Shown here: positions 1 to 39,074 of the stretch, in pieces
How the letters are laid out: each line of letters starts with the position of its first letter
Position numbering within the stretch: position 1 is the stretch's first letter
Assembly: GCA_022842285.1 (NCBI GenBank)
Contig: JALHPV010000029.1
Coordinates: forward strand, 1 to 39,074
From: Kofleriaceae bacterium
GTDB taxonomy: Bacteria; Myxococcota_A; Polyangia; Haliangiales; Haliangiaceae
Length of the DNA stretch: 39,074 bases
Direction: 5' to 3'
Notes under the pieces: model-generated
Databases searched by the model: none
Seen by the model: the letters and a program-made list of their open reading frames with translations, nothing else
What the model was told of the DNA's origin: nothing
Translations under genes and position numbers: made by a program

Positions 1-73
1 GGTGGCCGAGAAGGTCATGCCGGCGGCGGCGCGGGCCGTGCTGGGTATCGGAACCGTTCCGCCCGACCTGTAA
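1..73 (+). CDS. C-terminal fragment of an unidentified protein
   Basis: The window opens inside a plus-strand reading frame whose codons begin at base 2 and end at a TAA at 71-73. Only about 23 residues are visible, ending in GIGTVPPDL, which is too little to name a family. The frame is open to the left edge and a strong hairpin follows 25 bases after the stop, as expected for a gene end. The rest of the gene lies outside the window. Coding status is likely but unproven. Confidence 0.55.
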   Translation, partial: VAEKVMPAAARAVLGIGTVPPDL

Positions 74-85
74 CCCGGCCCCGTA

Positions 86-128
86 GGTGTCGCAGGGGGT
101 GTCGCAGGGGTCGGACCCCTGCGACACC
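86..128. terminator. REP-like palindrome, possible bidirectional terminator
   Basis: GGTGTCGCAGGGG at 98-110 and its exact reverse complement at 116-128 form a 13-bp stem with a 5-base loop (TCGGA). The left arm is also repeated directly upstream at 86-98, so the same 13-mer occurs twice in tandem. The hairpin lies between two genes that converge on it. There is no T-run on either side, so a Rho-independent terminator is only one option; a repetitive extragenic palindrome is the other. A G/C-rich run follows at about 131-155. Confidence 0.55.
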
Positions 129-182
129 TGCCCCCCGGGGGGAGGGGGAGGGGAGCTCGACATCTCCGTTGCAGGGAAACGG

Positions 183-1265
183 CTAGCCCTGCGAGAGCGT
201 GATCAGGGCGATCTCCGACGACGTTCCGACGCGGAGTGGCGGCCCCCAGAAGCCGGTGCCCTGGCTGACATAGAGCCACGTCGAACCGAACTTCTTGAGC
301 CCGGCGGCGAGCGGCTCCCACAGGCGAATCAGCCAGCCGAAGGGCAAGAGCTGACCGCCGTGCGTGTGGCCCGAGAGCTGGAGATCGACGCCCTCCGCCT
401 GGGCGCGGGGCAGGGTACTCGGATGATGCGCGAGGAGCACCACCGGCAGTTTCGGATCGCGGCCGGCGAGGGCGCCGGGCACGTCCTCGCTCACGCTCGA
501 GTCATCGACACCGGCGAGCACGAACGAGTCGTTGATGGTGACGTGCTCGTTGTGCAGGACCTTCACGCCGAGCGACCGCAGCTCGGCCATCCACTGCGGC
601 AGCTCCCAGTAGTACTCGTGGTTGCCCGTGCACGCGTAGACACCATCGCGCGCGCGCAGGTCGCGGAGGGGACTCATGTGCGAGCGCATCTCCTCGAAGC
701 GGCCATCGCAGAGGTCACCGGTGATGACGACGAGGTCCGGGGCGAGCGCATTCACGCGCCGCACGACCTCCGTCGCGAACTTGCCGTCGAGCATCGGCCC
801 GATGTGCACGTCGGTGAGCTGGACGATGCGATAGCCGGCGCCGGTCTCGGGCAACTTCGCGAGTGGCACCGTCACGGACTTCACGATCGGACCACGGGCG
901 ACATTCGCCAGCCCACCGAGCACCACCGCGATCGCGGCCGCCGTCCCGACCAGCGCGGATAGCCGCGGATTCGCCCCCGCGAGCACCGCCACGTGCGTGA
1001 CGATCGCGGCGAGGAACAGGTACACGGAGAACCCGAAGCCAATGTACGCGGAGAGCCGGAGCAGCTTGCCCCGCTCGCGCGACATCCCCCGCGTCGCGAA
1101 CACGGCGAGCGGGAGTGCCGGCGCGAGCGCCACGACGAGCGCAGTCGCCAGGGCGTGGAGCCCGCTCGGCAGGGCCATCGGCGCCACGAGCCGACTCCAG
1201 ATGTAGAGGTGACACGCCGCGAGGATGCCGACCGCGATCAGCACCCGGGTTCGAAATCGCCGCAC
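183..1265 (-). CDS. Membrane-anchored calcineurin-like metallophosphoesterase
   Basis: A 360-residue protein with about four hydrophobic N-terminal helices (roughly residues 7-27, 38-57, 72-95, 103-123) followed by a metallophosphoesterase domain from about 145. The metal-site blocks are all present: TDVHIG (D152, H154), GDLCDG (D184), GNHEYY (N215, H216), AHHPS (H280) and SGHTHGGQ (H300, H302). This is the layout of the YkuE/YaeI-like branch, whose members are two-metal phosphoesterases at the inner membrane; some cleave phospholipid headgroups, but the substrate here cannot be read. The GTG start is supported by a TAGGGT hexamer ending six bases upstream. It stands alone, convergent with the preceding gene. 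Confidence 0.88.
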   Translation of the reverse strand: MRRFRTRVLIAVGILAACHLYIWSRLVAPMALPSGLHALATALVVALAPALPLAVFATRGMSRERGKLLRLSAYIGFGFSVYLFLAAIVTHVAVLAGANPRLSALVGTAAAIAVVLGGLANVARGPIVKSVTVPLAKLPETGAGYRIVQLTDVHIGPMLDGKFATEVVRRVNALAPDLVVITGDLCDGRFEEMRSHMSPLRDLRARDGVYACTGNHEYYWELPQWMAELRSLGVKVLHNEHVTINDSFVLAGVDDSSVSEDVPGALAGRDPKLPVVLLAHHPSTLPRAQAEGVDLQLSGHTHGGQLLPFGWLIRLWEPLAAGLKKFGSTWLYVSQGTGFWGPPLRVGTSSEIALITLSQG

Positions 1266-1271
1266 GGCATC

Positions 1272-1277
1272 ACCCTA
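1272..1277 (-). promoter_or_regulatory. TANNNT -10-like element of the metallophosphoesterase gene
   Basis: TAGGGT on the minus strand, followed by six bases and then the GTG start at 1265. Transcription would start at or next to the first base of the start codon. No clear -35 hexamer is visible. Confidence 0.5.
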
Positions 1278-1440
1278 GCGCGCGACCCGGCGGGTGCGGC
1301 GCCGTCCTGGCTGATCATCGGGTTGTCGGAACGCCACGCAACGCTGTCGCCCGGCCGACGGGCCCTTCGTTCGCTCCGATCCGCCACGTCGATGCGGAGA
1401 AAGCGATCGACGAGCGCGCAGCGAGCATGAGGGACTGACG

Positions 1441-1446
1441 TAGAGT
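1441..1446 (+). promoter_or_regulatory. TANNNT -10-like element of the first small lipoprotein gene
   Basis: TAGAGT ends seven bases before the ATG at 1454, predicting a leaderless or nearly leaderless transcript. The 160-odd bases between this element and the metallophosphoesterase start show no other feature I can name. Confidence 0.5.
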
Positions 1447-1453
1447 GCGCACC

Positions 1454-1861
1454 ATGACGAGACTGGTCGTGCTTGCGCTCCTCGTGGGTTGTGGAGGCGC
1501 GCAGCCTGAAGTTGCCGAGCCAGCTCCGCCGGCGCCTGCTGCCCCGGTGCGTACGCTCGCCGACCTCGAGGGCACGTGGACCGTCGACCTGCGACCCGAC
1601 CTCACGTCGGAGCCGTACACGAAGCCGATGGTGCTGAAGGTCGACGCCGACAAGAAGGTGACAGGCTCGTTCTACGAGAGCGAGATCCTCGACGGGCGGG
1701 CGAGCGCGGCCAAGAACCGCGTGTGCGTGGCCTTCAAGACGACCGATGGCTCGGGGCTGTACCAGTCGAGCGGGTGTCTCGTCGGCGACGAGGTCGTCGG
1801 GCAGACGTGGTCCGAGGAGCGGCAGTTCCTGCTGGCGTGGACCGCGGTGCGCGCGCGCTGA
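1454..1861 (+). CDS. Small lipoprotein of unknown function
   Basis: A 135-residue protein starting MTRLVVLALLVGCGG. The hydrophobic segment ending in LLVGC is a lipobox, so Cys14 should be lipidated and the protein exported and membrane-anchored. After a Pro/Ala linker (about 20-32) the mature part reads like a small beta-sheet domain. It contains LEGTW and later DEVVGQTW, a pattern seen in lipocalin-like ligand- or folding-related lipoproteins. An in-frame GTG lies nine bases upstream (1445), but the ATG gives the better signal peptide and fits the upstream TAGAGT element. I do not recognise the family. The next gene has a very similar signal sequence, so the two may be exported alike. Confidence 0.75.
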   Translation: MTRLVVLALLVGCGGAQPEVAEPAPPAPAAPVRTLADLEGTWTVDLRPDLTSEPYTKPMVLKVDADKKVTGSFYESEILDGRASAAKNRVCVAFKTTDGSGLYQSSGCLVGDEVVGQTWSEERQFLLAWTAVRAR

Positions 1862-1863
1862 GC

Positions 1864-1869
1864 TACAGT
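1864..1869 (+). promoter_or_regulatory. TANNNT -10-like element of the YHS lipoprotein gene
   Basis: TACAGT ends seven bases before the ATG at 1877, just after the stop of the upstream lipoprotein gene (1859-1861). It would let the YHS gene and meaA be transcribed separately from the gene before them. Confidence 0.5.
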
Positions 1870-1876
1870 CCTCCGC

Positions 1877-2362
1877 ATGTCGAGACTTGCGCTGCTCGCC
1901 TTGCTCGTCGCGTGCGGAGGTCCGAAGGCGCCACCCGCGCAGGTGCCTGTCGCGAACGTGGCACCGGTGACCGCGAAGGTGCTCGTGAACGTGAACGAGC
2001 AAGGGGTGGGGCTCGGCGGCCACGATCCCATCTCGTACATCGAGACCGGGCCTCAGCTCGGGGTGGCCGAGCATGCGGTGGCGTACGAAGGGGCGACGTA
2101 CTGGCTCGTGAACGCCGAGAACGAGCAGTTCTTCCGCGAACGGAGCGCGGCCTTCGCGCCGGCGTTCGGTGGGTACTGCGCGTTCGCCGCCGCCGAGGCG
2201 CGGCTGTCCGAGGCGGATCCGACCGTGTACGCGTTGGTGGAGGACCGGCTGCTGGTGTTCACGAACCAGGAGTTTCACGACCAGTTCATGGCGGACCCCG
2301 ATGGCAACCTCGCGCGCGCCGACGGAAACTGGCCGACGCTCGTCGAGAAATACGGCAAGTGA
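1877..2362 (+). CDS. YHS-domain lipoprotein
   Basis: A 161-residue exported lipoprotein: the signal is MSRLALLALLVACGG with Cys13 as the predicted lipidation site. The mature part matches the secreted YHS-domain family. It has a GGHDPISYIE block near residue 48, then a tyrosine-rich YEGATYWL strand, the core FGGYCAFA near residue 96, and a C-terminal ADGNWP motif. YHS domains occur in metal-handling proteins and often bind copper or other heavy metals through the Cys in GGYCA; whether this one does is unknown. Its TGA shares one base with the ATG of the ethylmalonyl-CoA mutase gene, so the two are probably co-transcribed, although no functional link is known to me. Confidence 0.82.
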   Translation: MSRLALLALLVACGGPKAPPAQVPVANVAPVTAKVLVNVNEQGVGLGGHDPISYIETGPQLGVAEHAVAYEGATYWLVNAENEQFFRERSAAFAPAFGGYCAFAAAEARLSEADPTVYALVEDRLLVFTNQEFHDQFMADPDGNLARADGNWPTLVEKYGK

Positions 2363-4323
2363 TGACCGACAAGCCGTGGATCTTCCGCACGTACGCGGGC
2401 CACTCGAGTGCGAGCGCGAGCAACGCGCTGTACCGACAGAACCTGGCCGCGGGCCAGACGGGCCTGTCGATCGCCTTCGACCTGCCGACCCAGTGCGGGT
2501 ACGACGCGGATCATCCGCTGGCGCGGCCCGAGGTGGGCAAGGTCGGCGTGCCCATCGCGTCGCTGGATGACATGCACGCGCTGTTCGACGGGATTCCGAT
2601 CGAACAGATGAACACGTCGATGACGATCAACGGGACGGCCATGTGGCTGCTCGCGCTCTATGTGGCCCTCGCGCGGGAGCGCGGCGTCGACGAAAAGCTG
2701 CTGCGCGGGACAACGCAGAACGACATCGTGAAGGAGTACCTGGCGCGCGGGACGTACATCTTCCCGCCCGAGCCCTCGTTCGACTTGATCGCGGAGACGT
2801 ACGAGTACTGCGTCGCCGCGATGCCGCAGTGGAATCCGTCGAACGTGTGCAGCTACCACCTGCAGGAAGCAGGGGCGACGCCGACCCAGGAGCTGGCCTT
2901 CGCGCTCGCCGATGCGATCGGAGTGCTGGATCGCGTGAAGCAGCGCGCGCGCGTCGACGCCGAGGCATTCGCGCAGTGCGTGGGGCGCGTGTCGTTCTTC
3001 GTGAACGCGGGCATGCGGTTCGTCGAGGAGCTGTGCAAGATGCGCGCGTTCGGCGAGCTCTGGGACGAGCTGTGCCGCGAGCGCTACGGCATCACGGATC
3101 CGAAGCTGCGCCAGTTCCGGTACGGCGTGCAGGTGAACTCGCTGGGACTGACGGAGCAGCAGCCCGAGAACAACGCGTGGCGCATCCTGATCGAGGCGCT
3201 CGGGGTGACGCTCTCGAAGAGTGCGCGGTGCCGGGCGCTGCAGCTGCCGACGTGGAACGAGGCGCTATCGTTGCCGCGGCCGTGGGACCAGCAGTGGTCG
3301 CTGCGGCTGCAGCAGATCCTCGCGTACGAGACGGACCTCCTCGAGTACGGCGACCTGTTCGACGGCTCGCCCGTGATCGCGGCGAAGGTCGAGGCGCTGT
3401 GTACCGAGGCCCGGGCCGAGCTGGCGCGCGTCGCGGCGGCGGGCGGCATCCTCGGCGCGATCGAGAGCGGCTACTGCAAGCGCGAGCTGGTGCGTTCGAT
3501 GGCCGCGCGCATGGCGCGGATCGAGAGTGGCGCGCAGCCGGTGGTCGGCGTGAATCGCTACACCGATGGCCTGCCGTCGCCGCTCACGACCGGGGCGGAT
3601 GGCGGCGTGTTCAAGGCCGACGCCGATGCGGCGGCCGCGGCGCTCGCGGCGCTCGAAGAGACTCGCCGGCGTCGCGACCCCGCGAAGGTGAAGGCGGCGC
3701 TGGCCACGCTCGAGGCCGCCGCCCGCGCGGGGCAGCCGGTGATGGAGGCCTCGATCGCCTGCGCGCTCGCGCGCGTCACCACGGGGGAGTGGGCGGGCAC
3801 GTTGCGCGGCGTGTGGGGCGAGTATCGCGCCCAGACCGGGATCGCGGGAGCGGCCGTTGCCCCGGACCAGAACCGCGAAACCTGGGACCTGCTTCGCGCG
3901 AGGGTGGCGGCGCTACCCCGGCGGCCCAAGCTCCTCGTGGGCAAGCCCGGCCTGGACGGTCATTCGAATGGCGCCGAGGTCATCGCGGTGGCGGCGCGGG
4001 ACGCGGGCTTCGAGGTGATCTACGCCGGCATCCGGCTGGAGCCGGCGGCAATCGCGGCGACGGCGGTCCAGGAGTCGGTGGATATCGTCGGGCTGTCGGT
4101 CCTGTCGGGATCGCACCTCGAGCTGACGGGGGCCGTGCTGGCGGGACTCCGCGAGCGCGGAGCGGGGGATGTGCCGGTCGTCGTGGGCGGGGTGGTCCCC
4201 GCTTCCGACCATGCGGCCCTGCAAGCCCTCGGAGTGAAGCGGGTTTTTACCCCCAGCGACTACCGACTGACCGACGTCGTAGGGGCCCTGATCGAGCTTG
4301 TCTCCGACGGGGGCTCGCCTTAG
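2362..4323 (+). CDS. meaA: Ethylmalonyl-CoA mutase (coenzyme B12-dependent)
   Basis: A 653-residue fused-subunit mutase that interconverts (2R)-ethylmalonyl-CoA and methylsuccinyl-CoA, a cytosolic step of the ethylmalonyl-CoA pathway for acetyl-CoA assimilation. The N-terminal catalytic barrel starts with the MeaA-typical DKPWIFRTYAGHS, then FDLPTQCGYD, MNTSMTINGTA and GTTQNDIVKEY. The block NVCSYHLQEAGATP and the run LGLTEQQPENN follow. The cobalamin domain (about 520-650) has the base-off signature GLDGHSNG with H534 as lower cobalt ligand. I chose ecm/meaA over methylmalonyl-CoA mutase on overall wording and length. The ATG shares one base with the upstream TGA. No crotonyl-CoA carboxylase/reductase gene is in the window. 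Confidence 0.9.
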   Translation: MTDKPWIFRTYAGHSSASASNALYRQNLAAGQTGLSIAFDLPTQCGYDADHPLARPEVGKVGVPIASLDDMHALFDGIPIEQMNTSMTINGTAMWLLALYVALARERGVDEKLLRGTTQNDIVKEYLARGTYIFPPEPSFDLIAETYEYCVAAMPQWNPSNVCSYHLQEAGATPTQELAFALADAIGVLDRVKQRARVDAEAFAQCVGRVSFFVNAGMRFVEELCKMRAFGELWDELCRERYGITDPKLRQFRYGVQVNSLGLTEQQPENNAWRILIEALGVTLSKSARCRALQLPTWNEALSLPRPWDQQWSLRLQQILAYETDLLEYGDLFDGSPVIAAKVEALCTEARAELARVAAAGGILGAIESGYCKRELVRSMAARMARIESGAQPVVGVNRYTDGLPSPLTTGADGGVFKADADAAAAALAALEETRRRRDPAKVKAALATLEAAARAGQPVMEASIACALARVTTGEWAGTLRGVWGEYRAQTGIAGAAVAPDQNRETWDLLRARVAALPRRPKLLVGKPGLDGHSNGAEVIAVAARDAGFEVIYAGIRLEPAAIAATAVQESVDIVGLSVLSGSHLELTGAVLAGLRERGAGDVPVVVGGVVPASDHAALQALGVKRVFTPSDYRLTDVVGALIELVSDGGSP

Positions 4324-4326
4324 TCT
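4321..4326 (+). promoter_or_regulatory. TANNNT -10-like element of the DUF349 gene
   Basis: TAGTCT overlaps the meaA stop codon and ends nine bases before the ATG at 4336. It may drive the large DUF349 gene independently, but because the hexamer's first bases are the stop codon itself, chance is a real alternative. Confidence 0.35.
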
Positions 4327-4335
4327 GCGCGCCCC

Positions 4336-7300
4336 ATGGGGATTGCTGACTTTTTTCGCCCCAAGCACCGCCACAGTGACGTCAAGGTCCGCACCGAAGC
4401 AGTTCGGGCGCTGACTCACGACGACACTGCCATCCTCCTCCAGGTCGCCAAGACCGATCATGACATCGGCGTCCGCCGGATCGCGATCAGCAAGATCGAG
4501 AAGGCCGACGTCCTGGCCGAGCTCGCGCAAAACGAGACCGAGCGCAGTCTGCGCGAGTATCTCGAGGAGCGCGCGAACGAGCTGTTCGTGTCGAAGGCGT
4601 GCGGCGAGGACAACGACGCCGCGACCACCGCCCTGAACGGCATCGTGAAGCTGGGTGACCAGCGCGCGCTCGTGGAGGTCGTGGTGCGAGCCGCGATCCC
4701 CGCGATCCGCAAGCGCGCGTTCGGCGAGCTACGTGACCCCCGCGCCCTGGCCGAGCTCGCCAAGCGCGAAGCCCCGCAGGAGATGCGCACCGCCGCGGTG
4801 GCGCGGATCGATGACGGCGACGTGCTGCGTGCGCTCGCGATCGACACGTCGACCAAGGAGGTCGGGCTCGCGGCCGTCGAGAAGCTCGACGACGTGGACC
4901 GCCTCGAGAACGTCGCCCAGAAGGCGAAGCACAAGGCCGTGCGCCAGAAGGCGCGCAAGATCGTCACCGAGATCCAGGAGGCCGAGAAGGCGTCCAAGGT
5001 CTCGACGGTTCCCGACGACGTGAAGCGTCGTCGCGCCGAGCGCTCGCAGCTCCTGCGCGAGATCGAGGGCGTGGTCGACACGTTCGACTTCGCGAAGCAC
5101 GCCGATACCGTCTCCCGCGCGGAAGCGGCGTGGGCCCAGCTCGGTACCGGGGAGGACGACGAGCGCTTCGCGAAGGCCGTGAAGCGGTTCTGGAAGCGCA
5201 AGGAGGTCCACGACTCCCAGGCACGCTCCGCCGACGAGCTGCGGGCCCAGGCGAAGGAAGCGGAGCGTCAGCGCGCCGAGGCCGAGAAGGCGCGCGCCGC
5301 TGCGGCGGCTGCGGTCGCGCCGGTCGAGCCGGTCGTCGAAGATCCGGAGGTCGTCGCGAAGCGCGCGGCCGAAGAGGCGGAGCGCCACGCGGCGCGGGAA
5401 GCCCGTCGCCTCGAGGACGAGGCCCGTCGGGCCGCGCAGGCCGAGGAGCGCGCCCGCAAGGACAAGGAAGCGGCCGAGCGCAGCGTCGCGATCGAGGCGA
5501 GCCTCACGGCCCTCATCAGTGACATGGAAGCCCTGGCCGAGAAGAAGGACACGAAGGGCCCGGAGGGTGGGGACCCTGCGAGCGCTGCTCGCGGGGCGGG
5601 CGGAGCCCGTGGGATCGATAAGGCCCTCGATCAGGCCAGTCGGGCCTTCGAGTCGATCGGCAAGATCCTCGGCCCCAAGCGCGACGAGCTCGCGGAGCGC
5701 TATCGCGCGGCTCGCGGCAAGCTCGTGACCAAGCAGGCCGAGGCGCGCGAGGCGGAGGATTGGGAACGCTGGTCCAATGTCCCGAAGGCCGAGGCGCTGA
5801 TCGCCACCGCCAAGGAGATGCAGACCGAGGAGCCGTCGCCCGAGCTCGGCAACCGGCTGAAGGGCCTCCAGGCGCTGTGGAAGGAAGTGGGCGCGCTGCC
5901 CACGCGCCGCAGCAAGGAGCTGTGGGAGCTCTTCAAGGCCGAGTGCGACAAGGTCTACGACCTCGTAAAGGGGGTCCGCGCCATCGAGGCGGAGAAGTTC
6001 GCCGAGGTCGCGGCCGGCAAGGAGCAGCTGATCTCCGAGGCCGAAGCGCTCGCCGAGTCGACGGACTGGGCCGCCACCGCCGCGCGCCTCAAGGAGCTGC
6101 AGGCCGCGTGGAAGGACTCCGGTCATCTCCCGCGCAAGCAGGGCGACGAGCTGTGGAAGCGCTTCCGCGCCGCGTGCGACAAGTTCTTCGAGCGCCGCAA
6201 GCCGCTGCTCGACGCGCAGTTCGACGAGCAGGCGAGGAACCTCCAGGCCAAGCAGGCGCTCATCGCCCGCGCGCAGTCGGTCGCGAACGCCGCATCCGCC
6301 GAGAGCGGCTGGGGCAAGGCGATCGGCCAGATCAAGGATCTCCAGGCCGAGTGGAAGGAGATCGGGTTCGTTCCGCGCCGTGATGCCGACGCCGTCTACA
6401 AGGCATTCCGCGCGGCCTGCGATGCCGTCTTCCAGAAGCGCGACTCCGCGCGTGACTCCGAGGCCAACGCGCACCGCGCCGAGATCGATGCGGTCTCCAC
6501 GGAGATCGACGCGATCATGGCGGGCGGCGACGACCTCGTGAATCGCGCCATCGCCGTGCGCGCCAAGGCGAAGGAGCTCGGCGCGCACACGCCGAAGGTC
6601 GAGGCGATGCTCCGTCACTTGATCGCGAATCACGCGGACGCGATCGCGAACACCGAGCTCGACCCCACGCAGCTGCGCAGCAAGCGCGAGAAGCTGATCG
6701 GTCGCGCGGAAGAGCTCCTGCCCAAGCAGGCCGAGGCCGTCGATACGGGCGCCGCGGATATCGCCGCGCGTCTCAAGCAGGCGATGTCGAAGAACGCCTT
6801 CGGATCGCTGCGCTTCTCTGGCCGCGATCCGGTCGAGGTGGTCACCGAGCTGCGCGCCGAGTGGGCCGAGGGCGGTCCGATCCTCGACGACACCGACAAG
6901 GCGCAGGCCGAGCGGTTCGAATCCACCCTGAAGCGCGTCCTGGATGCCGCCGGTGTGCCCGAGCGCGCCAGCAGTGGCGATCGCACCGATCGGGGCGAGC
7001 GCGATGCCGCCGACCGCGACGGTCGTCGCAAGCGTCGCGATCGCAACTCGGCGCAGCAGAACCTGACGCTCGACGGCGGGACAACCGCCGGCAGCGCCGC
7101 CGAAGGGCGACGCGGTGTGATCGATGACGCGTCCGGTCCCGCGGCGGCCCTCGCTGCGGTCGTCGCGACGCCGGCCTCGATCCCGGCGCCGAGCAACACC
7201 ACCGTCGTCCCCGACGCGGCGAGCTCCGCCGTCGCCGAGATCGCCGGTCCCGAGGAGTCCACCGCGACGGGCCTGCCGGTCGTCATGTCGGCCCACGATG

Positions 7301-7542
7301 CCGTCACGCGTCCCTCGCACCTCCCGCCGGAGGTGCCGATCGGGATGACGACGCTCCCCGAGCCCCCGCGCCGGGCGTCCAGCACCTCGCTGCCTCCCAT
7401 GGAGGAGGTCGATGGCGGCTGGGACGACGAGGATCCGTCCGCCGCGCCTGCGTCTACGTCCGAGAAGACGGAGACGCCGTCTTCGCAGGAGATGGCGAGC
7501 GACGGCGGCGTCGTCGGCGACGGCCTCGACGATGTGGACTGA
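4336..7542 (+). CDS. Large HEAT/coiled-coil protein with DUF349 repeats
   Basis: A 1068-residue soluble protein with no signal peptide. Residues 1 to about 215 look like short alpha-helical HEAT-type repeats, with recurring 'RRIAISKIE / VLAELA' units. Residues about 310-385 are a charged Ala/Glu/Arg coiled coil. Three clear DUF349 units of roughly 75-80 residues follow, centred near 522 (LPTRRSKELWELFKAECD), 598 (LPRKQGDELWKRFRAACD) and 678 (VPRRDADAVYKAFRAACD). A degenerate fourth may lie near 265-290. The last 130 or so residues are Ser/Pro/Thr/Asp-rich and probably disordered. DUF349 proteins have no firmly established general function. Translation starts 12 bases after meaA, so the two may share a transcript. 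Confidence 0.85.
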   Translation: MGIADFFRPKHRHSDVKVRTEAVRALTHDDTAILLQVAKTDHDIGVRRIAISKIEKADVLAELAQNETERSLREYLEERANELFVSKACGEDNDAATTALNGIVKLGDQRALVEVVVRAAIPAIRKRAFGELRDPRALAELAKREAPQEMRTAAVARIDDGDVLRALAIDTSTKEVGLAAVEKLDDVDRLENVAQKAKHKAVRQKARKIVTEIQEAEKASKVSTVPDDVKRRRAERSQLLREIEGVVDTFDFAKHADTVSRAEAAWAQLGTGEDDERFAKAVKRFWKRKEVHDSQARSADELRAQAKEAERQRAEAEKARAAAAAAVAPVEPVVEDPEVVAKRAAEEAERHAAREARRLEDEARRAAQAEERARKDKEAAERSVAIEASLTALISDMEALAEKKDTKGPEGGDPASAARGAGGARGIDKALDQASRAFESIGKILGPKRDELAERYRAARGKLVTKQAEAREAEDWERWSNVPKAEALIATAKEMQTEEPSPELGNRLKGLQALWKEVGALPTRRSKELWELFKAECDKVYDLVKGVRAIEAEKFAEVAAGKEQLISEAEALAESTDWAATAARLKELQAAWKDSGHLPRKQGDELWKRFRAACDKFFERRKPLLDAQFDEQARNLQAKQALIARAQSVANAASAESGWGKAIGQIKDLQAEWKEIGFVPRRDADAVYKAFRAACDAVFQKRDSARDSEANAHRAEIDAVSTEIDAIMAGGDDLVNRAIAVRAKAKELGAHTPKVEAMLRHLIANHADAIANTELDPTQLRSKREKLIGRAEELLPKQAEAVDTGAADIAARLKQAMSKNAFGSLRFSGRDPVEVVTELRAEWAEGGPILDDTDKAQAERFESTLKRVLDAAGVPERASSGDRTDRGERDAADRDGRRKRRDRNSAQQNLTLDGGTTAGSAAEGRRGVIDDASGPAAALAAVVATPASIPAPSNTTVVPDAASSAVAEIAGPEESTATGLPVVMSAHDAVTRPSHLPPEVPIGMTTLPEPPRRASSTSLPPMEEVDGGWDDEDPSAAPASTSEKTETPSSQEMASDGGVVGDGLDDVD

Positions 7543-7625
7543 AGTGATCGCGTCGCGGGCGCCATGCGCTCGCGATGTCCTTACAGTCCACGAGTACCTT
7601 TAGGTACGACGTGGACTGATGTGAT
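7534..7625 (+). repeat. Imperfect 15-bp direct repeat flanking a hairpin
   Basis: GTGGACTGAAGTGAT at 7534-7548, which includes the TGA stop of the DUF349 gene, recurs with one mismatch as GTGGACTGATGTGAT at 7611-7625. The second copy overlaps the right arm of the hairpin. The 77-bp offset suggests a local duplication of the gene end or scar of a small insertion. Confidence 0.5.
7584..7618. terminator. Hairpin between convergent genes
   Basis: CAGTCCACG (7584-7592) pairs with CGTGGACTG (7610-7618), and an inner GTACC (7594-7598) pairs with GGTAC (7603-7607) around a TTTA loop. That is 14 base pairs with one small internal loop, lying between the DUF349 gene (plus) and the antistasin-like lipoprotein gene (minus). 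TGATGTGATTTTCG follows on the plus strand, giving a short T-run at a distance. A bidirectional terminator is the simplest reading. Confidence 0.6.
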
Positions 7626-7632
7626 TTTCGGT

Positions 7633-8106
7633 CTACGGGCTGCGGCGTAGCCCATCGGGGCGGAGGTCTTCGCACCCGCAGACCGGACAGCCATGCTCGT
7701 CGCGTCCTGTCTTGGGGATACCGTGCGGGCAACCGATCGCGCACGGCTGACAGGTGCGTGTTCGAGGCGACGGGGGCGGCGTCGGCTGCTGCGGAGTTTC
7801 GCGCGGCACCTCGGGCGGAGACGGAGGCGGCTCGAGCGAAGGCGGGGTCACCATCGGTGACGAGGGCTCGCATCCGCACAGTGGACACCCGTTCGCGTCC
7901 ACGCCCTCGAGCGGGGCGCTGTCGGGGCAGCCGATCGCACAGGCATCACAGGCCCGCGGCGCGGGTTGAACCTCGAGCGCTGGCTCGGAGGGCGGCGGGG
8001 CCGGCGCGACGGTTCGCCCCGGGCTTGCCGGCGCGGGCTCGACGTAGGTGCAGCCTCCCATCACCAGCCACCCGACCACGACCGACGCGAGAGCGACGCA
8101 GCGCAT
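7633..8106 (-). CDS. Lipoprotein with two antistasin-like Cys repeats
   Basis: A 157-residue lipoprotein starting MRCVALASVVVGWLVMGGC, with Cys19 as the lipobox cysteine. Two near-identical Cys-rich modules are separated by a Pro-rich linker. Each follows C-x2-C-x3-C-P-x(n)-G-x-D-x2-GCP-x-CGCE: ACDACAIGCP...GCPLCGCE and TCQPCAIGCP...GCPVCGCE. This is the spacing of antistasin-type domains, small disulfide-rich folds best known as serine-protease inhibitors in animals. A purine-rich AGGGGGGA sits right before the ATG as a ribosome-binding site, so I reject an earlier in-frame start at 8238. It lies 31 bases downstream of the EamA gene and may be co-transcribed. Function is inferred from pattern only. 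Confidence 0.75.
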   Translation of the reverse strand: MRCVALASVVVGWLVMGGCTYVEPAPASPGRTVAPAPPPSEPALEVQPAPRACDACAIGCPDSAPLEGVDANGCPLCGCEPSSPMVTPPSLEPPPSPPEVPRETPQQPTPPPSPRTRTCQPCAIGCPHGIPKTGRDEHGCPVCGCEDLRPDGLRRSP

Positions 8107-8137
8107 TCCCCCCTGACGTTCGCCGCCGGCTCGCCAT

Positions 8138-9058
8138 TCACCCGACCGTGTCGTCTGCCGCCGCATGCCCCATCGTACGCTGCGCGGGCACCGCCGTGTC
8201 CGCCGGGAGCGTCGGCGCGGTGCGGGCCGACCACACACCGCGGAACGTCACGGCCCCGACGACGATCGCGCCGCCGAGGATGGCGAGCGGACCGGGCATC
8301 TCGCCGATCGCCATCGCCACCCACAGCGGCGAGAGGATCGGTTCGATCACGGGGATGAGCATCGCCTCGAGCGCGGTGGCATGGCGCGCGGCCGCCGCGT
8401 AGCAGATGTACGCGAAGCCCTGCTGTACGACGCCGAGGGCGACGAGTGCGAGGACCTCGGTGCCAGTGGGACGCAGGGTGAGCACGACGGCGGGGGCCCC
8501 GATCACGGCCCCGACCACGTTGCCGAGGAACAGCGCGCGGAGGGCACTGCCACCGGAGACCGCGACCTTGCGCAGCGTCATGGCGTTGAACGCGTAGGCG
8601 ACGCCGGCAGTGAGCGCGACGCCATTGCCCACGGCGCCATCGAACGTGAGCTTCTCGAAGAAGAAGAGGGTGATGCCGCCGATGACGGCGACGATGGTGA
8701 ACCAGTCGAGCTTGGTCGCTTTCTCGCCGAGGAACCACGCGCCGAGGAGCGCGATCCAGACAGGGGCGGAGTACTGGATGAGGATCGCGTTCGCGGCGGT
8801 GGTGAGCTTGTTCGCGATGACGAACAGCCCCGTGGTCGAGGCGAGCGCCACGGCCGCCCCCCACTCGATGCGGGTGATGCCCTGCAGCGACGGACGGCCC
8901 CACGCATAGAGCGTCAGCGCACAGATGGCGCAGCGCGTGGACCAGATGGCGACGGGGTGCGCGTCGACGAGCTTGATGAGCACGCCCGCGGAGCTCCAGA
9001 ACAGTCCGCACATGACGAGCATGAACACTGCTCGGCGGTGCGGTGAAGTCTCGCTCAC
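8138..9058 (-). CDS. EamA/DMT-superfamily transporter
   Basis: A 306-residue integral membrane protein with about ten hydrophobic helices in two halves, the layout of drug/metabolite (EamA) transporters. The first half contains GLFWSSAGVLIK and the end-of-repeat pattern PVWIALLGAWFLGEKAT. The second half ends with PILSPLWVAMAIGEMPG and a final helix, as in the family. Such proteins export amino acids, metabolites or drugs; the substrate cannot be told. The C-terminal 30 residues are soluble and Ala/Thr-rich. The GTG start fits a TAGCGT hexamer eight bases upstream. Divergent from glgB with a 97-base gap. Confidence 0.85.
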   Translation of the reverse strand: MSETSPHRRAVFMLVMCGLFWSSAGVLIKLVDAHPVAIWSTRCAICALTLYAWGRPSLQGITRIEWGAAVALASTTGLFVIANKLTTAANAILIQYSAPVWIALLGAWFLGEKATKLDWFTIVAVIGGITLFFFEKLTFDGAVGNGVALTAGVAYAFNAMTLRKVAVSGGSALRALFLGNVVGAVIGAPAVVLTLRPTGTEVLALVALGVVQQGFAYICYAAAARHATALEAMLIPVIEPILSPLWVAMAIGEMPGPLAILGGAIVVGAVTFRGVWSARTAPTLPADTAVPAQRTMGHAAADDTVG

Positions 9059-9066
9059 GATGCGGG

Positions 9067-9072
9067 ACGCTA
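9067..9072 (-). promoter_or_regulatory. TANNNT -10-like element of the EamA transporter gene
   Basis: TAGCGT on the minus strand, eight bases before the GTG start at 9058. No good -35 is visible. Confidence 0.45.
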
Positions 9073-9140
9073 CACGATCGCGAGCGCACGCTTGTGATCA
9101 GCGGCGCCGAATGGCGACGCGGTTCACGTGCTGCTCGGCG

Positions 9141-9146
9141 TATGCT
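9141..9146 (+). promoter_or_regulatory. TANNNT -10-like element of glgB
   Basis: TATGCT ends nine bases before the GTG at 9156. The same hexamer at the same distance precedes oxyR. It supports the chosen GTG start for the branching enzyme. Confidence 0.5.
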
Positions 9147-9155
9147 GCGCGCGCC

Positions 9156-11027
9156 GTGACCTCGCTGCTGTCTGCCGACGACCTGTATCTCTTCAACGAA
9201 GGCAAGCTGTACCGGTTGCACGACCACCTCGGTGCACACGTCGTGGACCGGGGCGTGGTGTTTGGCGTATGGGCGCCGAATGCGGTGAGCGTGTCGGTCA
9301 TCGGCGACTGGAATCACTGGCAGGTCGGGGCCGACCCATTGAAGCCGCGCGGGGGTGGCATCTGGGAGGCTCTGGTGCCGACCGCAGCGCACGGCCATCG
9401 CTACAAGTTCGCGATCACCGGCCCCGATGCCGTGACGCGCGAAAAGTCCGATCCGCTCGCGGTCCGCGCCGAGTTGCCGCCGCAGACGGCCTCGATCGTC
9501 TGGAAGTCGGACTACACGTGGGGCGACGGCGAGTGGATGGCCACGCGGGGCGAACGCATCCAGCGCTCGGCGCCGATCAGCATCTACGAGGCTCACCTCG
9601 GGTCGTGGCGGAAGGCGAACGGCGAGGTGATGAACTACCGCGCCTATGGCGAGCAGCTCGGGGAGCACCTCGCGAACCTCGGCTTCACGCACCTCGAGGT
9701 GATGCCGCTCGCCGAGCATCCGTTCACGGGCTCGTGGGGCTACCAGGTGACGGGCTACTTCGCGCCGACGGCTCGCTACGGCTCGCCCGAAGATCTCATG
9801 GCGATGATCGACGGCCTGCATCGCCGCGGTATCGGCGTGATCATGGACTGGGTCCCGGCGCACTTCCCGACGGATGCGCACGGCCTCGGCGTCTTCGACG
9901 GCACGCACCTGTTCGAGCACGCCGATCCGCGGCGCGGGTTTCACCCCGACTGGACGACGTACGTCTTCAACTATGCGCGCCACGAGGTGCAGTCGTTCCT
10001 CATCTCGTCGGCCTTCGTGTGGCTCGACCGCTATCACGTCGATGCGCTGCGCGTGGATGGGGTCGCCTCGATGCTGTATCGCGACTATTCGCGCAAGCCG
10101 GGCGAGTGGATCCCGAACGAGGACGGCTCGAATCAGGATCGCGACGCGATCGCGTTTCTGCAGGAGTTCAATCGCGCCGTGTACGGGGCGTTCCCCGACG
10201 TCGCGACGATCGCCGAGGAGTCGACGGCGTTCCCCGGCGTGACCCGGCCGACAGACATGGGCGGACTCGGCTTCGGCTACAAGTGGGACCTCGGCTGGAT
10301 GCACGACACGCTGTCGTATCTGGCGCGTGATCCGATCCATCGTGCGCACCATCACAACGAGCTGACGTTCCGTCCGATGTACGCGTCGACGGAGAACTTC
10401 GTGATGCCGCTCTCGCACGACGAGGTCGTGCACCTGAAGGGCTCGCTCATCAAGAAGATCCCCGGTGACCCGTGGCAGCAGTACGCCTCGCTGCGGCTGC
10501 TCTTCGGCTACCAGTGGACGCTGCCGGGCAAGAAGCTCCTGTTCATGGGCGACGAGCTCGGCGTGTGGGGCGAGTGGAACCACGACACCGAGCTCGACTG
10601 GGCGCTGGGCGCTCATCCGGCTCACGCCGGCATCGGCCGCTGGATCGGCGATCTCAATCGCGCCTACCGCGAGCTGCCGGCGCTCCACCGGGGCGACTGC
10701 ACGCCCGAGGGCTTCGGCTGGCTCTTCGCCGACGACAGTGCGGGGAGCACGCTCGCCTACGCTCGCTACGGCCTCGGTGACGACCCGCCGGTGATCGCCG
10801 TCGCCAACTTCACCCCCGTGCCGCGCGAGGGCTATCGGGTGGGCGTCCCGCGGCCGGGCTTCTGGCGCGAGGTGCTCAACAGCGACGCCGAGGTCTACGG
10901 GGGAAGTGGGATCGGCAACAAAGGGGGGATGGAGGCGGAGGCGATCGGCATGCATGGCTTCCCGCAGTCGCTGGTCCTCTCGGTGCCGCCGCTCGCCATC
11001 GTCGTGTTAGCGTCGTCGGTGTCGTGA
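9156..11027 (+). CDS. glgB: 1,4-alpha-glucan (glycogen) branching enzyme
   Basis: A 623-residue GH13 enzyme that makes alpha-1,6 branches in glycogen. Domains are an N-terminal CBM48 (about 30-115, with FGVWAPNAVSVSVIGDWN), the catalytic barrel (about 140-510) and a C-terminal beta domain. Visible catalytic blocks: region I DWVPAHF (D231), region II ALRVDGVAS with nucleophile D301, region III TIAEEST (acid in the E354/E355 pair) and region IV PLSHDEVVH (H421, D422). The length matches the short form lacking the extra N1 module. The GTG start directly precedes the conserved SADDLYLFNEG segment. Its TGA overlaps the GTG of the GH57 gene by four bases, so the two are translationally coupled. Confidence 0.93.
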   Translation: MTSLLSADDLYLFNEGKLYRLHDHLGAHVVDRGVVFGVWAPNAVSVSVIGDWNHWQVGADPLKPRGGGIWEALVPTAAHGHRYKFAITGPDAVTREKSDPLAVRAELPPQTASIVWKSDYTWGDGEWMATRGERIQRSAPISIYEAHLGSWRKANGEVMNYRAYGEQLGEHLANLGFTHLEVMPLAEHPFTGSWGYQVTGYFAPTARYGSPEDLMAMIDGLHRRGIGVIMDWVPAHFPTDAHGLGVFDGTHLFEHADPRRGFHPDWTTYVFNYARHEVQSFLISSAFVWLDRYHVDALRVDGVASMLYRDYSRKPGEWIPNEDGSNQDRDAIAFLQEFNRAVYGAFPDVATIAEESTAFPGVTRPTDMGGLGFGYKWDLGWMHDTLSYLARDPIHRAHHHNELTFRPMYASTENFVMPLSHDEVVHLKGSLIKKIPGDPWQQYASLRLLFGYQWTLPGKKLLFMGDELGVWGEWNHDTELDWALGAHPAHAGIGRWIGDLNRAYRELPALHRGDCTPEGFGWLFADDSAGSTLAYARYGLGDDPPVIAVANFTPVPREGYRVGVPRPGFWREVLNSDAEVYGGSGIGNKGGMEAEAIGMHGFPQSLVLSVPPLAIVVLASSVS

Positions 11028-13429
11028 ACGAGAAGTGGATCTGCATCCACGGCCACTTCTATCAACCGCCACGCGAGAACCCGTGGCTCGAGAGCGTGGA
11101 GCCGCAGCCGAGCGCGCACCCGTATCGCGACTGGAACGAGCGCATCACGGCCGAGTGCTACCGCCCCAACGCGGCGGCGCGCGTCGTCGATGACAAGAAC
11201 CAGATCATTCGCATCGTCGATAACTACGAGCGGATGAGCTTCAACGTCGGGCCCACGCTCATGTCGTGGCTCGAGGAGCATGCCCCCGACGTGCACACGG
11301 CGCTGATCGATGCCGACCTGGCGAGCCGCGAGCGGTTCTCTGGACATGGCTCGGCGATGGCGCAGGTCTACAACCACGTCATCATGCCGCTCGCGACACC
11401 GCGCGATCAGGCGACCCAGGTGCGATGGGGCCTCGCCGACTTCGAGCATCGGTACGGTCGCAAGCCAGAGGGCATGTGGCTGGCGGAGTGCGGTGTGGAC
11501 ACGCCGTCCCTCGAGGCGCTGGCAGCGGAGGGCATCGCGTTCACCGTGCTCGCTCCGAGTCAGGCGGCCGCCTGGCGGCCTCCAGGAGGGCAGTGGCGCA
11601 CGACGCCGATCGAGCCCGGGCGCGCGTATCGCTACGCGCTGCCATCAGGGAAATCGATCGATCTGTTCTTCTACGATGGCAACACCTCGCAGGCCGTCGC
11701 CTTCGAGCGGTTACTCGCGAATGGCTCGCAGATCCTGATGCGCATGGCGAATCGCCCGCCCGCCGAGGGTGGACAGCCAACGCTGTGTCACATCGCGACG
11801 GACGGCGAGACGTACGGTCACCATCATCGCTATGGCGACATGGCGCTCGCGTGGGCCCTCGCGCAGGTGGAGGGGCGCTGGCACGGCACGCGACTCACGA
11901 ACTACGGCGAGTACCGCGCCCTCGTGCCCGCGACGTGGGAGGTCAAGATCGCCGAGCAGACGAGCTGGAGCTGCGCGCATGGCGTGGCGCGCTGGCGCGA
12001 TGACTGCGGGTGCAACACGGGGCGGCCGGGATGGAACCAGCGCTGGCGGCGACCCGTCCGCGAGGCGCTCGACTGGCTGCGCGAGCAAGCGGAACGCGTG
12101 CTGGAGCAGGTCGGGGCGCCGCTCTTCCGCGACGTCTGGGCCGCGCGCGATGGCTACATCCAGGTCCTGCTCAGTCGCACGCCCGCGGCCCGCGACCAGT
12201 TCCTCGCCGCGCATGGCTCGCATGCTCTCGATGCGGCGGAGCGGGTGCGCGCGCTCTCGCTGATGGAGATGGCCCGGCACGCAATGCTCATGTTCACGAG
12301 CTGCGGCTGGTTCTTCGACGAGCTATCGGGGATCGAGACCGTGCAGTGCTTGCAGTACGCGGCGCGCGTCGCGGAGCTCGTCCACGCCGTCGGGGGCGGT
12401 CAGGTCGAGGCGGGGTTCGTCGAGCGCCTCGCGGCCGCGCAGTCGAATCTGCCCGAGGAAGGTGACGGTCGCCGCGTCTGGGAGCAGCGCGTGAAGCCGG
12501 CACGCGTCGATATGGCCGGGGTCGGTGCGCACGTGGTGGTGCAGACGCTCCTGGAGTCAGAGGGGCCCGACGCGTTCGATGTCTTCGGCTTTCACGTCGA
12601 GCTCGCGGATCGCATCGAGCATCGGTCGGGCAGGGTGCGCCTCCTCGCGGGCACGATCCGCCTGCGGTCGCGGTTGACGGAAGCCGCCGCGTCGTTCTGC
12701 TTTGCCGGCCTCCACCTCGGCGAGCAGCACGTGACCGGGGCGCTGCGGGCCCAGCCCAGCGCAGGCGAGTGGGCCACGATCTTGCGCGAGCTCGAGAAGG
12801 CGTTTCGCACCGCCGACGTGTTTGCGGCCCAGCGCGTGATCGACAAGCACTTCGGCGAATCCACGCTGTCCTTGTCGTCCCTGCTGCCCGGTACGCGCGA
12901 GCGCGTGCTGGCCAGCGTGCTCGGCGATGCGATCGGGCACGCCGACGAGCAGCTCGCCGAGATCTACGACGAGCACGCGCCGCTCATCCGCTGGCTGGTG
13001 GCGCACTCGCTGCCCGTCCCTGATGTATTGCGGGCGACGGCCGAGACCGCCTTGCGCCGGCGGGTGCTGGCAAACCTCGCCGGGCCGGCGAGCTTTGGTG
13101 CCCTGCGCGAGCAGATGGCGGAGGCGGCGAGCGTGAAGGTCAGCCTCGATCATCCCGAGGTGGCGCTGGCGGCGAGCGAAGGCTTGCAGCGGCTCCTCGA
13201 GAGCGTGGCGCAGGGCGGTGACCTGGATCCCGCCGTGCTCGACACCGCGGCCCAGGCGGCGGAGGTCGCGGCGCGCATGAAGACGCCCGTGGACCTGTGG
13301 GCGGCGCAGAACCTCACGTGGAAGCTCCTCGGGCGGATGGGCGAGCTCCGGCAGGGCGACAAGCGCGCGCGCGACGCGGCACAACACCTCGAGCGCCTCG
13401 CGACAGCGCTCCGACTGGCGGTTCCATGA
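11024..13429 (+). CDS. GH57 family glycosidase with DUF3536-type C-terminal region
   Basis: An 801-residue cytosolic glycoside hydrolase. The N-terminal GH57 barrel shows HGHFYQPPRENPW at residues 9-21, the family's first conserved block. The MWLAECGVD block has E155 as probable nucleophile, and ATDGETYGHHH has D260 as probable acid. The region after about 320 matches the layout of the long GH57 subgroup carrying DUF3536. Known GH57 activities include amylase, amylopullulanase, 4-alpha-glucanotransferase and branching. Which applies here is not determinable, but coupling to glgB points to storage-glucan metabolism. Starts with GTG inside the glgB stop (GTGA overlap) and ends in an ATGA overlap with the thioesterase gene. 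Confidence 0.88.
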   Translation: MNEKWICIHGHFYQPPRENPWLESVEPQPSAHPYRDWNERITAECYRPNAAARVVDDKNQIIRIVDNYERMSFNVGPTLMSWLEEHAPDVHTALIDADLASRERFSGHGSAMAQVYNHVIMPLATPRDQATQVRWGLADFEHRYGRKPEGMWLAECGVDTPSLEALAAEGIAFTVLAPSQAAAWRPPGGQWRTTPIEPGRAYRYALPSGKSIDLFFYDGNTSQAVAFERLLANGSQILMRMANRPPAEGGQPTLCHIATDGETYGHHHRYGDMALAWALAQVEGRWHGTRLTNYGEYRALVPATWEVKIAEQTSWSCAHGVARWRDDCGCNTGRPGWNQRWRRPVREALDWLREQAERVLEQVGAPLFRDVWAARDGYIQVLLSRTPAARDQFLAAHGSHALDAAERVRALSLMEMARHAMLMFTSCGWFFDELSGIETVQCLQYAARVAELVHAVGGGQVEAGFVERLAAAQSNLPEEGDGRRVWEQRVKPARVDMAGVGAHVVVQTLLESEGPDAFDVFGFHVELADRIEHRSGRVRLLAGTIRLRSRLTEAAASFCFAGLHLGEQHVTGALRAQPSAGEWATILRELEKAFRTADVFAAQRVIDKHFGESTLSLSSLLPGTRERVLASVLGDAIGHADEQLAEIYDEHAPLIRWLVAHSLPVPDVLRATAETALRRRVLANLAGPASFGALREQMAEAASVKVSLDHPEVALAASEGLQRLLESVAQGGDLDPAVLDTAAQAAEVAARMKTPVDLWAAQNLTWKLLGRMGELRQGDKRARDAAQHLERLATALRLAVP

Positions 13430-14337
13430 GCGAAGGCAATCTGGCACTCGACACGAAGGCCGTGCCTGAAGGCAACGGTCGCTACCACATCACGATGCCC
13501 GGGCACTGGGACTACCTGCTGCCATCGGGGGGCGTGATCATGACGGCGACGCTGCGTGCCGCCGCGGCCGAGATCGCGGACCCGCGCTACCGCTTCGCCT
13601 CCGCCACCTCGATCTTCGCGTCGCCGATGAACCCGGGGAAGCTCGTCGCCGACGTGCACGTGATTCGCCGCGGCAAGAGTGCGGTGCAGTGCCGCGTGAC
13701 GATGAAGCACGCCGAGCATCCGAAGGACGCCGATGCCGACGAGAACGCGGGGCTCGAGACCATCGCGACGTTCGTGCGCGACCGCAAGGGGCCCGACGTC
13801 ATCGGTACGACGATGCCGAAGGTGCGCGCGCTCGCCGACTCGATCCGCGTCGAGGACGAAGCCCCCACGAACCCGCACGCGCGGTTCCGCTTCTATCACC
13901 AGCTCGAGTGCCGCATCGCCGACGGCGAGAAGTTCTGGACCGCGAACGACGGCAGCCCGCCCTTCGCGGCGGGACCGGCCCGGTACGCCCGCTGGTTCCG
14001 GTATCGGCAGCCGCAGCGCGACGCCGAGGGCCGGCTGGATCGACTGGCGCTGCCGCCGATCATCGACACGATGCCGACGGCGCTCCATCGCGCGATCGGC
14101 CCCAGTGACTACCGCTTCTACGCGCCGAGCCTCGATCTCACGACGTACGTCATCGGCGACACCACCCGCGAGTGGCTGCTCGTGGCCACGAGCGTGCGGC
14201 GGGTGAAGCAGGGCTGGGGCATCGGCGAGGTCGAGGTCTGGGACGACGAGGGCCAGTACATCGCCTACGGCTCACAGGCGATGTACCTGCACGGCCTCCT
14301 CGGCGAACCGCCGACGATCGACGCCAGCACTCGCTGA
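13426..14337 (+). CDS. TesB-like double-hotdog acyl-CoA thioesterase family protein
   Basis: A 303-residue cytosolic protein with the two-hotdog arrangement of TesB/4HBT_3 thioesterases. The first hotdog (about 15-120) has GHWDYLLPSGGVIMTATLRAA and a long strand FASATSIFASPMNPGKLVADV. The second (about 155-300) ends with EVWDDEGQYIAYGSQAMYL, the typical final strand 'lvAyatQ.m'. These enzymes hydrolyse acyl-CoA; the acyl chain preference is unknown. An in-frame ORF extends upstream, but the ATG at 13426 overlaps the GH57 stop (ATGA) and is the natural start. The link between a thioesterase and glucan enzymes may be simple co-transcription. Confidence 0.78.
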   Translation: MSEGNLALDTKAVPEGNGRYHITMPGHWDYLLPSGGVIMTATLRAAAAEIADPRYRFASATSIFASPMNPGKLVADVHVIRRGKSAVQCRVTMKHAEHPKDADADENAGLETIATFVRDRKGPDVIGTTMPKVRALADSIRVEDEAPTNPHARFRFYHQLECRIADGEKFWTANDGSPPFAAGPARYARWFRYRQPQRDAEGRLDRLALPPIIDTMPTALHRAIGPSDYRFYAPSLDLTTYVIGDTTREWLLVATSVRRVKQGWGIGEVEVWDDEGQYIAYGSQAMYLHGLLGEPPTIDASTR

Positions 14338-14344
14338 CCTGCGT

Positions 14345-14350
14345 TACGAT
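14345..14350 (+). promoter_or_regulatory. TANNNT -10-like element of the 751-residue lipoprotein gene
   Basis: TACGAT ends eight bases before the GTG at 14359, in the 21-base gap after the thioesterase gene. It suggests that the lipoprotein gene has its own promoter. Confidence 0.5.
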
Positions 14351-14358
14351 GACGCTTC

Positions 14359-16614
14359 GTGCGCACATGGGTTGTCTCTGGGGTCCTCCTGCTCTCGGCA
14401 TGTATCTCCCAGACGCTGAAGAGCAGCGGTAGTCACGTCGACTCGGGCCAGGCCGCCCTCGACGCGGGCGATCTGGACCAAGCCGAAGCCGAGTATCGCC
14501 AGGCGACGTATCGCGCCGAGGGCAACGCCTGGGCGCTCGTCGAGGGCCGGCGCGGCCTCGGGCGAGTCGAGATCGCGCGCATGAAGGCGCGGCTCCCCGA
14601 GCTGCGCGGGATGACGACGCCCCCGGCCGAGGCGATCGCGGCGGTGCAGGCGGAGCGCCTGAAGCTGCGCGAGCTCGGTGGGGATGCCGAGCTCGATGCG
14701 CTGCTCGTCATCGTCGTCGGCGAGCATGCCGATCGGTGGGTCACGGCGGAGGAGGCCCGCGCGCAGTCTGGTCAGGCCTACCAGGCGGCGCACGCCATCA
14801 CTCCGCTCCTCTCGGTGCGCGATCTGACGGAGAGTATCGTCGCGCGGGCGACCAACCTGCGCGCGACAGCCGGGGCGCAAGCCGAGCTCCGCGCCACGTC
14901 GGCGGGACCCTCGCATCCGCTCGCGCAACGCCTCCATCGGGGGCACGCGGGCGCCCTCGGCCTCGCCCCCGTGCCGGATGGTCGCGAGCTGCTCGGACCG
15001 TATGCACGCAGCGTGGCGCTGCAGCTGACGGCGGCTGACGGCTGCCCGAGCGCGGCCCTCCGCGCTGATATCGCGATCCCGGGCACCAGTCGGCTCGCGA
15101 CCGTCACCGTCGATCTCGCGAGCTGCACGACCGCCACCACCTCTTCGCCGTCGACGGATCTCGCGGTCTGGGACGAGCAGGTCCTCGTCGGCTACCGGAC
15201 CGAGTACGTGCCGGAGCGGCGCTGCGTGCAGCGCTGCGGATCGGTGCTGACGGGCGGCGAGACATGCAACACGAGCTACCAGTACTCGCCGCCGATGCGG
15301 GTGTGCACGCCGAACACGCGTACGAGCTGCGTCGACGAGTGCACGACCGTCCAGGCGCCGAAGCAAGTTCCGGACTATCGGGCGGTGAGGCGCGAACAGC
15401 GGCGCATGCTGACCACCGACACCACGACGGCGTCGATCGCCGGTACCTGGAAGGTCGTACGCGAAGGGGTCGAGCGGGCCGGCACATTCGCCATCACCGA
15501 GCGTAGCGAGTACGGCTTCGCACCGGCCGTCGGTGATGCACCGTCCAAGGTGGTCGGCACGAAGCGTAGCGAGAGCGAGGTCGCCGGCCTCGCCTACGCG
15601 TCGATGAGGTCGACGCTACGGTCCGCCCTCGACGAGCTGTTCGCGGCAGATATAGCGGAGGCCGTGGCGGCCGCGCAAGCCGTCGCAAGCAAGCTCGACG
15701 ACGAGGAGGAGCAATGGACGCGCGCGGTGCTGCTCGGTGGCAAGGACCTCGGGCCACTCGCTCAGCGATACGACCTCGATCGCGACGCGTTGCTCGCGCT
15801 GTTCGGGCCGCAGGCGTTCGAAGCAAAGCCTCCGGACGAGCTGCCGCCTGCGACGACCTTCTCGACGCACGCGCGCGTGGAGGGGAGCCAGATCGTCAAG
15901 GCCGACTACGACGAGCTCGCCGCGGACTACCTGCCGAGCTTCGGAGGTCGCTACTCGCTGACCTTCGAGGCGTCGTACCGCGCTCTGCCCACCGTGATGA
16001 CCGCGGGCGGGTCTGAAGCAGGCGGCGACTCGGCCGCGCTCGTTGGCATCCGCGGCTCGACGAAGGCGCTCGGCTTCGTGCTGAAGCGGCCGTACTTCGG
16101 TTTCCAGGTCGTCGACGAGCTCGCGGGTGCGCTCGCGCTCGGTGGGCGCATCAGCGGCCCCATGGTCATCGACAACTCGCTCTCGTTCGCGGCGGCGACG
16201 TTCTCGATGCACTACGCGATCGGAGCGGGGTACCGGCTGCCGGGGAAGGGCGGCGTCTTCGCGGGCCTGCGGGCGTCGTACGAGGGGTTCCTCCTCGGCA
16301 CGTCCACGGGCAGCTACACGACGGTCCCGCTCTTCGCGCGCGCGGAGTTGCCACTCGTCTACGGAACGGTCGCCATCGAGGGCTCCGCCCTTTCGCTCGC
16401 TGGTGGGGATAACGTCGGCCTGTCGGTCCACTGGGCGAACCTCCGCCCGTGGAGCCGGCCGAGCCCGGGCAAGTACTTCCAGCTCCGCATCGAGCGCACG
16501 ACGACGGACGCCACCTCGACCGACTTCGGCGACACGGCGGCCGCGAATGGCGATCGCCAGCTCGAGGACGTGGAGCTGACGTCCGTGATCTTCCTGTACG
16601 GCCGCGGCTGGTAG
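14359..16614 (+). CDS. Large multi-region lipoprotein, unknown function
   Basis: A 751-residue exported lipoprotein. The start is GTG, then RTWVVSGVLLLSAC, with Cys15 as the lipid site. Residues about 25-75 resemble a TPR-like helix pair (SGQAALDAGDLDQAEAEYRQA). A central Cys-rich stretch (about 289-330) holds seven cysteines in paired spacings such as CVQRC and CVDEC, probably disulfide-bonded outside the cytoplasm. A 'SIAGTWKVVREG' strand follows near 356. The last 230 residues alternate polar and hydrophobic positions with many aromatics (SLTFEASYRALPTVMT, YAIGAGYRLPGKGGVFAGLRA) and end in GRGW, suggesting a beta-rich, perhaps outer-membrane-associated domain. I do not recognise the family. 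Its stop directly abuts the stop of the convergent gene. Confidence 0.8.
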   Translation: MRTWVVSGVLLLSACISQTLKSSGSHVDSGQAALDAGDLDQAEAEYRQATYRAEGNAWALVEGRRGLGRVEIARMKARLPELRGMTTPPAEAIAAVQAERLKLRELGGDAELDALLVIVVGEHADRWVTAEEARAQSGQAYQAAHAITPLLSVRDLTESIVARATNLRATAGAQAELRATSAGPSHPLAQRLHRGHAGALGLAPVPDGRELLGPYARSVALQLTAADGCPSAALRADIAIPGTSRLATVTVDLASCTTATTSSPSTDLAVWDEQVLVGYRTEYVPERRCVQRCGSVLTGGETCNTSYQYSPPMRVCTPNTRTSCVDECTTVQAPKQVPDYRAVRREQRRMLTTDTTTASIAGTWKVVREGVERAGTFAITERSEYGFAPAVGDAPSKVVGTKRSESEVAGLAYASMRSTLRSALDELFAADIAEAVAAAQAVASKLDDEEEQWTRAVLLGGKDLGPLAQRYDLDRDALLALFGPQAFEAKPPDELPPATTFSTHARVEGSQIVKADYDELAADYLPSFGGRYSLTFEASYRALPTVMTAGGSEAGGDSAALVGIRGSTKALGFVLKRPYFGFQVVDELAGALALGGRISGPMVIDNSLSFAAATFSMHYAIGAGYRLPGKGGVFAGLRASYEGFLLGTSTGSYTTVPLFARAELPLVYGTVAIEGSALSLAGGDNVGLSVHWANLRPWSRPSPGKYFQLRIERTTTDATSTDFGDTAAANGDRQLEDVELTSVIFLYGRGW

Positions 16615-17073
16615 CTACTCGTCGGCGCAGATCGTGACGCTGAACTCGCCCTCGACCTCGTTGTCGGCGTCGAAGCGCGCCCGGATCGCGCCGGTGACCG
16701 TCGTCGCGGTGACCTCGTCGACACGGATCTTGCCGCGCGTGCCGACGAGGTTGTCGTTGTCCTCGTTGTCGAGGACGAAGGTCATGTTGAGGCCGAGGCT
16801 CAGCGTGCGCTCGCCCGGCTCCTTCGGAATCGCCAGGATCAGGTGCGGGCCATCGGGCTCGCCGAAGCCGCAGGCTTCGAACGGGTCGGCGTACAGCGAC
16901 GCGAAGAACGTGTCCTCGCCCTCGGAGAGAAACGCATTCGTGTGGCCGGCGGCAAAGTCCCACGCCTCGCCATTGATGAGGCCGGTGAGATTCTGCTCGG
17001 CGATCGGCTCGTCGGTGTCGCCGTCGTCGCCGCCACACGCCGCCAGCATCACCATCATCAGGACCATCTTCAT
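16615..17073 (-). CDS. Small acidic lipoprotein downstream of a CorA-like transporter
   Basis: A 152-residue lipoprotein, MKMVLMMVMLAACGGDDGD, with Cys13 lipidated. The mature protein is acidic, with an NGEAWDFAAG strand, a pair of cysteines (EACGF near the middle and TICADE at the end) that may form a disulfide, and beta-strand-like repeats. The general 'G.ING..W.F..G' form is common in uncharacterised myxobacterial lipoproteins; no function is known to me. The ATG overlaps the TGA of the CorA-like gene (ATGA), so translation is coupled to the transporter. A longer ORF reaching upstream in the same frame is only antisense-like extension into that gene. Confidence 0.75.
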   Translation of the reverse strand: MKMVLMMVMLAACGGDDGDTDEPIAEQNLTGLINGEAWDFAAGHTNAFLSEGEDTFFASLYADPFEACGFGEPDGPHLILAIPKEPGERTLSLGLNMTFVLDNEDNDNLVGTRGKIRVDEVTATTVTGAIRARFDADNEVEGEFSVTICADE

Positions 17074-18044
17074 AACCAGCCTCGCTTTCGGAAGAACCAG
17101 AGCTGCGCGCCGACACCCACGATGAAGGCGCCGCACAGGGCCCAGAACGCCCAGCTCTCGTCCTTCAAGGGGATGCCACCGACGTTCACGCCGAGCAGGG
17201 CGCAGACAAAGCCGAGCGGGAGGAAGACGGCGGTAATGAGTGACAGGACGTAGAGGCGCTGGTTGGTCTGCTCGGTGAGGCGGGAGGCGAGCTCCTCCTG
17301 TGTGACGGCGGCACGGTCGCGGGCGGTCTCGAGCTCTTCGATGGCGCGTGACATGTGCTCTGCGGACTCGCTGATGCGCTCGCGCTGCTTCGTTTCGATC
17401 CATGGCGGCGCGATCGAGACGAGGCGGGTGAGACCCTCGCGCTGTGGCCCGAGGAAGCGGCGGAGGGCGAGGGCGCGGCGGCGGAGCTCGGCGAGGGCGG
17501 TGCGGAGCTCGCCTCGCGTGTCGGAGAGGACGCGTTCCTCGGCGGCGGCGATGTCGTCGGCGAGCGTGTCGACCCGCATGACGATGTGATCGACGACGCG
17601 ATCGATGAGTGTCCCGAGGAGCTCGCCGGCGGACCGGGGCCCCTTCTTGGCCCGGAGCTCGGCCGCCACGGAGGTGACAGACCGCGAGCCCCGATGGCGG
17701 AGCGTGATGATGCGCGCGGGCTCGGCGTGGACGCGGATCGAGATCATGTCCTCGGGCTCGGCCCCGTGATTCTGGTTGATTCCCCGCAATACAACGAACA
17801 GGTCATCCGTATGTAGAACAGCGCGGGGCCGCGGGTCGTGCTCGATGAGCGCGTCGCGCGTCAGATCCTCGACCTTGGCATGCTCGACCAACCAATCCGA
17901 AACGTCCGCGGCGGTGTAGTCGAGGTTCAGCCAGAGCGTGCCGTGCTCCGGCTTCCATGCGAGCACACCCGCCCAGTCCAGCTCGGTGGCCCCGCCCGCC
18001 CCGTCGAGGACGAGTGCGTGGATGAGCCCGGTCGCGTTGGACAT
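17070..18044 (-). CDS. CorA/ZntB-like divalent metal ion transporter
   Basis: A 324-residue inner-membrane channel/transporter of the CorA metal ion family. The soluble N-terminal domain runs to about 240 with the long charged stalk helix (AELRRRALALRRFLGPQREGL). Two C-terminal helices follow (about 265-287 and 296-316), connected by the signature loop GVNVGGIP at 285-292. Classic CorA has GMN, whereas GVN/GIN followed by VGGIP is typical of the ZntB-like branch, which handles zinc. Thus zinc or another divalent cation is likely, with direction uncertain. The start is ATG at 18044. Divergent from the VanX-type gene with only 27 bases between them, and coupled to a lipoprotein gene downstream. 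Confidence 0.88.
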   Translation of the reverse strand: MSNATGLIHALVLDGAGGATELDWAGVLAWKPEHGTLWLNLDYTAADVSDWLVEHAKVEDLTRDALIEHDPRPRAVLHTDDLFVVLRGINQNHGAEPEDMISIRVHAEPARIITLRHRGSRSVTSVAAELRAKKGPRSAGELLGTLIDRVVDHIVMRVDTLADDIAAAEERVLSDTRGELRTALAELRRRALALRRFLGPQREGLTRLVSIAPPWIETKQRERISESAEHMSRAIEELETARDRAAVTQEELASRLTEQTNQRLYVLSLITAVFLPLGFVCALLGVNVGGIPLKDESWAFWALCGAFIVGVGAQLWFFRKRGWL

Positions 18045-18059
18045 GCCAGGAGGTTGTAC

Positions 18060-18065
18060 TACGCT
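18060..18065 (+). promoter_or_regulatory. TANNNT -10-like element of the VanX-type gene
   Basis: TACGCT ends six bases before the GTG at 18072. A TTGGAC lies 17 bases upstream of the hexamer and could be a weak -35, inside the 5' end of the CorA-like gene. Confidence 0.5.
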
Positions 18066-18071
18066 CGAGGA

Positions 18072-18695
18072 GTGCGTCGCGCGGCGGTGATGGTGTTCGT
18101 GCTGGCGGCGCTGCCGGTTCAGGCCGCCCCGTCTCGCTCGGCCCCGCCCGACGAGCTGATCGCGGTCGAGCCCGCGATTCCCGACGCGGTCTTCGACATT
18201 CGCTACGCGACGACCAACAACTTCATGGGCGAGGTCATGTACCCGTCGGCGACGTGTCTCTTGCGACGGGCGGTCGTCGAGCGGCTGTCGCGGGCCGCGG
18301 ACCTGCTGCGCGCGCAAGGTCGGCGGCTACTCATCTGGGACTGCTACCGGCCGCTCTCCATCCAGAAGAAGCTCTGGGAGAAGGTGAAGGACCCGAAGTA
18401 CGTGGCCAACCCGAAGACCGGGTCGCGTCACAACCGCGGGGCCGCGATCGATCTCGCCGTCGTGGACAAGGACGGCCAACCCGTCACCCTGCCGACCGAG
18501 TTCGATGACTTCTCCAAGCGAGCGCATCGCAAGCGCGCGCTGAAGGGCGAGCAGGGCGTCGAGGCCAAGCGACTCGAGACGGCGATGAAGGAGGCGGGCT
18601 TCGTCCCGATGGCCACCGAGTGGTGGCATTTCGACGCACCCGAGGCCCACGATTACAAGATCTCGGATCAGCCGCTCCAGGACGCCCCGCAGTAG
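18072..18695 (+). CDS. Exported D-alanyl-D-alanine dipeptidase (VanX/DdpX family)
   Basis: A 207-residue zinc peptidase with an N-terminal signal peptide (VRRAAVMVFVLAALPVQA, cleavage predicted before APS), so it acts in the periplasm. The VanX zinc-site signature is complete: SRHNRGAAIDL supplies H120 and D127, and TEWWHFD supplies catalytic E183 and H186. The family cleaves D-Ala-D-Ala. Without vanH/vanA neighbours, peptidoglycan turnover or D-Ala salvage, as for DdpX, is more likely than glycopeptide resistance. The GTG at 18072 gives an Arg-rich N-terminus ahead of the hydrophobic core and fits the TACGCT element. An ATG at 18090 is the alternative start. Confidence 0.87.
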   Translation: MRRAAVMVFVLAALPVQAAPSRSAPPDELIAVEPAIPDAVFDIRYATTNNFMGEVMYPSATCLLRRAVVERLSRAADLLRAQGRRLLIWDCYRPLSIQKKLWEKVKDPKYVANPKTGSRHNRGAAIDLAVVDKDGQPVTLPTEFDDFSKRAHRKRALKGEQGVEAKRLETAMKEAGFVPMATEWWHFDAPEAHDYKISDQPLQDAPQ

Positions 18696-18698
18696 CAT
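18693..18698 (+). promoter_or_regulatory. TANNNT -10-like element of the CydA-like gene
   Basis: TAGCAT overlaps the TAG stop of the dipeptidase gene and ends nine bases before the GTG at 18708. Overlap with a stop codon makes chance more likely than elsewhere. Confidence 0.35.
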
Positions 18699-18707
18699 CG
18701 CATTCGC

Positions 18708-20087
18708 GTGACGAGCTATCCGGTCAACGAGTTCGGCCCGCTGATGAAGGGACTCGTGATCGGTGGCGTGGGCATTCTCCACGTCTTCCTCGCGCAGTTC
18801 GCGATCGGCGGAGGGGTACTCCTGTTCGCCATGGAGCGTCGGGCGCAGCGCGGGGACGCCGACGCGCGGCGTTTCGTCGATGGCTACTTCAAGATCCTCG
18901 TGCTCGTGAGCTTCGTGCTCGGAGCGCTGACGGGCGTCGCGATGTGGTTCACGACGATCCAGGTCGGCGCCCGGACGATCGGCCTCATGATCGACGAGTT
19001 CCACTGGCTCTGGGCGACCGAGTGGGTGTGGTTCTCTCTCGAGGTCGTGGCGGGGTATGCGTTCTATCGCTTCGGCCCGACGCTCTCGGACCGGGCGCGG
19101 ATCCGGCTGCTCGGGCTGTACGCGGTGTCGTCGTGGATGAGCCTGTTCTGGATCAACGGCATCCTGTCGTGGCAGCTCACGCCGGGCCGGTGGCTCGAAG
19201 GCGCGGGGATGTGGGCGGGCTTCTTCAACCCGAGCTTCTTCCCGTCGCTCCTGTTTCGTACCGCCGTGGCGCTGACACTGGCCGGCCTCGTGTCGTGCGT
19301 GATCATCAACACGATGGATCTCGATCGCGCGCGGAAGCAGGCGCTGATCTCGCGCGCGGCGAAGTTCGCGACCCCGATCGCCCTGATGCCCCTCCTCGCG
19401 CTCTGGTTCCTCGCGGTGATTCCCGCCGACAGCCGGGCCTGGCTGCTGGGTGGCAGCATGCCGATGCTGATGTTCGTCGGGGTGGCCGCGGGCGCATCCA
19501 CGCTGATCGGCGGCTACGTGATCGTCGGCCTCGTCGTGAAGCGGCTCTACATCAACGCCGCGACCGCGCTCTTGCTCCTCGCGCTCGCGTTCGGCGCGAC
19601 GGCGGCGGGTGAGTTCGTGCGCGAGGGCGCACGCAAGCCGTACACCGTGCGCGGCGTCCTGTACTCCACATCCATCACGCCGGCCGAGGTGGCAGGACTA
19701 CGCGCGCGCGGGGCCGTCGTCGACGACCCGTACCCCCTGCGCGACCAGCACCGCTATCCGAACGATCAGCTCGTCCGTGGCGCCAAGGTCTTTCGCTCCC
19801 TCTGCGATGCCTGCCACACGATGGCCGGAGCGAACGGCGTCCAGCACCTCGTCGCGACGTGGACCGACGATCAGCTCCGCCTGAACATCGCGAAGCTGCA
19901 ACGGACGAAGGGTTTCATGCCGCCGTTCGCGGGCAACGCCGAGGATGTCGAGGCGATCGTCCAGCTGCTCAAGTGGGAGCGCGCCCGGGCCCCCGCGATC
20001 TGGCCGATGACCACGCCCCCGGCCCAGGTCCAGACCTGGCTCGACGAGGCCGGCATCCATCCCGCCCCGCCGTTGGAGGCCCCATGA
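18708..20087 (+). CDS. CydA-like bd-superfamily subunit fused to a cytochrome c domain
   Basis: A 459-residue protein: a membrane part of about eight helices (1-300) and a C-terminal monohaem cytochrome c (355-425) with C366-D-A-C369-H370 and a likely axial Met404 in FMPPF. CydA likeness is seen in helix I (GILHVFLAQFAIGGG, H25), in TGVAMWFTTIQ and IDEFHWLWATEWVWFSLE (helices II-III), and in ARKPYTVRGVL before the c domain, which parallels the CydA 'GRQPW' segment. There is no long Q-loop between the middle helices, and helix V (about 178-200) has no histidine where CydA carries a b558 ligand. The c domain is probably periplasmic. A quinol oxidase role is therefore doubtful. Stop overlaps the next start (ATGA). 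Confidence 0.8.
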   Translation: MTSYPVNEFGPLMKGLVIGGVGILHVFLAQFAIGGGVLLFAMERRAQRGDADARRFVDGYFKILVLVSFVLGALTGVAMWFTTIQVGARTIGLMIDEFHWLWATEWVWFSLEVVAGYAFYRFGPTLSDRARIRLLGLYAVSSWMSLFWINGILSWQLTPGRWLEGAGMWAGFFNPSFFPSLLFRTAVALTLAGLVSCVIINTMDLDRARKQALISRAAKFATPIALMPLLALWFLAVIPADSRAWLLGGSMPMLMFVGVAAGASTLIGGYVIVGLVVKRLYINAATALLLLALAFGATAAGEFVREGARKPYTVRGVLYSTSITPAEVAGLRARGAVVDDPYPLRDQHRYPNDQLVRGAKVFRSLCDACHTMAGANGVQHLVATWTDDQLRLNIAKLQRTKGFMPPFAGNAEDVEAIVQLLKWERARAPAIWPMTTPPAQVQTWLDEAGIHPAPPLEAP

Positions 20088-21022
20088 GTCGCGTGTGGCT
20101 CGTCCTCTATCTCGCCACGTGGGTGCTGCACTTCGTGCTCGTGAGCTACGTGCTCGTTGGCAGTGGCTACGCTCTCGGGCAGTCACTGCGGGGCCGCGAC
20201 GACGATCCGCTCGCCGCCCGCATCCGCGATCTGCTGCCCTTCATGCTCGGCTGCGGCATCACCGCCGGCGTCGCGCCGCTCCTGTTCTTGCAGCTCCTCC
20301 ATCAGGAGCGCTTCTACACCGCGAATCTCTTGCTCGGCCCACGCTGGGGCGCGGTCGTGCCTGCGCTGATCGTCGGGTTCTACGCGCTGTATCTCCAGAA
20401 GGCGGCGACGACCCCGAGGTGGCGCCGGCTCGCCCTCGCGGCGGCGACGGGGTGCTTTCTCTTCGTCGCGTGGTCCTGGACCGAGCTGCACCTCGTGATG
20501 CGAGATACCCCCTCGTGGGTCGCGATGTACGCGGCCGGCGAGCGCTTCTACGGCCAGAGCGGGGTCCTCCCGCGCTTGCTCCTGTGGCTCGGGGTGATGC
20601 CCGTGCTGTTCGCGGGCCTCGCGGCGTGGTGGTCGCGAGGGGCCGAGCGCCAGCGCCTCGCCGTCGTCGCCTTCGTGGGCCACGTGATCGCGGGCGTCGC
20701 CGTGGCCTGGCTGTCGGCCCGCGGGAGCAGCGTCGACCCGGTCGCGCGGGGCTGGCTGTATCTCCTGATCGCGGCGGTGGTGATCGAGCTCGTGGGATGG
20801 GGCCTGGTGCTCCGGCGCCCCGACGGCCCGGGGCTCACGATCGTCACGGGGGCCGCGACGGCCGCGATGCTCGGCCTGGCCATCGTGCGCGAGTCCCCGC
20901 GGCTCGCCCTGGTCACGGCCCGTCCGGCGGCCCTCGAGGCCAGCGGCGTCTGGGTCTTCGCCATCACGGCGGTCTTCGCCGTCGCTGCGATCGCCTGGGT
21001 CGTCAAGACGATCCGGGACTGA
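20084..21022 (+). CDS. Polytopic membrane partner of the CydA-like/cytochrome c protein
   Basis: A 312-residue protein with about eight or nine hydrophobic helices and no CydB signature that I recognise. Its first helices echo those of the upstream subunit. VLHFVLVSYVLVGSGYAL (H16) resembles ILHVFLAQFAIGGG, and ITAGVAPLLFLQ resembles LTGVAMWFTTIQ, so I infer a diverged CydA paralogue. Other histidines are H73 (LLHQERFY), H136 (TELHLV) and H200 (GHVIAG). It may be the second subunit of a heterodimer like CydA with CydA-prime. The four-base ATGA overlap with the upstream gene shows tight coupling. The last three helices are poorly conserved-looking. Confidence 0.68.
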   Translation: MSRVWLVLYLATWVLHFVLVSYVLVGSGYALGQSLRGRDDDPLAARIRDLLPFMLGCGITAGVAPLLFLQLLHQERFYTANLLLGPRWGAVVPALIVGFYALYLQKAATTPRWRRLALAAATGCFLFVAWSWTELHLVMRDTPSWVAMYAAGERFYGQSGVLPRLLLWLGVMPVLFAGLAAWWSRGAERQRLAVVAFVGHVIAGVAVAWLSARGSSVDPVARGWLYLLIAAVVIELVGWGLVLRRPDGPGLTIVTGAATAAMLGLAIVRESPRLALVTARPAALEASGVWVFAITAVFAVAAIAWVVKTIRD

Positions 21023-21049
21023 GACCTCGCCCTTCGCGAGCCGATGCTC

Positions 21050-21571
21050 CTAGGCCGTCGCGAGCGTCAGCGCAACCGCGTGCACGACGGCCGCGATCCG
21101 GACGGCATCCTGGACCTGGTCCTGGGTCCCACCCTTGCTGCGAACCGTCCGCTCGTGGGACTGCACGCACATCTCGCAGCCGGTGATCGCGGAGCACGCG
21201 AGGCACCAGAGCTCGAAGTCGACGTGCTCGACGCCTGGCTTCCCGATGACCTGCATGCGCAAGCGCGCCGGCAACTCGGAGTAGCCGCTCGCGGCGCCCA
21301 TCATGTGGTTGAACCGGTAGTAGACGTTGTTCATCCCCATGATGGCAGCGGCCGCCTTCGCCGCCATCACCGCCTCCGCCGACAGATGCGGCGAAGCCTC
21401 CGCGGCGATCGCGTCGACCACCTCGCGGTTCTTCGACGTGACCGCCGCGGCCAGCGCGGTGCCCCAGGCCTGCTGCGGAGACAGCGCCGTCGACCCCGCG
21501 ATCACGCCGAGGTTGATCCGGAGATCCTTCGCGTAGTCGGGGATCCGTGTCTTGAGCGCCTCGATGGTCAT
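21050..21571 (-). CDS. ahpD: Alkyl hydroperoxide reductase AhpD
   Basis: A 173-residue cytosolic protein of the AhpD/carboxymuconolactone decarboxylase-like fold. The active site CEMC (C132, C135) with H139 three residues on and E120 upstream matches the E-x(11)-C-x2-C-x3-H arrangement of mycobacterial AhpD. In mycobacteria AhpD passes electrons from lipoylated dihydrolipoamide succinyltransferase (via Lpd) to the peroxiredoxin AhpC. Here it follows ahpC by two bases on the same strand, the standard operon. Convergent with the membrane gene upstream; only a 5-bp hairpin (21026-21040) lies between them. Confidence 0.92.
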
Positions 21572-21573
21572 GG

Positions 21574-22113
21574 CTAGGCCGCCGTGAGCGTCTTCTCGCC
21601 CTTCTGCCAGTTACACGGGCAGAGCTCGTCGGTCTGCAGGGCGTCGAGGACGCGGAGCGTCTCGGCGGGGTTGCGGCCAACGTTCAGGTCATTGACGGAC
21701 ACGAAGCGAATCACGCCCTGCGGGTCGACGACGAACGTCGCGCGCAGCGCCACGCCTTCGTTCTTGTCGAGGATCCCGAGCGCTTGCGAAATCTCGCGCT
21801 TGATGTCCGCGACCATGGGGAACGTGAGGTCCTTCAGGTCGGGGTGATTCTGCCGCCACGCGAGGTGGACGAATTCGCTATCGGTCGAGACGCCCAGGAG
21901 CTGCGCGTCACGATCCCGGAAGTCGCGGTCGAGCTTTCCGAAGGCCGCGATCTCGGTCGGGCACACGAACGTGAAGTCCTTCGGCCAGAAGAAGTAGACC
22001 TTCCACTTGCCCTCGAAGGAGCTGCTGTCGATGTCGAGGAACTCTTTGCCGCGCTCGAGCGAGACGACGGCCTTGGCTTTGAACTGCGGGAACTGGTCGC
22101 CAATGGTCAACAT
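21574..22113 (-). CDS. ahpC: Peroxiredoxin AhpC
   Basis: A 179-residue peroxiredoxin that reduces hydrogen peroxide and organic peroxides in the cytosol. [18 protein letters not shown] holds the peroxidatic Cys51. The C-terminus [15 protein letters not shown] holds Cys165 and Cys167, the double-cysteine ending of the actinobacterial-type AhpC that is served by AhpD rather than AhpF. The chosen ATG (22113) matches the family start MLTIGDQFP; the longer in-frame ORF runs antisense through oxyR and is rejected. It is divergent from oxyR across 75 bases carrying OxyR-like half-sites, so induction by peroxide is likely. Confidence 0.94.
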
Positions 22114-22139
22114 GTGACGGCACCATGGCCACCGATCGG

Positions 22140-22189
22140 TGATAAGGCCAATCGCGACCACTGATAAGGGTGATATGCTGCGCCTATCA
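22140..22189. promoter_or_regulatory. OxyR-type control region between ahpC and oxyR
   Basis: TGATA-N9-TATCA (22171-22189) is a perfect inverted repeat of LysR-type geometry. It contains ATA-N9-TAT, the spacing of the OxyR half-site pair ATAGNTNNNANCTAT, and retains CTAT on the right. Its last base is the A of the oxyR ATG. TGATAAGG occurs upstream at 22140-22147 and 22162-22169. Bound OxyR could control ahpC and repress its own gene. Confidence 0.55.
22174..22179 (+). promoter_or_regulatory. TANNNT -10-like element of oxyR
   Basis: TATGCT ends nine bases before the ATG at 22189 and lies inside the TGATA-N9-TATCA palindrome, so OxyR binding there would cover its own promoter. Confidence 0.45.
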
Positions 22190-23109
22190 TGGACCGACCC
22201 TCCATCCGGCAGCTCGAGTGCGTCGTGGCGGTCGCCGAGCAGCGCAGCTTCCGGCGGGCCGCCGGCACCCTCGGAATCTCGCAGCCGGCCCTCTCCGCGC
22301 AGGTCCAGGCCGCCGAGGAGCTCCTCGGCGTCCAGATCTTCGAGCGTGACCGGCGCAGCGTCCTCGTCACCCCTGCGGGGGAAGACGTCGTGGGCCGCGC
22401 CCGCGAAGCCCTGACGGCCATCGATGGCGTCACCGATGCCGCCCGGCGCCGCGGCGAGCCCCTCGTCGGCCCGCTCCGCCTCGGTGTCATCCCCACCGTC
22501 GCTCCCTACTGGCTCCCCGCGCTCCTCCCCGCCGTCCGCGCCAGGTTCCCTCGCCTCGAGCTCATCCTGCGCGAGGACCAGACCCACCGGCTCCTCACGA
22601 TGCTGTCCGCCGGCCAGCTCGATACGGCCCTCCTTGCCATCCCCGTCCCGGGCGACTTCACGACGGCCACCATCGCGCAGGAGTCGTTCCTCCTCGCTGC
22701 TCCGCGTGGTGCCAGCATCGTCCACAAGAAGGGCAAGCTGACCGAGCGCGACCTCGACGATCAGACCGTGCTCTTGCTCGAGGACGGGCACTGCCTCCGC
22801 GACCAGGCCCTCGCGGTCTGCGAGCGCGGCGGGGCCGTCGAGTCGATGGAGGTCCGCGGCACGAGTCTGCCGACCCTCATCCAGATGGTCGCCGGCAAGC
22901 TCGGGGTGACCCTGCTGCCCGAAGCGGCGGCCGATGCCCTGGTCCCTCCGCGCGGCGGCGTCGAGCTCGCCGAGTTCACCCGCCCGACACCCGGCCGCAC
23001 GCTCGGCCTCGCATGGCGAACCTCGTCGGCCCGCCTCCGTGAGTTCCGCATGCTCTCGGAGGTCATGGCCGAGGCCGCGTCGACCTTCCTCGCGAAGCTC
23101 AGAAAGTAG
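22189..23109 (+). CDS. oxyR: Peroxide-sensing LysR-family regulator OxyR
   Basis: A 306-residue LysR-type regulator. The N-terminal winged helix (about 1-65) has SFRRAAGTLGISQPALSAQVQ as recognition region, and the effector domain follows. The OxyR redox switch is visible: EDGHCLRDQALAVC places C202 and C211 nine residues apart, the same spacing as C199/C208 of E. coli OxyR with nearly the same context. Oxidation to a disulfide should convert it to an activator of peroxide defence. Its divergent partner ahpC-ahpD is the obvious target. It ends 21 bases from the convergent cardiolipin synthase gene. Confidence 0.94.
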   Translation: MDRPSIRQLECVVAVAEQRSFRRAAGTLGISQPALSAQVQAAEELLGVQIFERDRRSVLVTPAGEDVVGRAREALTAIDGVTDAARRRGEPLVGPLRLGVIPTVAPYWLPALLPAVRARFPRLELILREDQTHRLLTMLSAGQLDTALLAIPVPGDFTTATIAQESFLLAAPRGASIVHKKGKLTERDLDDQTVLLLEDGHCLRDQALAVCERGGAVESMEVRGTSLPTLIQMVAGKLGVTLLPEAAADALVPPRGGVELAEFTRPTPGRTLGLAWRTSSARLREFRMLSEVMAEAASTFLAKLRK

Positions 23110-23130
23110 GCCGCTCGGTCGCGGTTGCCC

Positions 23131-24519
23131 TCACAGCAACGGCGAGAACAGGCGGGCGAGGCGCCAGGTCAGCTTGGCCGTCACGGGCCGCGCCTGGTGA
23201 GCCGGCAGCGTCACCTCCTCGGCGGCGCGCAGGCAGTCCTCGAAGCGCTCGGTGAGCTGCGCGGCCGTGGTCGGAGAGTCGACGGCGAGGCCGAGCTCGA
23301 AGTTCAGTGCGAAGCTCCGCACGTCCGCGTTCGCCGATCCGACGATGGAGATGTGGCCGTCGACGACGAGCGTCTTGGCGTGCAGCATCGAGGGCAGATA
23401 CTCGAAGATCCGCACGCCGCACTCGAGCAAGGGCTCGTAGTAGGACCGCGCGGCCGCCGCGACGATCCTGACGTCGTTGCTGCGGGGCACCAGCACACGT
23501 ACGTCGACCTCACGCATCGCGGCGGCGCACAAGGCCCGCATCAGGGGCTCGTCCGGAACGAAGTACGGGCTGACGAGGTAGCAGGATGTCTGCGCGGAGG
23601 TGACGGCGGTGAAGTAGGAGTATGCGCTCGAGTTGTGACGTTGATCGGGACCGCTCGGGACCACGGCCACGACGGCGTCCCCATGCGCCAGGGTGACGGT
23701 CGGCAAGTCGAGGTGCTCGCCTGTCGCGAACTCCCAGTCCTCGACGAAGATCTCGGCGAGCTGGGTCACCGCCGGACCTTCGACGCGCATGTGCGTGTCG
23801 CGAAACAGCATGGCCGGTGCGCGGACGCGTCCCGCGTACTCGTCGCCGATGTTCATCCCCCCGATGAAAGCCGCCGTCCCGTCGACCACGATCAACTTGC
23901 GATGGTTGCGCAGGTGAACGGCCCAGCGTCGCCGCAGCGGGTTCATCGGCAGGAACTTCACCAGGTGAGCTCCGGCGGCCCGCAGCCTCGCGACCTGCTG
24001 GCGAGGGATCCCGAACGAGCCAACGGCGTCGTAGAGGAGGCGCACCTCCACTCCGGCGCGGGCCCGCTCGGTGAGGAGCTCCAGGAAGGCCCGTCCCGTC
24101 TGGTCTCCGCGAATGATGTACTTCTCGACCCAGATCGAGTGGCGGGCCGTTGCCAATGCCTGCTCGATCTCCGCGAACGCGGCTGCGTCCTCCGCCAGCA
24201 CCACGCACCGGTTCGCGTCCGTGACCGGCAGGGCGGTCGTACGTGCGCAGACGGCCAGCACGTCCTCGGGCGAGGCGACCGGCGTCGCGACCAGGCGCTT
24301 GCGCAGGGCGTCGACGAGGTCGCGCTTCCGGCGAGCGGCGCGGTGGATCGCCGGATTGGCCAGCAAGAAGTACGCGAGGGCGCCGGCCCCGGGAACGACG
24401 AGGATGGCGAAGATCCACGCGAGCGTCGCCGCGACGCCCCGTCCGCGCCAGACGGCCCACGCGATCGCGGCGAGGTCGAGGACCCCCAGCGTGAGGCCGA
24501 GCGCGAACGAGACGCTCAT
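23131..24519 (-). CDS. cls: Cardiolipin synthase (phospholipase D family)
   Basis: A 462-residue inner-membrane enzyme that condenses two phosphatidylglycerols (or close relatives) into cardiolipin. The N-terminus has two hydrophobic helices (about 3-22, 32-53) as in the PLDc_N module, followed by two HKD motifs. The first is HLRNHRKLIVVDG with HRKLIVVD. The second is MLHAKTLVVDG, followed by IVGSAN. Between them is the SPYFVPDEPL segment usual in bacterial Cls. A purine-rich GGGGGGAG lies upstream of the ATG, and TATCCT further up may be a -10 with a short leader. It could be the last gene of a minus-strand group that includes two mini-proteins and a zinc-ribbon protein. Confidence 0.9.
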   Translation of the reverse strand: MSVSFALGLTLGVLDLAAIAWAVWRGRGVAATLAWIFAILVVPGAGALAYFLLANPAIHRAARRKRDLVDALRKRLVATPVASPEDVLAVCARTTALPVTDANRCVVLAEDAAAFAEIEQALATARHSIWVEKYIIRGDQTGRAFLELLTERARAGVEVRLLYDAVGSFGIPRQQVARLRAAGAHLVKFLPMNPLRRRWAVHLRNHRKLIVVDGTAAFIGGMNIGDEYAGRVRAPAMLFRDTHMRVEGPAVTQLAEIFVEDWEFATGEHLDLPTVTLAHGDAVVAVVPSGPDQRHNSSAYSYFTAVTSAQTSCYLVSPYFVPDEPLMRALCAAAMREVDVRVLVPRSNDVRIVAAAARSYYEPLLECGVRIFEYLPSMLHAKTLVVDGHISIVGSANADVRSFALNFELGLAVDSPTTAAQLTERFEDCLRAAEEVTLPAHQARPVTAKLTWRLARLFSPLL

Positions 24520-24656
24520 GCGCGGAGCTCCCCCCGAGGATACGCGCCGCTTGCGTCGGCACCTCGAGCCGCTGCCTCACGATCTCGCAATGCCGGTCGA
24601 GCTTCTCGGCGGAGCGCGGGTACGTCAAGGACCGCCGTGCCGAGCCGCCGGCAGGC

Positions 24657-24806
24657 TCACAGCAACGTTTCGGCCAGCGCGAGCAAGCAGATCACGACGA
24701 TTGGCACCACGGATGCGGCGAGGGTAAGCGTGACCGTCGGCGCGGGTCGTCGCCGACTCGCTGCGGGCGGGGCTGCTCGCGGGGGCTCGACGGTGAAGGT
24801 CACCAT
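24657..24806 (-). CDS. 49-residue single-helix membrane protein
   Basis: A short ORF starting MVTFTVEPPR, with a Pro/Arg-rich cytosolic-looking segment (8-24). One hydrophobic helix follows (about 27-48, TLAASVVPIVVICLLALA). TACCGT ends seven bases before the ATG, the same promoter arrangement seen at many genes here, which is the best evidence that it is expressed. The family is unknown. An upstream in-frame extension to 24908 is less plausible. The 137 bases between its end and the cardiolipin synthase start hold only the candidate promoter and ribosome-binding site of that gene. Confidence 0.5.
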   Translation of the reverse strand: MVTFTVEPPRAAPPAASRRRPAPTVTLTLAASVVPIVVICLLALAETLL

Positions 24807-24813
24807 GCGGGCC

Positions 24814-24819
24814 ACGGTA
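24814..24819 (-). promoter_or_regulatory. TANNNT -10-like element of the 49-residue membrane protein gene
   Basis: TACCGT on the minus strand, seven bases before the ATG at 24806. Confidence 0.45.
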
Positions 24820-24911
24820 GCGGTCCACGTGCTGGGGGACGCTTCCGAAATGACGCAGCGTTGGGGGCCGCGCGAGCGAAGTGTCGGGTGGTCATCCGGG
24901 GGCGGCACGGG

Positions 24912-25028
24912 TCACGGGTACCAGACCAGCAAGATCAGCAAGATCAGCGCGACGGAGACGGCCGACATGACGAAGCTGCCGAGGACGACGAGCGGCCGGT
25001 GACGGTGATCATCGATGCACTTGGTCAT
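24912..25028 (-). CDS. 38-residue single-helix membrane protein
   Basis: A 117-base ORF read from the minus strand: MTKCIDDHRHRPLVVLGS, then a strongly hydrophobic helix (about 18-36) ending VWYP before TGA. GGAGG stands five bases ahead of the ATG, one of the best Shine-Dalgarno sequences in the window. A charged, His-rich N-terminus before a C-terminal helix suggests a tail-anchored mini-protein. I recognise no family. It lies between a zinc-ribbon protein gene and another single-helix mini-protein gene on the same strand. A role as a small membrane modulator is pure inference. Confidence 0.6.
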   Translation of the reverse strand: MTKCIDDHRHRPLVVLGSFVMSAVSVALILLILLVWYP

Positions 25029-25084
25029 GGATTCCTCCCGAGGGATGTAGCGAGCGGGGCGGTCGCGAGACCGGCAGGGCGTCG

Positions 25085-25366
25085 TCAGTCGAACAAGTTC
25101 GACAGAAATCCCCCGATGCCCCCGCGCTCCTCATCGTCGTCGCGGTTGCGGCGGCTGCGGCCCCCGCGATCGCGTCTACCGCCCGGGCCGTCATCGGCCT
25201 CCTCGGTCTCGTCGTGGGTGTCCTCGCGCCGCGAGCTCTCCGAGATGAGCTTCTCCAGCTCACCGCGGTCGAGCCAGACCCCGCGGCAGCGCGAGCAGCG
25301 GTCGATCTGGATCCCGGACCGGTCGAGCTCGTCCAGTGTAGAGGTGGTGCAGCGCGGACAGATCAT
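25085..25366 (-). CDS. Zinc-ribbon (zf-TFIIB type) protein
   Basis: A 93-residue cytosolic protein. Residues 2-42 form a zf-TFIIB ribbon: ICPRC and DRCSRCRGVWLDRGELEKL provide the two CxxC zinc knuckles and the family's 'GxWLDxGEL' ending. The rest is a highly charged Arg/Asp/Glu/Gly tail finishing in GGIGGFLSNLFD, an amphipathic end that could touch membrane or a partner. Such proteins are widespread with no agreed function. I chose ATG 25366 because the ribbon starts right there; the longer ORF to 25630 has no such support. Divergent from the next gene with 114 bases between. Confidence 0.78.
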   Translation of the reverse strand: MICPRCTTSTLDELDRSGIQIDRCSRCRGVWLDRGELEKLISESSRREDTHDETEEADDGPGGRRDRGGRSRRNRDDDEERGGIGGFLSNLFD

Positions 25367-25466
25367 GTCGTTGTCTGTAGAGCCGGATCGCGGCTCGCAC
25401 CATCGGATTATCTGCGCGCATAGCTTCCAAAATTGGAGACGGTCCCGTGCGCGGTAGGCCTTGTAG

Positions 25467-25472
25467 TAATCT
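25467..25472 (+). promoter_or_regulatory. TANNNT -10-like element of the single-pass membrane protein gene
   Basis: TAATCT followed by GGGGGGAC and the ATG at 25481, so eight bases separate them. The G-run could also serve as a ribosome-binding site if transcription starts further up. Confidence 0.4.
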
Positions 25473-25480
25473 GGGGGGAC

Positions 25481-26488
25481 ATGGCCGCGAGCGACCGTGT
25501 AGCCGTCATCGACGCCTTCGAGGCGTGGGTCCGCTCGACGTGCGATGCCGACGATCAGGCCCGCTTCAATCGTTCGATCGTCGAGGGCTTCGTCGCGTTC
25601 ACGAGTGACGGCAAGGTCGAGCCGGTACACGTCGACCAGGGCATTCGCTTCGCGCGCGAGGCCAGCGTGCCGGACCTACCCTCGGTCGAGCGTATCGGGG
25701 CGCTGCTGCTCGCCTTCACGCGCGGCGAGGCACCGTCTGCCGCCGAAGCGGTCAGCGAGCCTCCGGCCCCCGAGTCCTCCGACGCGCCCTTTCTCATCGA
25801 TCTCGAGGCGCCACCCGCGGAACCGCTCGCGGACGTGCCAGAGGCGCCAGGCCCCGAGCTCACGATCCGGATCTCACCGAGCTCACCGTCGCGGGACGCC
25901 GTGGGGGCCGAGCCGCAGGAGGTGACTGCATCATCGCGGGCGCGGGTCGCGTCACGGACGTTGATCGCGGGCGCTCTCGTGGGGGTCGCCGTGACGGGCG
26001 CGCTCGTGGCCGTCGCGCGGTTCGGCCGCGAGCCCACCTCGCCCCCTCCCGCAAACCCTGGCCCCGCCCTCCGGCGACTCGACGGTATCGCGCTCGCCGG
26101 TGACATCCCGGCCGAGTGGCGCGAGGCTCCCGGTGCGCTGCTCTACGTGGGCACCGATCCGCGGAACCCCGAGCACGCGGCGCTGTTCGCCTTGACGCCG
26201 TCCGATCCGGATGTCGAAGCAAGCGCGCGGAGCGCCGAGCGCGCCATGGCGATTCGTTACGAGTCCGGCCGTGTCGACTACGAATCCATCGGGTGCGGAA
26301 CCATCACGTTGGGGGCGACCAACACCGGCGTGTGCTCGGGGATGGCGGGCGATACCCTCGTCACGATCTATGTTCGCCGCGTTGGCGCGCGCGATGCCGT
26401 CGCCATGTTCTTCGCGACAACCGAGTCTCCGGCTGCCCAGGCCACCGCCCGCACGATCGTGGCGTCCCTACGCAGCCTCGAGCCGTAG
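25481..26488 (+). CDS. Single-pass membrane protein of unknown function
   Basis: A 335-residue protein with three parts. The cytosolic N-terminal domain (1-85) is helical and acidic (DAFEAWVRSTCDADDQARF). A Pro/Glu/Ala linker (85-150) follows. Then comes one membrane helix (about 160-180) before an exported domain (200-335) containing 'IPAEWREAPGALLYVGTDP' and two cysteines (CGTITLG, GVCSGM) that may pair. There is no signal peptide, so it is probably a type II single-pass protein. I do not recognise the family. Its last 21 bases overlap the end of the convergent zinc-finger membrane protein gene. The adjacent minus-strand pair may be functionally related, but the opposite orientation argues against one operon. 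Confidence 0.7.
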   Translation: MAASDRVAVIDAFEAWVRSTCDADDQARFNRSIVEGFVAFTSDGKVEPVHVDQGIRFAREASVPDLPSVERIGALLLAFTRGEAPSAAEAVSEPPAPESSDAPFLIDLEAPPAEPLADVPEAPGPELTIRISPSSPSRDAVGAEPQEVTASSRARVASRTLIAGALVGVAVTGALVAVARFGREPTSPPPANPGPALRRLDGIALAGDIPAEWREAPGALLYVGTDPRNPEHAALFALTPSDPDVEASARSAERAMAIRYESGRVDYESIGCGTITLGATNTGVCSGMAGDTLVTIYVRRVGARDAVAMFFATTESPAAQATARTIVASLRSLEP

Positions 26489-27775
26489 GGCGGCGATCTT
26501 CGCGACGTCCGTCCCCGGATACTCGTCGACGATCCGCCGGAAGATCGCAGTCGCCTCTCCGGGCTGCTGCAGCGCGGTGGCATGGAGCTGGGCGAGGGCC
26601 AACATCGCCTGCGCGGTCCCGCGCCCCGGTCGGGCGGCGGCCGTCTCGAGCAGCGACCGAGCAAGGTCCAGCTTCTTCGCGCGCTGTGCAGCCCGGCCGA
26701 GCGCCACGAGCGTGCGGTCATCGAACGCCCCCGAGCTCCAGTCGGTCCGGGCCTCGTACATCCGCAGGGCACGCGCGCTGTCGTCGCGCTTCAGCGCATC
26801 GGCGACCTTGGCTGCCTCCTGCTTCTCGGCCAGTGACGTCGGCACCGGCGCGCTGCTCTCTGCCGTGGTCGGGCCGCTGGCCGCATCCACCACGTTCCGC
26901 TCGACGAGCTTGCGCCGACCCTCCGCCACCATCCGCGGGTACAGCGGGTCGCTCTGCGTCGAGGAGTTGCCCCATCCCATCAGCTCCCCATGCACGTGAG
27001 GCACGAGCCCGATCGCGCACCCGAGCATCGCCACCGTCAGCACCTGCGCGATCGTCCCCGCCGGTCCCTTCAACGTGAACGCCAAGGCCACCGCTGCGCT
27101 CGTGACGACCACGCGTAGCAGCAGCGTCAGGTACACGCGCCCGAGGCGCCCCGCGAGCTCGAAGACCGTGAACGGATTCGTGGCGTCGCCAAACGAAGCA
27201 TCCGTAGCCGCGACGGCCAGCGCCATCGGCACGTACGCGAACGCCAGCACGCCGAACATCACGAGCATCGGATCCGACAGCGCCTTGCCGGTCGGCGCCC
27301 CGACGAAGATCACGTAGGCCAGCGCTGGTCCCCACACCGGGCTCGTCGCGACGAGGGCGCGGGCGAAGCGGAGCGGGGTGCCGGGCTCGCTCCCCCGCGC
27401 CGCTGCATCGACCGCGAGCAACGCGAACAGCCCGAGCAGGGCCACGCGCGCCGCACGTACGGCGCCATCGAGCTGGTGCGGTGCCGCCTCGACCAGCCCC
27501 GCCACGTAGGGAATCACCAGGAGCAGCGCGCCGACGATCGCCACGAGGGGCAGGCCGCCGCGCACCGGGAACAGCAGCGTGTGCACGACCCAGTGGGTGG
27601 CGGGACGCTCGCGCCGCGACACGGTCAGCTGCTTCGCTGGCGCCCCGCATGTCGCGCACGTGTACAGCGACAGCAACCGCGCCGTGCACTTGCCACAGCG
27701 ATACGCGTTGCATGCGTCGCATCGCCACCCCGCGACGGCGTCGCGATGCGTGCCGCACATCGCCGCGTCGCTCAC
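26468..27775 (-). CDS. Zinc-finger polytopic membrane protein with TPR-like tail
   Basis: A 435-residue protein. Residues 6-45 contain four Cys/His pairs (CGTH, CDAC, CGKC, CATC) resembling a B-box-type zinc finger. About six hydrophobic helices follow between 65 and 290, with GLPLVAIVGALLLVIPYVAG as the first. The C-terminal 100 residues read as helical pairs (ALRMYEARTDWSSGAFDDRTL, SLLETAAARPGRGTAQAML) like TPR repeats. The starting GTG overlaps the upstream gene's TGA by four bases (GTGA); ATG at 27760 is an alternative. No function is known to me. Zinc finger plus membrane helices plus TPR suggests an assembly or scaffolding role, which is inference only. Confidence 0.72.
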   Translation of the reverse strand: MSDAAMCGTHRDAVAGWRCDACNAYRCGKCTARLLSLYTCATCGAPAKQLTVSRRERPATHWVVHTLLFPVRGGLPLVAIVGALLLVIPYVAGLVEAAPHQLDGAVRAARVALLGLFALLAVDAAARGSEPGTPLRFARALVATSPVWGPALAYVIFVGAPTGKALSDPMLVMFGVLAFAYVPMALAVAATDASFGDATNPFTVFELAGRLGRVYLTLLLRVVVTSAAVALAFTLKGPAGTIAQVLTVAMLGCAIGLVPHVHGELMGWGNSSTQSDPLYPRMVAEGRRKLVERNVVDAASGPTTAESSAPVPTSLAEKQEAAKVADALKRDDSARALRMYEARTDWSSGAFDDRTLVALGRAAQRAKKLDLARSLLETAAARPGRGTAQAMLALAQLHATALQQPGEATAIFRRIVDEYPGTDVAKIAALRLEAA

Positions 27776-29094
27776 GGCGCCACCAGCTCGAGCTCGACCA
27801 CGTCGAGCGCCAGGTCGATCGGCTTCACCACGATCTCGAGGCGCGGTGTCGGCAACCCGGCGACCACCAGCATCGCTGCCACCTCGATCGCGCGCTCCTC
27901 GGTCGTCGTCAGTCGCACCACGTAGCGCGGGTGCTGGTTCATGGCGCCCACGATGGCCCGCACGAGCTGCTTGCCCTCGGTGGTGAGCTCCGCGGCGCGA
28001 CCCTGGTCGCCAAACATGCGATGCGCGAGGATCGCCATGGTCACGCGCGGCGGGTCGCCGGCGGTGATCGAACCGAGCTCGCCGAGCGCGGGCGTCGCGG
28101 CGCGCACGGTGGCAACGACAGCCGTCCCGGTCGCGGCGGGCGCCGCGGTGATGCTGGCCACGGCGGCGGCCGCGAGCTCGTGGAGGGGGATCCGCGCGGG
28201 TCGGACGACCGGCCGGGCCACGGGCGTCGCGGTCGCGGTTCTGGTCGGGGGCGACGTCGAGGGTGTGGGTGACGTCGGCTCCGGTGACGTCGGCTCCGGT
28301 GACGTCGGCTCCGGTGACGTCGGCTCCAATGACGTCGGCTCCGGTGACGTCGGCTCCGATGATGTCGGCGCCGATGATGTCGGGGACGCGGGGACGGCTC
28401 CATCTTCGGTCGGATCGACGAGCTCGGGCTCGCCGGGGACGACCTGGTCGGTCGCTCCGCCCCCGGACGGATCGCCGGCGACCTTCGACCGGTGCCACTC
28501 GAGGATGTTCGCGTCATCGCGGTCGGCCCACCCCCCGTAGGCCTCACGTCCCTCCGCCGCTTCCTCGGCGCGGATCCACGCCAGCATCTCGGGGTCGGCC
28601 TTGCGGCCGCGGTTGCGCTTGAGCCAGCCCTGAATGCCGCCCTTGGTCACGATGGTGATGCCACCGCGGGTGGTGATGACCTCCCCTTCGACGGACACAC
28701 CCTGCGCCAGCTTGGCCTTGGCCGCCGCGCGGGTCGCGGCATCGGGGTCGTCGGTTTCGCCGGCGGCGGCGAGCCCGTTGGCGTGCATCCGATTCCTGTG
28801 GAGCGCTTCCATCTCCTCGACGTCCATCATGGCGACGGTCTCGCCGGGGCCGTCGCCGCCACCAGGTCGGACGGGACGCCGCGCGATGCGCTCGGCCTCG
28901 GCCGCTTCCTCCGCCGCGTGAACGACGATGGCGCGGCGCACGGTGACCACGCCGAAGGCGGTCATGCCGACGAGCCACGTGACGGCCACACAGCGACTCG
29001 CGTGGGCGCGCATCCAGCGGGCGGCGGTCACGGGCGCGTGCGCGATCGCGCGGGCAGTCTCTCGCAGCCTCAGGACCAGGTCCCGTACGGGCAT
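27772..29094 (-). CDS. Membrane-anchored Pro/Thr/Ser-repeat protein, unknown function
   Basis: A 440-residue protein with one N-terminal membrane helix (about 35-57, AVTWLVGMTAFGVVTV). A charged Ala/Glu stretch and a block VITTRGGITIVTKGGIQGWL come next. A low-complexity segment of about seven PTSxEP-type pentapeptides (about 240-275) encoded by a 15-bp minisatellite then follows. The C-terminal region (about 300-440) contains TEGKQLVRAIVGAMNQHPRYVVRL, then IEVAAMLVVAGLPTPRLEIVV. This has the outline of an OmpA-like peptidoglycan-associated domain but lacks the usual GHTD motif, so the assignment is weak. TACGAT ends eight bases before the ATG. Coupled (GTGA) to the zinc-finger membrane protein downstream. 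Confidence 0.7.
   Translation of the reverse strand: MPVRDLVLRLRETARAIAHAPVTAARWMRAHASRCVAVTWLVGMTAFGVVTVRRAIVVHAAEEAAEAERIARRPVRPGGGDGPGETVAMMDVEEMEALHRNRMHANGLAAAGETDDPDAATRAAAKAKLAQGVSVEGEVITTRGGITIVTKGGIQGWLKRNRGRKADPEMLAWIRAEEAAEGREAYGGWADRDDANILEWHRSKVAGDPSGGGATDQVVPGEPELVDPTEDGAVPASPTSSAPTSSEPTSPEPTSLEPTSPEPTSPEPTSPEPTSPTPSTSPPTRTATATPVARPVVRPARIPLHELAAAAVASITAAPAATGTAVVATVRAATPALGELGSITAGDPPRVTMAILAHRMFGDQGRAAELTTEGKQLVRAIVGAMNQHPRYVVRLTTTEERAIEVAAMLVVAGLPTPRLEIVVKPIDLALDVVELELVAP
28271..28375. repeat. 15-bp minisatellite, about seven units
   Basis: GACGTCGGCTCCGGT is repeated head-to-tail from 28271. Units 1-3 and 5 are identical, while units 4, 6 and 7 differ by a few bases; a decayed eighth follows at 28376-28390. 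Each unit encodes five residues (PTSPE register) on the minus strand, so copy-number changes keep the frame. The near-identity of units suggests recent expansion by slippage. Confidence 0.9.
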
Positions 29095-29102
29095 TCGCCC
29101 CT

Positions 29103-29108
29103 ATCGTA
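29103..29108 (-). promoter_or_regulatory. TANNNT -10-like element of the Pro/Thr/Ser-repeat protein gene
   Basis: TACGAT on the minus strand, eight bases before the ATG at 29094; the same hexamer and distance as at 14345. Confidence 0.5.
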
Positions 29109-29156
29109 ACACCAGCGACCGATCGTGTGCGCCCCCTACAGATGGGACGGAGCTGC

Positions 29157-30035
29157 TCAGCCGCCGGGCGGCGTGGTGGCGAGCTTGTCCTGGGTGCGCA
29201 GGTCGAAGTCGCTGGCGTCGTGGCGCTCGTGCAGCTGATCGGCCGGCGCGCCGAAGATGCGGTTGACCTTGCGGCCCCGCTGTACGGCCGGTCGCGCGGC
29301 GATCACCTCGGCCCAGCGTCGCACGTGGCGATACTGATCGACCTGCAGGAACTCGCCCGCGCTGTAGAGCTCGCCTTGCACCAGCGCGCCGTACCAGGGA
29401 TACGTGGCGATGTCGGCGATCGTGTACGCACTGCCCGCCAGGTACTCGGCCTGTGCGAGGTGGCGGTCGAGGACGTCGAGCTGGCGCTTGACCTCCATCG
29501 CGTAGCGGTCGATCGCGTACTCGATCTTCGTCGGCGCGTACGCATAGAAGTGGCCAAAGCCGCCGCCGAGGAACGGCGCGCTGCCCATCTGCCAGAACAG
29601 CCACGACAGACACTCGGAGCGGGCCGGGTGTGTGGTGGGCAGCAGCGCGCCGAACTTCTCGGCCAAGTAGACCAGGATCGAACCCGACTCGAAGAGCCGG
29701 AGGGCTGGCGTCTGCGAACGATCGACGAGGGCGGGGATCTTGGAGTTGGGGTTGATCTCCACGAAGCCGCTGCCGAACTGCTCGCCCTTCATGATGTGGA
29801 TCGGCCACGCGTCGTACTCGGCCCCGACGTGCCCGAGCGCGAGGAGCTCCTCGAGCATGATCGTGACCTTCACGCCGTTGGGCGTGGCCAGCGAGTAGAG
29901 CTGCAGCGGGTGACGCCCGACCTGGAGCGTGGCCTCGTGCGTCGCACCCGCCGTCGGGCGGTTGATGCTCGCGAACTGGCCAGCTGCGCCTTTCGAGGAC
30001 CAGATCTTCGGTGGGGTGTAGGGCGTGTCGCTCAT
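29157..30035 (-). CDS. yghU: YghU-like (nu-class) glutathione S-transferase
   Basis: A 292-residue cytosolic GST-fold protein close in length to E. coli YghU (about 288). The thioredoxin-like half (about 45-130) has LYSLATPNGVKVTIMLEELLALG, INPNSKIPALVD and FESGSILVYLAEKFG. The helical half follows with SAYTIADIATYPW. YghU-type enzymes bind two glutathiones and show disulfide-bond reductase and organic peroxide reductase activity, using a Thr/Asn rather than a catalytic Cys near the TPN turn; the same TPN is present here. The ATG at 30035 fits the family N-terminus and a TACGGT element. A longer ORF to 30506 runs antisense through the next gene. Confidence 0.87.
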   Translation of the reverse strand: MSDTPYTPPKIWSSKGAAGQFASINRPTAGATHEATLQVGRHPLQLYSLATPNGVKVTIMLEELLALGHVGAEYDAWPIHIMKGEQFGSGFVEINPNSKIPALVDRSQTPALRLFESGSILVYLAEKFGALLPTTHPARSECLSWLFWQMGSAPFLGGGFGHFYAYAPTKIEYAIDRYAMEVKRQLDVLDRHLAQAEYLAGSAYTIADIATYPWYGALVQGELYSAGEFLQVDQYRHVRRWAEVIAARPAVQRGRKVNRIFGAPADQLHERHDASDFDLRTQDKLATTPPGG

Positions 30036-30043
30036 CGACCGCG

Positions 30044-30049
30044 ACCGTA
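30044..30049 (-). promoter_or_regulatory. TANNNT -10-like element of the yghU-like gene
   Basis: TACGGT on the minus strand, eight bases before the ATG at 30035. The rest of the 151-base divergent gap (to 30186) shows nothing I can name. Confidence 0.45.
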
Positions 30050-30186
30050 CTCCGGTGTGTGGGCTCTGGCTGCGTCTTTCCGGCACGACACGCTGTGCAA
30101 GAACGGGACAGCAGCCGCGGTCAGCCCGGTGCCTTTGATGATTGGCGGGGTGGCGGGTGGCACGGATGTTGATTCGGGCTGGCTCG

Positions 30187-30516
30187 ATGGAGCTCCGCTG
30201 TCTGTTCATTGGCTTCGTGCTGCTGGCGGCCTGTAACGCTGGTGCCACGGGGGATCCCTGTAGCGAGACGGCGGACTGCGAAGCGGGTCGCTGCGAGATC
30301 GGCGGGAGCTTCCCCGAAGGCGTCTGCACGACGGCGTGCTCGGCGAACGCCGACTGTCCCGATGGGTTCAGCTGCATCTCGCGGAGCTCGGGGATCTGTC
30401 TTCGCAACTGCACGGACGACGCGACGTGTGAGGGCGAGCGCGGCGAGGCGTGGCAATGCCGCGAGGAGTCGCTGGAAGACGGGGGCGGCAACCAGCGGGT
30501 CTGCATCGGCGACTGA
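30187..30516 (+). CDS. Cysteine-rich lipoprotein
   Basis: A 109-residue protein: MELRCLFIGFVLLAACNAG gives a lipobox (LLAAC) with Cys16. The mature part is almost all disulfide-type sequence. It contains CSETADCEAGRC, a GVCTTACSANADCPDGFSC block and CLRNCTDDATCEG, with repeated 'C....DC..G.C' spacings as in EB-module or EGF-like Cys-rich lipoproteins common in myxobacteria. It is exported; the role is unknown. I moved the start from an in-frame upstream codon at 30142 to ATG 30187 because the signal peptide begins there. It is followed by a 23-base gap to the convergent DevB-like gene. Confidence 0.75.
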   Translation: MELRCLFIGFVLLAACNAGATGDPCSETADCEAGRCEIGGSFPEGVCTTACSANADCPDGFSCISRSSGICLRNCTDDATCEGERGEAWQCREESLEDGGGNQRVCIGD

Positions 30517-30539
30517 TCGCCGCTGATCGCCGGCCCTGG

Positions 30540-31559
30540 CTACGGCGTCAGGTGGGCCGTCATTCGCAGACCGACGGGCAGGGTCGCCCCGGGCGCTTCA
30601 TCGAACGTCGCGATGACTTCGAGGACGCGGGTGTCGACGCGCGCGCGCGGATCGTCATCGCGCACCGTCTTGCGCCCGAGCTCGGTGGAGACGCGGCGAA
30701 TGCGGATCGGAAAGCGGCGGTCGCCGTGGGCATCGGTGGTCGCATACGCGGCCTGGCCCACCCCGATGGCGGCGATGTCGGCCTCGTCGACCTCGACGCG
30801 AAGCTGGAGGTGGGAGACATCGGCCATGGCGAGGACGGGGGCGGGCATGGCGAGGGTGACGAACGCTCCTGGCTCGGCCGTGCGGCGGAGGATCACGCCC
30901 GCGGTGGGCGCCTTCAGGGCGTGCTGATCGAGCGCGACGGTCGCCGCCGCGAGCTCGGCCTGGGCGAGGGCGACGGCGGCGGCGGCCTCCGCGATCTGTT
31001 CCACGCGCGTGCCCTTCGCGAGCGACTCGTAGCGTGCGGTCGCGGCCGATGCTTGCGCCGTCGCGACGCGCGCGGCGGCTCCATCGGCATCGACGGCCTG
31101 CGTGGTCACGGCGCCGACCTTGCCCAGCTCCGCGGTGCGAGCCTGTTCGGAAGCGCGGTGAGCGGCTGCGGCCCGGGCAGCCTCGGCATCGGCGCGGGCG
31201 GCGGCGACATCTTCGCGGCGTGGGCCACGGCGAGCGAGCGAGTGCCGGGCCTCCGCTTGGGCGAGCATCGCCCTCGCCGCGTCGACGCGGGCCTTGGCCA
31301 TGCGGTCGTCGAGGCGCGCGAGCACCTGGCCCGCGGTGACCGCCTCGCCTTCGTCGACGAGCACCTCGGCGATGCGGCCCTGCTGCTCGAAGGAGAGCGT
31401 CACTGGATCGCGGACCGGCTCGACGCGGCCCGGCGCCACGAGGGCGGATGGCAGCGCTGCCCCCGGCGCCGCCACCGCGGGCGAGGCGTCACGGCCGACG
31501 GCGACGTAGATGCCCGCAGCGAGGGGGAGGGCGAGAGCGAGATAGCGCAGCTTCTTCAT
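30540..31559 (-). CDS. devB: DevB/HlyD-like membrane fusion protein
   Basis: A 339-residue periplasmic adaptor anchored by an N-terminal helix (about 4-22). It shows the split biotinyl-lipoyl halves: VTLSFEQQGRIAEVLVDEGEAVTAGQVLARLD before and LKAPTAGVILRRTAEPGAFV after a long Ala-rich alpha-hairpin (about 85-205), then a beta-barrel. Such proteins bridge an inner-membrane ABC exporter to an outer-membrane channel. It is the third gene of a permease-ATPase-adaptor set like cyanobacterial DevC-DevA-DevB, and its ATG overlaps the ATPase stop (ATGA). No TolC-like gene is in the window, so the outer-membrane partner is elsewhere. The symbol is by family analogy. Confidence 0.85.
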   Translation of the reverse strand: MKKLRYLALALPLAAGIYVAVGRDASPAVAAPGAALPSALVAPGRVEPVRDPVTLSFEQQGRIAEVLVDEGEAVTAGQVLARLDDRMAKARVDAARAMLAQAEARHSLARRGPRREDVAAARADAEAARAAAAHRASEQARTAELGKVGAVTTQAVDADGAAARVATAQASAATARYESLAKGTRVEQIAEAAAAVALAQAELAAATVALDQHALKAPTAGVILRRTAEPGAFVTLAMPAPVLAMADVSHLQLRVEVDEADIAAIGVGQAAYATTDAHGDRRFPIRIRRVSTELGRKTVRDDDPRARVDTRVLEVIATFDEAPGATLPVGLRMTAHLTP

Positions 31560-32284
31560 GCGTGACTCCTGGGGCTGTCGACAGAGCTGATGCGCCCGTC
31601 CTCGACGCGGACGACGCGATCGGCGAAGCGCTCGAGGCGCGGATCGTGAGTGACGACCACGACGGCGCGACCATGGGTCGTGGCGAGCTCGCGGAGGAGC
31701 TCCATGACGGAGAGAGCGGTCTTGGTGTCGAGGGCGGCCGTGGGTTCGTCGCCGATGATGATCGGCGGGTTGCCCCCGAGGGCCCGGGCGATGGCGACCC
31801 GCTGCTTCTGACCACCAGAGAGATCCGCGGGGAGGTGATGAACGCGCGGACCGAGGCCGACCTGCTCGAGCAGGCGTCGCGCTTCGTCCTTCGGGCGCTT
31901 GAACGTCGGGTCCTTCATCTGGATCGCCATCGAGACGTTCTCGAGGGCGGTGAGGGCGGGGAACAAGTTGAAGCCCTGGAACACGAAGCCGAAGTGCCGC
32001 GCGCGCAAGGCAGGGAGGTGGCGCTCGCCGAGGCCCGCGACGTTCTGGCCCTCGAGCCAGATCTCGCCAGTTGTGGGCGTCAGCAAGAGCCCGAGGATCG
32101 AGATCAACGTCGTCTTGCCGGAGCCGGAGGGGCCTTCGATCAGCGTGACCTCACCCGGCATGATGTCGAGCGTGGCGTCGGAGAGCGCCGTGACCTGGTT
32201 CTCGCCCGCCCCGTAGGTCTTGCTCGCGCCGACGATCCGCGCGAGAGCGGGCTGCACGCCCTGATGAATGGATGCGGTGGCCAT
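31556..32284 (-). CDS. devA: DevA/LolD-like ABC exporter ATPase
   Basis: A 242-residue MacB/DevA-class ATP-binding subunit. It has Walker A GPSGSGKTT (51-59), a Q-loop in FVFQGFNLFPALTALEN, signature LSGGQKQR (155-162), Walker B IIIGDEPT (175-182) and a switch His in VTHDPR. GGAGG five bases before the ATG is a clear ribosome-binding site. It lies 11 bases after the permease gene and overlaps the adaptor start, so the three are one operon. In cyanobacteria DevBCA exports envelope glycolipids; here the substrate is unknown. Confidence 0.92.
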   Translation of the reverse strand: MATASIHQGVQPALARIVGASKTYGAGENQVTALSDATLDIMPGEVTLIEGPSGSGKTTLISILGLLLTPTTGEIWLEGQNVAGLGERHLPALRARHFGFVFQGFNLFPALTALENVSMAIQMKDPTFKRPKDEARRLLEQVGLGPRVHHLPADLSGGQKQRVAIARALGGNPPIIIGDEPTAALDTKTALSVMELLRELATTHGRAVVVVTHDPRLERFADRVVRVEDGRISSVDSPRSHA

Positions 32285-32295
32285 CGTGTCCTCCG

Positions 32296-33420
32296 TTAGC
32301 CCTTGAATACCGATGCGGGGTCGAGGCGCAGCACTTTCACGATCGAGAGCAGCGCCGCCGCGGCGCACATCACTGCGGTGAGGCCGGCGGTCACCGCATA
32401 GAGCTCGGGCGACAGGGCCACGGTCAGGTTCGCGCCCGCCATCGCCGCACGCATGCCCATCGCGAGCGGGGCGCCGACGATGAAGCCGAGCAGCGCGGAG
32501 ATCATGGCCTGCGCGAGGATCACCTTCACCACGGCGCTGTTGCGGGCGCCCATCGCCTTCAGCGTGCCGTACTCGCGCAGGTACTGCAGTGTGCCGCTGT
32601 AGAGGATCTGCCCGACGACGACGAAGCCAACGATCACGCCGAGCACGGCCGTCGTGAAGAAGCCCGCCCCGACGCCCGTACGCTGGGACCAGTACGTGCG
32701 CGTGCGGTCCGACATCTCGGGGGTGGTGTAGGCCGCGAGGTGGGGCAACGCGTCGATCCGCGCCTTCACGTCCGCGATGCTGGCGCCGGGAGCGACATCG
32801 ACGAGGACGTACGTGACCGGTTCGCCCCCCATGGGGAAGAAGCTGCGCGCGGTCTTGGTATCTGCGAACACGATCGGCGAGGTCGTGAACGACCGGATGC
32901 CGGACGTCATCGCCACCACCTCGGCGCGCACCCCGCTGATCTCGGTGGCGTGGCCGATGCGGTCGATCTTCAGCTTGCCGTATTCGCTACGGTCGAGCAC
33001 GATCGCCCCCGCTTCGCCGAGCCGGCGCGCATCCCCGGCGACGACATTCCACGGCCCCAGCAGCGGATGGTCCTGGGGATCCACGCCCACCACCTGCACG
33101 CCGATGTCGCCGCCGTCGGCGAGCTTCAGCTGCGCGAAGCCCATGAGCACGCGCTGCGTGGCCGCTACGCCGGGGACCGATGCCACCTTGTAGTACGTGC
33201 GGTCATCGAACGGCGTCGCGAACTCGAACGACTCGTTGCTCTCCTTGCCGACCCAGATGTCAGCCTTGCTCGCGTCGATGATCGACGACGCCGTGTCCAT
33301 GAAGCCGAAGTAGAGGCCCACCTGGACCAGCACCAGCATCACGGAGACGGACACCCCGGCGATCGCGACGGCGAACCGGAGCCGGTCGTGCAGGAGGAGC
33401 TTGCGCGCCAGCGTCCACAT
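32296..33420 (-). CDS. devC: DevC-like ABC exporter permease (FtsX/MacB fold)
   Basis: A 374-residue permease with four membrane helices in the MacB/FtsX pattern. There is one near the N-terminus (about 15-40, FAVAIAGVSVSVMLVLVQVG), a large periplasmic domain (about 45-240), and three at the C-terminus (about 248-365). The C-terminal unit has the family segment YGTLKAMGARNSAVVKVIL. The N-terminal wording (LARKLLLHDRLRFAVAIAGV) is typical of DevC. First gene of the exporter operon, with the histidine kinase gene 90 bases upstream on the same strand. A sigma54-like -24/-12 element sits just before its ATG. The symbol is by family analogy. Confidence 0.85.
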   Translation of the reverse strand: MWTLARKLLLHDRLRFAVAIAGVSVSVMLVLVQVGLYFGFMDTASSIIDASKADIWVGKESNESFEFATPFDDRTYYKVASVPGVAATQRVLMGFAQLKLADGGDIGVQVVGVDPQDHPLLGPWNVVAGDARRLGEAGAIVLDRSEYGKLKIDRIGHATEISGVRAEVVAMTSGIRSFTTSPIVFADTKTARSFFPMGGEPVTYVLVDVAPGASIADVKARIDALPHLAAYTTPEMSDRTRTYWSQRTGVGAGFFTTAVLGVIVGFVVVGQILYSGTLQYLREYGTLKAMGARNSAVVKVILAQAMISALLGFIVGAPLAMGMRAAMAGANLTVALSPELYAVTAGLTAVMCAAAALLSIVKVLRLDPASVFKG

Positions 33421-33432
33421 GGGCCGGGCTAC

Positions 33433-33448
33433 AGCACCCCGTGTGCCG
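33433..33448 (-). promoter_or_regulatory. Sigma54-like -24/-12 element upstream of the exporter operon
   Basis: Minus-strand CGGCACACGGGGTGCT aligns with TGGCACG-N4-TTGCW: GGCAC is intact, as are TGC and the final W, with GG and GC at the correct 12-base spacing. Transcription would begin near 33422, two bases before the devC ATG. The neighbouring regulator is of the sigma54-activating class. Confidence 0.4.
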
Positions 33449-33499
33449 GGACCGGGGCGAGAGATTCCCGGAGGTTGGCCGGCGGGATCGCGGCGGTGG

Positions 33500-33514
33500 G
33501 TAACGGTTCGTTAC
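33500..33514. other. Palindrome at the end of the histidine kinase gene
   Basis: GTAACG-GTT-CGTTAC is a perfect 6-bp inverted repeat that includes the TAA stop (33511-33513) of the kinase gene. With a bulge it extends by GC-rich arms (CGCGGC/GCCGCG). It is centred about 85 bases upstream of the predicted devC transcription start. It could be a weak terminator/attenuator after the kinase gene or a binding site for the regulator. Confidence 0.35.
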
Positions 33515-35388
33515 GCCGCGGGTAGTACGACGGTGAACGTGGAGCCGCTCCCGACCGTGGAGCGCACCCGGATGTCGCCGCCGTGGGCGCGGATCACCTT
33601 GTGACAGATCGCGAGGCCGAGGCCCGTGCCGTCGGGGCGGGTGGTGAAGAACGGTTCGAAGATGCGTGGCAGATCGTCGGGTCCGATGCCGCGCCCCTGA
33701 TCGACGACCTCGATCGCGATCGATCCTGCTTCGGCGGCCGCGCGCAGCGTCACGCGGGCACCCGGGCGCGACGCATCCGCTGCGTTGCCGACGAGATTCA
33801 CGAGCACTTGCCGCAGGCGTTGCGGATCGCCTTGGACGGTGAGGGCATCGGCGCCCGGCGACACGTCGATGGAAACGCCGCGCTCGTCGAGCACGGGCGT
33901 GAGGCCCTTTGCCGCCGTCTCGATCAGCTCGCCGACGTCGATGGCCTCGGTGGTGAGCCGCACCGGCTTCGCGAAGTCGAGGATCTCCGCGACCGACTTG
34001 TCGAGGCGGGCGAGCTCCTCGAGCGCGATGTCGAAGTGCTCGGCGTCATCGGGATCGAGAGCGAGCTTGCGCTGGAGGATCTGCACGTTCAGCGAGATCG
34101 AGGTCAGCGGCGTCCGGATATCGTGGGCGATCGCGGCCGCAAACTGCCCGAGCGCCGCGAGCCGCCGGGCGCCCTCCAGCTCGGTCACCGCCTCGGCGCG
34201 CTCGACGACCAGCGCCACGCGGGCAGCGAGCTCGCGCGCGACCAGGTACGTGTCGCGGTCGATATTGCCGCCATCGAGGCCGAAGACACCGACGAGGGCG
34301 CCGTCACCACCGAGCGCGGGGACGACGAAGCTGGCGGGAACCTCGGGCTCCTCGCCGTGCTTGCGCGGTTCGCCGTCGCGCAGCGAGTGGGCGAGTCGAG
34401 CGGGGAGGGCCGACGCGGGCAGCCAGCGCACGTGCGCGCCGTCGCCGATGGTCGAGATGCGCTCGGTGGCCTCCGCGATCGCCCGGGGCGCATCGGTGGG
34501 CAACGGGTCACCCTGCACGGCGAGGCGCCGCGCACGCCGCTCGTCGAGCGGGGCGAGCACGCGTCGCTCCACGCGCGGGTACAGGAGCCAGGCGATCGCG
34601 GCGAGCGCGAGCGGCACCAGCGTGGCGCCGACGAGCAAGGCTTGTTGCAGCGTCGTCCCGGGGACCGTCCACCGTTGCACGCCCCAGACCGAGGCGCCGC
34701 CACCGACGACGACGACGAGGCCGAGCATGGCAACGGTGAGGACCTCGGTCGCCGTCGACCGGATGCTGAAGAGCTCGCTCCGCAGCACGGCCGTGCCGAT
34801 GACGACGAAGCTCACGAGGGTGGCGAACGTGGTCTCGCCCCAGACGCCGATCTCGAACAGGCCGAACGCGGGGGCGATGAAGTACGCCGAGAACCCGACG
34901 ATCCACCGGAACGCGAGCATGCCGACGACGGCGCGCTGGCTCGGGTCCGGCGCACGCCGCCAGGCTCGAACGCAGAGCGCGAGGATCGACAGCGTCGCGG
35001 GGCCGTAGAAGATCACCTCCGATACCCGCATGAAGGCGCCGTACTGCGACTCGATCGCGACGGTGGCGATGCCAACGATTCCCCACAGAATGAGGAGCGC
35101 TCGCCATCGCCATCGCATCGGGCGGAGGTTCGGGAACGCGGTGATGAACTCGAGGGTCAGGGTCGCGAGCACCACCGTCCCGATCGCGCACGGCACGGTG
35201 ACGGCGGCGTCGACGATCGAGTCTCCGGCGATGACGTTGAGACCACGCCAGGCCGTCATCGTCGCATCGCAGAGCGCGAGGATGCCGAAGGACAGGTTGT
35301 CGTGGCGGTGGCGCGCGGCGCGCAGCACGAGCCCCGCGTAGGCCGCTCCGATCGTCGCGATCGCGAGAACGAGGAGGCCGCTGATCAC
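33511..35388 (-). CDS. Multi-pass sensor histidine kinase
   Basis: A 625-residue kinase. Residues 1 to about 285 contain roughly nine hydrophobic helices, an integral sensing region rather than a periplasmic loop domain. A GAF-like segment (about 290-385) follows. The HisKA box FAAAIAHDIRTPL has the phospho-accepting His near 410. The HATPase domain has N-box LVNLVGNAAD, G1 VDQGRGIG, F-box IFEPFFTTRPDG and G2 GTGLGLAI. It is the partner of the NtrC-family regulator: its GTG start overlaps that gene's TGA by four bases (GTGA). The signal sensed is unknown; the exporter operon downstream suggests an envelope-related cue. Confidence 0.9.
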   Translation of the reverse strand: MISGLLVLAIATIGAAYAGLVLRAARHRHDNLSFGILALCDATMTAWRGLNVIAGDSIVDAAVTVPCAIGTVVLATLTLEFITAFPNLRPMRWRWRALLILWGIVGIATVAIESQYGAFMRVSEVIFYGPATLSILALCVRAWRRAPDPSQRAVVGMLAFRWIVGFSAYFIAPAFGLFEIGVWGETTFATLVSFVVIGTAVLRSELFSIRSTATEVLTVAMLGLVVVVGGGASVWGVQRWTVPGTTLQQALLVGATLVPLALAAIAWLLYPRVERRVLAPLDERRARRLAVQGDPLPTDAPRAIAEATERISTIGDGAHVRWLPASALPARLAHSLRDGEPRKHGEEPEVPASFVVPALGGDGALVGVFGLDGGNIDRDTYLVARELAARVALVVERAEAVTELEGARRLAALGQFAAAIAHDIRTPLTSISLNVQILQRKLALDPDDAEHFDIALEELARLDKSVAEILDFAKPVRLTTEAIDVGELIETAAKGLTPVLDERGVSIDVSPGADALTVQGDPQRLRQVLVNLVGNAADASRPGARVTLRAAAEAGSIAIEVVDQGRGIGPDDLPRIFEPFFTTRPDGTGLGLAICHKVIRAHGGDIRVRSTVGSGSTFTVVLPAA

Positions 35389-36728
35389 TCGGCGTCCTCG
35401 CGCCGCAGGCCGTACTCCTCGATCTTGCGGTCGAGCGTGGGGCGACTGATGTCGAGGATCGCGCAGGCGCGACGCTTGTTCCACTGCGCGTGCACGAGGA
35501 CGCGTGCGACGTGCGCCCGTTCGACCTCGCGCAGGGTCGGGAGGGTGCCTTCGGCGACGGGGTGTTCACCCGACGCGGCGGAGGGCAGCGGGAGGAGCGT
35601 CTCGTCGAGCACGTCGGACTTCGCGAGCACCACCGCCCGCGTCAGGGTGTTCTCCAGCTCGCGGACGTTCCCCGGCCACGGGTGCGCCTGCAAGCGGGCA
35701 AGCGCAGCGGGCGTGACGTAGCGGAGGTGCTTGTCGAGGTCCTTGTGGATCTTGGCGAGCAGGCCCTCGACGAGGATCGGGATATCCGACGGGCGGTCGC
35801 GGAGCGGTGGCAACTCGATCTCGACGACGCGCAGGCGATAGAACAGATCCTCGCGGAACGTCCCTTTCGCGACCATCGCCCCGAGATCGCGATGCGTCGC
35901 GGCGACCACGCGGGCTTCGAGCGGCAGGGGCTTCGCATCACCCACGCGCTCGAACGTTCGCTCCTGGAGCACGCGCAGGAGCTTGGCCTGGAGCTCCAGC
36001 GGGATCTCCGCGACCTCGTCGAGGAACAGCGTGCCCTTGCCGGCGAGCTCGAAGCGACCGGGCCGATCCGCGATCGCTCCCGTGAACGCGCCCTTCACGT
36101 GGCCGAACAGCTCGCTCTCGAGGACGCCGGGGGCGAGCGCGGTGCAGTTGACCGCCACGAACGGCCGCCCGCGATCAGCCGACGCCTCGTGAATGGCGCG
36201 GGCGACGAGCTCCTTGCCCGTGCCCGACTCGCCGCGAATCAGCACCGGTGCTCGCGTGGTCGACACCGCACCGATCTGCTTCCAGACGTCGCGGATTCCC
36301 GGGCTCTTGCCGAGAATGTCGCCCGCGTGGTGTCCGTCGTGAGCGGGCAGGGCGGCGAGGTGATCGCGCGACCGGCTGTCGAGGGCCGCGCGGATCACGC
36401 GGCCGAGCCGATCGATGTCGAGTGGCTTCACGAGGTACTCGTAGGCGCCGAGCTGCACCGCCTTCACGGTCGACTGCATGTCGTCGCGCGCGGTGATGAC
36501 GACGACGGTGGGCTTCACATCGCGGGCCGCGAGGGCGGTCAGCACGTCGAAGCCGCTCCCTCCGGGGAGGCCGAGATCGAGCAGCACGAGATCGATGTCG
36601 CGGGTCGCAGCCGCGATCGCGCTGGGCGCGTCACCCGCAGCGGAGACGTCGAACCCGTCGCCCGCGAGCAGCTTCTCGAGGGTCCGCCGGATCGACCGGT
36701 CGTCATCGACGATGAGGATGCGCGCCAC
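35385..36728 (-). CDS. NtrC-family sigma54-dependent response regulator
   Basis: A 447-residue regulator. The receiver domain (1-115) has acidic residues D8-D10, phosphoacceptor D51 ([11 protein letters not shown]), T79 and K101. The AAA+ domain (about 138-375) has Walker A GESGTGKE (166-173), the sigma54-contacting GAFTGA (213-218), Walker B GTLFLDE (232-238) and the arginine-bearing FREDLFYRL. The Fis-type HTH is at the end ([20 protein letters not shown]). The intact GAFTGA means it should activate sigma54 promoters. GTG start at 36728. Two sigma54-like elements nearby, before this gene and before devC, are candidate targets. Confidence 0.93.
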
Positions 36729-36743
36729 GAGGTCCCGCCTAAC

Positions 36744-36759
36744 TGCTTGGATTGTGCCA
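36744..36759 (-). promoter_or_regulatory. Sigma54-like -24/-12 element upstream of the response regulator
   Basis: Minus-strand TGGCACAATCCAAGCA matches TGGCACG-N4-TTGCA in TGGCAC and GCA, with correct GG-GC spacing. Transcription would begin near 36733, five bases before the GTG. It suggests autoregulation by the NtrC-family protein. This is the better of the two candidates in the window. Confidence 0.5.
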
Positions 36760-36771
36760 GACAGATCCTAT

Positions 36772-36800
36772 TTGACAGTGATATATGACAGTGTCATATT
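36772..36800 (+). promoter_or_regulatory. Promoter of the MerR gene with palindromic spacer
   Basis: TTGACA (36772-36777), a 17-base spacer and CATATT (36795-36800) form the best sigma70-type promoter in the window. The perfect palindrome ATATGACA-G-TGTCATAT (36783-36799) fills much of the spacer and most of the -10, where MerR-family proteins bind. Six bases separate the -10 from the GTG at 36807, so the mRNA is predicted to be leaderless. Confidence 0.65.
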
Positions 36801-36806
36801 GAAGAG

Positions 36807-37328
36807 GTGGAAGCGCTCTGGACCCTTACGGATCTCGTCGCCGAGGTCGGCAGCCGGATCGCGGCGCTGCCCGCACCCGCGAACGGGCAGGTGAGGGCCA
36901 TCCCGGACGAACGAACGATTCGTTACTACGGGACCATCGGCCTGCTGGACCGCCCCCTGGAGATGCGGGGCCGCACCGCCCTCTACGGACGCAAACACCT
37001 GGCGCAGGTCGTCGCCATCAAGCGCATGCAGCAGGTGGGGAAGAGCCTCGCCGAGATCTCGGCGCTCTGGGCCACTCTCGATGACGCCACGCTCGCGCGC
37101 ATGTCGGGCGTGACGCTGACGGCGCCCCGCCGGAGCCAATTCTGGAAGCAGGCCGCGACGGTCGAGCAACGCGTGGAGATCGCTCCGGGTCTCGCGCTGG
37201 CCGTGCAGATGCCTGTCGATACCGCCCTGACTCCTGCCGACGTTCGTGCACTCCGCACGGCCGCGGCTCCCCTGATCGCCGAGCTGGCACGCCGCCAGTC
37301 GGCGACGAACACTGGAGATGCCCCATGA
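36807..37328 (+). CDS. MerR-family transcriptional regulator
   Basis: A 173-residue regulator. The N-terminal winged helix is MerR-like: WTLTDLVAEV, then TIRYYGTIGLLDRP (37-50) and YGRKHLAQVVAIKRMQQVGKSLAEI. About 13 extra residues are inserted between the first helix and the TIRYY helix (LPAPANGQVRAIP), unusual for MerR. There is no cysteine anywhere, so it is not a thiol metal sensor like MerR or CueR. The C-terminal 60 residues are family-unspecific (IAPGLALAVQMPVD). GTG start directly after a promoter with a palindromic spacer, which suggests autoregulation. Its stop overlaps the start of the VIT/VWA gene (ATGA), so they are co-expressed. Confidence 0.83.
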   Translation: MEALWTLTDLVAEVGSRIAALPAPANGQVRAIPDERTIRYYGTIGLLDRPLEMRGRTALYGRKHLAQVVAIKRMQQVGKSLAEISALWATLDDATLARMSGVTLTAPRRSQFWKQAATVEQRVEIAPGLALAVQMPVDTALTPADVRALRTAAAPLIAELARRQSATNTGDAP

Positions 37329-39074
37329 CCGCACTGCCGATTGCGTTGATGAGTGATGACGAGGTGGCCCGCTTCGGTCGGGACGTGGAAGCGTCCTTCG
37401 GCGCGCTGCAGACGGCGCGCGGCGCGCTGCCGCTGGCGGCCATGGAGCTCGATGCGCGCGTCGTGGGCGTGGTGGCCGCGATCGAGGTCGCGCAGAGGTT
37501 CGTGAACACGACGGGCGTGCCCATCGAGGCGACCTACATCTTTCCGTTGCCCGATCGCGCGGCGGTGCATCGCTTCCGCATGGAGGTGGCGGGGCGCATC
37601 GTCGAGGGTGTCGTCGAGGAGCGCGGGGCGGCGCGCGAGCAGTACGACGAGGCGATCGCCCACGGACATCGCGCGGCCATCGCGGAGGAGGAGCGCTCCG
37701 GCGTCTTCACGCTGCGCGTCGGCAATCTCATGCCGGGCGAGTCGGCGATCATCCGGCTGTCGCTCGTGGGGCCTCTCCCCGTCGATGATGGCGAGATCAC
37801 GCTGCGCTTCCCGCTCGTGGTCGCACCGCGCTACATGCCCGGCGTCGCGCTCGGCGGCGAGCAAGCGGGCCTCGGCAACGAGCCCGACACGTCGATCGTG
37901 CCCGACGCGTCGCGCATCTCGCCGCCGCGTCTCTTGCCGGGTTACCCGAACCCGGTGCGCCTCGGGATTCGCGTGGCGCTCGTCGATCACGACGTGCGCG
38001 AGGTAGCGTCGAGCCTGCACGCCATCACGAAGCGCTACCAGGACGCCCACATCGTCGAGCTCGGCGCGGACGAGAGACTCGATCGTGACTTCATCCTGCG
38101 CTGGCGCGTCGAGCCGCAGAGCATCGCGCTGGCGAGCTCCCTCGTCTGTGTCGACGATGCCGACGGCGCAGGCGGCTCGTTTGCCCTCACGCTCATGCCA
38201 CCGAGCACCACGACGGTCGGCACGAAGCCGCGGCAGGTCGCGGTGCTGCTCGATCGCTCGGGCAGCATGGAGGGCTGGAAGATGGTCGCGGCGCGCCGCG
38301 CGACGGCTCGCATCATCGATTCGCTCACCAGTCGCGACGAGTTCGTGGCGCTCGCCTTCGATGATCGCGTGGAGGGCTTGCCGGACCTCGGGCTGGCGCC
38401 CGCCACGGATCGCAACCGGTTCCGCGCGGTCGAGGGGCTCGCGAAGCTCGACGCCCGGGGCGGCACCGAGCTGATGCAGCCCTTGAAGTACGGGGCCTCG
38501 CTCCTCGGCACGCACGACGACCGCGAGCACGTCATCGTGCTCGTCACGGACGGTCAGGTCGGCAACGAGGATCAGATCCTCCGCGAGCTCACGCCGTCTC
38601 TTCGCAAGACGCGCGTGTTCACGCTCGGCATCGACCAGGCCGTCAACGCGGGCTTCCTGCGCAAGCTCGCCGCGGCGGGCGCGGGCCTGTGCGAGCTCGT
38701 CGAGTCCGAGGATCGCCTCGATGACGTGATGGGGAAGGTGCATCGCCGCATCGGCACTCCCATCGCCACCGAGCTCTCGCTCGAGTCGGAGGGGATCCAG
38801 CTCGAGCAGATCGCGCCCGCGCGCCTACCCGACGTGTACGCGGGTGCGCCCGTGGTCGTGTTCGGCCGCTACCGCGGCCGCGCGCCGGCCACCGCCGCCG
38901 TGACGATCGTCGGTTCGAGCCTCGGTGAGCCGCTGCGTCAGCGCGTCGTACGCACCGTCACGCCCGCCGCTCCCGGCCCCGCCGCCGGAGCCTGGCTCGC
39001 CGCCTCGTGGGCGCGCGCGCGCATCCGCGATCTGGAGGATCGCTACGCGACCGGAGACCGCTCCGTCGAGGCCG
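37325..39074 (+). CDS. VIT and von Willebrand factor A domain protein (3' end outside window)
   Basis: 583 residues are visible and the frame is open to the right edge, so the C-terminus is missing. The N-terminal VIT domain (about 20-150) has FVNTTGVPIEATYIFPLPDRAAVHRF split over residues 59-84, and the motif REQYDEAIAHG. The VWA domain (about 303-480) carries a complete MIDAS: D310-x-S312-G-S314 (LLDRSGSM), T381 (GGTEL) and D409 (VTDGQ). No signal peptide or membrane helix is visible at the start, so the protein looks cytosolic. VIT/VWA proteins resemble inter-alpha-trypsin inhibitor heavy chains and are thought to mediate metal-dependent protein binding. Coupled (ATGA) to the MerR-family gene. 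Confidence 0.88.
   Translation, partial: MTALPIALMSDDEVARFGRDVEASFGALQTARGALPLAAMELDARVVGVVAAIEVAQRFVNTTGVPIEATYIFPLPDRAAVHRFRMEVAGRIVEGVVEERGAAREQYDEAIAHGHRAAIAEEERSGVFTLRVGNLMPGESAIIRLSLVGPLPVDDGEITLRFPLVVAPRYMPGVALGGEQAGLGNEPDTSIVPDASRISPPRLLPGYPNPVRLGIRVALVDHDVREVASSLHAITKRYQDAHIVELGADERLDRDFILRWRVEPQSIALASSLVCVDDADGAGGSFALTLMPPSTTTVGTKPRQVAVLLDRSGSMEGWKMVAARRATARIIDSLTSRDEFVALAFDDRVEGLPDLGLAPATDRNRFRAVEGLAKLDARGGTELMQPLKYGASLLGTHDDREHVIVLVTDGQVGNEDQILRELTPSLRKTRVFTLGIDQAVNAGFLRKLAAAGAGLCELVESEDRLDDVMGKVHRRIGTPIATELSLESEGIQLEQIAPARLPDVYAGAPVVVFGRYRGRAPATAAVTIVGSSLGEPLRQRVVRTVTPAAPGPAAGAWLAASWARARIRDLEDRYATGDRSVEA

Follow-up and report, generated by a model that had tools for sequence, protein, structure and literature searches.

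A CydA-like subunit with a cytochrome c domain and its CydA-paralogous partner: a probable cytochrome c:O2 oxidoreductase of the bd superfamily in a Kofleriaceae bacterium

INTRODUCTION

From where would a membrane oxidase of the cytochrome bd superfamily draw its electrons, and to what would it pass them, if its CydA-like subunit carries a covalently bound c haem and no quinol site? Two adjoining genes of a Kofleriaceae bacterium (Myxococcota_A; assembly GCA_022842285.1) raise this question. They lie in the window, the whole stretch of 39,074 nucleotides that was analysed (contig JALHPV010000029.1, positions 1–39,074). The initial annotation, made from the sequence, had proposed a CydA-like/cytochrome c fusion with a CydA-paralogous partner at positions 18708–21022, which would either exchange electrons with a c-type cytochrome or reduce something other than oxygen.

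In Escherichia coli CydA, H186 and M393 ligate haem b558, and E445 and E99 are located at the other two haems (PMC6853902), while E107 has been proposed as the last proton donor (PMC13189123). The superfamily was divided in 2021 into the classes qOR, OR-C and OR-N, a classification cited in passages of PMC13189123, PMC11707229 and PMC10839748, where the OR-N enzymes are treated as putative cytochrome c oxidases without biochemical proof.

RESULTS

Organization of the locus

Both gene calls of the initial annotation were right. The gene of subunit I (18708–20087, plus strand; GTG start, 459 aa) encodes a CydA-like membrane domain of eight helices followed by a C-terminal mono-haem cytochrome c. 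The gene of subunit II (20084–21022, plus strand; 312 aa, nine helices) encodes the CydA paralogue, hereafter CydA', and starts at an ATG inside an ATGA overlap with the first gene. Because of this overlap, the two genes are very likely co-transcribed, and their translation is very likely coupled as well.

Twelve bases upstream of the subunit I start ends a gene of the M15 D-Ala-D-Ala dipeptidase family (18126–18695, plus strand; Pfam PF01427), which is possibly co-transcribed with the pair. It adjoins subunit I in most close relatives and was not found in two of them (L006 and L008); its function has no obvious link to respiration and is probably unrelated to that of the pair. A CorA gene lies farther upstream, beyond the dipeptidase gene. 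Downstream of the pair, Pfam searches define an oxidative-stress block of mixed strand (21050–23109), composed of a carboxymuconolactone decarboxylase/AhpD-like gene (21050–21571, minus strand), an AhpC-type peroxiredoxin gene (21574 to about 22173, minus strand) and a LysR-type regulator gene (22189–23109, plus strand). This block stays near the pair in close Myxococcota relatives and was not seen near distant homologues.

Subunit I appears to keep the O2 site and to lack the quinol and b558 part

The membrane domain of subunit I is matched by the Pfam family Cyt_bd_oxida_I (PF01654) over residues 23–234 with 42 bits, above the curated cut-off. The AlphaFold model of the single chain (pLDDT 79, pTM 0.79) shows eight long helices, with a globular part at the C-terminal end. 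In VIA-align searches it superimposes on CydA chains over about 300 residues (Z 26.6–29.9, 3.0–3.3 Å), the best match being 7ose_A (Z 29.9, 3.0 Å, 308 residues), followed by the membrane subunits of alternative complex III and polysulfide reductase (15.7–18.8). Apart from one weak CydA match (E 0.11), single-sequence and profile searches of PDB sequences returned cytochrome c domains only, and no solved OR-C-like structure was found in these searches.

Residues were mapped through an alignment of subunit I with E. coli CydA and 31 canonical CydA sequences, and conservation was counted in 60 subunit I homologues. H25 (18780–18782, plus strand), E105 (19020–19022, plus strand) and E112 (19041–19043, plus strand) correspond to H19, E99 and E107 of E. 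coli CydA, respectively, and are invariant (60/60), as is R184 (60/60). At the end of helix 8, the E302-R305-E306-R309 segment (19611–19634, plus strand), in which E306 and R309 correspond to E445 and R448, respectively, is invariant in 59/59 sequences. The di-haem-site residues H19, E99, E107, E445 and R448 are thus all represented, and the di-haem site of subunit I looks complete, as judged from the alignment; the equivalents of the last four of these residues had been absent from the initial annotation's list.

By comparison, the ligands of haem b558 are gone: the H186 column holds F183 and the M393 column holds V259 in subunit I, and a histidine at the H186 column is absent from all 60 homologues in the alignment. 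The K252 and E257 columns of the Q-loop are gaps throughout the aligned subunit I family, and the loop between helices 6 and 7 comprises residues 238–250 only in the model. These observations bear out the initial annotation, which had reported that the H186-position histidine and the Q-loop are missing; a normal Q-loop and b558 ligands did not appear in subunit I. Taken together, the residue map suggests that the O2 site is kept and that the quinol and b558 part has been lost.

The count of two membrane histidines, H25 and H99, was likewise confirmed. H99 had been listed as a possible haem ligand, a role that we no longer assign to it: it is kept in only 19 of the 60 homologues, the others having V, F, L or M, and it is therefore unlikely to be an essential ligand.

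A periplasmic cytochrome c domain takes the place of helix 9

The cytochrome c domain (about residues 355–422; 19770–19974, plus strand) is matched by Cytochrome_CBB3 (PF13442; 31.3 bits, residues 355–419), above the curated cut-off. The haem-binding motif CDACH (residues 366–370) and the axial ligand Met404 named in the initial annotation are conserved in the family, C366, C369 and H370 being invariant in 59/59 homologues and M404 being present in 57 of the 58 that have a letter at this position. The domain occupies the place where helix 9 of CydA should be. Read by the positive-inside rule, the loop charges place both the c domain and the N terminus on the outside, the periplasmic side, where c haems are attached; this topology puts the c haem in the periplasm, immediately behind the helix that bears E306.

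The c parts of the homologues have between 1 and 8 CxxCH motifs, with the di-haem site never changing; most have one, and several from Desulfobacterota and one from another Myxococcota genome have eight. In a Desulfobacterota genome, a further gene near the pair (L126:4269–5519, minus strand) encodes a 417-aa protein that contains eight CxxCH motifs.

Subunit II resembles CydA and not CydB

Searches of subunit II against Pfam and NCBIfam gave no match of note and no CydB family match, and single-sequence and profile searches of PDB sequences found nothing. With nine helices, the single chain adopts the bd-oxidase fold in its AlphaFold model (pLDDT 86). In the fold search, CydA and CydB chains match it equally well (Z 21–24; 23.6 to CydB 5doq_B and 23.4 to CydA 9r2g_A), so that the fold alone cannot tell the two apart.

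The distinction is provided by profile–profile comparison with hhalign, for which about 40 sequences per subunit family and about 32 each of canonical CydA and CydB were used. Against the subunit I family, the subunit II profile reaches a probability of 97.5; the value is 73 for canonical CydA and 10 for CydB. In the same set-up, CydB against CydA gives a background of 1.0, and reversed or shuffled subunit II columns give at most 2.7. The depth of the alignments matters for these values, as shallow alignments gave 11.6 for subunit I against its partner and the deeper ones gave the 97.5. Some distant partners are also matched directly by the subunit I HMM (L083, E about 2e-7). The profile resemblance therefore indicates that subunit II is a CydA paralogue and not CydB, in line with the initial annotation, which had seen no CydB signature in it and had noted that its first helices mirror those of subunit I.

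The hhalign alignment pairs H25 of subunit I with H16 of the partner, and R305-E306-x-x-R309 with R269-E270-x-x-R273. H16, R269 and R273 are invariant among the partners, 40 of 41 of which also have R at position 164. The partner thus keeps the helix-1 histidine and the R-x-x-x-R motif and is without the two helix-3 glutamates. With H16 as a ligand, subunit II may bind one more haem. E270 was considered as an E445-like ligand and rejected, as the position varies: 26 of 40 partners have E there and the remainder D, H, N, Q, A or F.

The pair is conserved as a separate branch of the superfamily

About 60 homologues were found in Myxococcota, Desulfobacterota, a Phycisphaerales metagenome-assembled genome (MAG) and a Thermocrinis MAG, the closest named relatives of the source genome being Deltaproteobacteria/Myxococcales MAGs. 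The partner adjoins subunit I in all but two of roughly 60 loci, in either gene order, which is nearly all loci with enough flank. The exceptions are L162, which reaches a contig end, and L121, an eight-haem version for which no adjoining CydA' was found. Upstream in L121, a gene (8856–9356, minus strand) reads by eye like a rubrerythrin/ferritin-like protein.

Subunit I is present in 14 of the 16 genomes listed for its own genus, the source genome included. At E ≤ 0.001, matches occur in at most 45 of 290 genomes of its own class and at most 50 of 198 genomes of the Desulfobacterota sample; these are upper figures, since the weaker matches that they include are likely to contain canonical CydA or cytochrome c.

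In the tree, computed with IQ-TREE under LG+C20, the family of the window pair (100/99), the canonical qOR (100/100) and a third group, group X (100/99), each form one side of a branch, so that the family stands separate from both others. Group X comes from other Myxococcota (L088:5681–7816, minus strand, and 8722–10539, plus strand; L089:6808–8622, minus strand; L090:6087–8468, plus strand; L092:4729–7302, minus strand). Its CydA-like proteins are long, at about 600 aa or above; the H186 column is occupied by H in them and the E99 column by Y. Two of them lie side by side in L088, and the one in L090 has a C-terminal CxxCH. Group X is possibly of the OR-N type and is used here as a candidate stand-in for it.

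Nine loci link the pair to a Rieske protein and cytochrome b

In nine Myxococcota loci (L083–L087, L151, L153, L154 and L155), genes for a Rieske protein, cytochrome b, subunit I and subunit II follow one another on one strand; L083 is counted among them, with its contig ending at cytochrome b. The operon-like run spans, for example, L084:5722–10030 and L085:5433–9813 in distant Myxococcota relatives. Five of the nine loci are in the tree, where they form one 100/100 clade. In none of the nine loci was a cytochrome c1 gene seen between those of cytochrome b and subunit I, and the c domain may therefore also stand in for cytochrome c1 there.

The pair of the window has no Rieske or cytochrome b neighbours, and its clade is without this arrangement. 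The respiratory chain of the source genome (7.9 Mb, 550 contigs) was sampled by family searches. They returned no CydB (PF02322) match, one PF01654 match with no canonical CydA found, three genes for haem-copper oxidase subunit I (COX1; contigs C491, C346 and C145) and a single cytochrome b, on contig C9. Alternative complex III was dropped as a component of this genome, as no NrfD match was obtained. The window pair presumably takes its electrons from a cytochrome c, which would in turn be reduced by the bc complex to which the cytochrome b on C9 belongs.

DISCUSSION

Fold, HMM comparison, tree and pair conservation all support the core of the initial annotation, namely a bd-superfamily CydA/cytochrome c fusion with a CydA-paralogous partner that handles electrons through cytochrome c. 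On the evidence of sequences and models, the pair is probably a heterodimeric membrane oxidase, best classified as an OR-C-type cytochrome c:O2 oxidoreductase. According to what is reported of the work of Murali, Gennis and Hemp in 2021, OR-C is a branch with c-type haem that includes paralogous subunit pairs. The window pair shares with OR-C a catalytic subunit without a quinol site, and the c haem that OR-C is said to carry on its CydA-type subunit is present in subunit I (PF13442; CxxCH in 59/59). The name OR-C is the one that suits these features best. Literature searches found no biochemical demonstration of OR-N or OR-C function and no experimental evidence for what the family of the window pair does.

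In the route that we propose, a bc-type complex would deliver electrons to the c haem. In some relatives, this would be done by the Rieske protein and cytochrome b of the same operon; in the source genome, which has one cytochrome b, located on a different contig, this protein would act through a soluble or bound cytochrome c. From the c haem, electrons would pass to the haem at E306 and on to the haem at H25/E105, where O2 would bind, and the cytoplasm would supply the protons. In this scheme, the c domain would replace both haem b558 and the Q-loop, and subunit II would take the structural place of CydB. A more elaborate picture is offered only tentatively: subunit I and CydA' would form a pseudo-symmetric dimer with the H16 haem in the partner, and in the relatives this dimer would be the oxidase half of a single Rieske–cytochrome b–bd module, in which the c domain does the work of cytochrome c1 as well as that of haem b558; the result would be a compact quinol:O2 chain whose Q-cycle ends in a bd-type and not a haem-copper site.

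The physiological role admits a second, rather doubtful reading, in which the pair is mainly a protective scavenger of O2 or peroxide, in place of an energy-conserving respiratory enzyme, and dumps electrons of periplasmic c-type cytochromes onto O2 or H2O2. The AhpC, AhpD-like and LysR-type (OxyR-like) genes that adjoin the pair and lie near it in close relatives too would suit such a role, as would the frequency of the family in Desulfobacterota, a largely anaerobic phylum, and the three haem-copper oxidases with which the source genome is already equipped. However, the stress genes are transcribed separately and do not accompany distant homologues, whereas the nine Rieske–cytochrome b loci tie the pair to a respiratory setting. 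As to the acceptor, we infer O2 from the residue map. A change of electron donor might be accompanied by a change of acceptor, for example to nitric oxide, and the initial annotation had allowed in general terms for an acceptor other than oxygen; however, the equivalents of H19, E99, E107, E445 and R448 of the O2-reducing site are invariant in the 60 homologues, so that this part of its proposal gains no support and an acceptor other than O2 is improbable, while its suggestion of electron exchange with a c-type cytochrome stands. Still less credible is an ordinary quinol-oxidising cytochrome bd with a diverged CydB and the c domain as an add-on: the partner does share its overall fold with CydB as well as CydA, but its profile sides with CydA, and the 60 homologues are uniformly without the Q-loop and the H186-column histidine. 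A decayed, non-functional CydA relic, which the lost b558 site taken alone might suggest, is scarcely conceivable given that several phyla have retained the active-site residues, the CxxCH motif and the partner, and that subunit I persists in nearly all listed genomes of its genus.

Canonical CydAB (E. coli bd-I; PMC6853902, PMC13189123) has in common with subunit I the CydA fold and the complete di-haem site, but the window pair is without the Q-loop, the b558 ligands, helix 9 and CydB, and has the added cytochrome c. Two CydA-type subunits and cytochrome c as the proposed donor are features that it shares with the OR-N-type CydAA' of Nitrospinota and Nitrospirales, some Nitrospirales versions of which adjoin genes of alternative complex III (PMC10839748, PMC12342949). 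The candidate OR-N proteins of group X differ from the window family in their position in the tree and in the histidine at the H186 column. A second subunit that is a CydA paralogue is also found in the archaeal CydAA' of Caldivirga (qOR4-type), which the 2021 study of Murali is said to describe as a quinol oxidase built from two CydA paralogues; unlike that enzyme, the window pair has no quinol site.

In 2015, more than 50 delta-proteobacteria were noted to have chimaeric cydA genes with c-type cytochromes fused to them and no cydB; the authors set these genes aside as not 'proper bd oxidases', in a passage that mentions no partner (PMC5322542). The combination of CydA with c haems and no CydB is the same as in the window, and eight-haem versions occur here in Desulfobacterota, whereas the window pair has an adjoining CydA' and a single c haem. 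In cable bacteria, a Rieske protein, cytochrome b and a lone CydA homologue are thought to pass electrons to O2 (PMC10030654, PMC11247825). In view of the nine Rieske–cytochrome b operons, it is reasonable to ask whether the cable-bacterium CydA is of this type, and in most cable bacteria the three proteins could form the same kind of O2-reducing module.

The family itself is known from sequence surveys; what our analysis adds is the identity of the partner, the bookkeeping of residues over 60 homologues and the linkage to Rieske and cytochrome b genes, which together make the electron route testable. The gene order Rieske–cytochrome b–CydA–CydA' defines a four-protein unit for expression and assay. 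In genomes described as having CydA but no CydB, a complete oxidase may be present, its second subunit overlooked because Pfam and NCBIfam offer no model for subunit II. If the proposed route is correct, bd-type oxidases are not bound to quinol as their donor but can take electrons from cytochrome c, and the textbook division between bd oxidases, which use quinol, and haem-copper oxidases, which use cytochrome c after the bc complex, would break down.

Follow-up and report, generated by a model that had tools for sequence, protein, structure and literature searches.

Here we report that a MerR-like regulator and a VIT/VWA protein, encoded side by side in a Kofleriaceae bacterium, also have adjacent genes in members of Myxococcota, Actinomycetota, Armatimonadota and Acidobacteriota, and are nearly always encoded together behind what is predicted to be a single sigma-70-type promoter. 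In many pairs the two proteins share a short R-x-x-F-W (FW) peptide, which suggests that the VIT/VWA protein, a putative scaffold, may report back to its own switch. The stretch of DNA analysed, hereafter the window, spans 39,074 nucleotides, and its relevant features are collected in Table 1. A sequence-only reading of the window had correctly described the two open reading frames, the ATGA (4-base) overlap that joins them and the absence of cysteine from the regulator; it missed that the operator is double, that the layout is a leaderless one and that both proteins carry one peptide.

Table 1. Features of the regulator-VIT/VWA operon in the window and its presumed continuation
Feature	Position	Strand	Remarks
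-35 hexamer TTGACA	36772..36777	+	promoter search; conserved in relatives
Double operator, two TGACAsTGTCA units, 13-bp register	36773..36796	+	first unit degenerate in window
Perfect 17-bp palindrome ATATGACAGTGTCATAT	36783..36799	+	better half of double operator
-10 hexamer CATATT, 17-bp spacer	36795..36800	+	overlapped by palindrome ATATGACAGTGTCATAT
MerR-superfamily regulator ORF	36807-37328	+	173 aa, no Cys; start codon 6 nt past -10
Codons of R109-S-Q-F-W113, RxxFW linker peptide of regulator	37131..37145	+	computed from ORF start 36807
VIT-VWA protein, complete MIDAS, first 583 aa	37325..39074 (ORF 37325-39073)	+	open at contig end
Overlap with contig C468, same genome	38894..39074	+	181 bases, 180 identical
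Amidase_2 (N-acetylmuramoyl-L-alanine amidase) gene	L131 / C468 ~946-1721	same as VWA	directly after VWA gene

The association between the two genes extends well beyond the window. The regulator was matched at an E value of 1e-3 in 30 of 56 related genomes and at 1.5e-26 or better in 21, its own included; 20 loci were fetched from the other 20 genomes, and a same-strand VWA gene lies downstream in 18 of these, with the remaining two (L039 and L040) ending at a contig edge. A scan of named genomes with an alignment of the regulator yielded 40 loci, many on contigs already in the first set, and added Nannocystis, Virgisporangium, Dactylosporangium, Catenulispora, Armatimonadota and Acidobacteriota. 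The VWA gene follows in 38 (L089 being a weak, cut-off match), while L056 and L066 end at a contig edge before it would be reached, and the distinct two-gene module proposed by the sequence-only reading is thus borne out by recurrence in four phyla. The two genes overlap by four bases in 20 of 37 loci, using start codons chosen by script and leaving out L070, where the regulator is frameshifted. VWA orthologues, defined by a score of at least 561 bits (next best 459, with at most 17 candidates scored per genome), were present in 22 of the 56 genomes, namely the 21 regulator-positive ones and G026, an odd case explained by a contig that begins inside the regulator. Across the phylum, 102 of 377 Myxococcota genomes contained a regulator match at an E value of 1e-8, the weak end of which probably consists of ordinary MerR proteins. 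Forty further Myxococcota loci (E 1.5e-11 or better) had the VWA gene downstream in 35 cases; L136 and L154 end at a contig edge, and L161, L168 and L172 carry wider-family regulators with no VWA match downstream though the contig continues. A more distant regulator-VWA pair was seen in G031 (L092). Among the open-licence papers listed in our literature searches, none dealt with a MerR-VIT/VWA pair.

The regulator belongs to the MerR superfamily by its winged helix-turn-helix (HTH), with a Pfam MerR_1 (PF13411) score of 36 bits against a cut-off of 21.6 and structural Z scores of up to 11.3. It shares this fold with the metal-sensing regulators PbrR, CadR and CueR (Z ∼9-11 within residues 4-95), but differs from them in its lack of cysteine, an insertion in the HTH turn, the 17-bp promoter spacer and a different C-terminal half; the best score against the metal-sensing MerR/CueR/CadR families of NCBIfam was 34.8 bits, far short of the cut-off of 150.85. 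The insertion, of ∼17 residues with a conserved NGQVRxVPD-like stretch, had been placed in the winged helix by the sequence-only reading. Superposition of model residues 5-95 on 74 residues of CueR puts it instead in the turn that joins the first and second helices of the HTH, and not in the wing. The fold likeness covers residues 4-95 and the structural search barely probed the C-terminal half, where MerR-superfamily members carry a dimerisation helix or coiled coil; for this half a single-chain AlphaFold2 model predicts a beta hairpin after the linker followed by a long helix (residues 143-169). The regulator of the window is thiol-free as described, and so are 28 of 31 FW-type regulators, yet the description does not generalise, applying to just 43 of 63 regulators overall. 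In Nannocystis exedens the regulator (L070 ∼7971-8602) is broken across two reading frames, by either a frameshift or an assembly error.

Upstream of the regulator, a promoter search returned a single promoter-like site, compared with a mean of 0.0 in 50 shuffles, and the palindrome occupies its spacer and -10 hexamer just as had been noted from the sequence. The 11-bp core of the palindrome has one match in the window and at least one in 26 of 100 shuffles, and taken alone does not exceed what chance would give over this length of DNA; we take the palindrome as real because it sits within the promoter and is conserved. Inspection by eye of 21 upstream regions identified a -35 hexamer of TTGACA in 20 and TTGTCA in L041, and in all 21 two TGACAsTGTYA-like units in a 13-bp register within the spacer, followed by the -10. 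When searched as a 24-base pattern with up to three mismatches, the double operator turned up once per genome in 10 of 29, each time at the merR promoter, with no match in the backward control; the same pattern missed the regulator-bearing genomes G005, G014 and G015, and found no second site in the window's own genome. The exact 13-bp palindrome core likewise occupies a single place in its own genome, and among 22 other genomes was matched in G033 (C212) only. A looser, gapped operator pattern gave no match, yet it misses the window's own site too and is therefore uninformative. Pairs of a second, non-FW clade have operator forms of TTGACAGTAATTACTGTCATGTTTACAGT at the same 17-bp spacing. In the large sister clade L137-L169, whose pairs are without FW, the operator is built on TGACAGTAA.

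The position of the start codon is part of a conserved promoter layout. A -35-like box is present in 79 of 81 loci and absent from two, and in 57 of the 79 boxed loci the distance from the -10 to the first start codon in frame is 5-8 nt, compared with 2 of 158 in an out-of-frame control, which shows that the start codon is non-randomly placed and nothing more. The distance is 9 nt in two loci and falls elsewhere in 20; for eight of these outliers (L065, L070, L071, L151, L152, L153, L165 and L167) a box that lies one repeat further upstream and leaves a gap of 6 nt could be recognised by eye. Due to this narrow distance of ∼6 nt, the merR mRNA is probably leaderless. In the window the start codon follows the -10 by 6 nt, too closely for a ribosome-binding site to fit between them. 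Promoters activated by MerR-type regulators have spacers of 19-20 bp, whereas a 17-bp spacer such as the one here is already optimal for sigma-70. Because such a near-optimal promoter would not need MerR-type untwisting, we infer that the regulator acts as a repressor, and a dedicated operator inside it argues for self-repression. The autoregulation that the sequence-only reading drew from the palindrome is thus made likely by an operator that is conserved inside the promoter and found at no second place in the genome.

The VIT/VWA protein of the window scores 111.4 bits for VIT and 43.1 bits for VWA against Pfam, both in excess of the cut-off, with the VIT domain preceding the VWA domain. Its MIDAS was rightly called complete: an alignment of 18 rows shows no variation at the residues D, S, S, T and D, and the DxSxS string is present in 63 of 63 complete pairs. 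The window contig ends at position 39074, and the missing C-terminus of the protein, which the sequence-only reading had proposed to look for, was located with the pattern RxxFWK-stop, which pointed to contig C468 of the same genome. There the reading frame runs on to C468:945, giving 837 aa in all and ending in PRGAFWK-stop. C468 is thus probably the continuation of the window gene, with the one mismatch in the overlap leaving room for a near-identical strain variant. For the related protein of L062 (830 aa), an AlphaFold2 model with a mean pLDDT of 74.3 places a VIT region at residues 42-167, a VWA domain at 306-480 with flanking strands on both sides, and helices; the C-terminal part comprises a low-confidence region (626-725), four helices (728-814) and a low-confidence tail. 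Although the window protein had been labelled adhesion-type, a surface location is not supported for this family, as an N-terminal hydrophobic segment above 1.6 on the hydropathy scale is absent from 31 of 31 FW-type pairs (the starts of L134 and L135 are uncertain). Several paralogues in related genomes, inspected by eye, have secretion or membrane features. The C-terminal part of the window protein (on L131) contains a stretch resembling a transmembrane segment, probably a helix with LAAPLVAAPVLVIAL, whose 19-residue hydropathy of 2.48 is the highest among the 31 FW-type pairs; because this stretch is in the window's own copy, a purely cytosolic protein is uncertain. The Acidobacteriota pairs L088, L090 and L091 consist of a MerR gene followed by a short VWA protein of ∼420 aa, and in L090, the one of the three that was scanned, a VIT domain was not found.

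In many pairs the two proteins have the FW peptide in common. In the regulators it lies in the linker, where, across 30 FW-type rows, no position between residues 97 and 124 is near-invariant except R109, F112 and W113; R..FW is present in 30 of 31 FW-type regulators, against a chance of ∼0.0015 for each when shuffled, and the remaining one (L135) has FW without the arginine. In the VWA proteins it lies at the very end: tails of FW-type pairs read FWK, FWR or FWKR, with FWKRNR in L061 and RRERWW in two Armatimonadota, and an arginine stands at most four residues ahead of [FW]W in 29 of 30 tails, with the exact R..[FW]W spacing in 22 of the 30. Among 63 complete pairs, FW is present in both proteins in 30, in neither in 32, in the regulator only in one (L134, whose VWA protein ends REIRRRLP) and in the VWA protein only in none. 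This count excludes open VWA ends, L087, where the start of the regulator is cut off (this locus carries both peptides), and L161, L172 and L173, which form no clean pair. Paralogous VIT/VWA proteins served as controls, and an FW tail was found in none of the 16 with a closed end (17 loci). FW elsewhere in the protein occurs in 4 of the 30 tail-bearing VWA proteins, and of the 33 tail-less ones 3 contain it somewhere. On the VWA tree the FW split requires one change for the regulator and two for the VWA tail, so that the co-occurrence amounts to one historical event and a test that treats pairs as independent has no power. The case for function therefore lies not in correlated gains but in the fact that one peptide is conserved in two unrelated places across three phyla. 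Many VWA proteins of the sister clade L137-L169 end in another recurring tail, which is xAGPEGAML-like.

Taken as a guide to mechanism, the shared peptide argues that repressor and scaffold may bind the same site, either on the scaffold or on a third protein. The reading that we put forward, as plausible but still tentative, is a self-contained autoregulated two-gene module in which a docking peptide common to both proteins would let the scaffold act back on the repressor. The regulator would repress its own operon, the VWA protein would be cytosolic, and the FW peptide would dock at one binding site for which, as both partners carry it, the VWA tail and the repressor linker may compete or at which they may gather. 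Engagement of a MIDAS-dependent target by the scaffold would free its tail or pocket, which would then capture the repressor; removal of the repressor from the operator would allow more scaffold to be made. A more specific version, which we consider possible though rather doubtful, is that the repressor holds a built-in copy of the RxxFW docking peptide of its partner, forming a peptide-mimicry circuit kept in Myxococcota, Actinomycetota and Armatimonadota, by which the scaffold, a relative of vault-PARP and VWA5A, would report its occupancy to its own promoter. Several observations weigh against the autoregulated module with feedback. The 32 pairs with FW in neither protein keep the pairing, so such a circuit would not need FW everywhere; L134 has FW in its regulator alone, and L161, L168 and L172 have no VWA match downstream. 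In single-chain AlphaFold2 models both the FWK tail (pLDDT <50) and the regulator linker (∼66) are undocked, although the absence of tail docking within the VWA protein of L062, modelled as a single chain from 34 sequences, says little. Finally, the 20 of 79 loci with a start codon outside 5-9 nt, the two at 9 nt and the two loci without a box depart from the common promoter layout.

The same 32 pairs favour plain autoregulation, in which the regulator would sense a small ligand through its C-terminal beta-beta-alpha part and control the VWA gene, the FW peptides having separate roles and no protein-protein feedback taking place. In many members of the non-FW clade an operator-like promoter is still present at unchanged spacing, and the hairpin and long helix after the linker in the regulator model would suit a ligand-sensing part. 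However, this explanation, which we consider unlikely, leaves unaccounted for the same short peptide at unrelated positions of two partners.

A further alternative keeps the peptide central: both FW peptides might dock on a third, common host protein, such as a protease adaptor, chaperone, kinase or envelope partner, that governs the amount or location of each. A short motif found in two proteins usually points to a receptor in common, and two such copies are present here. L135 agrees with external docking as well as with the feedback reading, as its VIT/VWA protein keeps the tail AFWK though the preceding sequence differs, with a kinase-like stretch near the end (Pkinase 23.6 bits, below the cut-off of 31.7). 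The neighbourhood of the pair does not supply a candidate, since among 1805 flanking ORFs of 38 loci, with the pair left out, no third gene occupied a fixed place beside it in the different groups; a receptor gene elsewhere would escape this search. Five clusters of flanking ORFs join different groups (Kofleriaceae-type, Nannocystis, Actinomycetota, Armatimonadota and Acidobacteriota), while an earlier clustering, in which 535 ORFs from all 40 loci fell together, was of no help in finding a third partner. Nor did a search for RxxFWK-stop in 23 genomes reveal a recurrent third protein among its 18 matches, of which seven were the VWA protein itself, six had TGG instead of the stop and five were not traced, compared with 21 matches in the backward control. 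None of the three related proteins scanned against the anti-phage defence models of PADLOC matched a family, which does not disprove a defence role. On balance, docking on a third protein appears improbable.

The immediate neighbours of the pair differ between lineages. On one side of the pair, at 33511-36728 of the window, lie genes for a histidine kinase and an NtrC-type response regulator, divergent from merR, and in the 20 fetched loci a divergent response-regulator gene is present in 11 of 12 from the same genus and in none of the eight others. The sequence-only reading had allowed the palindrome to serve this sigma-54 regulator too. That it belongs equally to both genes is not supported, as the operator stays with merR in the 20 loci and the divergent gene does not. 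This also makes it very unlikely that the regulator is a MerR-type activator that untwists the promoter and serves the divergent two-component genes as well, as the MerR-superfamily HTH and the arrangement within the genus might suggest, since outside the genus the divergent gene is gone while the operator stays, and the spacer is 17 bp rather than 19-20 bp. That the two genes are neighbours by inheritance alone, with no functional link, is extremely improbable in spite of the three wider-family regulators without VWA, given a pair conserved in four phyla with different flanks, frequent gene overlap and co-presence in genomes. Variants of a AGTAACGAAACGTT-like box were observed upstream of merR, towards the response regulator, in the same-genus loci L022-L024, L026, L028-L030 and L038-L040, and such a box was not seen in the short intergenic region of the window. 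On the other side, an Amidase_2 gene with a lipobox-like start (recognised by eye) follows the VWA gene in the window's genome and in 12 of the 13 Kofleriaceae-type loci where that gene is complete, L061 being the exception, and in none of the other loci among the 81 searched. The amidase hints at an envelope-related target in the window's lineage only.

The VWA protein can be compared with several known systems. Its best PDB sequence matches are the human proteins PARP4 (vault PARP; E 4.6e-56), ITIH4 (E 1.6e-44) and ITIH1 (E 4.8e-26), and the ITIH1 structure 6fpy aligns with the VWA model at a Z score of 26.4 over 503 residues (8.7 Å rmsd). Unlike PARP4 and the ITIH proteins, however, it shows no ADP-ribosyltransferase or N-terminal secretion part and ends in a short FWK peptide. 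Sortase targets carry a signal peptide and a sortase-type tail. The marine proteobacterial sortase target family TIGR03788 has the VIT-VWA core in common (346.8 bits over residues 41-578), but the score of this contig-cut protein is below the cut-off of 551.65, as is that of the complete relative L062 (404.7), and by hydropathy there is no N-terminal hydrophobic segment, while the tail is PRGAFWK. The intracellular proteins VWA5A of human and Vwa1 of Dictyostelium share with the L062 model a VIT domain, a VWA domain with MIDAS, helices, a disordered loop and a C-terminal helical bundle, and the bundle of Vwa1, modelled against its VWA domain, has been proposed to autoinhibit; in contrast to the pair described here, the available sections of that report mention neither a MerR partner nor an FWK tail (PMC10539598). 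ArnB, a vWA protein with a beta-sandwich and a C-terminal four-helix bundle, acts in gene repression via its C-terminus, according to the available sections of PMC6509490, and the ArnA-ArnB structure 8s05 aligns with the VWA model at a Z score of 24.4 over 170 residues. The archaeal ArnA-ArnB system thus indicates that a vWA protein with such a bundle can act in a repression module, although ArnA is an FHA/zinc-finger protein rather than a MerR regulator and those sections do not mention a VIT domain (PMC6509490). In the loci studied here the conserved partner gene is MerR-like, and no other neighbour, FHA-domain or otherwise, is common across groups.

A bacterial pair that combines a single operator, a single promoter and a common peptide is a small system that makes the question of what a VIT/VWA scaffold senses testable with a reporter. 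If the proposed feedback is true, the pair would clearly exemplify a repressor imitating the tail of the protein under its control, within a widely conserved and probably leaderless operon.
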